Below are positions 1 to 64,000 of a stretch of 64,000 bases of DNA, piece by piece. The notes under the pieces were generated by a model that worked only from the letters and a program-made list of their open reading frames with translations, had not been told where the DNA came from and ran no database searches. This stretch comes from Halorubrum sp. 2020YC2. Lineage in GTDB: Archaea > Halobacteriota > Halobacteria > Halobacteriales > Haloferacaceae. Every line of letters starts with the position of its first letter. Positions within the stretch are counted from its first letter, which is position 1. A program made the position numbers and the translations under genes. The stretch is from positions 2,728,001-2,792,000 of the forward strand of contig NZ_CP076019.1 of assembly GCF_018623055.1 (NCBI RefSeq), in the 5' to 3' direction.

Positions 1-1
1 T

Positions 2-163
2 GTCGAGGGACTCCGCAACACCGTGATCGTCGAGGACGACCGGATCCGAGAGTTCGTGCCCGTGGAGCGCACGTCCTTCGAACTGGGGGTCGCGCGGGCG
101 CTGACCGAGTCGCGGAACGCGGAGGCGTCGCGACTGAGCGCGCTCCCCGGGGTCTCGCCGTGA
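2..163 (+). CDS. C-terminal end of a gene cut by the window edge; possibly an NAD(P)-binding epimerase/NmrA-like protein
   Basis: An open frame runs from the window edge to a TGA at 161-163 and encodes about 53 residues, beginning VEGLRNTVIVEDDRIREFVP and ending SRLSALPGVSP. The Val/Asp-rich 'LRNTVIVEDDRIREFVPVERTSF' type of tail resembles the C-terminus of haloarchaeal NAD(P)-binding epimerase-like proteins. This is recognition by general pattern only, since the Rossmann fold would lie upstream, outside the window. The stop overlaps the GTG start of the next gene (GTGA), so the two are probably cotranscribed and translationally coupled. Confidence 0.4.
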   Translation, partial: VEGLRNTVIVEDDRIREFVPVERTSFELGVARALTESRNAEASRLSALPGVSP

Positions 164-840
164 GCCGCGAGTACGGGGAGACGTGGGTGTACGAGAGCCT
201 CGTCGGGGGGATCCCCGGACTCGGCATCTCGCGGACCCTGGCGGTCGCGCTCCAGTTCGTCATCTTCGAGGTCGGCGTGGTGGGGCTCGGCTGGTACTAC
301 GGGACCTGGGACGCCGTGGCGGCCGGGACGGTCGCCGTCGTCGTCGCGGCGGTCGGCAGCGTCGAGATGCACCGGCTGGGCGCGAAGAACCGGCTGCTCG
401 GGACGCCGCCCGAACACAAGCGGCTGCTGTTCGGGTCGAGCATCGAGATCGTGTTGGGCGTGCTGGCGTTCATCGCGCTGGTGACCTACCTGTTCGCGTG
501 GGACGGGGCCGCGGGACCGACGCTCATCGACCGGCTGTTCGGGTCGGACCCGCCGCTCCCGGTCGTCTACCTCACGCTGCTCGTCCTCTGGGACCTGACG
601 TACCGGATCGGCACCTCGTGGTGGAGCGCCGTCGTCGCGCTGTGGCGCGCGGTCCACGTCGACCTCTCGCCCGAGGAGCGGAAAACCGTCCGGCGGCTCG
701 ACGCCGAGAACATCGGGTTCTCGGTCGTCCAGCTCGCCCTCGTGCCGTTCCTGCTCACCGAACCGGTGCTGCTCGGCGCGGTGGTCGGTCACGTCGTCGC
801 GGTCGCGGTCGTCTGCTCCGCGGCGATCTGGCTCTCCTGA
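160..840 (+). CDS. Uncharacterised polytopic membrane protein
   Basis: The 226-aa protein starts at a GTG that overlaps the preceding stop. It has about five hydrophobic segments: near residues 28-46, 51-65, 95-115, 133-160 and 190-225. Between the last two is a charged stretch (VDLSPEERKTVRRLDAENIG). I recognise no catalytic motif. Its membrane topology and coupling to the upstream gene are clear from the sequence, but I do not know the function. It looks like a conserved haloarchaeal membrane protein rather than a transporter, because it lacks the length and repeats of the common transporter families. Confidence 0.7.
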   Translation: MSREYGETWVYESLVGGIPGLGISRTLAVALQFVIFEVGVVGLGWYYGTWDAVAAGTVAVVVAAVGSVEMHRLGAKNRLLGTPPEHKRLLFGSSIEIVLGVLAFIALVTYLFAWDGAAGPTLIDRLFGSDPPLPVVYLTLLVLWDLTYRIGTSWWSAVVALWRAVHVDLSPEERKTVRRLDAENIGFSVVQLALVPFLLTEPVLLGAVVGHVVAVAVVCSAAIWLS

Positions 841-916
841 GCGCCGTCAGTCGTTAGCACGTCGCTATCCGGGTTTCGAGAACGGAGTCAGAAGGCGCGG
901 CGTCGCCGCGGCCGCG

Positions 917-1090
917 TCACTTCCCCTGAAGCTCTTCGAACTTGTCGAGGAGTGCCTCCGTCGAGTCGCCCGAGTCGTAGGTCAGGGAACCGGAGTACTC
1001 GGGCCGCTCCGCGTCGAAGTCGGCGTCGACTTCGCTGGTCTTCTTCTCGCGACGCTCGTGTTCGGCCTCGTCATAGGCACCCATTGACAT
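917..1090 (-). CDS. Small conserved haloarchaeal protein, DUF5786-like
   Basis: I place the start at the ATG at 1090, giving a 57-aa protein beginning MSMGAYDEAEHERREKK. An extension to 1204 is possible but adds a stretch of non-haloarchaeal composition. The pattern MSMGAYDE-EHERREKK, then an acidic middle, then DSGDSTEALLDKFEEL, matches a small protein family widespread in haloarchaea (DUF5786, from memory). It has no membrane segment or cysteines. The function is unknown. It is convergent with the membrane protein upstream and divergent from the DUF5784-like gene. Confidence 0.7.
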   Translation of the reverse strand: MSMGAYDEAEHERREKKTSEVDADFDAERPEYSGSLTYDSGDSTEALLDKFEELQGK

Positions 1091-1208
1091 GGTACACCCA
1101 CACTTGGCCGTTTCCTGTAATATACCTGTCGCCAAAAGTATCATAAACCGTGATCGACCCTCCCCTCCACCGGAATCGATTAACCCCGCGGTGTGATACC
1201 ACACGCAC

Positions 1209-2258
1209 GTGGCACAACCGCTCCGTTTCAGGCGCTCGCCCGGCCGGTGGACCGCGGACCGAGTCCGGTCGCAGATCGGCCGCTCGCTCGACGAGAACCT
1301 CGGAGCGACCGCCGGCGACCCGTGGTTCGCGCCGCCGCCGGACTACGAGGCGCGCCGGTTCGACATGGACGACGGGTCGTTCGCGCTGTTCTGCTGGACC
1401 GACGACGACGCCGACCCGCCGGCGGGCGCCGACGGCGGCCCAGTCGGGTACTGGCTCGGGAACACGGAGACGCCGAGCGAGCTCTGGCGGACGGACAAGT
1501 ACGGGTTCGACGAGGTCCCGTACCCGGTCTCGCGGTGGGCGCAGCGGGAGCTGCTCGCCGGACTCCACGACGACGAGCCGTGGCTGGCCGACTACCCGCA
1601 CGTCTCGTGGTACTTCCTCCCGGTGTTCTGCTCGAAGGACGGCGCGGAGACGAGCCGGGCGTTCTTCCGCGACCACGCCGCCGGGTTCCCGGACGCGACC
1701 CGCGACGCCGGGACCGGGTTCGTCGAGGAGACGCTCAGGCCGGGGACGCTCGACGGCTACCGCGAGACGATGGCCGGGAAGCTCGGGACCTCCGCCTCGA
1801 CCGATCTCGTCCGCATGAGCGCGGCCATCGCCGAGTTCACCGCCGCCCGGATCCTCGCGGAGGCCGGGTACGAGGTCACTCCCGAAATCGAGGTGACGAC
1901 GGGGCACTCGCTGGACTACCGCGCGACGGACCCGGAGACGGGCGCCGGCCGGCTCGTCGAGGTAACGCGCCCGCAGCCGACCGCCGGGCGCTCCGCGAAC
2001 GACCCCGTCGCGGCGGTCCGCGACACCGTCGAGACGAAGACCAGCGGGCAGCTCGCCGCCCACGCCGGCGGCGTCACGCTGTTCGTCGACTGCTCGTCGT
2101 TCCCGGCCGACGAGTGGGACGCGGTGCGCGCGGCCGAACCCGCGGTCCGTCACAAGCCCGCCGTCGTGTACCGCGCCGAGCCGGACGGGTCGATAGGGGG
2201 GTACCGGAAGGGGTCGGTCCCGCTCGACATCTCCGGGGTCGTCGACCTCGGTTCGTAA
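1209..2258 (+). CDS. DUF5784-family protein (haloarchaeal, unknown function)
   Basis: This 349-aa protein starts at GTG. It contains the landmarks I associate with the haloarchaeal DUF5784 family: YWLGNTETPSELWRTDKYGF near residue 85, HVSWYFLPVFCSKDG near 135, and a C-terminal half with TGHSLDYRATD...LVEVTRPQP. That last part has the look of a restriction-endonuclease-like fold (hydrophobic strand, D, then a V-E-V strand), which would suggest a nucleic-acid-related role; this is inference. The mature protein is soluble, with no signal peptide. It is divergent from the small DUF5786-like gene; the 118-bp gap between them holds 'gttaaccccg', a possible TATA-like site. Confidence 0.75.
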   Translation: MAQPLRFRRSPGRWTADRVRSQIGRSLDENLGATAGDPWFAPPPDYEARRFDMDDGSFALFCWTDDDADPPAGADGGPVGYWLGNTETPSELWRTDKYGFDEVPYPVSRWAQRELLAGLHDDEPWLADYPHVSWYFLPVFCSKDGAETSRAFFRDHAAGFPDATRDAGTGFVEETLRPGTLDGYRETMAGKLGTSASTDLVRMSAAIAEFTAARILAEAGYEVTPEIEVTTGHSLDYRATDPETGAGRLVEVTRPQPTAGRSANDPVAAVRDTVETKTSGQLAAHAGGVTLFVDCSSFPADEWDAVRAAEPAVRHKPAVVYRAEPDGSIGGYRKGSVPLDISGVVDLGS

Positions 2259-2339
2259 CTTCGCTGCTCCGCGGGGTTCAGCGAAGCTCCGCGATTGAGG
2301 TTCGAAAAAACGAGTGCGGATTCCGCGCGGTTCGCCGCG

Positions 2340-2624
2340 TCAGAACGAGACCGGCGAGGGTCCGTCCTCCGCGTCGGTGGTCGGGTCGCGGTCCGAGTAG
2401 AACCGACGGCCGACCCCGCGGTGACAGACGCCGGCGCGGATCGCGGTGAACACGTCCTCCGCGTCCTCGAACGTCTGGTCGCCGAACCGCTCTAAGACGT
2501 CGCCGAGCCGCTCGGACCCGTTCGCGAGCTCTACGGTCGCGTTTCCGTGAGCCGCGATGATCTCTTCAGAGGTGGTCGGGTACTGGTGCCGTTCGAGTCG
2601 GTCGTCGACGCCGTTCAAGCGCAT
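2340..2624 (-). CDS. DUF5789/DUF2795-like small protein
   Basis: The 94-aa protein begins MRLNGVDDRLERHQYPTTSE at the ATG at 2624. TTG codons further upstream are less likely starts. The N-terminal 'L-G-V-D-x-L-x-x-H-x-Y-P-x-T-S-E-E' and later 'LANGSERLGDVLERFG' are typical of haloarchaeal DUF5789 proteins, which relate to the DUF2795 'winged' fold. A role in nucleic-acid binding or chromatin has been suggested for such folds, but nothing here proves it. The acidic C-terminus (YSDRDPTTDAEDG) is usual for the family. It is divergent from the PHP gene. Confidence 0.75.
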   Translation of the reverse strand: MRLNGVDDRLERHQYPTTSEEIIAAHGNATVELANGSERLGDVLERFGDQTFEDAEDVFTAIRAGVCHRGVGRRFYSDRDPTTDAEDGPSPVSF

Positions 2625-2689
2625 CAACAAATGGAAACCGCCGATGGTTCTTAATGATTGTCCATGTACGACCTTAGTCGGAGGGCATA

Positions 2690-2712
2690 CCTTATATCGC
2701 CTTATATCGGGT
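2690..2712 (+). promoter_or_regulatory. Tandem TATA-like boxes between divergent genes
   Basis: The sequence CTTATATCGCCTTATATCGG repeats a 10-bp CTTATATCGC unit twice. Each copy holds a TATA-like core. It lies between the divergent DUF5789-like gene (start 2624) and the PHP gene (start 2782). It is about 70-90 bp before the PHP start, farther than a leaderless promoter would be, so its target is unclear. Confidence 0.3.
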
Positions 2713-2781
2713 CGGACCGGGGGATCAGCCGACTCGCTCCGAACCGTCGTGGCTTAGTGCTGCGCGCGCCTTTTCACGTCT

Positions 2782-3672
2782 ATGCCCCCTGAATCCGCCC
2801 GTTCCGCCGATTCCACCGATCCCGTCGTCGCTGACCTCCACGCGCACACGGTCGTCTCGGACGGCACGCTGACCCTCGACGAGGTGCCCGCGACTGCGCG
2901 CGAGGCCGGCGTCGACTGGGTCGCGGTCACCGACCACGACCGGATCCACCCGGGCCTCGACGCGCCGGTCGTCGAGCGCGACGGCGTCCGGGTCGTCCGC
3001 GGGATCGAACTCCGGGTCGACGCCGGGTTCGAGCGCCTCGACCTCCTCGGGTACGGCGTCGAGCACACCGACGCGCTCGACGCGGAGACCGACCGCCTCC
3101 AGCGCGACCGCCGGGAGCGCGGCGCCGCCATCCTCGACGCGGTCGAGGAACGGCTCGGCGTCGACCTCGACGTCGAACCCCGCGCCGGCCTCGGGCGACC
3201 CCACATCGCGCGGGCCATCGACGAGTCCGACGCGCCCTACGACTACGCGGGGGCGTTCGACGAGCTGATCGGGAACGACGGTCCCTGCTACGTCGCGCGC
3301 GACGTGACGCCGCTCGACGAGGGGCTCGACCTGCTCGCAGACGCCTGCGCGCTCGTCGGGCTCGCCCACCCGTTCCGGTACGAGCGCGTCGACGACGCGC
3401 TCGGGATCGCTCGCGACCGCGACGCGCTCGACGCGGTCGAGCGCTTCTACCCGTACGGTCGCGCCGTCGACGACGCGCGGATCGACCGCCTCGCCGCCGA
3501 AGCCGACCTGCTCAGAACGGGCGGCACGGACGCGCACGAACGGACGCTGGGCGTCGCGGGACTGACGGCGTCGGCGTTCGAGCCGGTCCGCGAGCGGCTG
3601 CCCGAGCCGGTCCCGGTCGAGGAGTTCGCGGCCCGGGACGCCCCCGGCGCGGGGACCGACGAACAGGATTAA
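2782..3672 (+). CDS. PHP-domain metal-dependent phosphoesterase (TrpH/RNase AM type)
   Basis: The 296-aa protein shows the PHP metal-binding signature. VADLHAHTVVSDGTL near residue 20 supplies motif I (HxHT...SDG), VTDHDRIHPG near residue 50 supplies motif II, and RGIELRVDAG near 75 supplies a Glu ligand. Late motifs include GLAHPFRY and GGTDAHERTLG near residues 195 and 250. The family cleaves phosphoester bonds; members act on 3',5'-bisphosphonucleotides or 5' ends of RNA. The substrate here cannot be told from sequence. Insertion of the helical segment around residues 100-150 is normal for this branch. The small zinc protein follows 25 bp downstream. Confidence 0.85.
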   Translation: MPPESARSADSTDPVVADLHAHTVVSDGTLTLDEVPATAREAGVDWVAVTDHDRIHPGLDAPVVERDGVRVVRGIELRVDAGFERLDLLGYGVEHTDALDAETDRLQRDRRERGAAILDAVEERLGVDLDVEPRAGLGRPHIARAIDESDAPYDYAGAFDELIGNDGPCYVARDVTPLDEGLDLLADACALVGLAHPFRYERVDDALGIARDRDALDAVERFYPYGRAVDDARIDRLAAEADLLRTGGTDAHERTLGVAGLTASAFEPVRERLPEPVPVEEFAARDAPGAGTDEQD

Positions 3673-3697
3673 GCCCGCGCCGAACGGAGTACGGCGT

Positions 3698-3862
3698 ATG
3701 CGGTGTCACTACTGCGACCGGGAGGCCACGTACGAGGCGGAGCAGCGCGGCGTGGTCGTCGGGCTCTGCGAGTCCCACTTCAAACAGCGGGTCGAGGAGC
3801 TCGCGGAGTCGGACGAGCTCGCGGCGCTCCGCGACCGGATCGACATCGAGTCCTCCGAGTAG
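3698..3862 (+). CDS. Small CxxC/CxxxH zinc-binding protein (DUF6757-like)
   Basis: The protein is only 54 aa, beginning MRCHYCDREATYEAEQRGVV. A CHYC pair at residues 3-6 and CESHF at 24-28 together form a likely zinc knuckle (Cys-Cys...Cys-His). A helical acidic tail follows (RVEELAESDELAALRDRI). It is translated from the ATG at 3698, 25 bp after the PHP gene, and precedes hemB by 82 bp, so it may share a transcript with either. Similar mini zinc proteins are common in haloarchaea; the function is unknown. Confidence 0.75.
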   Translation: MRCHYCDREATYEAEQRGVVVGLCESHFKQRVEELAESDELAALRDRIDIESSE

Positions 3863-3944
3863 CCGCGGTCACCGGTCTCCGCCGCGTCGAGCGACCCTCA
3901 ACCGAGACGAACGGTAAAAGTCCGCGCGGGACCAACCGGTCGGC

Positions 3945-4925
3945 ATGGACCTCACGGACCGGCCCCGGCGCCTCCGGACCGACGCCGTTCGCCCGCTCGT
4001 CACCGAGACCGACCTCTCGGCGTCCGACCTCGTCGCGCCCGTCTTCGTCGACGCGACGACCGACGAGCGCGTGCCCATCGAGACGATGCCCGGCCACGAG
4101 CGCGTCCCGGTCGACGAGGCGGTCGACCGCGTCGCGGAGATCCGCGAGACGGGCGTCGAGACCGTGATCCTCTTCGGCGTCCCCGAGTCGAAGGACGCGT
4201 CCGGGAGCCGGGCGTACGCCGACGACGGCGTCGTCCAGCGCGCGATCGGCCGGATATCCGCCGAGACCGACGTCACCGTGATCGGCGACGTCTGCCTCTG
4301 TGAGTACACCGACCACGGCCACTGCGGCGTGATCGAGGAGACCGCCGAGTCGGACCCGACGCTCACCGTGAAAAACGACGAGACCCTCGACCTGCTCGCG
4401 CGCACCGCGGTGTCGCAGGCCGACGCGGGCGCCGACGTGGTCGCCCCTTCCGCGATGACCGACGGACAGGTGGGAGCGATCCGCGAGGCGCTCGACGCCG
4501 CGGGCCACGAGGACGTGGCAATCTTGAGCTACGCCGCGAAGTACGAGTCGGCCTTCTACGGCCCGTTCCGCGACGCGGCCGACGGCGCGCCCGCCTTCGG
4601 CGACCGCCGGCACTACCAGATGGACCCGGCGAACCGCCGCGAGGCGCTCCGGGAGGCACGGCTCGACGCCGAGCAGGGCGCCGACGTGTTGATGGTGAAG
4701 CCCGGCCTGCCGTACCTCGACGTCGTCGGGGACCTCCGGCGGGAGTTCGACCGGCCGATCGCCGCGTACAACGTCTCCGGCGAGTACGCGATGCTCCACG
4801 CCGCCGCGGAGAAGGGGTGGCTCGACCTCGAAGCGACCGCGCTGGAGTCGCTCACCGCGCTCAAGCGCGCGGGCGCGGACCTGATCGTCACGTACTTCGC
4901 CGAGGACGTGGCCGAACACTTATAA
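3945..4925 (+). CDS. hemB: Porphobilinogen synthase (delta-aminolevulinate dehydratase)
   Basis: The 326-aa enzyme condenses two 5-aminolevulinate molecules into porphobilinogen, the second committed step of tetrapyrrole (heme, cobalamin) synthesis in the cytosol. The zinc site is the cysteine triad in DVCLCEYTDHGHCG (C117, C119, C127). The Schiff-base lysines are in YAAKYESAFYGPF (K199) and LMVKPGLPY (K252). The length is normal for the family. The last two codons (TTA TAA) overlap the boundary motif TTATAAATAG of repeat element A, so the end of the gene forms part of the element junction. No other heme gene is adjacent. Confidence 0.97.
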   Translation: MDLTDRPRRLRTDAVRPLVTETDLSASDLVAPVFVDATTDERVPIETMPGHERVPVDEAVDRVAEIRETGVETVILFGVPESKDASGSRAYADDGVVQRAIGRISAETDVTVIGDVCLCEYTDHGHCGVIEETAESDPTLTVKNDETLDLLARTAVSQADAGADVVAPSAMTDGQVGAIREALDAAGHEDVAILSYAAKYESAFYGPFRDAADGAPAFGDRRHYQMDPANRREALREARLDAEQGADVLMVKPGLPYLDVVGDLRREFDRPIAAYNVSGEYAMLHAAAEKGWLDLEATALESLTALKRAGADLIVTYFAEDVAEHL

Positions 4926-5284
4926 ATAGAATCGGGCGGGAATCGACACGTTTCTTCGACCATCCACCTCGGCGCGCGCCTGCGAGCGGCCGCCCCCGGC
5001 GGCCGCGAAGCAGCGCGTGCGAGGGACGCGGTGAGTGAGGGGCGACCGAAGGGAGCCCCGAGCGAACCGCGAGGCTGGGGAGGCGTGAGGTTGCGGTGCT
5101 GTGCGGTCGGGGCGGGACTCAAAGGGGCAGCCGGCGAGGACGACGCTCGACGACGCAAGCACCGCAACGAGGGGGCGAACGTAGTGAGCGACCGAGTGAG
5201 GAGCGCAGCGAGTCGCGCGTCGTCCTCGCCGGCTGGGGCTTTGGAGGACGCTGTGCAAATCGCTTCGGCAGTATCTATTTATAA
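4920..5284 (-). repeat. Repeat element, copy A: candidate structured noncoding RNA with inverted TATA-like ends
   Basis: The 365-bp element is bounded by perfect inverted 10-bp ends, TTATAAATAG at 4920-4929 and CTATTTATAA at 5275-5284. Read on the minus strand, a TATA box (5284 downward) is followed 35 bp later by CCTCCAAAGCCCCAGCC. Next is a perfect 18-bp stem pairing 5217-5234 with 5129-5146. Its loop holds the conserved TTGCGGTGCTTG block. After it come GCCCCTTTGAGTCCCGCCCC, a CCTCCCCAGCCTCGCGG block and a second GC-rich hairpin (about 4973-5020). No frame is conserved between copies, so I call it noncoding. It sits between the convergent ends of hemB and the ferredoxin gene. Confidence 0.75.
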
Positions 5285-5310
5285 ATGATTCATCAATCGC
5301 CCAGACCCGT

Positions 5311-5553
5311 CTACACCACCTGTTCGCCGTCGTCGTCGTACACTTCGATGGCGTCGACCGGGCACGAGCGCGCCGCGAACTTCGCGTCGAACTCCTCGCC
5401 GTCGGGCACCTCGACGACGAACAGGTCCTCCCCTTCCTCCTCGCTTCCTTCTAAATCGGCCTTCCCGTCGTTCAGGTTCTTCTCGAAGGCGTCCCACTCG
5501 GCAACGCACTGGTACATCCCGACGCAGGTGTCGCGGTCGAACTCGACGTACAT
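5311..5553 (-). CDS. Small single-cluster ferredoxin, probably [3Fe-4S]
   Basis: The protein is 80 aa from the ATG at 5553, beginning MYVEFDRDTCVGMYQC. Cysteines occur as C-x5-C (residues 10 and 16) and in RSCPVDAIEVY near the C-terminus. Only three ligand cysteines are visible in the bacterial-type 4Fe motif, which favours a [3Fe-4S] cluster over [4Fe-4S]. A negatively charged insert (DLEGSEEEGEDLF) is a halophilic adaptation. The role would be cytosolic electron transfer; the partner is unknown. A minus-strand TATA-like 'ctttgtat' lies near 5575-5582. The gene is enclosed by repeat copies A and B in opposite orientations. Confidence 0.9.
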   Translation of the reverse strand: MYVEFDRDTCVGMYQCVAEWDAFEKNLNDGKADLEGSEEEGEDLFVVEVPDGEEFDAKFAARSCPVDAIEVYDDDGEQVV

Positions 5554-5663
5554 GGCTCTTGGTTCGGTGAGCCGATACAAAGCGGTGACGACGAGACCCG
5601 GAAAGCTCCGGAGACTCCGAGAACAGATCGGCGATGACCTCCGCCAAATGCTCAGCCGTTCGC

Positions 5664-6020
5664 TTATAAACAGTGTCTCGCGGATCGACGGCGACCACCT
5701 CCAAAGCCCCAGTCGCGAGGACTCGCGCGGCTCGTTGCGGTGCTTGTGTCGTCACCAGAACGCTTCGCGTTCTGGTTGGCTCACGAGAGCTCCGCTCTCG
5801 TGAACGCCGTGCTTCGTCCTCGCGACCGCCCCTTTGAGTCCCGCGCCGCAACCGCACCTCACACCTCCCCAGCCTCGTCGCTGGCACCCTCCGCTTCGCT
5901 CCGGGAGTCAGCGACTCCAGCGAGGGACCGAAGGTCCCTCTGGCAGCCGGCGGCTTCGCCGCCGGCGACCTCGCGCGTGCGACTCACGCCCTGTCGGGCG
6001 TTCGTCGGCACGCGCCAACC
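5664..6020 (+). repeat. Repeat element, copy B: candidate structured noncoding RNA
   Basis: The element begins at TTATAAACAG (5664-5673); 32 bp later is CACCTCCAAAGCCCCAG (5696 on). An 11-bp perfect stem, GTCGCGAGGAC (5712-5722) with GTCCTCGCGAC (5816-5826), encloses the conserved TTGCGGTGCTTGTGTCG. The GCCCCTTTGAGTCCCGC and CCTCCCCAGCCTCG blocks follow, then extra hairpins, then a final hairpin GCGCGTGC (5973-5980) with GCACGCGC (6008-6015). The right-hand inverted TATA motif of copies A and C is missing or degenerate. It occupies the region between the divergent ferredoxin gene and the 84-aa gene at 6110. Confidence 0.7.
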
Positions 6021-6076
6021 GCATCGGCATCCAAATCGCTCCTTGCTACCATGCGTTCTCTCGGATCTCGACCGTC

Positions 6077-6085
6077 CTTTTTAAG
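6077..6085 (+). promoter_or_regulatory. TATA box of a probably leaderless gene
   Basis: The T/A-rich CTTTTTAAG lies 25-33 bp before the ATG at 6110, the spacing expected when transcription starts at or just before the start codon. No ribosome binding site is visible. Confidence 0.5.
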
Positions 6086-6109
6086 CCTCGCAGGGACTCA
6101 TCGCCGCGT

Positions 6110-6364
6110 ATGACCACGGTCTGGCTCGTCGACCGACAGTTCGACTCGAAGGGACTCGTGCGGCTCACCTACGCCACGGAGGACGGCGAGCGGATGCACA
6201 CGAAAGAGCTGGCCGAACAGCGGCTCGTCACGGGCGACGGGATCACCGCCGGCCGCGAGGTCGAGGAGACCGCGCTCGGAGAGAGCCCGGCGGACGAGGT
6301 CGAGCGGTTCGCGTCCGAGGCGTCGAAGATGGCGGCCGAACACGACCTCGACGACGTGGTGTAA
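6110..6364 (+). CDS. Conserved small haloarchaeal protein of unknown function
   Basis: The protein is 84 aa, beginning MTTVWLVDRQFDSKGLVRLT. It has a predicted beta-rich N-terminal half (VWLVDRQFDSKGLVRLTYAT) and a helical acidic C-terminal half (SPADEVERFASEASKMAAEHDLDD). There are no cysteines, signal peptide or membrane segments. Codon use and acidity fit a real gene, and the start is supported by a TATA box at the leaderless spacing. I recognise no family name. It is followed by valS 82 bp downstream on the same strand. Confidence 0.65.
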   Translation: MTTVWLVDRQFDSKGLVRLTYATEDGERMHTKELAEQRLVTGDGITAGREVEETALGESPADEVERFASEASKMAAEHDLDDVV

Positions 6365-6446
6365 GGGGCTCCACCCGCGCTGCCGCGTACTCCTTCCCCA
6401 CACAACCGAGGCCGTTAAGGGGGAACCGGCGGAACGTGTGCGTGAA

Positions 6447-9131
6447 ATGCCCAGTGGTGAGTACGACCCCGACGCCGTCGAGCCGCGGTGGCAGCGGCGG
6501 TGGGTCGACGAGGAGACGTACGCCTACCCCGACGACGACCCGGTCGATCCGAACACCGTCTTCTCCATCGATACGCCCCCGCCGACGGTATCGGGGAGCC
6601 TCCACATGGGCCACCTGTACGGGTTCACCCTTCAGGACTTCGTCGCGCGCTTCGAGCGCATGAACGGCGGCGAGACGTTCTTCCCGTTCGGCTACGACGA
6701 CAACGGCATCGCCTCCGAGCGCCTGACGGAGGACGAACTCGACATCCGCCATCAGGACTTCGAGCGCCGGGAGTTCCAGGCGAAGTGCCGGGAGGTCTGC
6801 GCGAACTACGAGGAGCAGTTCACCGAGAACGTCCAGTCGCTCGGCGTCTCCGTCGACTGGAACCACACCTATCAGACTATCGAGCCGCGCGTCCAGCGCG
6901 TCTCGCAGCTATCCTTCGTCGACCTGTATGATCAGGGCCGCGAGTACCGCGAGAAGGCGCCCGCGATCTGGTGTCCCGAGTGCGAGACCGCCATCTCGCA
7001 GGTCGAGACCGAGGACGACGAGCAGGCGAGCCACTTCAACGACATCGCGTTCTCGGTCGCCGGAAGCGACGACGGTGACGGCGAGGGCGACGCCGACGAG
7101 TTCGTCATCTCGACGACCCGCCCCGAACTCCTCCCGGCCTGCGTCGCCGTCTTCGTCCACCCGGACGACGACGAGAACCAGCACCTCGTCGGGGAGTCCG
7201 CCGAGGTCCCGCTGTTCGGCCACGAGGTGCCGATCATCGCGGACGAGCGCGTCGACAGGGAGACCGGTTCCGGCATCGTGATGTGCTGTACGTTCGGCGA
7301 CCAGAACGACATCGAGTGGTACCAGGTCCACGACTTAGACCTCCGGGTCGCCATCGACGAGTCCGGCCACATGACCGAGGTCGCGGAGTCGTACGAGGGG
7401 CTGCACTCCTCGGAGGCGGGCGAGGCCATCGTCGAGGACCTCGACGAGGCGGGCGCCCTGCTCGACCGCCGCGACATCACCCACACCGTCAACGTCCACG
7501 AGCGCTGCGGGACGAGCGTCGAGTTCCTCGTCACCGAGCAGTGGTACGTCGAGATGCTCGACAAGACGGACGAGTACCTCGAGGTCGGCCGGGAGATGGA
7601 CTGGTCCCCGGAGAAGATGTTCACCCGGTACGAACACTGGGTCGAGGGGCTCCAGTGGGACTGGCTCATCTCCCGGCAGCGCTCCTCGGGCATCCCGTTC
7701 CCCGTGTGGTACTGCGACGACTGCGGCGAGGTCGTCGTCGCGGAGAAGGCCGACCTTCCCGTCGACCCGCTCTCCGACGACCCGCCCGTCGACGCCTGCC
7801 CCGAGTGCGGGGGCGACGAGTTCGAACCGGAGGAGGACGTGCTCGACACGTGGGCCACCTCCAGTCTCACGCCCCTGATTAACGCCGGCTGGGACTGGGA
7901 CGAGGAGGCCCAGGAGTTCACCATGGAGCACCCGGAGCTGTACCGGTTCGACCTGCGCCCGCAGGGCCACGACATCATCAGCTTCTGGCTGTTCCACACG
8001 CTCGTCAAGTGCTACGAGCACACGGGTGAGGTCCCGTTCGAGGAGACGATGATCAACGGGCACGTCCTCGACGAGAACCGCGAGAAGATGTCGAAGTCCG
8101 TCGGCAACGTCGTCGAGCCAGAGACCGTGTTAGAGGAGTTCCCCGTCGACGCCACGCGCTACTGGGCCGCCGGTACCGCGGTCGGCGACGACTTCCCGTT
8201 CAAGGAGAAGGACCTCCGCGCGGGCGAGAAGCTGATCCGCAAGCTGTGGAACGCCTCGAAGCTCGTCGAGTCGCTCGCGCCGGAGCCGTTCCCGGCCGAG
8301 CCCGAGGACGGGCTCCGCGAACTCGACCGGTGGCTGCTCGCCGAACTCGACGCCGAGGTCGAGCGGCTCACCGACCTCCTCGAAGACCGAGCGTTCTCGA
8401 AGGCGCGGGACGAGCTCCGGAGCTTCTTCTGGAACACGTTCTGCGACGACTACCTCGAGATCGCCAAACAGCGCGAGGACGACGCGGCCGCGTACACCCT
8501 CCGAACTGCGCACCGCCGATTCCTGAAGCTGTTCGCGCCCCTCCTCGCGCACGTCACCGAGGAGCTGTGGCACGACATGTACGCGGACGCCGCGGCGGAC
8601 GCGACCGACGGCGGAGCGGTCGCGCTTGCCGACGGCGCGAGCGACTCGATCCACCTCGCGGACTGGCCCGAACCGCTGGGGGTCGAGGCTGACCGCGACG
8701 CCGGCACCGCCGCGACCGCCGTCGTCGGCGCGCTCCGGAAGTACAAAAGCGAGAACCAACTCCCGCTCACCGCCGCGCTCGATGCGGTCGAGGTGTACGC
8801 CGACGTGCGCGGCCTCGAGGACGACATCACCGGCGTGATGCACGTCGACGACCTCTCGGTCCACCCCGACGGCGACGCGCCCGTCGAGACGGTGATCACG
8901 GGGATCGACCTCGATTACGCCACGGTGGGTCCCAAGTACGGCGACCAGGTGGGCGACATCGAGGCGGCGCTCGCGCAGGAGGAGTACGAACTCGACGGCG
9001 ACGAACTCCGCGTCGCGGGCGTCACGCTCGTCGACGACGAGTTCGCGGTCGAAGAGGAGCGACAGTACCGGGGCGAGGGCGAACTGCTTCAGGCGGACGG
9101 CGTCGTCGTCATCGTCCGAAACGACGCGTAA
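6447..9131 (+). CDS. valS: Valine--tRNA ligase
   Basis: The 894-aa class I aminoacyl-tRNA synthetase charges tRNA-Val. The HIGH motif is HMGH at residues 53-56 (TVSGSLHMGHLYGF) and KMSKS is at 547-551. The valyl/leucyl-type editing domain (CP1) lies between about 170 and 330. Zinc-ribbon pairs CDDC and CPEC lie near 422-450, as in archaeal ValRS. The C-terminal half is the anticodon-binding helical domain. I chose the ATG at 6447 over an upstream GTG at 6438, because MPSGEYDPDAVEPRWQ matches the normal start. The length is in the usual range for archaeal ValRS. Confidence 0.97.
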   Translation: MPSGEYDPDAVEPRWQRRWVDEETYAYPDDDPVDPNTVFSIDTPPPTVSGSLHMGHLYGFTLQDFVARFERMNGGETFFPFGYDDNGIASERLTEDELDIRHQDFERREFQAKCREVCANYEEQFTENVQSLGVSVDWNHTYQTIEPRVQRVSQLSFVDLYDQGREYREKAPAIWCPECETAISQVETEDDEQASHFNDIAFSVAGSDDGDGEGDADEFVISTTRPELLPACVAVFVHPDDDENQHLVGESAEVPLFGHEVPIIADERVDRETGSGIVMCCTFGDQNDIEWYQVHDLDLRVAIDESGHMTEVAESYEGLHSSEAGEAIVEDLDEAGALLDRRDITHTVNVHERCGTSVEFLVTEQWYVEMLDKTDEYLEVGREMDWSPEKMFTRYEHWVEGLQWDWLISRQRSSGIPFPVWYCDDCGEVVVAEKADLPVDPLSDDPPVDACPECGGDEFEPEEDVLDTWATSSLTPLINAGWDWDEEAQEFTMEHPELYRFDLRPQGHDIISFWLFHTLVKCYEHTGEVPFEETMINGHVLDENREKMSKSVGNVVEPETVLEEFPVDATRYWAAGTAVGDDFPFKEKDLRAGEKLIRKLWNASKLVESLAPEPFPAEPEDGLRELDRWLLAELDAEVERLTDLLEDRAFSKARDELRSFFWNTFCDDYLEIAKQREDDAAAYTLRTAHRRFLKLFAPLLAHVTEELWHDMYADAAADATDGGAVALADGASDSIHLADWPEPLGVEADRDAGTAATAVVGALRKYKSENQLPLTAALDAVEVYADVRGLEDDITGVMHVDDLSVHPDGDAPVETVITGIDLDYATVGPKYGDQVGDIEAALAQEEYELDGDELRVAGVTLVDDEFAVEEERQYRGEGELLQADGVVVIVRNDA

Positions 9132-9167
9132 GCCGGTCTCGTCCGCTGTCTCTCTCTATCTCTCGAC

Positions 9168-10223
9168 TCACAGGTCGGCGCCGACGGCGTCCTCGACCGA
9201 GTCGAAGCCGTCCCGCTCGAGCAGTTCGACGAGTCCCTTGTTGACGTCGCGCGCGAGTCCCGGCCCCTCGTAGACGAGCCCGGTGTACAGTTGGACCAGC
9301 GAGGCGCCCGCCCGTATCTTCTCGTAGGCGCCCGCGGCGTCGGAGACCCCGCCGACGCCGATCACCGGGACGTCGGTGCGCTCCGCGACGAACCGCACCC
9401 GCTCGGTCGCGAGCGATTCGATCGGCTTCCCGGAGAGCCCGCCTCGCTCGGCCCGATTATGATTCCGCAGCGAGTCCGGGCGCGACGTGGTCGTGTTGGT
9501 CGCGATGACGCCGTCGAGGTCGAGGTCGTCGACGACGCCCAGCGCGTCCGCGACCGCCGGCTCCGGGAGGTCCGGCGAGAGCTTCACGAGCAGCGGGTCG
9601 GCGCCGGCGTCGTCCAGCGTCCCGAGGATGCGCTCCAAGGCGGCGCGGTTCTGGAGTTCCCGGAGTCCCGGCGTGTTGGGACTGGAGACGTTGACGACGA
9701 AGTAGTCGCCCGCGTCCGCGACGCGCTCGTACGTGTACAGGTAGTCGTCCGGGGCCTCGGCCAGCGGCGTCGACTTCGACTTCCCGATGTTGATCCCGAC
9801 CGGCACGTCCGGGAGCGGGTCGCGGTCGAGGCGCTCGCCCACCCTGTCGGCGCCCTCGTTGTTGAACCCCATCCGGTTGACGAGCGCCTCGTCCTCCGGG
9901 AGTCGAAACAGCCGCGGCCGCGGATTCCCGGGCTGACGCTCGGCGGTGACCCCGCCGATTTCGACGTGACCGAACCCGAGCGACGCCAGCGCCCGCGGGA
10001 CGTGAGCGTTCTTGTCGAATCCAGCGGCGACGCCCACGGGGTTCGGGAACGTCGACCCGAACGCGTCGACCGCGAGCCGCTCGTCGTCGACCGCGTACCG
10101 CTCCGCGAGCGCGGCGGCGACCGGGGTCCCTTGGACGCCGCCGAGCAGTCGATGAATCAGTCCGTGTGCGGTCTCCGGCGGAAGCCGGAACAGCGCCGGC
10201 TTCAACAGATCGTACGCGCCCAT
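9168..10223 (-). CDS. pyrD: Dihydroorotate dehydrogenase (class 2, quinone-dependent)
   Basis: The 351-aa FMN enzyme oxidises dihydroorotate to orotate in pyrimidine synthesis. Class 2 hallmarks are the N-terminal amphipathic helix (MGAYDLLKPALFRLPPETAH), the FMN site around NPVGVAAGFDKN, RLPEDEALVNRMGFNN, and the catalytic-serine loop VVNVSSPNTPGLRELQ. The C-terminal phosphate-binding parts are VIGVGGVSDAAGAYEKIRAG and LVQLYTGLVYEGP. The start is set at the ATG at 10223, because the upstream extension does not fit the family. Electrons would go to membrane menaquinone. It converges with valS; the gap is 36 bp. Confidence 0.95.
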   Translation of the reverse strand: MGAYDLLKPALFRLPPETAHGLIHRLLGGVQGTPVAAALAERYAVDDERLAVDAFGSTFPNPVGVAAGFDKNAHVPRALASLGFGHVEIGGVTAERQPGNPRPRLFRLPEDEALVNRMGFNNEGADRVGERLDRDPLPDVPVGINIGKSKSTPLAEAPDDYLYTYERVADAGDYFVVNVSSPNTPGLRELQNRAALERILGTLDDAGADPLLVKLSPDLPEPAVADALGVVDDLDLDGVIATNTTTSRPDSLRNHNRAERGGLSGKPIESLATERVRFVAERTDVPVIGVGGVSDAAGAYEKIRAGASLVQLYTGLVYEGPGLARDVNKGLVELLERDGFDSVEDAVGADL

Positions 10224-10319
10224 CGTCTGGGTCTCGTCACGAGCGACAATCAATCCGCCGACCGCGGTCCGTCTCGCGGTCGACGGACAACGGACGCGTA
10301 ACGAACTCCGCGGTCCGCG

Positions 10320-10523
10320 TCAGAAGTCGTGTTCCAGTTGGTCCGGATTCGCGTCCGCCTTCTGGATGATTATCTTCCCGTCTCGGACACGAACGAACAC
10401 CTCGTCGCCGATCTCCATGCCGGCGACGGCGAGTTCGTCCTCGTGGAGGTTCACGTGGACGTTGTGGTATTCCCCCTCGTCGTCCTTGGCGCCACTAGGG
10501 CTGAGCTTCTTTTTGCGGACCAT
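10320..10523 (-). CDS. Small AbrB/SpoVT-like protein, putative DNA-binding
   Basis: The protein is 67 aa, beginning MVRKKKLSPSGAKDDEGEYH and ending in a beta-rich segment GDEVFVRVRDGKIIIQKADA. The 'L-x-x-G-D-E-V-F-V-R-V-x-D-G-K-I-I-I-x-K-A' pattern is the swapped-hairpin AbrB signature. The basic N-terminus could contact DNA. In haloarchaea such proteins occur both as antitoxins and as stand-alone regulators. No toxin gene is adjacent, so a regulatory role is more likely, though this is inference. It is divergent from the MC1 gene and separated from it by 343 bp. Confidence 0.7.
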   Translation of the reverse strand: MVRKKKLSPSGAKDDEGEYHNVHVNLHEDELAVAGMEIGDEVFVRVRDGKIIIQKADANPDQLEHDF

Positions 10524-10778
10524 CGCGGGTGTGCTTGTCGCACTTCGCCATAGCAGACACATAAGTGTTGTTTACGCGCACTCGACGCCGGACCGCGCCT
10601 TCATCACCGGACGTCGAAGCCCGGTGAATGCGGTACCTCAATCGCGCGGTGACGGACGAACCGGACCGCCTCGCGGATCCCGGATCGACGCGTCGCGCGC
10701 GCCGAACGCTCCGCAAATCGTCCGCGACCAATCGCCTCGCCCCCGCGTTGAGGTCGCAAACCGCCAGCAGCCGCCGAG

Positions 10779-10860
10779 GTAGTATATAAAAATTGTGCCG
10801 TACAGCTTTCATTTCCCCGATATATTTATTACAGACTGTGTGCTGGTGTCACACGGAGGC
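10779..10860 (+). promoter_or_regulatory. Promoter region and ribosome binding site of the MC1 gene
   Basis: The 343-bp gap 10524-10866 holds no gene. Its right part has two AT-rich TATA candidates, TATATAAAAATT (about 10783-10794) and ATATATTTATT (about 10820-10830). The second lies about 36-47 bp before the MC1 ATG. A GGAGG ribosome binding site at 10855-10859 is 7 bp before the ATG, so this transcript has a leader, unlike most genes here. This fits strong expression of an abundant chromosomal protein. Confidence 0.55.
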
Positions 10861-10866
10861 AAAACC

Positions 10867-11196
10867 ATGGTACGTGAAGACGGTAAGCGAAACTTTGCCC
10901 TTCGGGAGGAAGACGGATCGGAACCGAGCGAGTTCTCGGGAAACATGCCGCGTCAGGCGGCGCTCAAAGCGGCCCGAACGCTCGACCCGGCACCCTCTGA
11001 AGAGGAGGCGGAGCGGACGACGCTCCGGCTCCGCGAAAAAGGCACCCAGAAGGTCCACGAGTACAAGGGATGGGCTTGGAAGGACAGCGCTCCCGAGGTC
11101 GACGAAGCGGACGACGACTTCTGGCTCAACGATCTCAGCGACATCACGAAAGCCAACGTCTCAAAGCAGGGTATCGAGTACCTCGAAGAGGAGTAG
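10867..11196 (+). CDS. Non-histone chromosomal protein MC1
   Basis: The protein is 109 aa, beginning MVREDGKRNFALREEDGSEP. It matches the MC1 family: KRNFALREEDG, NMPRQAALKAARTL, LRLREKGTQKVHEYKGW, and a central Trp-rich segment. MC1 is a small monomeric archaeal protein that bends and protects DNA, found in methanosarcinas and haloarchaea. It is longer than the roughly 93-aa methanogen protein because of an acidic C-terminal part (EVDEADDDFWLNDLSDITKANV). The clear ribosome binding site supports the start. It lies just upstream of the rRNA operon. Confidence 0.95.
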   Translation: MVREDGKRNFALREEDGSEPSEFSGNMPRQAALKAARTLDPAPSEEEAERTTLRLREKGTQKVHEYKGWAWKDSAPEVDEADDDFWLNDLSDITKANVSKQGIEYLEEE

Positions 11197-11379
11197 ACCC
11201 CCTCCGAACGCTCTGGTTCCGATCTCCCCTTTTAGCTGCGATACGCCCCGAGCCTTCCGGGCTTGATCACCGCCTTGAGGCAGAGGTGCCATCCTGGACA
11301 GCTATCTACCTGCTCCGGCACGATCCGGCAAGTTGTCCCGTTCTTCTCGGCATGAAACCGCATGACGTGGCGGAGGTAG

Positions 11380-11405
11380 TTCGACGGGGTTAAGTATAAC
11401 CCCGG
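11380..11405 (+). promoter_or_regulatory. rRNA operon promoter P1
   Basis: The sequence TTCGACGGGGTTAAGTATAA at 11380-11399, continuing into CCCCGG, matches the haloarchaeal rRNA promoter pattern TTCGA-CGG-x-TTTA-T. It lies about 310 bp upstream of mature 16S. It has a BRE-like purine stretch before an A/T-rich TATA element. Confidence 0.75.
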
Positions 11406-11481
11406 CATTTGAAGAAATGCGAAGAACGCATCGCGGACTCGGGCCGTTCAACTCGGCCCGGTTTCGCTGGACCCGTACCGA

Positions 11482-11505
11482 TTCGATGGGTTTATGTCCC
11501 GTCGT
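11482..11505 (+). promoter_or_regulatory. rRNA operon promoter P2
   Basis: The sequence TTCGATGGGTTTATGTCCCG repeats the P1 architecture 102 bp downstream (TTCGAtGGg-TTTATG). Multiple tandem promoters of this type are known upstream of haloarchaeal rRNA operons. The segment 11197-11379 has no further clear promoter; 'ccccttttagctg' near 11226 is a weak candidate. Confidence 0.75.
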
Positions 11506-11597
11506 CCGGTACGTTCAGGTCCGCGAGAGATGAGGATCACGCCCCCTGCGCTCCGGCGTAAGCGGTGATCTGATGTGAGCCGTGGTTGTTCGGTGCC

Positions 11598-11640
11598 ATC
11601 CAAGCCATTGGGTGAACCGGACACCACACAGACCAATGCA
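11598..11640 (+). other. 5' strand of the pre-16S processing stem
   Basis: CCAAGCCATTGGGTG at 11600-11614 can pair, with two mismatches, with CACCCACCGGCTTGG at 13273-13287 downstream of 16S. CCAATGC at 11633-11639 pairs with GCATTGG at 13251-13257. Short complementary GGAC/GTCC and ACAG/CTGT pieces lie in between. This looks like the bulge-helix-bulge stem cut by the archaeal splicing endonuclease during rRNA maturation. The exact bulges are inferred by eye. Confidence 0.6.
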
Positions 11641-11713
11641 ATGGTGTGTCAACATCATCGTTGACACCCGCCAACACCCCCTTCGAGCCGGGAATCAGGC
11701 TCGAAGGATACTC

Positions 11714-13183
<1,470 letters not shown>

Positions 13184-13272
13184 CGACCCGAGACTCGCCC
13201 TCTGGGCGAGCTCACCTTACGACCGTCACCACGACGGTCACTACTCATTCGCATTGGACTGTATCGTCCGCC

Positions 13273-13287
13273 CACCCACCGGCTTGG
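13273..13287 (+). other. 3' strand of the pre-16S processing stem
   Basis: CACCCACCGGCTTGG is complementary (two mismatches) to 11600-11614, and GCATTGG just upstream at 13251-13257 pairs with 11633-11639. Together they close a long helix around the 16S gene in the primary transcript. Confidence 0.6.
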
Positions 13288-13344
13288 ACACCTTAGAACG
13301 ACCACGGCCCACACAACACACCAGACCTTCCCCTTGGGGAAGGT

Positions 13345-13416
13345 GGGCTCATAGCTCAGCGGTAGAGTGCCTCCCTTGCAAGGAGGATGCCCTGGGTTCG
13401 AATCCCAGTGAGTCCA
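13345..13416 (+). tRNA. tRNA-Ala (anticodon TGC)
   Basis: This 72-nt tRNA lies in the 16S-23S spacer, the usual archaeal position. The acceptor stem is GGGCTCA with TGAGTCC, and the discriminator is A. The D arm is AGCTCAGCGGTAGAGT. The anticodon stem CCTCC/GGAGG encloses TTGCAA with anticodon TGC. The T arm is CTGGG-TTCGAAT-CCCAG. CCA is not encoded. No intron is visible. Confidence 0.97.
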
Positions 13417-13692
13417 TGTCCGTTCGAAGCGAATCCGTCCCTTAAGTGGGAGACGCGACTCGGTTCGAACACGACGACCGATGCACCATCCCGGGAAACC
13501 GCGGATGGGAAGGGTTCGACGAACGCCCCGTCACACCCGGGGCGATTCAATGACAACCGTGTATACGTGCGATCCAGACGTCCACTGAACTCATCCGAGT
13601 TCGTGGAACGTCAGTGAACCATATACAGTCGGGTGACACTATGTCACTTGACACCGTCAGCACTCTCCTCTGGAGAGTTGACTGACACACTA

Positions 13693-16600
<2,908 letters not shown>

Positions 16601-16680
16601 TTGGCGCTGACGCGTCACGACTCGCATGAGTTCAGGCGGTAACTGGATCGCACGACATACACGGTTGGTATCGAACCAGA

Positions 16681-16733
16681 CCGACACAGGAGTCTCTCAG
16701 TAGAGAGTCTCGGTTCGAGTCCGAGAGTCGGCG
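16681..16733 (+). other. tRNA-like remnant in the 23S-5S spacer
   Basis: CTCGG-TTCGAGT-CCGAG (16709-16725) is a perfect T arm with canonical loop. It is preceded by a variable-arm-like hairpin CTCTC-AGTA-GAGAG and followed by AGTCGG, which pairs with CCGAC at 16681-16685. D and anticodon arms are lacking. It could be the 3' half of a decayed class II tRNA (Leu/Ser type) or simply a spacer structure used in rRNA processing. Confidence 0.35.
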
Positions 16734-16855
16734 TAAAGGCGGCCAAAGCGGTGGGGGAACACCCGTACCCATTCCGAACACGGAAGTTAAGCCCACCAGC
16801 GTATCGTGAAGTACTGGAGTGAGCGATCCTCTGGGAACCACGAGTCGCCGCCTGC
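16734..16855 (+). rRNA. 5S ribosomal RNA
   Basis: About 122 nt beginning TAAAGGCGGCCAAAGCGG and ending GAGTCGCCGCC. It includes the conserved CCCGTACCCATTCCGAACAC and GAAGTTAAGCCCACCAGCG. GGCGGC and GCCGCC form helix I. The ends are accurate to a few bases. Confidence 0.95.
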
Positions 16856-16883
16856 CCACTCATACGGGAGCCAACTCCCATCT

Positions 16884-16915
16884 AGCCCACGGACAACGTG
16901 TCCGTGGGCTTTTTC
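16884..16915 (+). terminator. Hairpin terminator after 5S rRNA
   Basis: A perfect 12-bp stem, AGCCCACGGACA (16884-16895) with TGTCCGTGGGCT (16899-16910), has a 3-nt loop and runs directly into TTTT. It lies about 30 bp after 5S and before tRNA-Cys, so it probably ends or attenuates the rRNA transcript. A smaller hairpin, GGGAG...CTCCC, precedes it. Confidence 0.7.
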
Positions 16916-16989
16916 CATATATAACGGACTGTACGCGCTCACACGCGACCGCTAGGCTTAAACGCTCGACAGCGGTACCTTCGACTGGC

Positions 16990-17065
16990 GCCAAGGTGGC
17001 AGAGTCTGGTCAGACGCAGCGGCCTGCAGAGCCGCCCAACGCCGGTTCAAATCCGGCCCTTGGCT
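16990..17065 (+). tRNA. tRNA-Cys (anticodon GCA)
   Basis: The acceptor stem is GCCAAGG with CCTTGGC, and the discriminator is T. The anticodon stem GCGGC/GCCGC encloses CTGCAGA (anticodon GCA). The T arm is GCCGG-TTCAAAT-CCGGC. CCA is not encoded. A possible box A, GGCTTAAACG (about 16953-16962), lies upstream, so it may have its own promoter beyond the terminator. It marks the left edge of the accessory island. Confidence 0.95.
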
Positions 17066-17236
17066 CTCACACGTTTATTATATATCCCGAGACGACTTTG
17101 TCTTGGGCCTACCCGCTTTTCCACAGTCACATCTATAAATACTGATAGAACCAAATAGCGTCCGGCGATCGGTGTTTGATTGACCTCTGATGACTGATTC
17201 TTGTCCATCCTCTCGATTCTTCATCCGGGCGCAGCG

Positions 17237-17413
17237 TTACAGGTGGTGGTTTTCGCCCATCTTTCCGAAGACGCTCTGCCACCGCTCAGGCATATCATCG
17301 GTGTCGTACACTCCTTCGTTCGCCAACTTCAGGAGCTGGACGACTTCGTCGTCGTCGAGGTTCTGAAGATCCAACTCCTCCACAGTCTTCTTGCGCGCTC
17401 GTTCGGTACTCAT
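17237..17413 (-). CDS. Small acidic haloarchaeal protein, unknown
   Basis: From the ATG at 17413 the protein is 58 aa: MSTERARKKTVEELDLQNLD, then DDEVVQLLKLANEGVYDTDDMPERWQSVFGKMGENHHL. It appears fully helical and acidic, ending in a WQ-aromatic segment. An upstream extension to 17533 is open but of unlikely composition. No family is recognised. It is an isolated gene at the start of the variable region. Confidence 0.5.
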   Translation of the reverse strand: MSTERARKKTVEELDLQNLDDDEVVQLLKLANEGVYDTDDMPERWQSVFGKMGENHHL

Positions 17414-17763
17414 CGGCCGGTCGCGCTGAACTGCCCCGTAGAAATGGAACCAAAACATAAGACTATCCTCGGATGGAACAGGTGGCCGCTGTTCCAGAAG
17501 AAGTCGGTCAGGGATCAGTAGGAGTGTCGACACTGCTGAGAGAGTTCTGAGGAACGCCCGTTAAAACACGCCGTCAATAAAGTAGTATCCCTGCTAATAT
17601 CTACTCCTGCTTCGGGTACGTGCTTGTGTACGTATTCACGTACATACGTAGGTGCATAAGAGAGCACCCATGTCATGTAAGTCCACTATTCGGATGGTAC
17701 TGTAGACATCCGTCTACTCCGAATCAAGTCGAAACGAACATTTTCCCGTCGATGTAGGCCGCG
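17414..17763. other. Intergenic stretch without a recognisable gene
   Basis: This stretch is lower in G+C than its surroundings. It holds a run of overlapping short palindromes (TACGTATTCACGTACATACG near 17630) and the sequence just before the PAP2 remnant. I see no tRNA, no intact open frame and no clear promoter. Confidence 0.4.
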
Positions 17764-17973
17764 TTGTCGATCACCGTGTTCCTCGTCGCAGTGTCGACGC
17801 ACGACGAGTTCCCCCGGTGGACGGGTGTCGTCGGCGTTCTCGTCGCGAGTATCCTGCTCTCGATGCTGTACCTCGGTGTCTACTGGGTCACCGATCTCGC
17901 CGCCGGCGGCGTACTCGCAATCGGCGTCGTCGTCGCCGACCGGATCGCCTCGCGCGGTCACCGCGCGAAGTAG
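17764..17973 (+). pseudogene. C-terminal remnant of a PAP2-type membrane phosphatase
   Basis: The open frame encodes about 69 residues containing VAVSTHDEFPRWTGVVGVLV and LYLGVYWVTDLAAGGVLAIG. These are two membrane segments typical of the C-terminal half of PAP2-superfamily phosphatases, which carry a motif like S-x-x-Y-L-G-x-H-W-x-x-D near here. In this copy the histidine position is Tyr (GVYWVTD), the N-terminal half is absent, and an in-frame TAG lies just upstream (17755). It is therefore most likely a decayed fragment. It precedes the sulfatase pseudogene end to end. Confidence 0.6.
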
Positions 17974-18013
17974 TGACGTCCCACAACAAGGGGATTTTCA
18001 CCCGGTCCGTCGG

Positions 18014-19337
18014 TTAGTAGTACCCGAGAGCGGCGAGCTGTGCCTCAACGTCGGCGTCGGGTTGTCGACTCGCGAGCGGCTCGCGGACGGAGTCGCGGCC
18101 GTCGTCGCCGTCACGGAAGGATCGGTCGACCGTCTCCGGCTTGACCGGCTCGTGGTGTTCGACGACACCGGGAGCGTGGACGAGCGTCGTTACTCTCCTG
18201 TCGCCCCAGTAGGAGTGCTTTCGGACGGCGCCAGAGGTGTTCGGCGCGTTCTCGTAGCTGGCACGGCTCGGTTCGAGATACGCCTCGACCGGGTCACAGC
18301 GCCGTTCGAACCGCTTGCGAAGGTCGGCGGTGACGGGTTGCTTGAGCGCGAGTGCGCGGTTGATGATGAAGCCGCATAATGGCGAATCACCACGGGCGTG
18401 TGCACGAGCCACGGCCGGGAATCGGGTGAGTGCGGCGAGCTCATCGACTCGTTCACCGGTCGCCCCGCCGGGTGGCCGGACGACGAGGTGGACGTGTAAC
18501 GGCTCCTCGTGTCTCGGCAGGACGTGTGACACGGCAGGGGGCTCATTGGGGACGCGCCCGGGTTCACCGAAGCCGTCGCCGTGGTCCCCACAGACGACCA
18601 CGAGCGTCTCGCCGAGCTCGCCTCGAGACCGGAGCGACTTGAGCGCGTGTTCGAGGACCGCGTCGGCCTGCCGGATACCCCCGTCGTACAGCGATTCGAG
18701 CGCGCCGAGCTGCCAGTACGGACGATCGCCGCCGTAGAACGCCCACTCATAGCGGATCGGGAGGTCGGCTTGAAGTGTCCGTACACGGCCGTCGCCCCAG
18801 CAGTCGTGCGCCTCACGGGCTCGAAGGTCCGGTGAGCGCCCATTAGGTTTAGACACGCAGCCCACGGACCGTCGACCTCGGCACTCAACGCCAGGAATTG
18901 GTCGGCGTAATAGAAGCTGTCGGGACCGGGATAGAGCGTAGTCGTGTCATAGTGGTCATCGTAGTCGTCGGGTATCCCGACCGTCGTCTCGAAGGGATCG
19001 GCGAAGCCCGCGTCACGACCGGTTAGGAAGCCGTTCTCGCTGGAGAGCCTCGTCGCATAGCCATTGTCAGCGAGTGACTCGAAGACCGTATGTCCGGGTT
19101 GGAGTCGGTTGTGGACGGTCACTCGGTGGATGTGTGCGTCGGATCCGGTGAAGAGGCTCACGTGACTCGGCAGCGACCAGTTCGAGGGGGTCTGAGCCTG
19201 GGTGTAGATGGTCGACTCGTCGGTGAGCGTGAGAGGTACGGCATCGTTTCGCGTGTCGCACCGTACAGTGAACAGTTCGCCGCCCGCACGGAGTCGAGCA
19301 CGACGAGCAACACGTTCGGAGAGGCGTGAGTGCCCAT
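18014..19337 (-). pseudogene. Sulfatase-family protein, broken by two frameshifts
   Basis: Three frames together spell a sulfatase of about 440 aa. The start MGTHASPNVLLVVLDSVRAA (ATG at 19337) carries the metal-binding LDSVRA motif. A shift near 19230-19250 leads to TDESTIYTQAQTPSNWSLPSHVSLFTG, where the nucleophile position reads S-x-P-S. A second shift near 18830 leads to EWAFYGGDRPYWQLGALESL, VVVCGDHGDGFGEPGRV and a C-terminus ending AQLAALGYY. The GDHG motif is intact. Family members hydrolyse sulfate or phosphate esters of glycans and similar substrates. The frameshifts could be sequencing error, but the neighbouring PAP2 fragment suggests real decay. Confidence 0.75.
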
Positions 19338-19523
19338 GGGGCACACGTCGGGTGCGGGAGCGTAGTCTTTGATATGTGCCCTACGTATCGAAGTAGAGAC
19401 GCACAGACGGCTCAAAACCGGTACAGGTGACCCTAGAGCGTCACCGAGCAACATCGTTAATAGCAACCCATGCGGGATATGTGTGTGCAACTGGCAGTGT
19501 TCTGGGGAGGTGTCAGGTAGTGT

Positions 19524-22109
19524 ATGAGTAGCTGGCAGTATCCTCCCGTGCTCTGGCTGTTTGTGGTCGCCAGCCTGAGCTCGTTTCTCATCGGTCTGTA
19601 CGCCGTCTGGTACACGCTGTATCGAGAGCGGCGCCGGCGGGTTGTCGTGGTCGCCGCAATTACTATCTCGATCGCAGTCTGGGTCGGGACGGCGGCAATT
19701 AAACTAGCGAGCACTGACCCGGCGATGAAGACACTCTGGTATCGCCTCGAGTTCGTCGGACACGCCTGGCTGCCGTCGCTGTTCGTCGTGCTCGTGTTAG
19801 ATTACGTCGCGCCCGAGCGAATCACGCGTCGGCTGTGGAGCATTCTACTCGTGATTCCGGTGGCGACGATTGCGCTGGCGGTGGGGACGCCGGACGGGGT
19901 GTTTATCGACACCCTCCTCGTCGACGCGGGCGACGGCTACGTCACGATCGAACAACAGGTTACCCCGTTGTTCGGCGTGCAAATCTTGTGGTCCGTCGGC
20001 GTGACACTGGTGATGACGACCGCGATCCTGTGGGCTGTTGTTCGCCGACGGGTGCCGCGATTCATCGGGATCATCTTCGGGATCGCCCCACTCATCCCCG
20101 TCGTCGTATTCACGCTTCGCGCGCTCGAAATATATCCGCCAGGCGGGTCGGGGTTCGATGTCACCCCAGCGGCTATCGGCGCGACGATGGCCATCGACAT
20201 GGTGATGATCTACAGACACCGGGTGTTCGATCGGGTCCACACGGGACGGAGCCAAGCGCTCGAGGCACACGCCACCGGCTATCTGCTCGTCCACGACAGC
20301 GGCCACATCGTCGACGCCAACGCGGCTGCGGCCGATCTCGTCGGGTCACCTGACCGCGAGGCGTTGATCGCGAGTGACGTCCGCGCGCATCTCCCCGAGG
20401 CGGTGCTGTCGTCCGCTGACCGCCGGGTGGTGATAGGCGATCAGACGGTGTTCGTCGAGCGAACCGCGATCGCCGGTGCCGGAGGGACGGGTGGCTACGC
20501 GCTGTTGTTGACCGATATCACGGAGCTCGCCGAGCGCGAGCGCGAACTCACCCAATACGCCGCGCTCATCGAGCAACTGCCAGTCGGCGTGTACCGCGTC
20601 GACGAGAGCGCCGATCCGAGCCTCCGCTATGCGAACCCGGCGTTAGTCGAGATGCTCGGCGCGGCGTCGCTTGCGGAACTCCAAGCTACATCGATCCCGT
20701 GGGTTCGGACCTTGGGTGACGCGGACGCTGGGGGCGTATCCACCAGTAGCGGTGAGGTAGCCGATGGCGGTGCGCAGCCGGAGTTGAGGTCGTCGAGCCT
20801 CCGAGACGAAACGCTGCGATGTGCCCGGCTCGATGGCACGCAGTTCTGGGGGCACGCGACCGACGTGGTTGTCGACGGAGACGACGGCAGGTTCATCGAA
20901 GGGTCAATGCTCGACGTGACAGAGCTGAAGGAGGCCGAACTAGCCGCCGTCGAGGCACGCGACGAGCTACGCCGGGAGCGCGACAGCACGGAGACGCTTC
21001 GGCAGCTCCTCATGGAGACAGCTGCGGTCCCGGCGATCGCAGCGACGATCGCAGAGCAGGCGCGCGAACGGATCGGCGCGGCGGCCGTCTGGGTGGTCGA
21101 GGCCGACGGCGAGACGGTGCTTGCGACCGCGGACGAGGCAGTCGGTGGGTCGGGGGATGCGACCACAGACGAGAGTGTCGCACGCCGACGAACGATCGCC
21201 GGAGTGGCGCAGTCGGCGATCAGTGCCCGAACCCCTCGTGTGGAAACGGATGGCGGCGACGAGTCGACGCCAGTGACCCTGCTCGCGGTCCCGGCGACGT
21301 ACGAGGGCGTGTGCTATGGGGCCATCGTCGCCAGCGAGTCGGATGGCGACCCGCGAGAGCCGCTGGCGGAATTCGCGGAGACTGTTGGATTCGTCCAGCA
21401 CCGCAAGCAGGTTCGGTCGGTGTTGACCGCGCCGACGGTACTCCAGCTCGCGATCGAGGTAACCGACTCGAGTCACCCGCTGCTCGCCATGTGTGTCGAC
21501 CTGCGCGGGACGCCGTTCGATCCACTCGCCGTAACGACCACGCGACCGGCGAGAGGCGAGGGTGGCGTCGCATCGCTGCTCGTCGAGGCATCGGACGCCA
21601 CGACAGCGGTGTCGTTCGCCGCCGCCGGGGACGCGGTCGACGCGGTCGTCTCCGCGGAGACGAGAAAAGGAGCCGATGGGCGGTCGCTGGTGCAGGTACG
21701 GACGACGGCGCCGACCATAGGCGAGACGATTCGGACGCACGCGGGGTTCATCACGGGGTACACGGTGTACGGATCACGACTCGTGGTCGAGGCGGAATTC
21801 CCACGGCGAACGCTGGCGGCGACCGTCCTCGCGGACCTCCGGGAGGCGTGGCCAGGGGCGATACTGCGGACCAAGCGCTCCCGGTCACGAGACACAACGG
21901 ACCCGGTGTCGGTCGCTGGACTCACCGATCGGCAGGCCGAGGTGCTCGCGGTGGCGACGAAGATGGGCTTCTTCGAACGACCACAGCGGGCGACGGGCGC
22001 GGACGTCGCCGAGGTGGTCAACGTCTCGCGGACCACCGTCATGAAGCACCTGCGGGCCGCCGAACACGAGTTGTTCACAGCCCTGTTTGCAGGTGACGAC
22101 AAAACGTGA
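19524..22109 (+). CDS. Membrane-anchored sensor-regulator: 7TM N-terminus, PAS, GAF and Bat-type HTH
   Basis: The 861-aa protein has roughly seven membrane helices in residues 8-230, resembling the histidine-kinase N-terminal 7TM domain. A PAS-like domain follows (about 240-340, LLVHDSGHIVDANAAAADLVG), then a second PAS (about 345-470, IEQLPVGVYRVDE...RYANPALVEMLG), a coiled-coil linker and a GAF-like domain (about 505-640). The C-terminus has the bacterio-opsin-activator region and an HTH_10 motif (LTDRQAEVLAVATKMGFFER, then VSRTTVMKHLRAAEHEL). There is no histidine kinase core, so it probably senses a signal at the membrane and binds DNA directly. It lies 167 bp before the GLUG surface protein, a plausible target. 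Confidence 0.85.
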   Translation: MSSWQYPPVLWLFVVASLSSFLIGLYAVWYTLYRERRRRVVVVAAITISIAVWVGTAAIKLASTDPAMKTLWYRLEFVGHAWLPSLFVVLVLDYVAPERITRRLWSILLVIPVATIALAVGTPDGVFIDTLLVDAGDGYVTIEQQVTPLFGVQILWSVGVTLVMTTAILWAVVRRRVPRFIGIIFGIAPLIPVVVFTLRALEIYPPGGSGFDVTPAAIGATMAIDMVMIYRHRVFDRVHTGRSQALEAHATGYLLVHDSGHIVDANAAAADLVGSPDREALIASDVRAHLPEAVLSSADRRVVIGDQTVFVERTAIAGAGGTGGYALLLTDITELAERERELTQYAALIEQLPVGVYRVDESADPSLRYANPALVEMLGAASLAELQATSIPWVRTLGDADAGGVSTSSGEVADGGAQPELRSSSLRDETLRCARLDGTQFWGHATDVVVDGDDGRFIEGSMLDVTELKEAELAAVEARDELRRERDSTETLRQLLMETAAVPAIAATIAEQARERIGAAAVWVVEADGETVLATADEAVGGSGDATTDESVARRRTIAGVAQSAISARTPRVETDGGDESTPVTLLAVPATYEGVCYGAIVASESDGDPREPLAEFAETVGFVQHRKQVRSVLTAPTVLQLAIEVTDSSHPLLAMCVDLRGTPFDPLAVTTTRPARGEGGVASLLVEASDATTAVSFAAAGDAVDAVVSAETRKGADGRSLVQVRTTAPTIGETIRTHAGFITGYTVYGSRLVVEAEFPRRTLAATVLADLREAWPGAILRTKRSRSRDTTDPVSVAGLTDRQAEVLAVATKMGFFERPQRATGADVAEVVNVSRTTVMKHLRAAEHELFTALFAGDDKT

Positions 22110-22276
22110 ATACGCGGTTTCTTGTGGCTGAAACTGCCATACTCGATGTTTGAAATGTATCGGTGAGCATCGGGTGGTGACATATGTAACCCCCCAAAGT
22201 ATGCCTCCATGCGCTCACGCTCGTACATGTACGAACGCGGTGCAGTCGAGAGTGAGCGGCGTGGACAGCGAACGAT

Positions 22277-25200
22277 GTGGGGCGCACAGTGAGTCTGCGT
22301 CGTCGCGTCGGTCTGCTGGTAATGGTGGCGGTGGTCGGCGGACTCCTCGCAGTCAGCGGTGGGTTCGTCGGTGTGGCGGTCGCCACCGAGACCGCACCAC
22401 AGTGTTCGACCGTGGGCTACACACAAAACGGGTCCGGATGGAACGAAGTCGAAAATGTGAGCCAACTACAGTGTATTGACGCGAATGGGCTCGGCGAAGA
22501 CTACGTCTTGATCGGCGACATCGACGCCAGTGGGACAAACCAGTGGAACGGTGGGGCTGGATTCGAGCCGATCGCGAACGGGTCGACGTTCACCGGCTCG
22601 TTTGACGGCGCTGGCCACACCATCACGACCCTGACGATCGACCGACCCAGCAGTTCGAACCCGGTCGGGCTGTTCAGCGGTGTGAAAAGTACTGGGACGG
22701 TGAGCAACCTCACGCTTGAGGAGAGCACCATTTCGGCGAATAACACCGTCGGCGCACTCGTTGGCAATAACAAAGGAATGGTACGCACAGTGGCTGTGAC
22801 TGGCGAAGTCGAAGGCAACCAAGACGGTGGGGCCAAAGTTGCGCTCCTCGTGGGGAATAATCGCGGTAGTGGCACGATCGAAGCAAGTTCTGTATCGGGA
22901 TCGATAAACGGCAGTGTCCGAGTCGGAGGACTCGCCGGAATAAACCGGGGGAGGATCCAGAACAGCAACGCAAGTGTCGAGATAACTGCGGACAACCAAG
23001 TCGGTGGAATCGCTGGAACCACAGTTGGAGCTATCAGGGATAGTTCAGTGAATGGTACGATTACCGGGATGAAGAATGTCGGAGGGGTGGTCGGATGGAA
23101 CAGAGGGGCGGTCAGTACGTCGTACGCAACCGGAGGCGTCACCGGAGTCAAGAACGTCGGGGGGCTCGTCGGATTCGCCGGCCAAGACTCTAATATAAAT
23201 CGCTCGAATGCGACAGGGACAGTCTCCGGTGAGGAGAAAGTCGGTGGACTGGTCGGATGGAACAGAGAGGCGGTCAGTACGTCGTACGCAACCGGAGGCG
23301 TCACCGGAGTCAAGAACGTCGGGGGGCTCGTCGGATTCGCCGGCCAAGACTCTGTAGTCAATTCCTCGAGTGCGTCGGGAGTTGTCAGCGCGGACGACAG
23401 CGTCGGTGGACTCGTCGGATTCGCCGGCCAAGACTCTGTAGTCAATTCCTCGAATGCGTCGGGAGTTGTCAGCGCGGACGACAGCGTCGGTGGCCTCGTC
23501 GGGTACACTAACGGCACGGTCACAGCGTCGACCGCGTCGGGAACTGTCTCGGGGCGTGTGTACGTCGGTGGACTCGTTGGGAGTGCGGGCTCCCCCGCGA
23601 TGATAAATCGCTCGAGTGCGTCGGGAAACGTCTCAGCACCCCTGGGCTTTGCTGGCGGCCTCGTCGGATATCTAGAAGGTACCGTCGAGCGGTCGACCGC
23701 CTCGGGTGATATCGAGGCAACCGCATCCCGTGTCGGTGGACTCGTCGGGTACGCTGAGCAAGACTCTATCATAAATCGCTCGAATGCGACCGGGACAGTC
23801 TCCGGTGAGGAGAGAGTCGGGGGACTGGTCGGACGGAACAGAGGGGCGGTCAGTACGTCGTACGCAACCGGGGGCGTCACCGGAGGCCAGTACGTCGGGG
23901 GGCTCATCGGCTTTGTCGACGGTACCGTCGAGGACACCTATGCGGCACCGACAGCGGCGATCCGTGGCGATGAGCGCGTCGGCGGCCTCGTTGGCTACAT
24001 CGACGACACTGGACAGGTCAACCGGTCGTTCGCGACAGGTCTCGTCAACGCCACCGGGAGCAAGTCTGGTGGTATTACACCCCCCTCACCGGGAGCCGTC
24101 AGCGACAGCTACTGGAACGCCGAGACGACGAACCAGTCGTCCTCAGGCGGTGGAATCCCACTCACTACGGTCCAGATGACCGGCGATGACGCACTCGACG
24201 ATGGCAACATGGACGTACTCGACAACAGCGTGTGGGCGACAACCTCGAATACCGACAGCGCCCGGTTTTATCCGACACTCATTGTGAACCTACAGACGCC
24301 AGCACCGAATGAACCACTGTATGCCGGTGGGAACGGCACTGAAACGACTCCGTACGAGATCGAAACGTGGAACCACGTTAGTGCGACACGGGAGAATCTC
24401 GGGGCAAATTTCACACTTGCGGCGGATCTCAGTCAGTCGACGCGAGGATATGATACAGTAGTGACAGGAGCTAATGGCTTCGAACCCATTGGCGACAGGA
24501 GTGCTCCGTTCACCGGCTCGTTTGACGGCGCGGGTCACGTCATCTCGAACCTGACTATCGACCGACCGGCAGAGAATTCCGTCGGGCTGTTCAGCAAACT
24601 CGACCACGCTGCAACTGTCGAAAAAGTGGTGATCGACGACGCGAACATCACAGGAAACCGTGTAGTTGGCGGGTTGGTTGGCCGCAACGCCGGCACGGTC
24701 CACAACGTCACTATGACGGGGAATATTACCGGAACGAAGCCGAATCAATATACGAACGTTGGCGCTATCGTCGGACGACACGACGCCGCTGGGGAACTCG
24801 TGGATGTGAATGCGAGTGGGAGCGTCACCGGGCACGGAAATGTTGGTGGACTCGTGGGTGTCAGTCGGGGAACTGTCACTCGCGCTCACGCCTCCGTGGA
24901 CGTCACCGCGGATGGAGAGATCGCAGGAGGAGTCGTCGGATATGCGTTCAAACCTTCGGCGATCAACCACTCGAACGCGTCGGGAGCCGTCTCGGGGGGA
25001 GGCTACGTCGGCGGCCTCGTCGGGTACCTGTATGGCGAGGTCACAGCGTCGAGTGCGTCGGGAGACACCTCGGCCACGTCGTCTGAGGTTGCCGGCGGAC
25101 TCGTTGGGTTCGCTGGTCAAGACTCTGTAATCAATTCCTCGAATGCGTCGGGAGCTGTCTCTGGAAGGAACAAAGCTGTCGACGCGGCCAAGAGCGTCGG

Positions 25201-26824
25201 CGGCCTCGTCGGGTTCACCAACAGCACGGTCACAGCGTCGAGCGCGTCGGGAGCTGTCTCAGGGGATAGAAGCGTCGGTGGACTCGTCGGATTCGCCGGC
25301 CAATCCTCTATGATCAGCCGCTCGAGCGCGTCAGGAAACGTCTCAGCACGCGAGAGCTCTGCTGGCGGCCTCGTCGGATACCTGAATAGTGCCGTCGAGC
25401 GGTCGACCGCCTCGGGTGATATCGAGGCAACCGAAACCAATGTCGGTGGGCTCGTTGGGCTCGCTAGCCCGGAATCTTCGATAGCTCGCTCGAATTCGAC
25501 CGGGACAGTCTCCGGTGAGAACAGTGTCGGTGGACTGGTTGGATGGAACAGGGGGGCGGTCAATACGTCGTACGCAACCGGAGGCGTCACCGGAGTCGAG
25601 CGGGTCGGGGGGCTCATCGGCATTGTTGGCGGTACCGTCGAGGACACCTATGCGGCACCGACGGCAGGGATCCGTGGCGATGAGCGCGTCGGCGGCCTCG
25701 TTGGCTACATCGACGACACTGGACAGGTCAACCGGTCGTTCGCGACAGGTCTCGTCAACGCCACCGGGAGCAAGTCTGGTGGTATTAGATTCAGCTCACC
25801 GGGAGTCGTCAGCGACAGCTACTGGAACGTCGAGACGACGAACCAGTCGTCCTCAGACGGTGGCATCCCACTCGCTACGGTCCAGATGACCGGCGATGAC
25901 GCACTCGACGATGGCAACATGGACGCGCTCAGCGACGGCGTGTGGGCGACCGTTGACGAATCGACGGCGGGCTCGAGCGGTGACGGGTATCCTGTGCTTG
26001 CGGCGCTTCCGTTGGACCCACAGATCCTCGTTCCGACGCGTGAGACCAGCGCAGACGACCCGAGCGCGACTGAGCCGGATCCCGAAAGCGGTGGCGGTGA
26101 GAACGACTCCAACGACGAAAGCGGCTCCAGCGATGCGAGTGGCTCCAGCGGCGGTGGCGACGGAGGCGGCAGCAGGAGTGACAGTGCCACCTCCCCTCTC
26201 GCGGAGACGGTCCACACGCAGACGCTCGAGCACACAGCCCTGAACGAAATCGCGATCGACTTCGCTGAACCTGTCGATGGGCTGGTTCAGGTCACGGTCG
26301 TCGAAGCGCCTGACCGGCCCACGATCGAGTCGTCGGCTACCGTTGTCGGCGCCGTTTCGATCACCCCGCCGAGGGAGTCGACCGAGACGAACGCAACGCT
26401 GGCGTTTACGCTCAACGCGACCGGCTTGGAGGCGAGCGAGATAGTTCCCGGAGACATCGTCGTCTACCGCGTCGATACAGCTGGCACGGTCCACGACCCG
26501 ATCACAGTTAGTGTCACAGCGGAGACGAACGACACGGTCACCGTCGCTGTAGAGACACCCGGGTTTTCGACGTTCGTGCTGGCTACCGCACAGTTGGAGG
26601 CCGAAACCGAATTGGAAGCGTCGCAGAGTGAATCGGCGACCGAGATGACCGACGGATCGCCCACCAAGGAACCACACGGTGAACCCGAGCCCACGACGGA
26701 GGATAGTCCAGCGACGATCGAGGCAGACAACGTTGCGGTCCCCGGATTTGGGCCGCTAGTCGCGCTCGTCGCACTCGTAATGCTCGCGCTTGCCGCGGTC
26801 GAGCGCAGCCGGAACCAACCGTGA
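22277..26824 (+). CDS. Giant GLUG-repeat cell-surface protein with PGF-CTERM anchor
   Basis: This 1515-aa protein starts at GTG 22277 (or GTG 22289). A signal peptide (VGLLVMVAVVGGLLAVSGGF) is followed by two homologous halves, each opening with FTGSFDGAGH and closing with SYWN-ETTNQSSS...MTGDDALDDGNMD. Between them are over 30 repeats of the GLUG type (VGGLVG-x-N-x-G-x-V-x-x-S-x-A-x-G), predicted to form a beta-helix. A Ser/Gly/Asp linker near residues 1265-1310 and a beta domain follow. The C-terminus, VPGFGPLVALVALVMLALAA, is a PGF-CTERM signal for archaeosortase A processing and lipid anchoring. Many N-x-S/T sites suggest heavy N-glycosylation. An adhesion or S-layer-associated role is likely. 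Confidence 0.9.
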   Translation: MGRTVSLRRRVGLLVMVAVVGGLLAVSGGFVGVAVATETAPQCSTVGYTQNGSGWNEVENVSQLQCIDANGLGEDYVLIGDIDASGTNQWNGGAGFEPIANGSTFTGSFDGAGHTITTLTIDRPSSSNPVGLFSGVKSTGTVSNLTLEESTISANNTVGALVGNNKGMVRTVAVTGEVEGNQDGGAKVALLVGNNRGSGTIEASSVSGSINGSVRVGGLAGINRGRIQNSNASVEITADNQVGGIAGTTVGAIRDSSVNGTITGMKNVGGVVGWNRGAVSTSYATGGVTGVKNVGGLVGFAGQDSNINRSNATGTVSGEEKVGGLVGWNREAVSTSYATGGVTGVKNVGGLVGFAGQDSVVNSSSASGVVSADDSVGGLVGFAGQDSVVNSSNASGVVSADDSVGGLVGYTNGTVTASTASGTVSGRVYVGGLVGSAGSPAMINRSSASGNVSAPLGFAGGLVGYLEGTVERSTASGDIEATASRVGGLVGYAEQDSIINRSNATGTVSGEERVGGLVGRNRGAVSTSYATGGVTGGQYVGGLIGFVDGTVEDTYAAPTAAIRGDERVGGLVGYIDDTGQVNRSFATGLVNATGSKSGGITPPSPGAVSDSYWNAETTNQSSSGGGIPLTTVQMTGDDALDDGNMDVLDNSVWATTSNTDSARFYPTLIVNLQTPAPNEPLYAGGNGTETTPYEIETWNHVSATRENLGANFTLAADLSQSTRGYDTVVTGANGFEPIGDRSAPFTGSFDGAGHVISNLTIDRPAENSVGLFSKLDHAATVEKVVIDDANITGNRVVGGLVGRNAGTVHNVTMTGNITGTKPNQYTNVGAIVGRHDAAGELVDVNASGSVTGHGNVGGLVGVSRGTVTRAHASVDVTADGEIAGGVVGYAFKPSAINHSNASGAVSGGGYVGGLVGYLYGEVTASSASGDTSATSSEVAGGLVGFAGQDSVINSSNASGAVSGRNKAVDAAKSVGGLVGFTNSTVTASSASGAVSGDRSVGGLVGFAGQSSMISRSSASGNVSARESSAGGLVGYLNSAVERSTASGDIEATETNVGGLVGLASPESSIARSNSTGTVSGENSVGGLVGWNRGAVNTSYATGGVTGVERVGGLIGIVGGTVEDTYAAPTAGIRGDERVGGLVGYIDDTGQVNRSFATGLVNATGSKSGGIRFSSPGVVSDSYWNVETTNQSSSDGGIPLATVQMTGDDALDDGNMDALSDGVWATVDESTAGSSGDGYPVLAALPLDPQILVPTRETSADDPSATEPDPESGGGENDSNDESGSSDASGSSGGGDGGGSRSDSATSPLAETVHTQTLEHTALNEIAIDFAEPVDGLVQVTVVEAPDRPTIESSATVVGAVSITPPRESTETNATLAFTLNATGLEASEIVPGDIVVYRVDTAGTVHDPITVSVTAETNDTVTVAVETPGFSTFVLATAQLEAETELEASQSESATEMTDGSPTKEPHGEPEPTTEDSPATIEADNVAVPGFGPLVALVALVMLALAAVERSRNQP

Positions 26825-27177
26825 TCGGAGAGATCAACGCGAGCCACAGGTGACACGCGGTCGGCAGCGATCGAGGGCGACTGACGCGCTCACGAGGTTG
26901 GTATGTTAAGAGTTACCCCGATCACACGAGCCGGTCGTCCACCCGCGTCGACTCAGGGGCGTCCGTCGACGCCTCTACCCAGCCCTCGCTCGTCGACGTG
27001 GGCACGTCGAAGGATAGAACAAACGGCGTCAACAACCCCACCCTACTTCGCTCAGTCTACCGACTTCGCTCGTAGAGGGTGTCGCCAGAACTCGAAGAGT
27101 TCTGGCTGCTAACCAGAAATCTGTGACTTCTGGTGATGGGGCTTGTCCGTGAACTCCGCCTCGAACCCGTCCGGGTG
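26825..27177. other. Intergenic debris downstream of the GLUG gene
   Basis: No intact gene is visible. Near 27070-27150 are short inverted repeats built on AGAACTC-GAAGAGTTCT and CCAGAAATC-TGTGACTTCTGG, a style repeated near 27685-27735. An open frame on the minus strand running into this area continues the integrase remnant in degraded form. Confidence 0.4.
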
Positions 27178-27413
27178 GGCGAGGGATCGTAGGAGTTGCT
27201 TGTGTCTGTTGGAACCCACGCGAGCGAGTCCGGCACCTCATCGTCAGCTATCTTGAGGGTTCGTTTCCCGAAGATTCGAATGGCGACTCGATAATCCTGA
27301 TTAGTTTCTTCGCTGTACTCGAGGACGCCGTGTTCACGGTTGATCCACACGACGACCTCTTCGGCTGCGTCTCGACTTTCGAGTGCGTCTGCGAGCCCGC
27401 CAACCTATCTTTC
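27178..27413 (-). pseudogene. N-terminal remnant of a haloarchaeal tyrosine recombinase/integrase
   Basis: In one minus-strand frame the remnant reads ALESRDAAEEVVVWINREHG, then EYSEETNQDYRVAIRIFGKR, then PDSLAWVPTDTSNSYDPSP. This matches, from memory, the N-terminal SAM-like (core-binding) region of haloarchaeal XerC/D-type integrases, where E-E-V-V-x-W-I-N-R-E and S-E-E-T-N-x-D-Y-R-x-A-L-R-x-F-G-x-R are typical. The catalytic R-H-R-Y domain is missing, and the frame ends within about 80 residues. It indicates that an integrative element once entered this island. The family assignment should be checked by search. Confidence 0.55.
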
Positions 27414-27960
27414 TTCGAGGAGAGAATCCCGCGGTAAACGGCGGGAGTGAATCCGACAAGTCCTCTACAGACCACGTTCTGACGCTGATGCGGATATTTA
27501 TGTAGTGTCACGTCGGAGCATGACGTACATCGAGGCGGTTTCACCGCCACCTAACTGCACAATATCGGGACTCCGAGAATCAGAACGTTCGAGACACCCT
27601 CTCGAACCGCTGTGGTGTCTCGGTCAAGATAACTCCGAGTCCCCCCTGCCGGGGGATAGGAGTAACGGCGGTGTGGCCCCGTCCTCAGAAATCGAAGATT
27701 TCTGATGGGCTGCACGAGAACAGCGTTCTCGTGAACGCCATCGGCTCGTCATGCCGACGAGTCGTCAACCAGCAAATATCCCAACCCAGCGGTGCGGTAC
27801 CGTGGGAAGCCCCGTCGGTTACCACGGGGAGGAGGTCACACAGCCGATGCTGCCCGAGATCCAGAAAACCTCTCAGAGGCTGAATTAGCGCGCCTCCTCC
27901 ATCGAAAACTCGCAGACTGAACATAATTACGGTGAATCTACCGTAAATCCACGAGCTAAA
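27414..27960 (+). mobile_element. Possible IS200/IS605-type (TnpB) end-sequence debris
   Basis: Two blocks resemble the structured 3' ends that follow haloarchaeal TnpB genes. The first is GAATCCCGCGG-TAAA-CGGCGGGAG near 27426-27449. The second is GAAGCCCCGTCGGTTACCAC followed by GGGGAGGAGGTCAC (27809-27842), a hairpin of omega-RNA style. Between them is a TATA-like ATATTTATG (27494-27502) and several hairpins (GCACGAGAACAGCGTTCTCG, CCCCCCTGCCGGGGG). There is no intact transposase frame. I recognise the hairpin shapes, not a full element; boundaries and family are uncertain. Confidence 0.35.
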
Positions 27961-28080
27961 GTTGACACTCCTAAGCTGTCTCTTGGCTTTTCGTTCTTTC
28001 TCCCGAGAGCGGCCTGTCACCGGGCCCGCAGACTGCCCCGCTTAGTAACCGTTAAACACCGGGTGACCAATGCGTCAACC

Positions 28081-28920
28081 ATGCAACGACGCGCTGTGGC
28101 CGTGTTCGTCGCGCTGTTCCTCGCCATTGCGGGCGTGGCGGGCGCGCTGACCGCGACGGCCGATAGTCCGGAGATAGCGCTGGAGAACCCGGAAGTCGAT
28201 GTCTCTGAAAGCGAGTCGATCGACGTTGACGGGGAGTCGTACGTGGTGGCCGACATCTCGGAGACCGAGAACGATGAGGGGCAGATGATCATCTCGGGCG
28301 TGCTCGAACGCGAGTTCACGGCGGAGACCTCCGAGACGTGGGCGAACGACTCGACGGTTTCGCTTGACGATCGCGAGTGGCGCGTCGAGGTTACCGGCGA
28401 GAACGCCACCGAGTTCACGCTCGTTGAGGTGCTCGATCGGCAGGCGATCCTCGAAGGCGACGAGAACGCGGAAAACGAGACGGTCACGCTCGACGACGGT
28501 GAGTACGTCGCGGTGACGGACGACTCGGGTGAGCGGACGTTAGTGCCCGTCGACGAGTACTTCCCTGCGCCCGAGGAGCGGTCGCACGCGACGGGTGAGA
28601 CGCTTGAGTACGACGGGCAGACGGTCACGGTCGACGAGGTGACGGCCGACGGTGCCGTCCTCGTGTGGGAGACCACCGAGACGGAGACGGTCGAAGTCGC
28701 TCAGGAGTCGATAGTGACGATTGAGGGTACGGACTACGTCGCGCACTTCCCCGACACTTCGACGCTTCGGATGTCGACGGACATCGAGGCGTACGAGACG
28801 CAGACCGCCGAGATAGACCGGTTCAACCAGTACAACAGCGGTCTCTCGCGCGTGTTCATCCTCTCGGTCCTGTCGTCGATCATGCTGGCCGGGATGGCGT
28901 TCATCCCGTCGCGGTACTGA
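28081..28920 (+). CDS. Predicted secreted or membrane-anchored beta-rich protein, unknown function
   Basis: The 279-aa protein starts at the ATG at 28081 (MQRRAVAVFVALFLAIAGVA); a GTG at 28063 is an alternative. It has an N-terminal signal or anchor segment. A large acidic extracellular region follows, with repeated beta motifs (VDGESYVVADISETENDEGQ; LDDGEYVAVTDDSGERTLVP; EGTDYVAHFPDTSTL). A C-terminal membrane helix is at about residues 255-273. Strongly negative charge suits extracellular high salt. No family is recognised. Both ends hydrophobic suggests a protein loop held outside the cell. Confidence 0.75.
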   Translation: MQRRAVAVFVALFLAIAGVAGALTATADSPEIALENPEVDVSESESIDVDGESYVVADISETENDEGQMIISGVLEREFTAETSETWANDSTVSLDDREWRVEVTGENATEFTLVEVLDRQAILEGDENAENETVTLDDGEYVAVTDDSGERTLVPVDEYFPAPEERSHATGETLEYDGQTVTVDEVTADGAVLVWETTETETVEVAQESIVTIEGTDYVAHFPDTSTLRMSTDIEAYETQTAEIDRFNQYNSGLSRVFILSVLSSIMLAGMAFIPSRY

Positions 28921-29161
28921 CCTCTCATCGGGTACCCCCCGGACTTCTACCGACAGCCACTACTTCCCGCGACCGTGACTCTAGGTATGACTTCGACACC
29001 GGAGAGCGCGCGGCGGACGCGCCCTCTTCAGCGAGCGCCGCCCGCCGCGTGACGGTCGCCGCCGGTGTCGGTGACGGCCGTATTGGTGCCGCTTCCGATC
29101 GCTCGTTCGGCCTTCGGAGGCGTCGTCCCGTTCGGCTGGCGGTGATCTCGGCTACCAACTA

Positions 29162-30556
29162 ATGACCACACAGATCAAAGACCCCGTCCACGGATACATC
29201 GAACTCTCGGACCCGGTCGTCGATCGCGTGATCGACACCTCGGCGTTCCAGCGGCTCAGGTACGTCAAACAGCTCTCTGCGACGCATCTCGTCTATCCGG
29301 CGGCCAACCACACGCGGTTCGAACACAGTCTCGGCGTCTACCACCTCGGGCGTCGCGTCTTCGAGAACCTCCGCGAGGAGCCGTACTTCACCCGGGAGAC
29401 GTCGTCGGAGACGCTAGACGAGATCCAGTCGACGCTGGAGTGCGCGTGCCTGCTCCACGACGTCGGCCATCCGCCGTTCTCGCACGTCTGCGAGCGCTTC
29501 CTCGACCCGGCGGCGCTGCGGGATCGGCTCGCGCAGCGCGGGTTCGCTGCGTCGCTTCGCGAGGCCGGGGTCGGGGACGCTCCGCTCCGCGAGGCGAGCC
29601 CGCACGAGCTCATGAGCTGTTTGCTAATCTTAGACCGCTTCGACGACGCGCTTCGGTCGTTGTCGGTCGACCCGGAGGAGGTGTGCGCGTACGTCTTGGG
29701 GTACAGCCTGGTGTACGAACGCGGCGGACCGTGGCAGCACGGGCTGGGCGCGCAGCTGCTCCATTCGCCGGTCGACGTCGACCGGCTCGATTACATCTCT
29801 CGGGACAACTGGATGACGGGCGCGAACGTGTTGAACTTCGACACCGACCGCATGGTCGACGCCTACACCGCGCACCCCGACGAGGGGCTGGCGCTCTCGG
29901 AGAAGGCGCTTTCGACGCTCGGTAACTACCTCGAAGGGCGGATCGCGCTGTACATGTGGGTGACCCAGCACCACAAGTTGGTGTTCGCGAACGCGCTCCT
30001 TCGCGACCTCACCGAGCGGGCGGCCGCGCTGACCGGCGAGCCGCCGGTGACGATCGACGGCGTCCTCGACGGCGAGATCGACGACAACACCGTCGCGGAG
30101 CGGCTGCGACGACTCGCGCGCGACCGGCCTGAAACCACGTTTGCGACGCTGTACGACCGGTATCGCTCACGCCGGTTCCCGACGACCTGCTGGAAACACC
30201 GGATCGCGTACGCGGACCGGATCGACGTCGACCGCGAGGCGTTCGGGGAGTGGCTCGTTTCGAGCGACGACCGTCTCGAACGCGAACTCGCCGGCGAACT
30301 AGGCGTCGCGGCCCACGACGTGTGGATCGAGCGGTCGTACGTCCCCGAGTACGAGCCTTCGGAGCTGGCCGACATCCCGATCGCCTACGGGGGGACGACG
30401 CGGTCGGCCGGCGACTGGGGACTGTACGGCGACCGCGCGTTCGACAGCCCCATTCCGTTCGTCTACGTGCCGGACGGGAACCGGAAGCGCGCGACCCGGT
30501 GGCTCGTGGAGCGGTTCCGGGCCGAGTACGGCGCTGGACGGGAGCCCAACCGATAA
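29162..30556 (+). CDS. HD-domain phosphohydrolase (dGTPase/SAMHD1-like)
   Basis: The 464-aa protein has the SAMHD1/dGTPase-type opening MTTQIKDPVHGYIELSDPVV, then RFEHSLGVYHLG (H55), then CLLHDVGHPPFSH with the HD pair at residues 99-100. Downstream is SPVDVDRLDYISRDN, carrying the distal metal-binding Asp. The family includes deoxynucleoside triphosphate triphosphohydrolases, but archaeal members of this subgroup have few proven substrates. It is cytosolic, with no membrane segments. The preceding 241-bp gap (28921-29161) holds no gene that I can support. Confidence 0.9.
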   Translation: MTTQIKDPVHGYIELSDPVVDRVIDTSAFQRLRYVKQLSATHLVYPAANHTRFEHSLGVYHLGRRVFENLREEPYFTRETSSETLDEIQSTLECACLLHDVGHPPFSHVCERFLDPAALRDRLAQRGFAASLREAGVGDAPLREASPHELMSCLLILDRFDDALRSLSVDPEEVCAYVLGYSLVYERGGPWQHGLGAQLLHSPVDVDRLDYISRDNWMTGANVLNFDTDRMVDAYTAHPDEGLALSEKALSTLGNYLEGRIALYMWVTQHHKLVFANALLRDLTERAAALTGEPPVTIDGVLDGEIDDNTVAERLRRLARDRPETTFATLYDRYRSRRFPTTCWKHRIAYADRIDVDREAFGEWLVSSDDRLERELAGELGVAAHDVWIERSYVPEYEPSELADIPIAYGGTTRSAGDWGLYGDRAFDSPIPFVYVPDGNRKRATRWLVERFRAEYGAGREPNR

Positions 30557-30592
30557 CACCGGTGTCAGCCGGTCACCGTGCCGTCCCTCTCG

Positions 30593-30600
30593 TTTTTATA
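30593..30600 (+). promoter_or_regulatory. TATA box of the VOC-esterase operon
   Basis: TTTTTATA lies 25-32 bp before the ATG at 30625, the typical spacing for a leaderless haloarchaeal transcript. Confidence 0.6.
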
Positions 30601-30624
30601 CGTCTCGGCCGCCTCCGTTCGGGT

Positions 30625-31239
30625 ATGAGCGACGAGAGCCCGGCTCCGGTCACGTCGGAGCGTCCGGACGCACCGTTCCACACCAGCGGCACCGACCACA
30701 TCACGGTCTGGGGGAGCAACGAGGAGGACACCCTCGCCTTCTACCGCGACCTGCTCGGGATGCCGCTCGTGTTGCGGCAGCCGAACCTCGACGACCCCTC
30801 GCAGACGCACCTCTTCTTCGATACCGGTGACGGCCGGATCCTCACGGTGTTTGTGAGCGACGAGCGAGCGTCCGCGCGCGGCCAGCGCGTCAACACGGGC
30901 GCCGTCCACCACCTGTGTTTCAGCGTCGAGCCGGACGAGTACGAGGAGATCATGGCCGCCCTCGAAGAGGCGGGCAAGGGATACAACGTGTTCGACCGCG
31001 GCATCTTCCACTCGATTTACACGCAGGACAACAACGGGCTGGTCATCGAGCTGTCGGCCGACAAGTACGAGATCCCCGCCGACCGGAAGGGCGAGGTGCT
31101 CGCGACCGCGCAGCGCCTCCGCGAGGAGGACGGCGCGGATTTCGCGCAGGACCGCCACATGGAGGGCGCCCTCGAAGAGCTTGGCCTCCCGGTGAACAAA
31201 CACGACCTGCCGGACGCCGACGCCGGGGTCGGAGTCTGA
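30625..31239 (+). CDS. VOC (glyoxalase/extradiol dioxygenase-like) family protein
   Basis: The 204-aa protein has the VOC start DHITVWGSNEEDTLAFYRDL and LGMPLVLRQPNLDDPSQTHL, with a metal-ligand His in SGTDHITV. The second half has GAVHHLCFSV and IFHSIYTQDNNGLVIELS, providing His and Glu ligands. The paired beta-alpha-beta-beta-beta modules suit ring-cleaving dioxygenase or glyoxalase chemistry; the exact substrate is unknown. It is followed after 1 bp by an esterase gene. This VOC-hydrolase pair is recurrent in haloarchaea, so the two probably act on the same compound. Confidence 0.88.
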   Translation: MSDESPAPVTSERPDAPFHTSGTDHITVWGSNEEDTLAFYRDLLGMPLVLRQPNLDDPSQTHLFFDTGDGRILTVFVSDERASARGQRVNTGAVHHLCFSVEPDEYEEIMAALEEAGKGYNVFDRGIFHSIYTQDNNGLVIELSADKYEIPADRKGEVLATAQRLREEDGADFAQDRHMEGALEELGLPVNKHDLPDADAGVGV

Positions 31240-31240
31240 G

Positions 31241-32005
31241 ATGGCCGGACGATCCCCGGACCCGCACGCCGGCGACGACCCGCACGGCGACGAGCCGCTC
31301 GTCACCGCCGGGACGCCGCTCGACGACGCCGACGCGGCGCTCGTGCTCGTTCACGGGCGCGGCGCGACCGCGCGGAGCGTCGTCGACCTGGGCGAACAGC
31401 TCGCCGGCGACCGCGACGTCGCAGTCTCGCCGGCGGAGTCGCCGGCTGCCAGAGAGGCCTCCGGTCTCTCACTACTCGCGCCGGCGGCCGCCGGCAACAC
31501 CTGGTACCCGAACTCGTTCCTCTCGCCGGTCGCGGACAACGAGCCGGGCCGCACCTCCGGGCTTCGAGCGGTCGGCGCCGCGGTCGACCGCGCGGTCGAG
31601 TCCGGAATCGACCGCGATCGCCTCCTCGTCGGCGGCTTCTCGCAGGGCGCCTGTCTCGCGAGCGAGTTCGTCGCCCGGAACCCGACGCGGTACGGCGGTA
31701 TCGCCGTCTTCAGCGGCGGGTTGATCGGTGAGTCGATCGACGTCGACGACTACCTCGCGGACGCGACCGCGGCCGGCCCGGAGGGGTCCACGGGCGCCGA
31801 CGGGGGTCCTCTCTTCGGGACGCCGGCGTTCGTCGGCTGTAGCGACGTCGATCCGCACATCCCCGAGGAGCGGGTCCACGAGACGACGGCGGTGCTGGAG
31901 GCGCTCGGCGCGGACGTCGACGAGCGGATCTACGAAGGGATGGGGCACGGGATCAACGACGACGAGGTCGAGGCGGCCTCGGAGCTGGTCGCGTCGCTTT
32001 CGTAG
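31241..32005 (+). CDS. Alpha/beta hydrolase, phospholipase/carboxylesterase type
   Basis: The 254-aa protein is cotranscribed with the VOC gene (1-bp gap). The nucleophile elbow GGFSQGACLA has the catalytic Ser. VGCSDVDPHIPEERV gives the Asp, and YEGMGHGINDDE gives the His. The early segment ALVLVHGRGATA supplies the oxyanion region. This is the pattern of the small carboxylesterase/acyl-protein-thioesterase family. The N-terminal 25 residues are disordered and acidic. It would be a cytosolic ester hydrolase; the substrate is unknown. Confidence 0.88.
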   Translation: MAGRSPDPHAGDDPHGDEPLVTAGTPLDDADAALVLVHGRGATARSVVDLGEQLAGDRDVAVSPAESPAAREASGLSLLAPAAAGNTWYPNSFLSPVADNEPGRTSGLRAVGAAVDRAVESGIDRDRLLVGGFSQGACLASEFVARNPTRYGGIAVFSGGLIGESIDVDDYLADATAAGPEGSTGADGGPLFGTPAFVGCSDVDPHIPEERVHETTAVLEALGADVDERIYEGMGHGINDDEVEAASELVASLS

Positions 32006-32042
32006 GTCCGCCTCTCGGCTTCCGAGCCCTTGTCGCCCTACT

Positions 32043-32750
32043 CTACGGAGCCGCGGCGATCGATAACCCCAGCGCCGCCAGCGCGGCGACGAACAGCGCG
32101 CCGCCGAGCGCCGTCGCCCCCGCTGACAGCCCGCCCGTCAGCGTCGCGACCGACGCCGGGACCCCGACGGCGGCGGCGAAAAGCGCCACCGCGATGCTTC
32201 CCGTCGCCATCGGGTCGGCGGCTCGGACGCGACGCCGGAGTCCGGAACACTCCTTCGACGGGGCGGCGTCGCGGTCGGCTCCGTCGCCGTCGCCCGCTCG
32301 CTCGGCGGGGCCACCGTTCCCGGGCGCACCGCCGGCCTCTCTCGTCTGTCGCCCGGTCACGATCCGCCAGCGGCCGTTCTCGTTTCGCGCCCTGGCGAAC
32401 TCCCCGCCGACGAGGTCGGCGGCGGCCGGGGAGTAGCCGAGTCCGCGGACCAGCGCGAGGAAGTCGCTCTCGTCGTACCGGCCCGCGGTCGGCCAGCGGT
32501 AGCGGTCGCGCAGACGCTCGCCGGTCGGGAGCGCGTACGCGACGCGGACGACGTCACCGTCCCGCTCCCACCCGAGCAGCTGGACCCGGACGGTGCCGTC
32601 CTCGGCGGCGTGGCGGTCCAGCAGGTACAGTTCGGTCGCGTCGTCGAGGGCCGCCGGGTCGCGCTCCGCGAAGGCGAGCGACGGCTCCTCGGCGGTCGGT
32701 TCCGACCGCCCGACCTCGGGACTGCTCGCCTCCGTCTCCGGAGCGTCCAT
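32043..32750 (-). CDS. Haloarchaeal hypothetical protein with two C-terminal membrane helices
   Basis: The 235-aa protein has an acidic, soluble N-terminal region with a folded part around residues 40-130 (ELYLLDRHAAEDGTVRVQLL; RVAYALPTGERLRDRYRWPT). A Gly/Asp-rich linker follows, then two membrane helices near 180-202 and 210-232. No recognised domain is present. The membrane tail suggests that the soluble part faces the cytoplasm. It ends 38 bp from the esterase gene (convergent). Confidence 0.6.
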   Translation of the reverse strand: MDAPETEASSPEVGRSEPTAEEPSLAFAERDPAALDDATELYLLDRHAAEDGTVRVQLLGWERDGDVVRVAYALPTGERLRDRYRWPTAGRYDESDFLALVRGLGYSPAAADLVGGEFARARNENGRWRIVTGRQTREAGGAPGNGGPAERAGDGDGADRDAAPSKECSGLRRRVRAADPMATGSIAVALFAAAVGVPASVATLTGGLSAGATALGGALFVAALAALGLSIAAAP

Positions 32751-32832
32751 GGATATCGTTGTCGCTCGACGCTGATAAGTGTCGATCCGAACGGTCAGGA
32801 GCCCCGGGACCGCGGTCGGTGGCGCCCCGGCC

Positions 32833-34890
32833 TCACGCCAGCCAGTCGTCGGGCTTCGTGTCGTAGTCGACCTCGTCCGCGACGATGCGCGCTTCGACCG
32901 CGTCGTCGAGGTCGTGTTCGGTCACCTCGCCCCCGTCGTACTGGAAGCGAACGCCGACCTCGGTGCCCTCCGGCTCCTCGCCCCGGCGCTTGGCGCGCCG
33001 GGCGGCGCCCTCGTCGTACTCGACGCGGACCGTCGCGAGGTTCACCGGGCGGCCCCACAGCTCGAAGACGCGCTTCAGCGTCTCCTTCGCGCGCTCCTCG
33101 TCGAGCGCGACCCCGTTGTAGCGGTGGCCCAAGAGGAGCTCGCCCCGGTTCCGGAAGTTGCCGTCCAGCACGACGACCGTCGGCTTGCCGAAGTTCGTGA
33201 ACCGGAGGAGCAGCTTCCGGCGCACGTCGTCGGCGTCGACGCTGGCGACGCGGTGCTCCTCGGCGGCCCGGCTGTACTCGTAGGTGAAGTAGTTCCCCTC
33301 GCGGACGAACTCGTCCGTGAGGAACGCGTCGATGAACGTCACGTCGTTGTGGCTCTCGCGCACCTCGAACATGCGCTCCCAGCCGGCCGCGCGGTCGACG
33401 TCGTCGATCGCGGCCCCGACCGTCTCGTACCGGTCGACGTCGAACAGGTACCGCGCCTGCTCTTCGAGCGCTTCCCGGGAGACGTTCCGGAGCGCGCCGC
33501 GGTGGTCCGACCGCGAGAGGACGAAGTGCCGCTCCGCGAGCCCCTCGCGCGTGAGCAGCTTCCACGGGTACCGTTCGACGTCGACGTCGCCGGACCCCTC
33601 TTCGTCGTCGCTTCTCTCGGACAGCGCCCGGTCGACCGCCTCGGCGTCGACGCGCGGGTCGCCGTCGGTGGCGAGGTCGGCCAGCTCGTCCAGCGTCGCC
33701 GGGCCGGCGCCCGCGATCGCCGGGTGTGGTTCGAGCAGGGCCGCGACCTCGTCTAAGTCGATCCGCGAGTGGAAGTTCTCGGGGGTCACCCCTTCGACGC
33801 GGAGCAGCTTGTCGATCACCTCTCGGCGGGCGGCCCGCAGCTCCACGTGCGTCCACAGCTCGAACCCGAGCTTGTAGGGGTTGAGCCCGGGCGAGCCGAG
33901 CACCCGCGACATGTGATCCGCGTACGTGAGGAACTCGTCGGGACCGGCGAACCCCTCGCCGCCCATCATCACCGACTCCCAGTACGTCGCCCACCCCTCG
34001 TTCATGACCTTCGTCTGCTTCTGTCCCGCGAAGTAGTACGCCTCCTCGCGGATCGCGTCGATGACGGTCGTCTCCCACGGCTCGCGGTCGACCGCCTTCC
34101 CGCTCTCGGAGTCGTACCGCTTCCCGTGGTCGCGCAGGAACGCGAGCACGTCCGGACGCGGCTCCTCGGGTTCGACTCCCTCCCCGCGCTCTTCGAGCCA
34201 CTCGTCGTCGAACACGTCGCGGCGCACCTCCGCGGAGAGGTCGAGGTCGTCGATCCGGTCTTCGATCGCCGCGAGCGGGTCCGCGTCGTCGTCGCTCACG
34301 TCCGCCGCGACGCCCGGCTCCTCCACGGAGCGGGCGGCGTCGACCGGGCTGTGCTGGTCGATCGTGTCCTCCAAGGCGGTCACGGCGTCGATCAGCCGCT
34401 CCACCTCGTCGCGGTCGACGTCGGCCCGCCTCGCGATCGCCGCGATCCGGTCGGCGTTGCGCTCCAGCCGCGCCGCGGCGTTCGGGCCGTCCTCTCCCCG
34501 GTCGGCGTAGAGGCCGAACCAGTCGTTGTTCGAGAAGAAGTCCGCGTGCGCCTCCACGTGGGTGATCACGGCCTTCTGGTCGGCCACCGAGTTCGACTCC
34601 TGGAGGAACGCGTGGGCCGGGTCGTCGTTGTTGACTATCTCGAACGCCTTCCCCAGCCCGTGGCGGTCCTTCTTCTTCTGTCGCTCGTAGTTCATCCCCC
34701 ACCGCCAGTGGGGGTACCGGCGCTGGAAGCCGCCGTAGGCGATCAGCTCGTTCATCTGGTCGTGGTCGACCACCCAGTACCGCACCGGGTACGGATCCAG
34801 TCCCAGCCGCTCGGCCAGCGCTCGCGCCTCGCGGGCCGGCTCGTCCAGCGTCTCGGCCTCGCGTTTCGCCTCGACGCGTTCGTCCCTCAT
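32833..34890 (-). CDS. spoVR: SpoVR-family protein
   Basis: The 685-aa protein has the SpoVR hallmarks [39 protein letters not shown] and [20 protein letters not shown] near the N-terminus. INEGWATYW-type motifs follow ([20 protein letters not shown]). It is longer than E. coli YcgB (about 510 aa) because of an acidic middle and extended C-terminus. Its biochemical activity is unknown. It is consistently linked to PrkA kinases and YeaH, and is implicated in starvation or stress responses in bacteria. Its ATG overlaps the yeaH stop by 4 bp, so it is the last gene of the four-gene operon. Confidence 0.93.
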
Positions 34891-36266
34891 CGCCGTTCAC
34901 CTCCGTCGGCGGCCGCGGACCCGCCGGGAGCCGCGTCGCCGTCGCCGGACGCCTCCGTGCTGAGTATCTCGTAGATGGCGTCCGTCACGTCGTCCGGCTC
35001 CGAGACGCGCGCCACCGCGACGTCGTCGGCGTCCGTGAACGCGGACTCGACCTCGTCGGCGTGGCGGGCGTTGGCCGCGCCGTCGCCGGGCTGGGTCTCC
35101 ACGTACGCGTGGAGGTTCGCGTCGATCGACTCCATCAGCGGGACCACCCGCTCTCTGGTGTCGCTGCCGGCGTTCTCGGAGTCGCCGGCGGCGAACACGT
35201 ACCGGTTCCACTCGCTGTACGGGTACTCCTCGAGGAGATCCTCGACGAGTTCGTAGGCGCTGGAGATCCGGGTCCCGCCGCCCGACTGGACCCCGAAGAA
35301 CTCCTCGCGGTCGACCTCCCACGCCTCCGCGTCGTGGACGACGTACCGGAACTCGGCGGCGTCGTACTTTCCGGTCAGGTACCAGTCCATCGGCGTGAAC
35401 ACGCGCTCGACGAGTTCGCGTTTCGTCTCCCGCATCGAGCCCGAGGCGTCGCGGACGTTGACGACGACGACGTTGCGCTCGCGCTCCTCGATCACCTCCG
35501 GGTGCCGGAACCGCTCGTCCTCCCGGCGGAAGGGGACGCTGTCGAGCCCCTCGCGGCGGATCCGCTGGGTGACCGGCTCGCGGTCGACCGCGTCGTCGAG
35601 CGCGTCGAAGCTCTCCCACCGGTCGAGCGCTTCCACCGGCTCGCCCGCCTCGTCCGCGAGCGTCGCGGCCGCGTCCGCGATCCACGCCCGCGAGACGGGG
35701 ATCCCCCCGTCGCGCGCCCACGCGAACACGTCGTCCACGTCGGCGCCGGCGACGAACAGCCCCTCGCGGACGTACTCGCCGTCGAAGTCCGTCGCGAGGT
35801 GGCGCTTCAGCCCGCGCTTGAAGAACTCGTCGACGTCGAGTGTGCCTCGCGGACCGGCGCGCGCGGTGTCGGTGAAGTCGCCCTCCACCTCCTCGATAAC
35901 CCGCTTCCCCTTCGGTTCGAGGTCGAGGCCGAGCGCCTCGTCCAGTTCGCGGGCGAACTCCTCCGGGTCCATCTCGTAGTACTCGTGATCGCCGCCCTCC
36001 TCGCCCGGCTCGCCCGCCTCGTCGCCGTCGCCCGGCTCGGGGTCGACCGGCTGGCCGGGCTGCGGCTGCCCGTCGCCGCCCTGTCCGACCCCGCCCGCGG
36101 ACCGCTGATCGTACTCGAAGGCGGGGAGGTCGACCACCTTGACGGGGATCCGAATCCGGTCCGGACCGGAGCCGCCGAGGTTGCCGTGGCTGATGAACTC
36201 CGCGAGGTCCTCCCGGCGCGTCTCGCCCACCTCCCGGAACCGCTCGCGGTCCTCGGTCAGTCCCAC
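34887..36266 (-). CDS. yeaH: YeaH/YhbH (UPF0229) family protein with VWA-like domain
   Basis: The 459-aa protein starts [20 protein letters not shown] and has [20 protein letters not shown], the family signature. A Gly/Pro/Gln-rich acidic linker follows (residues about 75-105). A von Willebrand A-type MIDAS motif occurs in [19 protein letters not shown] (D-x-S-G-S, about residue 265), and [17 protein letters not shown] fits the second MIDAS segment. In bacteria the gene accompanies prkA and spoVR and the protein interacts with the kinase. It overlaps prkA2 by 10 bp upstream and spoVR by 4 bp downstream, which indicates tight coupling. Confidence 0.93.
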
Positions 36267-38677
36267 GGGCTCTCACCCCCGTTCGGGTCGCCGCCGTTCG
36301 GATCGCCGTCGGCGGCGCGCCCCCCGTCGACGTCCGGCCACTCCTCCCGCACGTCCTCCATCACGGCGCGGGTCGTCAGCTCCGCGGAGGCGGGGCTGTA
36401 CCCCCGCTCGCACAGGCGAGCCACCGTCGCCTCCTTCACCCGCGCGGTCTCGGTGTCGGCGGGCGGGTCGGGCCACGCCGCGGGGTCGAGGTCCGGGAAC
36501 CGCCGCTTCACGTCTGCGAGGTCGTTCGCGTCGATCACCGCCTTCAGGTCGGGCACTTCCCGGAGGTCGACGTCGTCGACGCTGAACGCGTCGCCGCGGT
36601 TGCGCCACGCGTACCGCGTGAGCCCCCGTATCACGCGCTCGCGACGGAAGCGCTCGACGTCGCGGCTCGGCTCGGTCCCGCGGTAGTCGCCCTCCTCGAA
36701 CCGCCCGAGCGTCTCCGTCTCGAACACCTTCATCGCGAGCGGGTCCGGCGCTTCGTCCTCGCGGTCGCGCCTCGTCGGCTCGCCCTCGTCCCACGCGTAC
36801 ACGTGCTCGACGTACTCCGCGACCGTCTCGGTCGAGACGGTCTCCTCCGCGAGGACCGCGTCGACCACGTCTTCCCGCTGTCGCTCGCGGATCCGCGCCG
36901 CGACCGGGTCGCGGCGCCCGGCGAACTCCGCGGCCTCGGCCCGCGAGAAGACGGGGGCGTCCTCAAGCCCGTCGGCCATCGCGTCGAGCACGTCCGTCGG
37001 GGTGACGACGCGCTCGACGGGGAGGTCGGGGTGGCTGCGGTCGGCGGTCGTCGCGAGCAGGTCCGCGAGCGCGTCCCGGGCGTAGGTGACCGGGATCCCG
37101 TTGCGCCCGTCCCCCGCCGCGAGGTCGACGTCGTCGACGGTGACCGCGTCGTCGCCGCGCCGCGTCTCCCCGGTCTCGTACAGCTCCGCGGTCTCGATCA
37201 GGTCGAGGTCGCCCGGCAGGTCGTCGGCGTCGAGCCGCGTGACGACCGCGTACAGCGCCGCGGCCCCGACCGCGTGAGGCGCGACCTCGCGCTCGACGAC
37301 CGTCCCGTCCGACTCCCGGACCTCGACCGACAGCGGCGCCGCACCGGGATCGCCCGCGGCGACGTCCCCGCCGTCCGCGCCGGCGGCGGCAGTCGCGTCG
37401 GTCGCGCCGGGGTCGTCGGTGCCGGCGCTCGCCCCCTCGACCGCGGTCGCGCCCGCCACCTCCCGGCGGAGCAGCCGCGCCTCCAGCCGGCGGTTCGTGA
37501 GGTAGCGGAACTCGTGTTTCGAGAGCCGCCGCTTCAGCGCCTTCAGCGGGTCGGCGTCCCCCCGCTCGGCGTGGCGGTCTAGCTCCGCGTCGAGGTCGGG
37601 ATTCGAGATGACGATCAGCTGGGTGTCCAAATCCATCCCGATCCCCTTGTCCAGCTTCACGCGCCGCTCGTCGGGGACGTTGAGCAGTCGCCGGAGCAGG
37701 TCGGCGTGCTGGCTCGCGTCCTCGACGACGGTGGCGACGCCGTTCCCCTGCGAGAGCACGCCGTCGTAGCTGAACGCCTGCGGGTTCTTCCGGCCGCGCG
37801 AGTCGAGCTCGCGTAACATTCCGCCCATCCACGAGCCGACGAGCCGCTCTTTCGGCGTCCCGTCGTCCTCGGCGTGGAGGACGCCGATCCCCCGGCCCAC
37901 GTCGACGACGTAGCTCGTCACGCGCAGGTGGTCGCGGTCGGTGATCGACGAGAACAGGTCCCGGCGCCCCCGCTCGCGGTAGGCCGACTCCAAGTGGTCG
38001 TACGCCTCGCGGCTGAACGGGTCCAGCTCCACGTCGGCGGCGATCGGGTACGCGTCGTCGACCGCGTCCGCGACCGACTCCCGGACCCCCTCGGGGAACA
38101 CCGACAGCGGGTGCGACTGGACCGGGCTGCGGTACCACTCCCCGGCGTCGCCGCCGTCGCCGTACGAGAGCGACGCCGCGCCCGCGCCGCCGCCCCCGCC
38201 GGTCCCGGCCCCGCTCACGTTCCACTCGACGGTGTACCGCCTGCCGGCGTCGGTCTTCGAGAACGCGCGGAGCCCGTTGATCAGACACCGCTTGAACTCC
38301 GACTTCCCCGTCGCGGTCGGGCCGTCGATCCAGACGATTGTCTCGTCGCTGCCGCGCCCGGTCGCGGCCGCGCGGAGGTCGTCGACGAACGCGTTGAGCG
38401 CGCGGGTGTTGCCCAGCACGGCGTGTTCGCCGCCGTTCGCCGGGTCGTCGAAGAAGCGGTACCGGTCGAGCGTCTCGCCGCGCTCGCGGACCTCCCGGGT
38501 GCCCCGCGACTCGATGGCCGCGAGGACGTACCCCGCGCCGGAGGCGGCCGCGGTCGGACGCTCCAGCACGCGGTCGACGTAGGACGCGAGGCTCATCGGC
38601 GGGTCGTACGCCCCTCGAAGCGCCTCGTCGGCGGCGTCGAGGAACCCCTCGCCGTCGGGTCGGGTGCGGTCGCTCAT
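36257..38677 (-). CDS. PrkA-type serine protein kinase, second divergent paralogue
   Basis: The 806-aa protein has AAA+-like features. Walker A is [10 protein letters not shown] (residues 119-126) and a Walker B-like segment is [17 protein letters not shown]. It has a central PrkA-like organisation but includes insertions rich in Ala/Gly (about residues 400-440). The ATG at 38677 is chosen because the upstream extension is Arg-rich and non-haloarchaeal. It starts 1 bp after the prkA stop and overlaps yeaH. Two prkA-like genes in tandem is the usual haloarchaeal arrangement; the more divergent copy may be a regulatory partner or a separate kinase. Confidence 0.88.
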
Positions 38678-38678
38678 C

Positions 38679-40754
38679 TCAGCCCCCGCCGTCCTCCATC
38701 TCCGAGCGCGCGACCGCCGCGCCCGCGTACTCAAGCACCTCGGCCGCGCCCGCCTCCGAGTAGCCGCGGTCGACCAGGGCCGACACCCACGCGCTCCGGT
38801 CCTCGTCGTCGAGGTCGGTCGCGGACACCAGCGCCGAGAAGTTGATGTTGTGCTTCTTGTCCTCCCACAGCTTGCGCTCTAGGGCGCGGCGGAGCCGGTC
38901 GTTCTCCTGCGGGTCGAACCCGCGCCCCTCGCGGGCGCGCCGCGAGATCCAGTTCGACACCTCCTGTCTGAAGTCGTCTTTCCGGTCGGAGGGGACGTCG
39001 AGCTGTTCCTCGACCGCGCGCAGGAACGTCTCGTCCGGCTCCGTCTCGCGGCCCGTCAGCTCGTCGTCGACGGTGTCGTCGTCGATGTACGCCATCACGT
39101 GGTCCATGTACTTCTCGCCCTGCCGCCGCAGCTCGTCCACGTCGTACGCCAGCGCGTGGCGCACGTCTTCGATGGCGCGCTCGCGGTACTCCTCGCGGAC
39201 GGTCTCTAAGAGTCGCTCGTAGCGGTCGAGGTCCTCGGCCGCGATGGAGCCGTGGCCCCCGAGGTTCGCCTCGAAGTGGTCGAAGACGGACAGCGGCGAG
39301 AGGTGGCTCCGGTCGCGGTGGGTGGCGTCCATGATCGCCTCGGCGATCTCGTCGCCGACGAACCGCGCGGAGATGCCGTCCATCCCCTCGCCGACGTCGG
39401 CTGACTCGGCGGCGTCCTCCCGGAGCTTCCGCCGGTCGATCTCCTCGTCTTCCAACTCGCCGTTGTACGCCTTCGCCTTCTCTAGGAGCGTCACCGTCTC
39501 GTCGGTCGGCTCCTCCAAGCGGGTGAGCACGCCGAACAGGCCCGCCATCTCTAAGGCGTGCGGCTCGACGTGGACGTTGGGCACGTCCGCGTTGGCGAGC
39601 ATCTTCTCGTAGATCTCCGCCTCGCTGTCGTACTCTAACACGTACGGGTAGTCGATCCGCTTGGTGCGGTCGTTGAACGCCTCCATCTTCTCGTCGCCGG
39701 TCTTCTCGCGGTACTCCGGCATGTTCGTCCGGCCGACGATCACCTGATCGATGTCGATCCGCGGGTTGTTCTTCGGCTTGATCGTCGACTCCTGGGAGGC
39801 GTGGAGGAAGTCGTAGAGGAACTCCCGCTGGAGCTTCAACAGCTCCTCGCCGGAGAAGAGGCCGCGGTTCGCGTTGCAGAACGCGCCGGCGTAGTCGAAC
39901 GCCCGCGGGTCGGACTCGCCGTAGACGGCGAGTTTCGCGTAGTTGACGTCGCCGGTCAGCTCCGTCTCATCTTGGTTCTTCTTGTCTTTCGGCTCGAACG
40001 TCTCGATGCACTCCCGACGGTTCTCGTCCGCGACGAGCCGGACGACCTCGACGTGCTCGTCGAGGACGCGTTCAAGATCGTCGTCGTAGTGCGCGAGCAG
40101 TTCGTTCAGGTAGAACTCCGAGGCCGGGTCCGGGTGCTGGTCGTTTCGCAGCGTGTAGGGCGCGTCGAGCCGCTCGTTGAGGTCGTCGATCACCGCCTCC
40201 CGCTGCGGCTTCGGGAGGAGGACGAGCGGGTCCTGGCTCATCGGGGAGCGGACGACGTCGTCGTCCGGGTCCTGGTCGTCGATCACCGAACAGAGGTCGA
40301 CCCACCGGAAGGTGTACATCCGGCCGGCGTCCTCGCGGGTGTACGCCTCGAAGTAGCGGCGCACCAGCCAGTCGAAGTGCGACTTGCCGGAGCCGACCGG
40401 GCCGAGCAGGAGCTTGATCCGCTTTTCGGGACCCAGCCCTCGGGCGCCCGACTTCACCTTGTTGACGAACTCGTGAATCGCCTCGTGGACCTCGCGGCCG
40501 TAGAAGACGTTCTCGCCGTCGTGGAGCGGGTCCTCGGCCGCGAGCGCGTACTCGACGACGCCGCGCTCCTCGTCGTAGTGGGTGCCGTAGTGGTCGAACA
40601 TGTCCGCGACGCGCTGGTGGGCGTTCCGCGCGATCTCCGGGTCGTCGTACAGCGCGTCGAGGTACCAGTCGAACGAGCGCGCCGCTCGCAGGTCGTCCGG
40701 CACCTCAGTCCGGTACTCCTCGCTGAGCCGTTCGAGCGTGTGTCGGTTTGCCAT
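38679..40754 (-). CDS. prkA: PrkA-type serine protein kinase
   Basis: The 691-aa protein begins MANRHTLERLSEEYRTEVPD. Walker A is GPVGSGKSHF (residues 118-125). AAA+-core elements follow, with RTNMPEYREKTGDEKMEAFN and KRIDYPYVLEYDSEAEIYEK, which are well conserved in PrkA. The C-terminal kinase-like part includes LSPLSVFDHFEANLGGHGSI. PrkA phosphorylates substrates on serine under starvation in bacteria; in haloarchaea the function is inferred by homology. It is the first gene of the operon with prkA2, yeaH and spoVR. Confidence 0.95.
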   Translation of the reverse strand: MANRHTLERLSEEYRTEVPDDLRAARSFDWYLDALYDDPEIARNAHQRVADMFDHYGTHYDEERGVVEYALAAEDPLHDGENVFYGREVHEAIHEFVNKVKSGARGLGPEKRIKLLLGPVGSGKSHFDWLVRRYFEAYTREDAGRMYTFRWVDLCSVIDDQDPDDDVVRSPMSQDPLVLLPKPQREAVIDDLNERLDAPYTLRNDQHPDPASEFYLNELLAHYDDDLERVLDEHVEVVRLVADENRRECIETFEPKDKKNQDETELTGDVNYAKLAVYGESDPRAFDYAGAFCNANRGLFSGEELLKLQREFLYDFLHASQESTIKPKNNPRIDIDQVIVGRTNMPEYREKTGDEKMEAFNDRTKRIDYPYVLEYDSEAEIYEKMLANADVPNVHVEPHALEMAGLFGVLTRLEEPTDETVTLLEKAKAYNGELEDEEIDRRKLREDAAESADVGEGMDGISARFVGDEIAEAIMDATHRDRSHLSPLSVFDHFEANLGGHGSIAAEDLDRYERLLETVREEYRERAIEDVRHALAYDVDELRRQGEKYMDHVMAYIDDDTVDDELTGRETEPDETFLRAVEEQLDVPSDRKDDFRQEVSNWISRRAREGRGFDPQENDRLRRALERKLWEDKKHNINFSALVSATDLDDEDRSAWVSALVDRGYSEAGAAEVLEYAGAAVARSEMEDGGG

Positions 40755-41230
40755 CGTATCACGTTCGCTCGGGGGGCAGGCGGTGCCGGCGGCACCCGGC
40801 GCGACGGACGGAGCCGCCGCTCTCCGTGCGCGTGTCAACAGCTCGTCGAGCCGCGAGCGGCGCGTCGTCGGGGTGCGCGTCGGTGCCGGTGGTCGCCTCG
40901 CCCGTATCCGAGGCTATATATGTGGGAGGGATTGGCACGGATAAGCATGTCGCCCGTTGACACTCGACACGAAGCGTCGAGGGCGTCGCCGTCGCTGAAT
41001 CCGCCCGGTTTGCTGACGGTCCGTCGGCCGGTCTTATCAACGCCTCGTGGGATCGACGGTCGGGGTCGGTCCGGGGACCCCCCGAATCGCTCGCGCGCGG
41101 TTCGGAGACTCCCGAGTCGCTCGCGCGCGGGCCGGGGACCGGAACTATCTGACCGGCAACCGCGCGGCCGAGAACCGGATCCATCGGCCCCGGAACGCAG
41201 CCTTTTGCGCGTCGCCGCCGCAGCACCGGT
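40755..41230. other. Intergenic region upstream of prkA and the DUF1028 gene
   Basis: This 476-bp region has no convincing gene. CTATATATGTGG (40914-40925) is a clear TATA candidate. On the plus strand it is 32 bp before an ATG at 40947 that opens an Arg-rich frame of shadow-like composition. On the minus strand it would give prkA a leader of about 140 nt. An imperfect repeat (CGAATCGCTCGCGCGCGG and CGAGTCGCTCGCGCGCGG, 41082-41130) is present; its meaning is unknown. Confidence 0.4.
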
Positions 41231-41977
41231 GTGACGTTCAGCATCTGCGTTCGCGAGCGGTACACCGACGAGGACGGCGACGACCAGACCCGGTTCGGCG
41301 TGGCGGTGACCACCCGGCTGCCGGGCGTGGGCACGCTCTGTCCGTTCGCCTCCTCGGACGGCGCGGTGGCGACCCAGTCGCTCGTCAACGTCGAGCTGGG
41401 GCGGAAGGGGATCGAGTACCTCGACGACGGGCTGGCGGTCGACGACGCCTTACAGGCCCTCCTGAACGCCGACGAGGGGAGCGCCGAGCGCCAGCTCCAC
41501 GGCGTCGACGCCGACGGGACGTTCGCGTTCTCCGGCGACGAGTGTAACGACTGGTACGGCCACCGCGAGGGACAGAACTACACCGTCGCGGGCAACCTCC
41601 TGACCGGCGAGGACGTGATCGAGGACACCGCGGCCGCCTACGAGTCGGACGCGCACGGCGACGCGCCGCTGGCCGAGCGGCTGATCGACGCGCTCGCGGC
41701 GGGCCACGCCGCCGGCGGCGATAAGCGCGAGGACCTCGAGGTCCAGTCCGCCGCGCTGCTCGTGTGTAACACCGAGGAAGAGACCGACGACCCCTACTAC
41801 AACGACCTCCGGATCGACGCGAGCGAGACGCCGGTGGCCGACCTCCGCGAGACGTACGAGACCGCCAAGCGCGGCTACGAGACGATTGTAGAGAAGTACG
41901 CCGAGGAGGAGGCGGACGACGGAGCGGCGGACGCCGCCGAAGACGAAACGGAAGCGGACGGAGGGGGCGGGGAGTAA
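41231..41977 (+). CDS. DUF1028-family protein (Ntn-hydrolase-like fold)
   Basis: The 248-aa protein starts at GTG. It has the family start MTFSICVRE, then FGVAVTTRLPGVGTLCPFAS, AVATQSLVNVELGRKGIEYL, and GQNYTVAGNLLTGEDVIEDT. DUF1028 proteins resemble Ntn-hydrolases and occur near peptide or amino acid metabolism genes; the activity is unproven. Residues after about 215 form an acidic halophilic tail (EEEADDGAADAAEDETEADG). It is convergent with the EEP-family gene, 21 bp apart. Confidence 0.9.
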   Translation: MTFSICVRERYTDEDGDDQTRFGVAVTTRLPGVGTLCPFASSDGAVATQSLVNVELGRKGIEYLDDGLAVDDALQALLNADEGSAERQLHGVDADGTFAFSGDECNDWYGHREGQNYTVAGNLLTGEDVIEDTAAAYESDAHGDAPLAERLIDALAAGHAAGGDKREDLEVQSAALLVCNTEEETDDPYYNDLRIDASETPVADLRETYETAKRGYETIVEKYAEEEADDGAADAAEDETEADGGGGE

Positions 41978-41998
41978 CGGCCGCAGACCCCGGTGCCC

Positions 41999-42910
41999 CT
42001 ACACCGACAGCCGCGCGAGGACCGGCAGGTGGTCGGAGGGGTATCTTCCCCGGTCGTCCCGGTCCGCGAGCGTCGCGAACGCCTCGACGGAGACTCCCGG
42101 CGAGACGAGCGCGTGGTCGATCCGGCGCCCGTCGATGAGGCGAGCGAAGTCGGTGAGGCTCGTCGCCGGACCGTGCCGCAGGTCGGCGGCGGCCGCCGCG
42201 TCCCGGAGCGCGGCGCGGTCACCGGTCGTCGCCCCGGCGGCGTCCCCGTCGCTTTCGGCGGCTTCGCCGTCGCCTTCGGCGGCTTCGCCGTCGCTTTCGC
42301 GCTCATCACCCACGAGGATCCGGTGCGGGTCGGAGCCGGGCGTGCAGTTGAGGTCCCCGACGAGGACGACCGGGGCCGCCCCGTCGCGGTCGCCGGTGTT
42401 CCCCGTTCTCGTCTCCGGTATCCGCTCGCGGAGCAGCCGCGCGGCCTCGCGGCGCGCCCGCGCGCTGACGTGGTCGAAGTGCGTGTTGACGACGCGGAGC
42501 GTCGCGCCGCCGTGGTCGTCGGCGTCGTACCCGCCGTCGACCGCGCGCACCCGGGCCCACGTCGCGATCCGCGGGTGCGAAGCGTCCCAGCCGGTCGAGG
42601 GCTCCTCGGGCGTCTCGGAGAGCCAGAACGTGTCGCTGTCGACGACATCGAAGCGGTCGCTCCGCACCGCGATGGGGCACCCCTCGCCCTCGCCGTCGGT
42701 CCCGCGGCCGCGCCCGACGAACTCGTACCCGGGGAGCCGCTCCCGGAGGTCCTCGCGCTGCTCCGGCAGCGGCTCCTGAAAGGCGGCCACGTCGGGCCGG
42801 TGGAACCGGACGAGTCGCCCGACCGCGTCGCGGCGGTCGTGCCAGGCGTCGTGGTGGTCGCCGCGGTTGGCGTAGCGGACGTTGTAGCTTAACACCCGGA
42901 TCGCGGTCAT
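41999..42910 (-). CDS. Endonuclease/exonuclease/phosphatase (EEP) superfamily protein
   Basis: The 303-aa protein begins MTAIRVLSYNVRYANRGDHH, with SYNVRY and PDVAAFQEPLPEQ as metal-binding motifs (N and E). Later come VVLVGDLNCTPGSDPH and RIDHALVSPG, with YPSDHLPVLARLSV as the terminal SDH motif. These fit an active metal-dependent EEP enzyme, of the type that cleaves phosphoester bonds in DNA, inositol phosphates or nucleotides. A low-complexity insert made of 18-bp DNA repeats (GDGEAAE/SDGEAAE, around residues 205-222) lies in an exposed loop. The ATG at 42910 is chosen over an adjacent GTG. Confidence 0.88.
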   Translation of the reverse strand: MTAIRVLSYNVRYANRGDHHDAWHDRRDAVGRLVRFHRPDVAAFQEPLPEQREDLRERLPGYEFVGRGRGTDGEGEGCPIAVRSDRFDVVDSDTFWLSETPEEPSTGWDASHPRIATWARVRAVDGGYDADDHGGATLRVVNTHFDHVSARARREAARLLRERIPETRTGNTGDRDGAAPVVLVGDLNCTPGSDPHRILVGDERESDGEAAEGDGEAAESDGDAAGATTGDRAALRDAAAAADLRHGPATSLTDFARLIDGRRIDHALVSPGVSVEAFATLADRDDRGRYPSDHLPVLARLSV

Positions 42911-42986
42911 CACGTCGGGACTCGCGGGCGAGGCGATTAAAATGCGCGGAGCGATCGGGACGGCAGCGGTGTTTCCGGCGTTTGCT

Positions 42987-43334
42987 TATAACTGGTGGTC
43001 GACTGCCCGACGGCAAACACCGCCAAAGTCTCAGCCGCTCGGCGATACGTAGTAACCCACAGGTCGACGGCGAACACCGCCAAAGCCCCAGCCTTACTTA
43101 TAAATAGTCGACTGCGGATCGGCGCCGAACACCTCCAAAGCCCCAGCCGCTCGGTACTACGTGGCTGCCACCGCGGAGAACACCTCCAAAGCCCCAGCCG
43201 CTCGGTACTACGTGGCTGCCACCGCGGAGAACACCTCCAAAGCCCCAGCCGCTCGGTACTACGTGGCTGCCACCGCGGAGAACACCTCCAAAGCCCCAGC
43301 CGCGAGGACAGCACACGCTCGCTGCGCTCCTCGT
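42987..43334 (+). repeat. Tandem repeat array in the 5' part of element copy C
   Basis: The unit contains CACCTCCAAAGCCCCAGCC followed by GCTCGGTACTACGTGGCTGC. CCCCAGCC starts at 43141, 43192, 43243 and 43294, exactly 51 bp apart, and the first three units are identical. Two older, diverged units precede them (43029 and 43086; 57 and 55 bp apart), reading TCTCAGCC/CCCCAGCC. TTATAACTGG (42987) and TTATAAATAG (43098) are TATA-like motifs 5' to the diverged and the newer part. Both strands are open over the array only because 51 is a multiple of 3. Confidence 0.85.
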
Positions 43335-43557
43335 CACTCGCTTCGCTCGTTCCTGCGGTGCTTACGTCGCCTGTGCTGTCCTCGCGGCTGCCCCTTTGAG
43401 TCCCGCCCCGGACAGCACCGCGACCGCGCCTCACGCCTCCCCAGCCTCGCGGCTCACGCTTCGCGGCTTCGCCGCTCGCGTTCGCCGCGTCCCTCGCGCG
43501 TGCTCCTCGCGCCCGAAGGGCGCTCGGAGGCACGCGCCACCGCATTCCTATTTATAA
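43098..43557 (+). repeat. Repeat element, copy C: candidate structured noncoding RNA with inverted TATA-like ends
   Basis: The element is bounded by TTATAAATAG (43098-43107) and CTATTTATAA (43548-43557), as in copy A. CACCTCCAAAG follows the left motif by 32 bp. After the 51-bp units, AGCCGCGAGGACAGCAC (43298-43314) pairs perfectly over 17 bp with GTGCTGTCCTCGCGGCT (43373-43389). The loop has CTGCGGTGCTTACGTCG. Then come GCCCCTTTGAGTCCCGCCCC, CCTCCCCAGCCTCGCGG and a terminal hairpin GCGCGTGC...GCACGCGC (43496-43537) with an inner GCGCCC-GAA-GGGCGC. It lies between two minus-strand genes. Confidence 0.75.
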
Positions 43558-43590
43558 ATAGCCGCCCGCTGCTGCCGTCGCCGTCGCGCG

Positions 43591-44073
43591 CTACACCGAG
43601 AACTCGTAGAGGTCGTCGCCGACGTGGTGGATCGACTCGACAACCTTCCCGCTGTCACCGACCATCTCGTCGCCGTCGACCAGCGCGCGGCCCACGGCGA
43701 GCACCTTCCCGTGGGACTCCTCCGCGACGACGACCAGATCGCCCTCCCGGATCTCCGGGTCGGCCTCGACGATGCCGGGGCGCATCACGTCGGCGCCGTC
43801 GGAGACGAACGAGACCGCGCCAGCGTCGACCGTGACGACGCCAGTCTCGGGGTCGAAGTCGTTCGCGCCCCGGACGGTGAGGAACGGCTCGTCGTCGTCG
43901 ACGTAGAAGACGGCGGGGTCGCCGTCGACCAAGACGAGTTCGTAGCCGGCGTCGACGAACTCCACGAACTCGAACGTCTCGCCGTCGATGTCGACCCCGA
44001 GGTGGTCGGCCACCGCCTCGCGGATCGCCGTGATGTCGTCGCTCCGGAGGTGGTGCCGGGATTTCACTTCCAT
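43591..44073 (-). CDS. PUA-domain RNA-binding protein (archaeal MCTS1-like)
   Basis: The 160-aa protein begins MEVKSRHHLRSDDITAIREA, a common start for the archaeal single-PUA-domain RNA-binding family related to eukaryotic MCTS1. The C-terminal PUA domain spans about residues 78-155 (VVTVDAGAVSFVSDGADVMR; PGIVEADPEIREGDLVVVAE; KVLAVGRALVDGDEM). Eukaryotic relatives act with DENR in translation re-initiation and ribosome recycling; the archaeal role is inferred. The stop lies 33 bp from the right end of repeat element copy C. Confidence 0.88.
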   Translation of the reverse strand: MEVKSRHHLRSDDITAIREAVADHLGVDIDGETFEFVEFVDAGYELVLVDGDPAVFYVDDDEPFLTVRGANDFDPETGVVTVDAGAVSFVSDGADVMRPGIVEADPEIREGDLVVVAEESHGKVLAVGRALVDGDEMVGDSGKVVESIHHVGDDLYEFSV

Positions 44074-44178
44074 GGGGGTCCCGTCGGCCGCTCGGCCGAT
44101 AAATGGACCGCTCCGCGGCGTGCGCGCCCGCCGGCTCCCGCCGTCGGGGGTCTCACGCGGTTGGATCGATCAAAACGG

Positions 44179-44187
44179 CCTTATGCT
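44179..44187 (+). promoter_or_regulatory. TATA box of the membrane-anchored ferredoxin gene
   Basis: CCTTATGCT lies 21-29 bp before the ATG at 44208, at leaderless spacing. This supports that start over an upstream in-frame alternative at 44103. Confidence 0.5.
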
Positions 44188-44207
44188 ACCTCTCCATATC
44201 AGTTCGT

Positions 44208-44810
44208 ATGCTGAATCCGCTCATCGCGAACGTCGCGAACCCGCCCGCGCTCGTTCTCGGGGCGATTGCGACGCTCCTCGTCGTCTTCGTCACCAGCCTG
44301 AAGGGGACGGGCTGGGAGCCCACCACCGACATCTCCGAGGAAGTGCTCGAACGCCGCGCGTCCACGGTCCCGGAGACCGAGTTCCCGGAACCGGGCAACC
44401 GCGCGGTCGGCGGTGGCGGTGGCGGCGGCGCCATCCCGGCCGGCGCCGACGGCGAGGAGGGCGAACTCGAAGAGGGCGGCACCGTTAGCTCCGGCCCCGG
44501 CGACATCCCCGAAGACGAGGTGGAGTACTTCGAGGTCGAGTTCGTCAAGCAGGGCGAAACGGTCGAACTCTCGAACGACCAGCCCATCCTCGAACAGGGC
44601 GAAGACGAGGGGTGGGACCTCCCGTACGCCTGCCGCCAGGGCCAGTGCGTCTCCTGTGCCGGGCAGATCACGGACGGACCGAGCGAGGACTTCGTCGAGC
44701 ATGACAACCAGCAGATGCTCGAAGAGGCCGAGATCGACGACGGCTACACGCTCACCTGCGTCGCCTACCCGCGCGACTCCTTCAGCATCGAGACGGGCGA
44801 GGCGCCGTAG
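44208..44810 (+). CDS. Membrane-anchored [2Fe-2S] ferredoxin
   Basis: The 200-aa protein begins MLNPLIANVANPPALVLGAI with one N-terminal membrane helix (about residues 10-27). A Gly-rich and acidic linker (about 62-105) follows, then a plant-type [2Fe-2S] domain. The cluster motif is YACRQGQCVSCAGQI with a fourth Cys in YTLTCVAYPRDS, the standard C-x4-C-x2-C...C pattern. The anchor and flexible linker suggest electron transfer to or from a membrane enzyme on the cytoplasmic face. The partner is not encoded next to it; a small membrane protein follows 69 bp downstream. Confidence 0.92.
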   Translation: MLNPLIANVANPPALVLGAIATLLVVFVTSLKGTGWEPTTDISEEVLERRASTVPETEFPEPGNRAVGGGGGGGAIPAGADGEEGELEEGGTVSSGPGDIPEDEVEYFEVEFVKQGETVELSNDQPILEQGEDEGWDLPYACRQGQCVSCAGQITDGPSEDFVEHDNQQMLEEAEIDDGYTLTCVAYPRDSFSIETGEAP

Positions 44811-44879
44811 CCCCCCTTCCGCTCTTTCCTCCTCGTCCGTTCGCGACACCCTTTTTCGCGTCTCGCCCCAACCGCTCGT

Positions 44880-45218
44880 ATGTCCGTCACCACGGCGCTC
44901 GTCGCCGGCGGCGGGGGCGTCGCCGTCGCGCTGATCGCCGCGGCCGTCTACCGCGACGCCGCCCGCGTCGGCGTCGACCTCGGCTCGCCGGCGGCGTGGG
45001 CCGCGCTCGTCGTCCTCACCGGCGGGGCGAGCCTCGTCACCCTGATCCTCGTCCCCGACGCCCCCCTGCCCGGCGTCCTCGTGTTGACTGCGCTCGGCCC
45101 GCTCCTCTACGTGCTCGAACGCGACGACTCGATGAACGGCGACGACGCGGCCGACCCCACGCGCCTCCCGAGCCAGTCCGGGGAGTCGGCGGAGCGGAGC
45201 GACGACGCCGACCGATAG
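44880..45218 (+). CDS. Small membrane protein, unknown
   Basis: The 112-aa protein begins MSVTTALVAGGGGVAVALIA. Three hydrophobic segments lie near residues 4-22, 38-56 and 62-78, and it ends in an acidic, probably cytoplasmic tail (ERDDSMNGDDAADPTRLPSQ). No motif is recognised. It lies between the anchored ferredoxin and the Nfu-like gene on the same strand, but a functional link is speculative. Confidence 0.6.
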   Translation: MSVTTALVAGGGGVAVALIAAAVYRDAARVGVDLGSPAAWAALVVLTGGASLVTLILVPDAPLPGVLVLTALGPLLYVLERDDSMNGDDAADPTRLPSQSGESAERSDDADR

Positions 45219-45377
45219 CGACCCGGCGCACGGAACCGACGGGTGCCCCAGCGACGCCGACGCTCACGGGTCCTCTCGGCGCCGTTCCGTCTCATCGACG
45301 ATGACACAGTTCCTTTCGCTCCCGTCTTCAGCTCCTAAACCGCAACTTTCCATACCGTCGGCGCTGTACTGGAGGTA

Positions 45378-45713
45378 ATGAGAGACGAGAGCGACGAGAG
45401 CCTCGCGGACCGGGTCGAACAGTGGATGGTCGGACAGATGCCGATCATCCAGATGCACGGCGGCACGAGCGTCGTGCGCGAGGCGGACCCCGAGACCGGC
45501 GAGGTCGTCGTCGAGCTCGGCGGCACCTGCTCCGGCTGCGGCATCTCGAACATCACCGCCGACAACATCCGCCGCGACCTCATCATGGACTTCGAGGAGG
45601 TCGACAACGTGACCGTGCGGACCGCCTCCTCCGGCGACAACGGGGCCTCCACCGTCGAGGGCGGCCGCGGCGGCGAACTCAAACACGAGACCGAGTCCGC
45701 GAACCACTTCTGA
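45378..45713 (+). CDS. NifU/Nfu C-terminal-domain iron-sulfur scaffold protein
   Basis: The 111-aa protein has [20 protein letters not shown] followed by [20 protein letters not shown]. The CxxC (C-S-G-C) is the Fe-S binding site of the Nfu-type domain. In most Nfu proteins it follows an L-x-G-x-C-x-x-C context like this. The protein would carry or transfer Fe-S clusters to targets such as the ferredoxins in this window; this is a family inference. The acidic C-terminal tail is not conserved. It converges with the GH97 gene. Confidence 0.92.
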
Positions 45714-45755
45714 ACGCGGCGGGCGCGTCCCGCCGCGCGACTCTCGCTCCCTCTC

Positions 45756-48700
45756 TTACAGCGTCGTGAACGGTAGCGACGCGAGCGAGTCGGCGTCGTA
45801 GTCGAGCGCGTCCGCCTGCGAGACGCCCTCCGGCGTGACCACGTCGATCACCCGCGGCGCGTTTCCGGCCGCGCCCTCCCGCGCGCCGCCGAAGACGAAG
45901 TCGCCGGCGTCGACCGCCACCGACCGCAGGCTGCCGCGGTCCTCCGATCCGACGGCCGGCAACACCTCCCAGCCCGAGAGGTCGCCGCCGACCGTCGACT
46001 TCGGTATCGAGACGACCGCGGTGTCCGCCTCGAAGCTGACGAACACCTCCGGCGTGACGAGGGTCGTTCCGTCGGCGTCGGTGACGCCCCTCCCGAAGCC
46101 GCTCGCGTCGATCCGGTACTGCCACGGCCGCGCGAACTCGGCGGTGAGTCCGAGGTCGTCGAGCGCGCTCGTCCGCCCGCCGTCCGCCTCGGGGTCGCGC
46201 AGGTACACGAGGAAGTAGTGCGGCGAGAAGTCGCCGCCGAACGTGTCGTACAGGTTCTCGACCTCGAACGCGAACCGGTACTTCTCCTCGGTCTCAAGCA
46301 CGCGGACCGAGCGCAGGTCGAACGCGCCCGGCTCGAAGTCGCCGCTCGTCGGGTAGGTGTACCTCCCCGGCCCGTCATCGTCCCCCTGCGGGTCGGTGAA
46401 CTCGGCCACGACGTCGCCGGGCGCGACCGTGACGCTCCCCGACGCCAGTTCGTCGCCGCCGTCCGCGAGGCGGACGACGACGTCGAACGTCCCGATCTGT
46501 GAGATGTCGAAGCCGACCTCGACCGCCTCGTCCGTCGCGTTCGGCGGGAGCCGAACGGTATCGCGCGCGGCGAGGTCGCCGTCGACGAGGACCTCGACCG
46601 CGGTCGAACCGACGAAGCCGGCGTCGTTGGTGCCGGTCGCCGTGATGAACCCTTCCCCGAGGTCGGCCTCGTCGGCGATCGACACCGACACCGTCTGCTC
46701 CGGGCGCTCGTACTCGGGGAGCCGGTTGATCTCGCGGCCCCGCGCCGGGCGGAGCCTGACCGCGGTCCCGCCGCTGGGCGCCAGCGACGCCAGCAGGGTC
46801 GTGCTCGGCGTGACGACCGCCTCGTCGATGCGGACGCCGGTCGGGTCGAGGTCGACGCCCGCGCCGACCGCGTCCGAGTAGATCTCCGCGACGTACTTCG
46901 GGCCGTTTCGGCCGTTGCCGTTGCCGCGACCGTTACCGTTCCCCTTTCCGCCCGAATTGCCGGGCGCGAGGAAGTCGAGCGGCACGTCGACCCCGCGGCC
47001 GTCGCCGTCGGTCATGACGCCGACGTACCACTCGTCGCCGTGCCGGCGGGCGATCGCGAGGTAGTCGCCGATCGCGGCGCCGACGACGCGCGTCTCGTCC
47101 CAGCCGGCGGCCGGGACCGACTCGATGAACCCGAACTCCGGCTCGGCGTCGAAGTTCTCGTTTTCGGGCGTGTACCCCTCGTACTCGGCCGGGACCGGAG
47201 ACGACTCGCCGGACTCGGTGACCGCGACCGCGTTGAGGTTGAACCCGCCGACGTCGCCGGCGAAGCCGTCGTCGCCGCTCTCGTAGTCGAGTTCGACCGC
47301 GACCTCGTTGTCGCCCGCGTCGAGTTCGACCTCGGTCGTGAACACCTGCCAGTCGTCCCAGTAGTCGGTGAAGGGCGGCTCGATCGTCTCGCGGTCGCCG
47401 TTGACGCGCAGCGTCGCCCGGGGCGTGCCGGCGTCTATCACCCGACCGGCGTTCTCCTCGGCGTCGCTCGCGTAGCGCAGGTGGAGGTCGTAGCTCCCGG
47501 CGCTCGGCACCTCCTCGACCGCGAACGACACCGACGAGCCGCTCGGCGCGCGGTTGGGGTCGACCGCGACGAAGTTGGTGCCGAACGCGTCCCGCCACGA
47601 GTCGTCGGTGACGAGGCCGTCGAGTTCGCCGGCGGCGGCGTGGAGCGCCTCGCCGACCGCGAACGTCTCGTCGACGTACCCCTCGATCCGGTCGGCCGCC
47701 ATCTGGAGGCCGCTGAGGTACGTCGGGTACATCGCGAGCTGTTTCGCCCGCGTCGTCTGGATCTGGTCGCCGCGCTCGTCGTTGAAGCTGATATCGAAGA
47801 TGCCCGGCTGGTAGCTCACCGGGCCGGCGAGGTTCCGCGTGAACGGCAGCATGACGTGGTGGTCGCGGCCGACGTTCGACCCCAGCTGGGTGAACCCGTC
47901 GTACTCTTGGGCCTTCACCACCTCGCGGTTCGCCACGTTCGGGTAGGTCCGGATCTCGCCGGTCGGCTTGATCCCCTCGTGGATCTCCAGCAGCTGGCGG
48001 TTCGCGGCCGCCTCGCGGATCACCAGTCGGTGGTGGTTCACCGCGAGCTGATTGTGCTGGTTGTGGGTCGGCGCCGACCCGTCGCCGTCGATGCCGAGGC
48101 CCGGGTCCGAGACGTAGCCGTTCTTGATCGAGCCGATCCCCTCGGCCTCGTAGCCCGCGAACACGTCCTCGTCGAGGATCGCGGTCTCGTACTGGGGGAG
48201 GTTCCCCGCCGTCTCGTTGTGGATCGTCATCTCGACCGGCTCGGGCAGCGACGCCCCGAAGTCGGTCACCTCGGGCACGTCGAAGTCGGGATAGGAGTCG
48301 TCGACGCCGAAGCCGAACCCGGTGCCGTCGCCGGGGTAGGTGTCCCACCCCTCGTTCCACCCCTCGACGAGGACGCTGTCGATCCCGTTCTCGCTCGCGA
48401 AGCGCATGTACCGCTTCATCCGCTCTGTCCGGGCGCCGTGGACGTAGGCCGCGGGATTGTTCCCCTCGCCCGCTATCTCGTCGTCGGTCCTGTACTCCCA
48501 GTTGGCCTGCCCAGCGATCATCGTCCACCAGATGCCGACGTACTTGCGCGGCTCGATCCAGTCGGTGTCGGGCTCGCCGCCGACCGTCGGCAGCGCCGAC
48601 TCGTCGAGCGGGTCGGAGAGCAGCGGGACCAGCTGCGACTCGATCAGTTCGCCGGGCCGGTCGACGACCTGAATCGTCCGCCACGGCGTCGCCGCCGGCA

Positions 48701-49625
48701 GTTCGAGCGAGGCCTTCGTCCCGTCGGGCAGCGGCGTGAGTTCGCTCGCGAACGCCGTTCCGCCGTCCGAAGCTCGGGGGGCGAGCGTCGCCGCCGCGTA
48801 GTCGTCGAGGTTCGCCTCGTGGACGCTCAGGTACGCGTCGCCCGCGTCGACGGTGAGCGGGGTGTGCGCGCCGGTCCGAACCGGGGTGCCCGTCGGCCGC
48901 GTGGGCCGCTCCCCGCCCGGGATCTCCGAGAGCGGCGTCTCCGCGTACTCCTGTTCGAACCGCGGGTTCGTCACCTCGTTGCGGATCCACCACGCGCCGT
49001 AGTCGTCCGCGAAGTCGACCCCGGTGTTCTCCGAGGCGACCACCGCCCGCTCCGAGTTGGCCGCGAACCCCTCACCGAGGACGACTCGGAACCCGACCCC
49101 GTCGTCGAAGACGCGGACCTGAAGGGTCGCGCTCCGGGGACTGTCGGCGGTCTCCCCGGAACCGCCCGAGCCGTCCGCCGCGGCGTCCGCGAGGCCGACG
49201 CCGAGCGCGTTGTAGTCGGCGGACACCGCGTCGTAGGCACCCCACACCGGCTCCCACTCCTCGGTCGCCGCCTCGCGCTCGGTGCCCGTGACGGTTACCG
49301 GCCCGTCCGACCCGCCGGCGCTCGCGCCGAACGCCGACTGGTTCCGGAAGTCGAACCCGAGCGTCGACGGCCCGACGTACGTCGTCCCGTCGCGCGCGAC
49401 CTCGTAGGTCGGCACTCCGTCGCTGACGTCGACGGTGACGGCGATCGACCCGTCGGGCGACGCCACCGTCTGGACCGGGTCGTCCGCGTCGTTGGCCACC
49501 CGAGCGGCGTCGTCGGCCGCGACGCTCCCCGAATAGGCGGCCGCCGCCACCAGCGCCCCCACGCTCCCGAGGAAGCCGCGGCGACTCGTCTCGTCGAATC
49601 TGCGCTGTGATTGTTTTTCACCCAT
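45756..49625 (-). CDS. Secreted multidomain glycoside hydrolase family 97 protein (alpha-glucosidase/galactosidase type)
   Basis: The 1289-aa protein has a Tat signal (SRRGFLGSVG near residue 14). A GH97 N-terminal beta domain spans about 55-335. The catalytic barrel (about 345-665) carries YVGIWWTMIAGQANWEY, VLVEGWNEGWD and LEIHEGIKPTGEIRTYPNVA. A CBM35/CBM6-like module (about 690-790) interrupts the passage to the C-terminal GH97 beta domain (PEFGFIESVPAAGWDETRV...ARRHGDEWYVGVMTD). A Gly/Asn linker, an Ig-like stretch and a glucodextranase-type C-terminal module (EFTDPQGDDDGPGRYTYPT) complete it. It probably acts on alpha-glucans outside the cell. Which of the inverting or retaining subfamilies it belongs to is not certain. 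Confidence 0.92.
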   Translation of the reverse strand: MGEKQSQRRFDETSRRGFLGSVGALVAAAAYSGSVAADDAARVANDADDPVQTVASPDGSIAVTVDVSDGVPTYEVARDGTTYVGPSTLGFDFRNQSAFGASAGGSDGPVTVTGTEREAATEEWEPVWGAYDAVSADYNALGVGLADAAADGSGGSGETADSPRSATLQVRVFDDGVGFRVVLGEGFAANSERAVVASENTGVDFADDYGAWWIRNEVTNPRFEQEYAETPLSEIPGGERPTRPTGTPVRTGAHTPLTVDAGDAYLSVHEANLDDYAAATLAPRASDGGTAFASELTPLPDGTKASLELPAATPWRTIQVVDRPGELIESQLVPLLSDPLDESALPTVGGEPDTDWIEPRKYVGIWWTMIAGQANWEYRTDDEIAGEGNNPAAYVHGARTERMKRYMRFASENGIDSVLVEGWNEGWDTYPGDGTGFGFGVDDSYPDFDVPEVTDFGASLPEPVEMTIHNETAGNLPQYETAILDEDVFAGYEAEGIGSIKNGYVSDPGLGIDGDGSAPTHNQHNQLAVNHHRLVIREAAANRQLLEIHEGIKPTGEIRTYPNVANREVVKAQEYDGFTQLGSNVGRDHHVMLPFTRNLAGPVSYQPGIFDISFNDERGDQIQTTRAKQLAMYPTYLSGLQMAADRIEGYVDETFAVGEALHAAAGELDGLVTDDSWRDAFGTNFVAVDPNRAPSGSSVSFAVEEVPSAGSYDLHLRYASDAEENAGRVIDAGTPRATLRVNGDRETIEPPFTDYWDDWQVFTTEVELDAGDNEVAVELDYESGDDGFAGDVGGFNLNAVAVTESGESSPVPAEYEGYTPENENFDAEPEFGFIESVPAAGWDETRVVGAAIGDYLAIARRHGDEWYVGVMTDGDGRGVDVPLDFLAPGNSGGKGNGNGRGNGNGRNGPKYVAEIYSDAVGAGVDLDPTGVRIDEAVVTPSTTLLASLAPSGGTAVRLRPARGREINRLPEYERPEQTVSVSIADEADLGEGFITATGTNDAGFVGSTAVEVLVDGDLAARDTVRLPPNATDEAVEVGFDISQIGTFDVVVRLADGGDELASGSVTVAPGDVVAEFTDPQGDDDGPGRYTYPTSGDFEPGAFDLRSVRVLETEEKYRFAFEVENLYDTFGGDFSPHYFLVYLRDPEADGGRTSALDDLGLTAEFARPWQYRIDASGFGRGVTDADGTTLVTPEVFVSFEADTAVVSIPKSTVGGDLSGWEVLPAVGSEDRGSLRSVAVDAGDFVFGGAREGAAGNAPRVIDVVTPEGVSQADALDYDADSLASLPFTTL

Positions 49626-49690
49626 TGTGCGTCTCCCATGAATACGATGATTGATAATGTTATTGTAACGAACGAGAGGTGTTTCCTCCG

Positions 49691-49713
49691 TTCGTATTCG
49701 AGTTAAAACTACG
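49691..49713 (+). promoter_or_regulatory. Shared motif upstream of GH97, first copy
   Basis: TTCGTATTCGAGTTAAAACT plus ACG matches, in 20 of 23 positions, the complement of 55348-55370. It lies 66-88 bp upstream of the GH97 start. It could be an operator or the TATA/BRE region of a longer leader. It is not in a gene. Confidence 0.4.
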
Positions 49714-49833
49714 TGGGGACGAGCCGCTTTGGTTCGGCGTCGCGCGGCGAGCGGCGCTTCGTCTTTCGAAGTTGAAACGCCGTCTCGCGCGCGCGAGCCA
49801 CCCCGACCGCACGACGCGCCGCGGCGGTCCGGC

Positions 49834-50628
49834 TCAGTCGTCGGTTCGCTCGACGTCGTCGAGCCAGCCGGTGACGGCCCCCTCGAGCGCCCCGGTCGTG
49901 CTCCCGAGGTTCACGATCTGGTAGCCGTTCGCCGCCTTCTCGGCTGCGTCGTCCGGTCCGAACCCGAGCCCGCCGACGGGGACGCCGGCCTCGACGGCCG
50001 CCGAGCGGACCGTCTCCACGGCGTCTCGAACGTCCGGGTGGTCGAGTTCGCCGGGGTGGCCGAGCGCCACGGAGAGGTCGAACGGGCCGATGAAGACGAA
50101 CCCCAACTCCGGGACGGCCAGTATCTCGTCGACGTTCTCGACCGACTCCGCGGTCTCTATCGTCGCGCCGACGAGCGTCTCCTCGTCCTCGGCGGCGACG
50201 TAGTCGTCGGCCAGCCCCCAGCGGCTCGCGCGCGGCGACGCCAGCCCCCGGTCGCCGGGACCGTCCTCGTAGCGGAACCGGGCGGACCGGACGGCCTCTC
50301 GGACCTCGTCGGCGGTCTTCACGCGGGGGAGGAAGGCGTTCCGCACGCCGAGGTCCAGCGCCTTCCGGACGAGCGTCGGGTCCGAGTCGGGGAGCCGGAC
50401 GAGCAGCTCCACGCCCGTCCGCTCGGCCGCGCGCAGCAGGTCCTCGACCCGCCCCGCGTCCCGCGCGCTCGGCCCGCCGTGTTCGAGGTCGACCCAGACG
50501 AAGTCCGCGCCGAGTTCGCCGTAGAACTCCACGAGCGTCGGGCTGTACGCGTCGTCGAGCACTCCGAACGCGACCCCGCCCTCCCCGACGGTCGCCGCGA
50601 GGTCGTTCGTCGGCTGTGCCGCGTTCAC
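49834..50628 (-). CDS. HpcH/HpaI-type aldolase/citrate lyase family protein
   Basis: I place the start at the GTG at 50628 (VNAAQPTNDLAATVGEGGVA), giving 264 aa. The TIM-barrel shows GELGADFVWVDLEHGGPSAR with D-x-E-H-G, VRNAFLPRVKTADEVREAVR, and ATIETAESVENVDEILAVPE and FVFIGPFDLSVALG, which carry metal-binding Glu and Asp. The family catalyses retro-aldol cleavage of 2-keto-3-deoxy sugar acids or similar to pyruvate. Together with the nearby GH97 and ROK genes it fits sugar catabolism. The longer frame to 50703 is less likely. Confidence 0.88.
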   Translation of the reverse strand: MNAAQPTNDLAATVGEGGVAFGVLDDAYSPTLVEFYGELGADFVWVDLEHGGPSARDAGRVEDLLRAAERTGVELLVRLPDSDPTLVRKALDLGVRNAFLPRVKTADEVREAVRSARFRYEDGPGDRGLASPRASRWGLADDYVAAEDEETLVGATIETAESVENVDEILAVPELGFVFIGPFDLSVALGHPGELDHPDVRDAVETVRSAAVEAGVPVGGLGFGPDDAAEKAANGYQIVNLGSTTGALEGAVTGWLDDVERTDD

Positions 50629-50742
50629 GAGCGACCGCCCCGTTCGTCGTTCATCTCGGCTCCGACGTTCGCGAGCGGCGAGTAAAACACGGCGTATCTT
50701 CACGCGCTCCGTGTTTGTGATTAACCGAAGAACAAGCGACTC

Positions 50743-52230
50743 CTACAGCGCGTTCTCCAGCGCGGACGCGACGCTCCGCGCCTTCTCGGCCAGCGGCTCG
50801 GGGACCGTCCCGGCCGCGACCGCCTCGTCCAGCTCGTCGTCGTCGACGCGCTCGACGGCGCCGTCCGGCCGCTTCACCACGTCGACGTGGAGGTCGACGT
50901 AGCGGGCGGCGTCCGGGAACACCTCCACGGGCGTGCAGACGTTGACGTACGTCCCGCGGACGGTCCCGTCGCGGCCGCGGTACGTCGTCGGGTACCACCA
51001 GCGCCCCTCCTTCAGGCTCGTCTCGGCCACGTCGCCCGCCACGCGGTCGACGCCGAGACCGTCGTAGGTGCCGCCGCCGGTCATCTCGCGCTCGACGCTG
51101 ACGGTGCCGTCGGGGTCGACCCCCGTCACCGTCCCCTCGCCTAAGGCGATCAGCCGCCCGTCCGGCTTCCCGTGGTCGATCCGGAGCGCGTCCCCCTCCC
51201 GCGGGCCGAACGCGTCGGTCACGACCGCGAACGGGAACCCGGCGTCGGGGTCGGGGTCGCAGAGCGCCTCCGCGAGGTCGACCCCGGCCGAGGCGTCCGA
51301 CGACCCCGCCTTCACGCGGTGGTGGCCCGGCATCGTCGCGGTCGCGGTCCGGCGCGCGTCGTCGAGTCCCGACCGGCTCTCGCGGCCGAACCAGACCCAG
51401 ACGCCCGCGTTCGGCGCCGCGACCGGGTCGTCGCGGAGGCGGCTCCGGCCGTCGAGGACGCCGAGTCCGTCGCCGCCTCTGTCGTCACCGTCGTGCCCGG
51501 CCGCGCCGTTCCCGTCGTCAGACTCGACCGCCGCGCGAAGCCCCTCCGCGGCGTCGACCGCGGCGTCGAGTCCGGCGGCCAGCGCCTCCGTGTCGGCGTC
51601 CACGGCCGGCGGCCGCCACACCGCCCGCCAGCCGTCCGGCGGGTCGAGGTCGAGCAGGTCGAGCATCCCCGACAGCTCGCGGGCCGCCTCGTCGTTCCGG
51701 ACGTCGACCCGCGTCCCCGACCCCGGTTCGAGCGCGACGAGGTCGCCCCCCACGCGCAGTTCCCCGGCGAGTTCGGGGCGCCGGTCGGTCCACGGCGCCG
51801 CCGACTCGCGCACCTGGACCCGGACCGCGTCGCCCGTCTCCACCCGCGCGTCGACGTCGCCGTACGGGAGGTACCCCTCGGCGGCGCCGTCGCCGGTGCG
51901 GAGGTCGACCACCGCGCCGCCGCCCAGCGTCTCCGTCACCTCCCCGTCGAGGACAGCGCCCGGCGGGGTCGGGTCCGGCCACGCGAGCGCGTCGCGGCCC
52001 GCGTCGGTCAGGACCTCCCGGACCGCGTCGACCGCGTCGGGGGCGCCGCTCGCGCCGACCCCCTGTCTGTCCGCGCTCGTCTCGATCCGGACGTCAGGCG
52101 GGTCCGTCCCGAACTCGGCGTCGAAGCGCCGGCGGATCGGCGGCGAGGCGTCGACGACCTCGTGCCCCGAACCGAGCAGGCGCGCGGTGAGCGCCGTCGC
52201 GTAGATGCCGCGGACGCGGGCTCTGGGCAT
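50743..52230 (-). CDS. FAU-1-like RNA-binding protein/ribonuclease (S1-like plus DUF402)
   Basis: The 495-aa protein begins MPRARVRGIYATALTARLLG, typical of archaeal FAU-1 proteins. It has an RNase E/G-like N-terminal region with an S1-like domain (about 90-160, DGEVTETLGGGAVVDLRTGD). The DUF402 domain is C-terminal (about 350-450, GRWWYPTTYRGRDGTVRGTY; RYVDLHVDVVKRPDG). Known relatives bind AU-rich RNA and process rRNA precursors. The Asp-rich insert (DDGNGAAGHDGDDRGGDG, about 240-260) is halophile-specific. It starts at the base before the upstream gene's stop, so the two form an operon. Confidence 0.9.
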   Translation of the reverse strand: MPRARVRGIYATALTARLLGSGHEVVDASPPIRRRFDAEFGTDPPDVRIETSADRQGVGASGAPDAVDAVREVLTDAGRDALAWPDPTPPGAVLDGEVTETLGGGAVVDLRTGDGAAEGYLPYGDVDARVETGDAVRVQVRESAAPWTDRRPELAGELRVGGDLVALEPGSGTRVDVRNDEAARELSGMLDLLDLDPPDGWRAVWRPPAVDADTEALAAGLDAAVDAAEGLRAAVESDDGNGAAGHDGDDRGGDGLGVLDGRSRLRDDPVAAPNAGVWVWFGRESRSGLDDARRTATATMPGHHRVKAGSSDASAGVDLAEALCDPDPDAGFPFAVVTDAFGPREGDALRIDHGKPDGRLIALGEGTVTGVDPDGTVSVEREMTGGGTYDGLGVDRVAGDVAETSLKEGRWWYPTTYRGRDGTVRGTYVNVCTPVEVFPDAARYVDLHVDVVKRPDGAVERVDDDELDEAVAAGTVPEPLAEKARSVASALENAL

Positions 52231-52620
52231 CTACAGTTCCTCGCGCTCACGCGCGAACCGCACCCGGTCGTTCACGGTGTCCCCGAGAGAGAGTTCGACG
52301 ACGACCGGGCCGCCGTCGTCCTCCCGCAGGATCCGCCCGCCCTCGACCGGGACGCCCCACCCGTCCAACGAGAGGTAGCCGCGGAGGTCGCTCCCGTGGG
52401 TGAACAGGTCGACGTCGGCGGTCGCGTGCTCTTGGACCGCGTCCGCGCTGTGGGCCATCTCCATGTCCGAGTAGCAGGGACCGTCCCCGCCGAAGAACTC
52501 CCCGAGTCGGTCGGCGTCGCGGGCGACGAGTTCCGCGACGCGGTCCGAGGCGTCGGCGATCGCGTCCGCGTCCAGTCCGGCCTCTCGGAGGGCGCGCTGG
52601 AGCCGTTGGTCGAAGTGCAT
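52231..52620 (-). CDS. Conserved haloarchaeal protein (DUF7532-like), cotranscribed with FAU-1
   Basis: The 129-aa protein begins MHFDQRLQRALREAGLDADA. It has a helical N-terminal half and a beta-rich C-terminal half (GWGVPVEGGRILREDDGGPV; VVELSLGDTVNDRVRFARER). YSDMEMAHSADAVQEHA is the most conserved-looking stretch. No catalytic motif is recognised. Its stop abuts the FAU-1 start with no gap, so a role in RNA metabolism with FAU-1 is plausible but not shown. Confidence 0.7.
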   Translation of the reverse strand: MHFDQRLQRALREAGLDADAIADASDRVAELVARDADRLGEFFGGDGPCYSDMEMAHSADAVQEHATADVDLFTHGSDLRGYLSLDGWGVPVEGGRILREDDGGPVVVELSLGDTVNDRVRFAREREEL

Positions 52621-52747
52621 ACCCCGCCTTCGGTCGCCGCCGTTTCAATCCTGTCGCCCGGGCGCCGCGCCGCTTCCGCCCGCTTCTTTTCGTCCGCGTT
52701 CCGGATGCCGCCCACTAATTAAGTCACCGGGATGGCAAACGGGAGCC

Positions 52748-53758
52748 ATGCCATCCGACGAGGACCCGATCGCGTCCCGGGCCGACGACGACCGCGACCT
52801 CTACGACGTCGCGACCTGGGAGGAGCGAACCTCTCTCGACGGGCTGTCGGTCGCGCTGTACTGGCTGCTCACGCGGTCCGCGAAGCTCGGGGTAATCCTC
52901 GTCGCGCTCGTGGGGCTCCTCGCCATCCTCGGCTCGTTCGGGCTGGGGCTGCTGTTCGACCCCGCCATCGCCATCCTCCTCGGTCTCTCCGTGGTCCCCG
53001 CGCTCGGCCTCGCGGCGTACGTGTACGTCTCGGACGTCACGACCGCCGAGCCGCTGTCGCTGTTAGTGGCGACGTTCCTGCTTTCGATCCTCACCGCGAC
53101 GTTCGCGGCGATACTGAACAGCGAGCTCCAGCCCTTCTTCCAGCCGTTCGGCTTCCCCGGGCTCGTTCTCTTCTTCTTCGTCGTCGTCGGTCCTATCGAG
53201 GAGTCGGTGAAGCTGCTCGCGGTGCGGCTGTACGCCTACACGGACGCCCGGTTCGACGCCGTCATCGACGGCGCGGTCTACGGCGCCATCGCGGGGCTCG
53301 GCTTCGTCGTCATCGAGAACTTCGTCTACATCGCCCAGAACGTCGACATGGCGGAGCTGACGGTCGGAATCGCGGCGCTGGGCGCCGGCGACGGCATCGC
53401 CGCGCTCCGGGCGCTCGCGGGGCCGGGCCACGTCGTCTACTCGGCGTTCGCGGGCTACTACCTCGGGTTAGCGAAGTTCAACCCGGAGAACCGCGGCCCG
53501 ATCGTCGTCAAGGGGCTCGTCCTCGCGGCCGCGATCCACGCGCTGTACAACACGCTCGTCGGTCCGGTGACCGGGATCGCCTCGGCGCTGTTCGGTCTCC
53601 CGCAGATCCTCGCGCTGTTCGGGTTCGTCGCCGTCTTTCAGGGGGCGTTCGGGTACGTCCTGCTCCGGAAGATCCGGCGGTACCGCGACGCGTTCCTGGA
53701 CACGCGCGACGCGGTGAGTCCGAACGTCGAGCCGGAGCTCGACGAGTTCGAACAGTAA
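52748..53758 (+). CDS. prsW: PrsW-family intramembrane protease
   Basis: The 336-aa protein has about eight membrane segments from residue 38 to 305. The PrsW signature is visible: VVGPIEESVKLLAVRLYAYT (E-E-x-x-K), GAVYGAIAGLGFVVIENFVY (E-N), and HVVYSAFAGYYLGLAKFN and AAIHALYNTLVG with catalytic His residues. In Bacillus, PrsW cleaves an anti-sigma factor; in haloarchaea the substrate is unknown. The acidic N-terminus is cytoplasmic. It is a monocistronic gene, with 'ctaattaagtc' about 25 bp before the start as a possible TATA box. Confidence 0.9.
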   Translation: MPSDEDPIASRADDDRDLYDVATWEERTSLDGLSVALYWLLTRSAKLGVILVALVGLLAILGSFGLGLLFDPAIAILLGLSVVPALGLAAYVYVSDVTTAEPLSLLVATFLLSILTATFAAILNSELQPFFQPFGFPGLVLFFFVVVGPIEESVKLLAVRLYAYTDARFDAVIDGAVYGAIAGLGFVVIENFVYIAQNVDMAELTVGIAALGAGDGIAALRALAGPGHVVYSAFAGYYLGLAKFNPENRGPIVVKGLVLAAAIHALYNTLVGPVTGIASALFGLPQILALFGFVAVFQGAFGYVLLRKIRRYRDAFLDTRDAVSPNVEPELDEFEQ

Positions 53759-53786
53759 CCCGCCGCGTCCCCTCTCGCTCCCGCCG

Positions 53787-54764
53787 TCAGGGCGGGCTCT
53801 CGACCCGCGAGCGGTCCCCCGTCCCGCCCGTCAGCGCGCTCGCGAGGGCGCCTTTCACCACCACTTCGTCCCCGAGGTCGGTGAGCCGAACCTCCGGCAC
53901 GTTGATGAACACCATCTCCGGGAGCTTCTCGCGGATCGGGTCGAGCACGCGGTCGGGGTTGTTGAGCGCGACCGCGCCGCCGACGCTCACGACCAGCGGG
54001 GCGTACGCGTGGATCACGTTGGCGATCCCCATCGCGTTCCAGTGGGCGACCTGGTCTATCACGTGGTCCGCGAACGTGTCCTCGCCGGCCGCCTCGAACA
54101 CGTCGACCGCGGAGAAGTCCGGGTCCTCCACCGGGAGGCTCGTCTCTATCGGGTCCTCTTCGTACAGCTCGCGGGCGTACTTCGGGATGTTGTTGCCCGA
54201 GCAGTACCCCTCCCAGTGGCCGTCCAGCCCGCAGCCGCAGGTCATGAACCCGTGCGGGTCGACGGTCATGTGACCGACCTCGCCGGCGTTGCCGTCCCAC
54301 CCCGAGAGCACGTTGCCGTCGACCGCGACGCCCGCCCCGATCCCCGAGGAGATGGTGAGATACACCATGTCGTCGGGGTTGCGCTCGGAGTGGAACCGCT
54401 CCCCGATGACGCCCGCGATGGTGTCGTTGTGGAGGTGTACCTCCTCGGTGTCGAGCAGCTGCCCGACCGGCCCGACGAGCGGGATGCGCTCGACGGTGTC
54501 CGGGAGGTTGGCGGGCCCCTGAACTACCCCCTCGGCCAGGTCCAGCGGCCCGATCGAGCCGATGCCGGCCGCGACGGCCTCGCTCGGCGCGACCCCCGCG
54601 TCCGTGCAGGCGTCTCGGATCACCTCCAAGACGGCCTCCGTGACGGCGATACCGTTCGGTCCCCGCGGGGTGCCTCGCAGCGCGGAGCCGAGGATCGCCG
54701 CGGTCTCGTCGCCGACGACCGCCCGGACGTTCGTCGCTCCGAGATCGACGCCCACGTAGTACAT
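53787..54764 (-). CDS. ROK-family kinase, probable glucokinase
   Basis: The 325-aa protein begins MYYVGVDLGATNVRAVVGDE, the ATP-binding phosphate-1 motif. Further motifs are EVHLHNDTIAGVIGE with catalytic Asp, SSGIGAGVAVDGNVLSGWDG, GHMTVDPHG with a zinc-ligand His, and CGCGLDGHWEGYCSG (the ROK cysteine motif). It phosphorylates a hexose, most likely glucose, with ATP or polyphosphate. The start is supported by a TATA-like CTTAAGCG (54790-54797) at leaderless spacing. Its neighbourhood with GH97 and HpaI aldolase points to glucan use. Confidence 0.92.
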   Translation of the reverse strand: MYYVGVDLGATNVRAVVGDETAAILGSALRGTPRGPNGIAVTEAVLEVIRDACTDAGVAPSEAVAAGIGSIGPLDLAEGVVQGPANLPDTVERIPLVGPVGQLLDTEEVHLHNDTIAGVIGERFHSERNPDDMVYLTISSGIGAGVAVDGNVLSGWDGNAGEVGHMTVDPHGFMTCGCGLDGHWEGYCSGNNIPKYARELYEEDPIETSLPVEDPDFSAVDVFEAAGEDTFADHVIDQVAHWNAMGIANVIHAYAPLVVSVGGAVALNNPDRVLDPIREKLPEMVFINVPEVRLTDLGDEVVVKGALASALTGGTGDRSRVESPP

Positions 54765-54854
54765 CGGGTGTAACCGCGGACCCGTCTCACTTAAGCGGGA
54801 CGCTTCACGCGGTCGAGCGGGAATAAAAAACGGGTCGGATCCGACGAAACCGCG

Positions 54855-55313
54855 TTACGAGGCGGTCTCGCGGACGAACGTCACCGGGCACGGCGCCGAC
54901 AGCATAACCTCCTGCGCGACGCTGCCGAAGACTGCCTTCCCGGCCGGCGAGCGCCGTCGGCCGCCGACGACGACTCGGTCGGCCCCGAGCCCCTCGGCGG
55001 TCTGGACGACCTCGTCCGCGAGGTCCCCGACCGCGCCCCGGACCGAGTGCCGCACGCCGGCCTCCGAGAGCGCCTCCGAGAGCGCCCGCGTCGTTGCGTG
55101 CCGCTCCGCGACCGCGTCGGGCGTCGATCCCTCGGTGCCCGGGTCGACGCCGAGCTTACTCCGGATCCCGTCGAACTCCTCCTGGTCGAACACGTGGGTC
55201 AACACGACCTCGGCGTCCGACGGCTCCGCGACCGCGATGATCTCGCGAGCGAGCCGTTCCGCGCGCTTCTCGTCTTCGGTACCGACCGCCAGGACCACCG
55301 TCTCGATGCTCAT
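54855..55313 (-). CDS. Universal stress protein (UspA family)
   Basis: The 152-aa protein begins MSIETVVLAVGTEDEKRAER. The Usp ATP-binding loop appears as VVVGGRRRSPAGKAVFGSVA near residue 110, and VMLSAPCPVTFVRE is the terminal strand. The Rossmann-like fold covers the full length, normal for a single-domain Usp. The regulation site upstream includes TATA-like CTTAATATT (55337-55345) 24-32 bp before the ATG, and the shared motif at 55348-55370. Confidence 0.92.
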   Translation of the reverse strand: MSIETVVLAVGTEDEKRAERLAREIIAVAEPSDAEVVLTHVFDQEEFDGIRSKLGVDPGTEGSTPDAVAERHATTRALSEALSEAGVRHSVRGAVGDLADEVVQTAEGLGADRVVVGGRRRSPAGKAVFGSVAQEVMLSAPCPVTFVRETAS

Positions 55314-55347
55314 ACACGTCTTTCGCCTCGGTCCGTCTTAATATTGG

Positions 55348-55370
55348 CGGAGTTTTAACTCAAATTCGAA
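55348..55370 (-). promoter_or_regulatory. Shared motif upstream of UspA, second copy (inverted)
   Basis: Read on the minus strand it gives TTCGAATTTGAGTTAAAACT plus CCG, matching 49691-49713 in 20 of 23 positions. It lies just upstream of the UspA TATA box (about -35 to -57 from the ATG), the position of a BRE or regulator site. Confidence 0.4.
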
Positions 55371-55510
55371 TAAATATTTAGGCGATCGATCCTGACAGTC
55401 CCTCCGGTGTCGAGGCGGCACTCCCCGGCCGAGTCCGCCGACCGAGCGGGACGCTGTCGGGCGACGGATCGGTCTCGACCAGAAGGGCGGGCGCGACCGC
55501 CGGAGAACGC

Positions 55511-55894
55511 TCAGTAGTCGGGCGCGTCGTCCTCGACTTCGCGCTTCAGCGAGTCGCGGCGGGACTTCGCGTCGCGACCGGTCGCCTCCAGGAGGAACTC
55601 GTTTTTCGCGTCGACGGCGTCCGCGGCGGCGTCGGCGTTGCCCTCGGCGATGACGTCCTCGGCGGGCCGCTCCTCGAAGTGGACCGCGAGCTTGTCCTTC
55701 TTGCTCCCGTACTCGGCCGCGCCCGCGACGATCCGCTTGAACACCGGGTTTTCGGGGTCCTCGACGACGTACAGCTCGTGGCCGTCGTACTCCTCGGTGC
55801 CCGTGACTTCGCCGAAGTACTCCTCGATGGATCCCTTCAGGTCCGGCATCCGGTCGTCCAGATGCTCGCCGCGGCGCATCTTGTACTGCTTCAT
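55511..55894 (-). CDS. DUF5611-family haloarchaeal protein
   Basis: Starting at the ATG at 55894, the 127-aa protein begins MKQYKMRRGEHLDDRMPDLK. MKQYK-MRRGE-x-L-D-x-R is a family signature I associate with DUF5611. The segments DGHELYVVEDPENPVFKRIV and KDKLAVHFEERPAEDVIAEG suggest a beta-alpha fold with a conserved HFEERP motif. It is soluble and acidic. The function is unknown. Confidence 0.75.
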   Translation of the reverse strand: MKQYKMRRGEHLDDRMPDLKGSIEEYFGEVTGTEEYDGHELYVVEDPENPVFKRIVAGAAEYGSKKDKLAVHFEERPAEDVIAEGNADAAADAVDAKNEFLLEATGRDAKSRRDSLKREVEDDAPDY

Positions 55895-56031
55895 GCCGCG
55901 ACCGTTCGAAAGGCCGGCGTAAACCAGTTTCGTCACGGCCGCTCGACCGCCGACGCGGCCTTTTTACCTGCTCCCAAGTTCGCTCGTCCGGCCCCCGAGG
56001 TCGCTCGTCCAACCTCCGTACCCCCGCTCGA

Positions 56032-57222
56032 CTACTGGGGCCGCTCGTCGACGTACCCGCGCTTACACTCCGGACAGATGTCGCCCGCGCGCATGGAGCT
56101 ACCGTCCGCGGCCCGGACCATCCCGCACTCGGGGCAGTAGTACTCCGTCGGCTCGTCGTCTCCCATCGTCTCCAAGTCGGGGCTCTCGCCGCGGGTGATC
56201 CCCGTCCCGCCCTCGCCGGCGTCGAACGCGACGGCCTCCGCGTCGTCGGGCGCCTCGACGTACTCCGTCCCCGCCGACTCGCCCTCTCGCTCCTCCGTAG
56301 CCTCCGGGGTGAGTCCGCCACCGAACTCGACGTCGGCCTCGCCGCCCTGCCCGGCCTCCGCGCTGAACCCCTCGTCCTCGCCGCCGTGGTCGGGCCAGGC
56401 GGTCCGCTCGTCGGCGTCGGCGTCCGCCTCGTCCACCGACGGCCACGCCCCCCGCTCCCGGTCGTCGGCCGACTCCCCGTCCTCGTCGAGAATCACGCCG
56501 TCGTCGCTCTCCGCCGCCGACTCGCCGCCCGACGCTCCCCCGTCGTCCGTGGACGTTCCGGCCGACGCTCCCCCGTCGTCCGTGGACGTTCCGGCCGACG
56601 CTTCCCCGTCGTCCGTGGACGTCCCGGCCGACGCTCCCCCGTCGTCCGCGTCCAGAAGCTCCGCGTCCTCGTCCGCTCGGCTCGCTGCCTCGGCGGACCC
56701 CGCCCCGTTCGCGGCGTTCGGGCCGTCGGTCGGACCCGCCGGCGCGTCGACCCCGTTCGGACCCGGTTCGGCGTCGGCCGTTCCGGGCCCCTCGTCGCCC
56801 GAGGGGCCGTCGTCGATGATCACCGCGTCGTCGGTCCCGGCCCCCGGCTCCTCGTCGAGCGTCACGCCGCCTCCGGCGGCCGCGCCGTCCTCGGCGTCGA
56901 CGCCCCCCGGCGCGGCGCCGGCCGTTCTCTCGGCGTCGCCCGGCGGTCCGCTCTCGCCCGGCGTCGCCGCCGACTCCCCCGCGGTCCCGCGGTCGGGTCC
57001 GGCCGCCGCACCGGTCTTGCCGGCCGCGTTCGCGGCGGCCTCGTCGGCCAGCTGTTCCATCGTCGTCACCTCGGTGTTCTCGCTGACGATCTGCGTCTCG
57101 CCGCAGCGAGCGCAGCTCTTCACCTCCTTGACGGTCGTGACGACTTCGTCGCCGTCCTCCTCGCGTTCCCGCTGGAGTTCGGGTTCCCCGAAGTCGTGTC
57201 CGAGCAGACACCTGAGTCCCAT
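56032..57222 (-). CDS. Zinc-ribbon protein with a long acidic linker (DUF7093-like)
   Basis: From the ATG at 57222 the protein is 396 aa. The N-terminus MGLRCLLGHDFGEPELQRER and a CARCGETQ zinc motif (about residues 36-40) form one ribbon. The C-terminus YYCPECGMVRAADGSSMRAG plus ICPECKRGYVDE forms a second. Between them lies a long disordered Asp/Glu/Gly/Ala linker. It contains tandem 11-residue repeats (GGASAGTSTDD, 33-bp units at about 56543-56640), whose number is likely variable. Two zinc ribbons joined by a tether suggest a scaffolding or nucleic-acid-related role; this is speculative. Confidence 0.75.
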   Translation of the reverse strand: MGLRCLLGHDFGEPELQREREEDGDEVVTTVKEVKSCARCGETQIVSENTEVTTMEQLADEAAANAAGKTGAAAGPDRGTAGESAATPGESGPPGDAERTAGAAPGGVDAEDGAAAGGGVTLDEEPGAGTDDAVIIDDGPSGDEGPGTADAEPGPNGVDAPAGPTDGPNAANGAGSAEAASRADEDAELLDADDGGASAGTSTDDGEASAGTSTDDGGASAGTSTDDGGASGGESAAESDDGVILDEDGESADDRERGAWPSVDEADADADERTAWPDHGGEDEGFSAEAGQGGEADVEFGGGLTPEATEEREGESAGTEYVEAPDDAEAVAFDAGEGGTGITRGESPDLETMGDDEPTEYYCPECGMVRAADGSSMRAGDICPECKRGYVDERPQ

Positions 57223-57424
57223 TGTGCCACCCTGCGGTGCCGAGGGTAAAAAACGCCCCGTCGGCGTCCGACGCTCGGCGTACGACCGTTTCGGGAGGAT
57301 CCGGCCGCCGCTCCGGGCCGACCGGGTCGTCGTTTCGGGAGGATCCGGCCGCCGTTTCCGGAGTCGCCCGTCGCGCCCCGCGGACACAGGCTCTTTGTGG
57401 ATCGCCGCTGTACCGTTCATCGAC

Positions 57425-57739
57425 ATGCCCACCGTATCCTATCAGGGCGAGGAGATCGAGTGCGAGAAGGGCGCCGTCTTGCGCGACGTGCTCAAGGAGG
57501 CCGGTCTCTCCGTCTACAACGGCAAGATGGAGCAGCTCAACTGCCGCGGCGCCGGGTCGTGCGGCTCCTGTGCGGTCCAGGTCGACGGCGAGGTCAGCGA
57601 GCCGGGCAAAAAGGAGAAGGCTCGCCTCTGGCTCCCGCCGCACCACCCGAGCCACGACGTCCGCCTCGCCTGCCAGACGAAAGTCGAGGGGGACGTCGAG
57701 GTGACGAAGGGCCGCGGGCTCTTCGGGCAGCACATCTGA
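57425..57739 (+). CDS. Soluble [2Fe-2S] ferredoxin
   Basis: The 104-aa protein begins MPTVSYQGEEIECEKGAVLR. The cluster loop is NCRGAGSCGSCAVQV with a later Cys in VRLACQTKVEGDV, giving C-x5-C-x2-C...C. This is a plant/adrenodoxin-type fold. The ending GRGLFGQHI is unusual but fits the family in haloarchaea. It would be a cytosolic electron carrier. It is divergent from the zinc-ribbon gene; the 200-bp gap between their starts carries partial repeats of GTTTCGGGAGGATCCGGCCG. Confidence 0.92.
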   Translation: MPTVSYQGEEIECEKGAVLRDVLKEAGLSVYNGKMEQLNCRGAGSCGSCAVQVDGEVSEPGKKEKARLWLPPHHPSHDVRLACQTKVEGDVEVTKGRGLFGQHI

Positions 57740-57963
57740 GAGGACGCGGCGCTCTCGTCTGTTTTTCACCCGCTGAGCGACGCGCTTTCACCCGTCGAGC
57801 GACGCGCACGCGACGAGCGACACCGCTCGGCGAGCGAGGCGCTAGTCGAGGATAAAATACGGCCGCGGCGAGCGTGAGCCCGCGGCGCGGACGAAAACGT
57901 TTGGTACCGTGTGTCAGAGTCGCGTTCGGCGTCAGCCGGACCGACCCACCTTCTCGGATCGGC

Positions 57964-58158
57964 TTACTGCCGAACGACGTTGGTCGCGCGGGGGCCCTTC
58001 TCGGAGGACTCGATGTCGAACTCGAGCTCCTGGCCCTCTTCGAGGTCCGGGCCGCCGACGTCTTCCATGTGGAAGAACACGTCGTCGTCCGCGTCGTCAG
58101 TCTCAATAAATCCGTAGCCGCCAGTGTCGTTGAAGAAATCAACCTTTCCGGTCGCCAT
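57964..58158 (-). CDS. cspA: Cold-shock domain protein
   Basis: The 64-aa protein begins MATGKVDFFNDTGGYGFIET and has RNP-1-like GYGFI and RNP-2-like VFFHM motifs. It binds single-stranded RNA/DNA and acts as an RNA chaperone. The length is exactly that of a single cold-shock domain. On the minus strand a TATA-like CCTTATCA lies about 27-34 bp upstream of the ATG. It is a monocistronic gene. Confidence 0.95.
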   Translation of the reverse strand: MATGKVDFFNDTGGYGFIETDDADDDVFFHMEDVGGPDLEEGQELEFDIESSEKGPRATNVVRQ

Positions 58159-58352
58159 TGCGAATAGAGGGAAGCCCCGACCGGTGATAAGGATTGCGAG
58201 TGTACAGTTACCACGACGCTCTGTTGACGTTCGCTTTCGAAATACCGCTGTTCTGCGGACGGTTACTGACCGCTTGCCGCGTTCTCGCGCCGAAAGCGAT
58301 CGGTCTCTGGAGTGTCTTGGGGGACTCTCCGACTGCGCCTCCCGACGCCGAC

Positions 58353-58359
58353 GTTTATG
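58353..58359 (+). promoter_or_regulatory. TATA box before a leaderless membrane protein gene
   Basis: GTTTATG lies 25-31 bp before the GTG at 58384. This fixes that GTG as the likely start rather than codons farther upstream. Confidence 0.5.
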
Positions 58360-58383
58360 CTTCCGGCCGCGAAAGCGGCGTCC

Positions 58384-58947
58384 GTGTCACGCACGCGTCA
58401 CGCGGACGGTCCCGCCCTGACCCTCCGGGAGAACGGCCCCGCGCTGCTGGTCCCGGCGGCGTGGGGCGTCGCCGCGGGAGCCGTCCTCGGTCTCGTCTCC
58501 GCGCACGCGCTGTTCGTCGCCCACGTCGTCATGAGCGTCCTCCTCGTCGCGTTCGTCGCCGCCTCGTGGCGCGACATGGCGACGGGGGTCCTCCGCGCGT
58601 GGAAGCTAGTGATCCTCGCGGGGACCCCGGTCACGCTCGCGGGCGTGGTCGGGTTCCTCGCGCGTAACGGCACCGCACCGGGCCTCGCGGCCGCGGTCCC
58701 GGCCGACGCGCTCCTCGCGGTCGCCTTTTACGGCTGGCTGCTGCTGCCCGCGCCCGCGTTCGTCTACACGGCCCTGCGCGACCCGGCAGTCCCGCGCTCG
58801 ACGGTCCACGGCGCCGCCGCCGCGTGTTCGGTCGCCGGCGCCGCCGTCGCCGCGCTCGCCGGCTCCGCCGTCGGGACCGTCGCCGGAATCGCGCTCGTCG
58901 GCGTCGGCCAGACCGCGGGGATCCTCGCCGCCACCGCGCTGTACTGA
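58384..58947 (+). CDS. Uncharacterised polytopic membrane protein
   Basis: From the GTG at 58384 the protein is 187 aa, with about five hydrophobic helices: near residues 20-60 (two close helices), 75-95, 105-130 and 140-185. The composition is Ala/Val-rich with few charged residues. There is no signal motif or catalytic residue set that I recognise. It may be a small integral membrane protein of haloarchaea; the function is unknown. It converges with the HAD-APH gene. Confidence 0.65.
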   Translation: MSRTRHADGPALTLRENGPALLVPAAWGVAAGAVLGLVSAHALFVAHVVMSVLLVAFVAASWRDMATGVLRAWKLVILAGTPVTLAGVVGFLARNGTAPGLAAAVPADALLAVAFYGWLLLPAPAFVYTALRDPAVPRSTVHGAAAACSVAGAAVAALAGSAVGTVAGIALVGVGQTAGILAATALY

Positions 58948-58985
58948 GCGCCCGCCGCGACGCTCGTACTTCCGCTCCTGCCCGT

Positions 58986-60710
58986 TCACCCGGTCGTCCC
59001 GTCGAGCGCCCGCCGGAGCGCCCGCCGGTGGAACTCGACCGCCGCCTCGCGGTCGACCGGCGGGTACCGCGGGTTCGTCACCACGCCGTCGCCGTCCACG
59101 ACCGCGCTCGCGACGGCCGCCGCGCGGGCCGCGCGTCCGCCGCTCGGGAGCGGGGCGACCGACTCGTAGCCGTCGCGGAACGCCCGCCGGAGCGGCTCGG
59201 CCTCGTCCGTCGGCACGTACCAGTCGACGACCAGGTGCTCCGCCTTCGCGACCGACACGCCCGGCGGCGCGGCCAGCGGCGCCTCCCAGTCGAGGACGGC
59301 CGTCACGGCGCCGCCCGCGACGAGGGCGTTCCCCGGTCGGAAGTCCCACGGGAACAGCCGCGGCTCGGCGTCGGTCTCGACCGGCTCCCGGAGCGCGTCT
59401 CGGAGCCGGTCGCGGAGGTCGTCGAGGTCGGCCGGGAGCCGCGCCGCGTGTCGCCCGCCGAACTCCCGGAGCCAGCTTTCGGCCTCGGCCGGGTCTCGCA
59501 CGGACAGGACGGCGTCGTGCCCGAGGGCGGACTCCGCGTCCTCCTCCGATCCCCCGACCGCGAGTCGCCCGCACCCCGAGAACCGGAACGCCTCGTGGAG
59601 CGACGCGAGGAACCGCCCGAACGCCCGGACGACCCCCCGCCGGTCCGCCGGGTCGAGGTCGACGAACGCCTCGTGGAGGTCGCGCCCCTCGACCAGCGGC
59701 GTGACCAGCCACCCCGTCCCGTCGACGGCCCCCTCCCCGACGGGGCGCGGGACGGGAACGTCGGTCCGCTCGCCCACCGCCCGCAACAGCGCCGCCTCGG
59801 TCCGGGTCGCGGCCGGCGTCGAGGAGTACTGGACGACCACCGGGGCCGCGGTCTCGAACCGCACCACCTCCGTCCGCTTGCGGTTCCCCCGCCCGAGCGA
59901 CTCGACGCTCGCCGGCGCCGCCCCGGGGCGCGCCTCCGCGAGGGCCCGGTCGCGGACCCCGTCGCTCACCGGTCCCCCATCCGGTTCGACGGCCTCCTTC
60001 TCCGTCTCGACCCCGCCTTCCCCCGTCTCGGCCTCGGATCCCGCTCGCAGCACCGCCGCGACCTCGTCGAGCGAGTCGAGGACGTAGTCGGGGCGGTACG
60101 GGGCCGCCGCGTCGTCGGGGTCGGCCCGCAGCCACGCGGACCGGAGGCCGGCGTTGTGCGCGCCGGCGACGTCGTGCCCCAGCGAGTTCCCGACGTACAG
60201 CATGCCGCTCGGCTCGACCGACAGCGCGGCGGCCATCCGCTCGAACGGCTCCGCGTGCGGCTTCCGACGCGGCAGGTCGCCGGCGTACACGACCGCGTCG
60301 ACGCGGTCGTCGATCCCGAGCGCTTCCACCTTCGCCCGCTGCCGGTCCTCGGGGCCGTTCGTGAGGACGCCGACCGGTCCCGCCGCGGCGGCGGCCGCCA
60401 GCGCGTCGGTCGCGCCCGGCAGGTACGTGACCCGCGAGTCGTCCGCGACCGCCTCGAACGCCGCCGCGAGGGCGACGGGGTCGACATCCCGCCCGTGTCG
60501 GGCCGCCAGCCGCGCGAATCCAGCCCCGAGGTAGCCTACCCGATCGTCGGGGTCCGGCGCGCCGTCGAGGAGGTCCCACAGCTCGTCCGGCTCGCCGAAC
60601 GGCTCGACGCCCGCGCGCTCGAACGCCCGGCGGTACAGGGCGTCCACGTCGCCGTCGTGACGGCACAGCGTGTCGTCGAGGTCGAACGCGACCGCCGAAA
60701 ACCGGCTCAT
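58986..60710 (-). CDS. HAD hydrolase fused to an aminoglycoside-phosphotransferase-like kinase domain
   Basis: The 574-aa protein has two domains. The HAD part (1-225) has VAFDLDDTLC with nucleophile D10 and D12, VGVLTNGPEDRQRAK (motif II) and YVGNSLGHDVAGAHNAG (motif IV). The C-terminal part (about 265-560) has an APH-like fold. FPWDFRPGNALV replaces the usual H-G-D-x-x-x-x-N loop, keeping D and N but not H. VLDWEAPL is the D-F/W-E metal motif. A kinase and a phosphatase in one chain suggest cycling or repair of a phosphorylated small molecule. A degraded catalytic loop leaves open whether the kinase half is active. Confidence 0.88.
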   Translation of the reverse strand: MSRFSAVAFDLDDTLCRHDGDVDALYRRAFERAGVEPFGEPDELWDLLDGAPDPDDRVGYLGAGFARLAARHGRDVDPVALAAAFEAVADDSRVTYLPGATDALAAAAAAGPVGVLTNGPEDRQRAKVEALGIDDRVDAVVYAGDLPRRKPHAEPFERMAAALSVEPSGMLYVGNSLGHDVAGAHNAGLRSAWLRADPDDAAAPYRPDYVLDSLDEVAAVLRAGSEAETGEGGVETEKEAVEPDGGPVSDGVRDRALAEARPGAAPASVESLGRGNRKRTEVVRFETAAPVVVQYSSTPAATRTEAALLRAVGERTDVPVPRPVGEGAVDGTGWLVTPLVEGRDLHEAFVDLDPADRRGVVRAFGRFLASLHEAFRFSGCGRLAVGGSEEDAESALGHDAVLSVRDPAEAESWLREFGGRHAARLPADLDDLRDRLRDALREPVETDAEPRLFPWDFRPGNALVAGGAVTAVLDWEAPLAAPPGVSVAKAEHLVVDWYVPTDEAEPLRRAFRDGYESVAPLPSGGRAARAAAVASAVVDGDGVVTNPRYPPVDREAAVEFHRRALRRALDGTTG

Positions 60711-60770
60711 GGGAAACTAGTGGCGCCGAGCGGCGAAGTCGGTTTCGGCGGCGGGCCCGTACCCCCGACG

Positions 60771-60941
60771 ATGACCGACTCCGAGGACACCCACGACTGC
60801 GAGACGTGCGGCGCGAGCGTCGCCGCCGCGGACGCCCGTCGCTCCGAGCCCTTCGGCGACCTCGATTCCGACACGTGGCAGACGCTGAACTGCCCGCATT
60901 GCGGCGACCGGCTCGCGACCGTCTTCGTCGGCGGCGAGTGA
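60771..60941 (+). CDS. Small zinc-finger protein
   Basis: The 56-aa protein begins MTDSEDTHDCETCGASVAAA and ends CPHCGDRLATVFVGGE. CETC at residues 10-13 and CPHC at 41-44 form a two-CxxC zinc ribbon. The start lies 60 bp from the divergent HAD-APH start. Such mini zinc ribbons are abundant in haloarchaea; the role is unknown. Confidence 0.75.
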   Translation: MTDSEDTHDCETCGASVAAADARRSEPFGDLDSDTWQTLNCPHCGDRLATVFVGGE

Positions 60942-61027
60942 GAGGGGATCGTCCCCGCGGAACCGACGCCGCTCACGAGTCGTGGTGACACCCCACACTA
61001 TCTACGTGTCCGGCCCGTAGTCGCCCC

Positions 61028-61321
61028 ATGGTCGACGCCGGTACGGTCTACCTCGTCGCCTCCGGCGCGCTGCTGTTGGTCGCGCTGGGCGTCGGGGCTC
61101 GGGTCCTCCTCGCCATCTTCCGTGAGGGCCGCGAGCGCAGCCGCAAGCGGCGCGAGGGGGAGATCGACCGGTTCACCGAGGACCCCGTTTACGACCGCGA
61201 CCCGCCGGACCCGGACGCCGACGGCTCCCGCCCCTCGACCTGTCCGCACTGCGGTGCGGAGAACGCGTCGGGGTTCACGTTCTGCCGCGAGTGCGCGGGG
61301 CCGCTGGGTCCGAACGGGTGA
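61028..61321 (+). CDS. Zinc-ribbon protein with N-terminal membrane helix (DUF7577-like)
   Basis: The 97-aa protein has a membrane helix near residues 7-29 (VYLVASGALLLVALGVGARV). A basic then acidic linker follows (EGRERSRKRREGEIDRF), and a C-terminal CPHCGAENASGFTFCRECAG ribbon. The positive-inside rule puts the zinc ribbon in the cytoplasm. A role in anchoring or signalling is possible but unknown. The tRNA-Phe fragment array begins about 40 bp after the stop. Confidence 0.78.
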   Translation: MVDAGTVYLVASGALLLVALGVGARVLLAIFREGRERSRKRREGEIDRFTEDPVYDRDPPDPDADGSRPSTCPHCGAENASGFTFCRECAGPLGPNG

Positions 61322-61357
61322 CTGGCTCCTTCGGTCGTCGCTCGCGGGCTTAGAACG

Positions 61358-61750
61358 TGCCGCCTCCCCGATTTGAACTCGTCGAGACGCTCGAACTCGC
61401 GACTCGTCTGCTCAAATCGGTCGGGAGCATTTTCGCTGCTCACAGCTCGGTCGCTGCGCTCCCTCGTCGGTTCGCAGGAAAATGCCGCCTCCCCGATTTG
61501 AAACGCGTGAGACTCCCTTCGGTCGTCTCACTGTTCCCCGCTCGCTACGCTCGCGGGGACGGGGGACAGCTCGATCTTCAATCAAGGCTAACGAACGCGG
61601 ATCCCGCTGAAAAGCCATACCGCCTCCCCGATTTGAACTCCGGAAGACGTGCTCGCTTCGCTGCGCGCGACTTCCGTGCTCAAATCGGTCGGGAGCATTT
61701 TCGCTGCTCACAGCTCGGTCGCTGCGCTCCCTCGTCGGTTCGCAGGAAAA
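61358..61750 (-). repeat. Array of tRNA-Phe 3'-half fragments and hairpins downstream of tRNA-Phe
   Basis: TGCCGCCTCCCCGATTTGAA, which is the tRNA 3' end, recurs at 61358-61377, 61483-61502 and (with one change) 61618-61637, besides the intact gene at 61751-61770. A 94-bp block is identical at 61409-61502 and 61677-61770. At 61560-61580 a further fragment continues the second copy into the anticodon arm, after a 57-bp insert holding two hairpins. There is no integrase gene or open frame here. Confidence 0.85.
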
Positions 61751-61824
61751 TGCCGCCTCCCCGATTTGAACGGGGGACAGCTCGATCTTCAGTCGAGTGC
61801 TCTCCCAGTCTGAGCTAAGGCGGC
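61751..61824 (-). tRNA. tRNA-Phe (anticodon GAA)
   Basis: This is a complete 74-nt tRNA. The acceptor is GCCGCCT with AGGCGGC, and the discriminator is A. The D arm is AGCTCAGACTGGGAGAGC. The anticodon stem CTCGA/TCGAG encloses CTGAAGA (anticodon GAA). The T arm is CCCCG-TTCAAAT-CGGGG. There is no encoded CCA and no intron. Its 3' half is the source of the repeated fragments beside it. Confidence 0.97.
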
Positions 61825-62031
61825 TCGCACTCGCATCAACGCCGATTCGAGACAAAAGGATTTCGAAAGGTCGCGGGCGGATCTCCCTCGTCCCGCTCGC
61901 GTCGCGTGAATCCGGCTCGCGCGGTCCGCGAGGACCGTCAGGTATCGGACGATATCGCCGGCGATCCGGGGCGACGGCGCGGATCGTCGTTTTCGCAACG
62001 GCTCCGTCCGTCGCGACCCTTCGTCCTCTCG

Positions 62032-62646
62032 ATGCCGTCGCACGACCACGACCACGACGATCACGACACGCACCGCGAGAAACTCGACGCCGCCGTCGAC
62101 GAGCGAAGCGACTGGGCGCGCCGCCGCCGCGAGGGGATCCCGACCGACGAGAACCTCCTCGTCGTCGCCTGTATGGACGAGCGAATCCCGATCGAGGAGG
62201 CGCTCGGCATCGACTTGGGCGACGCGCAGGTGTTCCGCAACGCGGGCGGGAAGGTGACCGACGACGTGATCCGCTCGGCCGCGCTCACGACGAACTTCTT
62301 CGACACCGACGAGATCGTCGTGATCAACCACACCGACTGCGGGATGATGAGCGCCCCCGACGAGGCGGTCCGCGAGGGCCTCGAAGCGCAGGCCGGCGAC
62401 CTCGACGCCGCCGACCTCGACCCCTCGCTGCCGGAGCTGACCGTCGGGGACGCCGACCTCCTCGACTGGGTGAAGATGACCGACGACATCGACGCCGCCT
62501 GCGCCGCGCAGGTCGAGTACCTCCGCGAGTCGGAGTTCATCCCGGACGACACGACCGTCTCCGGCTACGTCTACGAGGTCGAGTCCGGCGAACTCCGCCG
62601 TCCCGACGAGCGCATCGCCGAGGAGATCAGCGAGCGCCGGGCCTGA
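62032..62646 (+). CDS. Beta-class carbonic anhydrase
   Basis: From the ATG at 62032 (MPSHDHDHDDHDTHREKLDA) the protein is 204 aa. The zinc site is C47, H100 and C103, in VVACMDERI and VINHTDCGM; D49 and R51 form the catalytic dyad. This is the compact Methanothermobacter Cab-like beta type. The His/Asp-rich N-terminus could bind metal. It interconverts CO2 and bicarbonate in the cytosol. A longer reading frame to 61906 is not favoured because the preceding region lacks haloarchaeal composition. Confidence 0.9.
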   Translation: MPSHDHDHDDHDTHREKLDAAVDERSDWARRRREGIPTDENLLVVACMDERIPIEEALGIDLGDAQVFRNAGGKVTDDVIRSAALTTNFFDTDEIVVINHTDCGMMSAPDEAVREGLEAQAGDLDAADLDPSLPELTVGDADLLDWVKMTDDIDAACAAQVEYLRESEFIPDDTTVSGYVYEVESGELRRPDERIAEEISERRA

Positions 62647-62707
62647 CCACGGCCGCGAGAGCTCGACTCGCCGCCCGGCGCCGCCTCCCGCCGCCCGAGG
62701 TGTGACG

Positions 62708-62715
62708 TTTTTATG
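62708..62715 (+). promoter_or_regulatory. TATA box of the cytosine methyltransferase gene
   Basis: TTTTTATG lies 25-32 bp before an ATG at 62740. Transcription would begin near 62736-62740, leaving a leader of about 35-45 nt before the GTG codons that open the methyltransferase frame. Confidence 0.5.
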
Positions 62716-62773
62716 CGCCCGCGGCGAACCGAGCGACAGATGGACCGAGCACGCACGCCCGCCCCGGCGCGAG

Positions 62774-63958
62774 GTGGTGTCGGTGGGCGCTGACGGCGGC
62801 TCCGCCCCCGAGTCGGACGCCACGAGCGACGACGCCGACGCGCCGGTCGTCGCCGGCTTCTTCTCCGGCTGCGGCGGCCTCGACTTGGGCTTCGAGCGGG
62901 CCGGCTTCGACGTGGCCCTCGGGAGCGACCAGTGGGAGCCGGCCGCGGAGACGTACCGCCGCAACTTCTCGGACGTGGAGTTCATCGAGGAGGATGTCCG
63001 CGGGCTCGACGCCCCGGCGATCCGCGAGACCGTCGAGCGCGCCGGCTACGAACCCGACGGGATCGACGTGGTGATCGGCGGCCCGCCGTGTCAGGGGTTC
63101 AGCCGGCTCAACAACGAGCAGATCGAGCTGGACGAGATGGAGAAGGACCGGCGGAACACCCTCTTCGAGGAGTTCCTCCGGGTCGTCTCCGTCCTCGAAC
63201 CGCAGCTGGTGTTGATGGAGAACGTCCGCGACCTGATCAACCGGCAGACCAGCGACGACCGGTACGTGAAAGACCTCATCGTCGACGAGTTCGCGGCCCA
63301 CGGCTACAAGTGCGAGTACCGCGTGCTGGAGGCCGAGCAGTACGGCGTTCCCCAGAAGCGCCGCCGGATCTTCTTCGTGGGGACCGACCGCGACGTGCCG
63401 ATCCGCTTCCCCGAGCCGACGACCCCGGAGGGGAACTGGCGAACCGCGGGCGAGGCGCTCGCGGACGCGAGCGACGACCTCCCGAACATGAGGTACGCGA
63501 ACACCGGAGAGAAGACGCTCGAACGCATCCGGCACGTCCCGCCTGGCGGCTACTACCGAGACCTCCCGGACCGCCTGAAGACGAAAAAGTACCAGTGCGA
63601 CTGCGAGGACACCGACACCTGCCCCCACGAGCCGGAAATAGTCAAGCGGTACGGGACGTACCTCCGCCGGCTTGACCCCGACGAGCCCTCGCTAACGGTG
63701 AGCACGAACGTCTTCATCCACCCGACCGAGGACCGCTACCTCACCCCCCGCGAGATGGCACGGCTCCAGACGTTCCCGGACGAGTTCGCGTTCGAGGGGA
63801 CGAAGACCGACGTGATGAAACAGATCGGCAACGCGGTCCCGGTCCGACTCGGCGAGGAATTGGCGAACCAACTCCGGGAGTACTTCCCCGAGATCCGGGA
63901 CGCGCCCCCCGCCGACCCCGACGTGTACGAACAGCAGTCGCTTACGGATCTGGCCTGA
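62774..63958 (+). CDS. C5 DNA cytosine methyltransferase
   Basis: From the GTG at 62774 the protein is 394 aa (GTG at 62777 or 62783 is also possible). Motif I is GFFSGCGGLDLGFERAGF, motif IV GGPPCQGFSRLN with the catalytic Cys, motif VI LMENVRDL, and motif VIII QYGVPQKRRRIFFVG. Motifs IX-X include LTVSTNVFIHPTEDRYLTPR and MKQIGNAVP. The target recognition region is between about 250 and 310, with CDCEDTDTCPHEP, a possible Zn-binding segment. No restriction nuclease gene is adjacent in the visible 40 bp after it, so it may be an orphan methylase. Confidence 0.92.
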   Translation: MVSVGADGGSAPESDATSDDADAPVVAGFFSGCGGLDLGFERAGFDVALGSDQWEPAAETYRRNFSDVEFIEEDVRGLDAPAIRETVERAGYEPDGIDVVIGGPPCQGFSRLNNEQIELDEMEKDRRNTLFEEFLRVVSVLEPQLVLMENVRDLINRQTSDDRYVKDLIVDEFAAHGYKCEYRVLEAEQYGVPQKRRRIFFVGTDRDVPIRFPEPTTPEGNWRTAGEALADASDDLPNMRYANTGEKTLERIRHVPPGGYYRDLPDRLKTKKYQCDCEDTDTCPHEPEIVKRYGTYLRRLDPDEPSLTVSTNVFIHPTEDRYLTPREMARLQTFPDEFAFEGTKTDVMKQIGNAVPVRLGEELANQLREYFPEIRDAPPADPDVYEQQSLTDLA

Positions 63959-64000
63959 GCGCGATATCGTTTTGAATCACACACATACTGCTCTTTTCGC

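Follow-up and report, generated by a model that had tools for sequence, protein, structure and literature searches.

Hairpin units with tRNA T-loop copies form arrays downstream of tRNA genes in Halobacteria

Integron attC sites share the consensus core box GTTRRRY, and REP/BIME elements are hairpin repeats moved by IS200/IS605-like transposases. Family 2 casposons carry a Cas1 integrase and in some cases reside in tRNA genes (PMC6563490), and haloarchaeal proviruses leave tRNA repeats of 22 and 43 bp (PMC3119063). Reviews and genome papers cover both tRNA integration and partial tRNAs. For Haloferax gibbonsii LR2-5, the accessible part of the genome report mentions 11 partial tRNAs, several of them beside a full copy, as remnants (PMC7921747); that part of the text holds no grammar, hairpins, inverted T-loop, distribution or explanation for them. 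These partial tRNAs very likely include some of the arrays described below. Among open-licence papers, as far as their text was accessible, we found nothing on these arrays beyond that remark on partial tRNAs, an absence that is not proof.

The array behind tRNA-Phe

The window, the whole 64,000-nucleotide stretch of DNA analysed here, lies in a haloarchaeal genome of 3.06 Mb. Downstream of its intact tRNA-Phe(GAA) gene are three extra copies of the tRNA 3′ part (plus-strand coordinates 61360, 61485 and 61620), and all three break at the T-stem/T-loop junction, as an earlier note on this DNA had described. The gene is followed by three units, two of which have a fixed grammar: a hairpin (H1), an inverted T-loop (T(-)), a second hairpin (H2) and then T(+), a 20-22 nt copy of T54-N73 of the tRNA itself. 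The remaining one, unit 2, is a variant.

61751-61824, minus strand: intact tRNA-Phe(GAA), whose last 20 nt (61751-61770, T54-N73) form the first T(+) (ARAGORN, Rfam RF00005, boundary profile)
61690-61750, minus strand: unit 1 type A hairpin, H1 (TTTTCCTGCGAAC...GCAGCGAAAATG), starting right after N73; the same H1 lies behind tRNA-Phe in Haloferax, Natrinema, Natronomonas and others
61678-61689, minus strand: unit 1 inverted T-loop T(-) (ACCGATTTGAGC), found in the search described below
61640-61677, minus strand: unit 1 hairpin H2 (ACGGAAGTCGC...GTCTTCCGG), of an H2 family common to other tRNA loci
61618-61639, minus strand: unit 1 T(+), a copy of the tRNA-Phe 3′ part (sequence match to the tRNA tail)
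61483-61617, minus strand: unit 2, type C, with a tRNA-Phe anticodon-arm remnant, two hairpins at the T-loop (61503-61559) and T(+) (61483-61504); type C recurs in sister species
61422-61482, minus strand: unit 3 hairpin H1 (type A), the same sequence as in unit 1 (exact identity)
61410-61421, minus strand: unit 3 inverted T-loop T(-) (T(-) search)
61380-61409, minus strand: unit 3 hairpin H2, unlike that of unit 1 (unit parsing)
61358-61379, minus strand: last T(+), in unit 3, followed by chromosomal flank (tRNA-tail match)
61677-61770, minus strand: 94-bp module T(+)-H1-T(-), tRNA-proximal copy, beginning inside the tRNA at T54 (exact identity)
61409-61502, minus strand: 94-bp module T(+)-H1-T(-), distal copy (exact identity, no extension)

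The two 94-bp blocks, reported earlier as identical, match exactly, and the identity extends 0 bases beyond either end. Each corresponds precisely to one T(+)-H1-T(-) module, palindromic, with its start at T54 of the tRNA and the inverted T-loop at the opposite end; the adjoining H2 differs between the copies. The identity had been taken as a sign of recent duplication, which we find doubtful and unneeded because a different unit lies between the two modules and their H2 hairpins are unlike; homogenisation fits equally well. The 57-bp insert in the second copy proved on folding to consist of two hairpins, as proposed (z = -5.0), and unit 2 does retain an anticodon-arm remnant. Open reading frames flanking the array encode a zinc ribbon, a carbonic anhydrase, a C5 methylase and HAD/APH proteins, with no recombinase or integron integrase gene among them, and at E ≤ 1 the only Rfam model to match the locus was the tRNA.

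Grammar, polarity and distribution of the units

The edges of the units were located by comparing T(+) with the tRNA in 54 distinct units. Identity was 0.46 at nt 51, 0.76 at nt 52 and 0.94 at nt 53, stayed at 0.85-1.00 over nt 54-73 and was 0.48 just past nt 73; only the flanks of this profile are unbiased, because matches were selected on the last 22 nt, and identity drops in both. The unit boundary is thus sharp at nt 53/54 and at N73, and an array of two regular units reads tRNA5′^[T(+)-H1-T(-)-H2]^[T(+)-H1-T(-)-H2]^T(+). The inverted element, T(-), spans nt 54-62 and was present with at most two edits in 58 of 71 units, compared with 1.55 expected from dinucleotide shuffles; this threshold alone was used because up to four edits gave 70 observed versus 55 by chance. 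In 67 of 70 units T(-) was nearer to its own tRNA than to the others on average, a local tracking that serves as a stand-in for alignment-based covariation. Units measure 94-250 bp, consist of hairpins and tRNA parts and show neither gene-like content nor Cas1 nor terminal inverted repeats of the casposon type. Some arrays contain exact tandem repeats (4 x 111 bp behind tRNA-Lys, 2 x 106 bp behind tRNA-Glu). Copied T-loops in many arrays (for example L127, L141 and L150) show recurrent one-base indels (GTTCACAATCC, GGATTCTGAACC and GGTTTGAACC) that are absent from tRNAs.

Folding of the units is strand-polar. They fold better on the tRNA-sense strand (44 versus 9 on the antisense), the GA/GNA motif GAGCGNAGCGA occurs 24 times in sense and 0 in antisense orientation, and GCGNAGC occurs 50 times and once, respectively. 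G-U pairs account for 0.05 of pairs, equally on both strands, compared with 0.113 in shuffles and 10% in tRNAs, and this scarcity favours DNA over RNA. Such stems, polar and almost wholly Watson-Crick apart from GA mismatches, with loops of the GNA type, would be no less suited to folded single-stranded DNA than to RNA. As DNA, the T(-)-H2-T(+) segment, of median length 59 nt, folds with z < -2 in 43 of 49 cases, and when it is folded alone T(-) and T(+) pair in 49 of 49; in whole-unit folds T(-) on average pairs at least equally well with the upstream T(+). H1 alone is weakly significant as a DNA fold (15 of 49). Directly after N73 the sequence starts T-rich. The GA/GNA hairpin motif also occurs in intergenic parts of the window, at 5177-5201 and 43329-43348, each time in the sense orientation relative to the gene predicted before it.

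Arrays of this kind are widespread in the genome and the class. Copies of a tRNA's own tail lie within 1 kb downstream of about 22 of the 46 tRNA genes in this genome, as against a single upstream match, at a tandem pair of identical tRNA-Asp genes, and are therefore not due to chance. Filtered counts put units behind 20 of the 46 tRNA genes here, 15 of 30 genes in Haloferax gibbonsii and 11 of 30 genes in Natrinema hispanicum, or about 40% (37-50% by genus) of those examined over the three genera; because some tandem tRNA genes share one array, arrays are slightly fewer than genes with units. Throughout the Halorubrum, Haloferax and Natrinema samples the units match their local tRNA. The candidate of a universal trailer of all tRNA genes was rejected, as T(-) is near chance at the unit-less tRNAs of this genome (3 of 26 versus 1.0); at those of Haloferax and Natrinema it lies somewhat above chance (5 of 34 versus 0.65).

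Among 30 Halorubrum genomes read, tRNA-Phe is in nearly all followed by zero to several units, with types A, B and C in differing orders, and tRNA-Lys arrays hold 0 to 5 units. The earlier note had named an identical ancient arrangement as the case against its own reading; no such arrangement emerges, because unit number, type and order differ between species while the grammar is kept. An exact pattern search of GTDB genomes placed the type A start behind tRNA-Phe in 38 stretches, with Haloferax, Natronomonas, Halorussus, Natrinema and Halovivax among the genera. For a class-wide view we defined a strict signature, ATTYGAAC-N20-50-GTTCRAATC, with the reversed pattern as control; most of its matches are listed on both strands because it is nearly palindromic. 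It occurs six times in this genome, every time in a tRNA array, and in 336 of 391 Halobacteria genomes (about 86%) from 82 of 86 genera, versus 0 for the reversed control; in the other genomes, linkage of matches to tRNA genes was checked at the loci read. Across a sample of the phylum, 71 of 81 Halobacteria carried the signature and 12 of 312 others, mostly with a single match, and the control gave two matches, so that outside Halobacteria the signature is at chance level in the rest of the phylum. The inverted T-loop, the strand polarity and this genome-wide and class-wide distribution go beyond what the earlier note had described. About six in seven of the sampled genomes of a well-studied class thus bear the signature, yet we found no description of it. 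That arrays with such grammar, polarity and distribution exist is nearly certain.

Modules also appear to have moved. We compared species at one genome each, a sample that contains no insertion event within a species, and H1 and H2 similarity sets are small and not independent. Within them, H2 is similar across isotypes of one genome in 11.9% of pairs versus 2.4% for H1, whereas H1 follows isotype across genomes (12.7% versus 1.0%). Of 35 tails, 33 are local; the exceptions are the tail of a neighbouring tRNA-Met and a tRNA-Arg tail in the tRNA-Lys array. The latter, the fifth tail of that array in this genome, agrees with tRNA-Arg at 12 of 12 acceptor-side bases and is followed by a hairpin block otherwise found after tRNA-Arg, and Arg-like tails recur in the Lys arrays of several sister species. 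Tails can therefore travel with units, which weakens simple target-site duplication as an explanation. A type A-like H1 lies behind tRNA-Lys in several Halorubrum, and a Lys-like variant of it is found in the tRNA-Phe array of sister genome G040.

A second repeat class shows opposite strand polarity (GCTTCGCTC type) and shorter tails that start near nt 61 (for example GGATCCCGTCGCGCC). In this genome it sits downstream of tRNA-Arg(CCG) at 2569368, tRNA-Arg(CCT) at 1165698, tRNA-Ala and tRNA-Gly(TCC), and its Arg block is also present in the tRNA-Lys array. Hairpins resembling H2 (AGTCGCAGCCCGC...GAGCAGGAACGTCT) are in addition dispersed off the surveyed tRNA genes of this genome in about ten near-identical copies (contig C1: 120493, 233223, 1144358, 1302645, 1304697, 2178676, 2407381, 2803926, 2874186 and 3045792). 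In Haloferax (L116, L137, L142 and L146), a stretch of about 1.7-1.9 kb with a cold-shock-type gene lies between two sets of tRNA-Phe tails, as if genes could sit between units.

Possible origins of the arrays

The best reading of these data, to which we would give not quite an even chance, is that the arrays are DNA modules accreted at the tRNA T-loop by a recombinase; template switching, a function as RNA and att-site debris follow in that order. Short modules, folded into hairpins on the strand in tRNA sense, would accrete at one point, the T-stem/T-loop junction, and each would bring a copy of T54-N73, which would keep the tRNA intact and push the displaced copy further out. The likely site of recombination is the T(-)-H2-T(+) hairpin of about 59 nt, which has inverted core boxes ATTYGAAC/GTTCRAAT and a break at G^TT and which a putative recombinase would read as folded single-stranded DNA; we infer the substrate, the recombinase and the direction of accretion. 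Homologous exchange and gene conversion between units may homogenise modules, with the 94-bp identity as a result, and swap H2 hairpins, and tandem duplication would multiply units. In the Leu-TAG and Asp arrays, as in the Phe array, equal H1 bodies are joined to different H2, which counts against a pure cassette model. The pairing of T(-) with the upstream T(+) in whole-unit folds and the weak DNA fold of H1 alone also speak against this reading, as does the absence of a recombinase gene beside the array. On the same reading the assembly of units would be attC-like in anatomy; integrase, open reading frames and carrier were not found. In its widest form, which we offer tentatively and hold to be rather less probable than accretion itself, the proposal is that Halobacteria have an uncharted site-specific recombination system in which tRNA T-loops universally serve as docking points for hairpin cassettes devoid of genes, a system integron-like but with folded sites built from the tRNA itself, and that this system has marked most genomes of the class.

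Alternatively, replication or repair may stall in the tRNA gene and fold back on a hairpin, with template switching copying the tail in inverted and direct orientation, and slippage and gene conversion in polyploid cells building and homogenising the arrays. Alternating (+) and (-) copies around hairpins are just what fold-back synthesis would produce, and the exact tandem repeats of the Lys and Glu arrays, the local matching of T(+) and T(-) and the near absence of G-U pairs from the stems all agree with such an origin. Against it stand the sharp edges, fixed at nt 53/54 and N73 across many different tRNAs, and the H2 families common to different tRNA loci; it sits poorly with a foreign Arg tail that has its own hairpin block inside the Lys array, and it leaves the strong strand polarity and the confinement to Halobacteria unaccounted for. 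We consider it unlikely.

Somewhat more unlikely still is that the units are transcribed behind the tRNA as structured RNA, either as a tRNA-like minihelix that offers a 3′ tRNA tail to RNase Z or as a trailer that competes with T-arm folding. The strand polarity matches that of the tRNA, T(-) is complementary to the T-loop of its own tRNA and tracks it, and type A H1 has been kept behind tRNA-Phe across many genera. Yet over half of the tRNA genes lack units, and in this genome such genes have T(-) near chance; close species differ in how many units they have and of which type, G-U pairs are depleted equally on both strands, the T-rich start after N73 suggests termination there, and no Rfam family other than tRNA matches.

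The earlier note had proposed repeated site-specific insertion at the T-loop att core by small hairpin elements, with no integrase left. Repeated events at one point, involving small gene-less hairpin elements, agree with the sharp 53/54 and N73 edges in 54 units, the many tRNA genes affected and the one foreign tRNA-Arg tail; the idea of a local relic of an integrative element does not hold up. Such elements do use tRNA-Phe: in sister genome G001 the gene and an existing array are separated by a 10-kb element that encodes a PF00589 integrase. Its direct repeat, however, is at least 33 bp long and includes the T-stem 5′ strand, whereas units break at nt 53/54, so that elements and units use the same gene with a different boundary. 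This element (L151, G001:C1:852800-864800) encodes a tyrosine integrase and an HNH endonuclease and has a weak AbiJ_NTD4 match; by eye only, its arm shows inverted T-loop-like pieces and resembles a degenerate unit. In sister genome G023 a whole unit separates the tRNA-Phe tail from an element arm (161 bp, 86-88% identity) whose counterpart in G001 and G040 stands immediately behind the tRNA; either the unit was inserted later or the element used the unit's tail.

A viral cargo origin was rejected, as no unit was found in IMG/VR with the Phe type A, H2 or strict-signature patterns: exact patterns for the Phe type A unit and two H2 families had no match there, and an inverted-T-loop pattern gave ten stretches, none of them a tRNA-linked array of the haloarchaeal kind and several looking like tRNA tails in palindromic form from prophages of non-halophiles. 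Searched against the array, plasmid and phage records gave tRNA-gene-like matches only and no unit, and we saw no circular intermediate of units. Several prophage-like IMG/VR contigs of non-halophiles (L256-L258 and L260-L263) carry long palindromes whose arms equal a tRNA 3′ end (TAGCGGGGCATGGATTTGAACC...GGTTCAAATCCATGCCCCGCTA), perhaps a phage att site with inverted arms. Although the element at tRNA-Phe, the 22- and 43-bp provirus repeats (PMC3119063) and the anticodon-arm remnant in the type C unit speak for att-site debris of CIME type, we consider it improbable. Debris left at random would not be expected to show a common grammar, with T(-) in almost every unit, or signature matches in 336 of 391 genomes; the units also break elsewhere than the element's repeat, and none was found in plasmid, phage and IMG/VR records.

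Comparison with known systems

Accretion by a recombinase, if it made these arrays, would add a new route by which tRNA genes acquire repeat arrays, perhaps one related to the growth of integron- or CRISPR-like arrays; were the units instead to act as RNA, many tRNA genes would carry a 3′ appendage that has escaped study. With a grammar that is strand-polar and matched to the tRNA, both the DNA and the RNA reading can be tested in Haloferax. Haloarchaeal 'tRNA remnants' must not be counted as proof of past provirus integration.

Among described systems, REP/BIME elements, as generally known, resemble the arrays in their short imperfect hairpins, alternating modules and single-strand polarity, but the haloarchaeal units are anchored to tRNA T-loops with local matching. 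Casposons and CRISPR arrays offer insertion at the 3′ part of a tRNA with a short flanking duplication and an array next to a fixed leader, respectively; unlike casposons, the units have neither Cas1 nor terminal inverted repeats, and the foreign Arg tail breaks the rule of an always-local target-site duplication. Accreted att sites and CIMEs of archaeal tyrosine integrases (PMC8371274) share direct repeats of the tRNA 3′ end downstream of an intact tRNA, as well as tandem accretion. The units differ in being 94-250 bp long and gene-less, in their hairpin grammar with an inverted T-loop, and in a direct repeat that is not the att core of the G001 element at tRNA-Phe.

Integrons come closest. 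In attI/attC arrays, as here, a tandem array grows at one site and folding is strand-polar. The T(-)-H2-T(+) segment may parallel the attC site as a hairpin of about 59 nt with inverted core boxes that end AAC ... GTT and a break at G^TT (here with pairing in 49 of 49 and the edge at 53/54), and the site hairpin, H2, tends to resemble others of its host lineage whatever the cargo. Unlike an integron, the array has no integrase gene, its units hold no gene cassettes, its anchor is a tRNA gene, its core box is GTTCRAAT rather than GTTRRRY, and one body can carry different H2. Because no known family had its defining features where tested, we regard the arrays as a repeat system of a new kind, one whose anatomy works most like that of an attC array.
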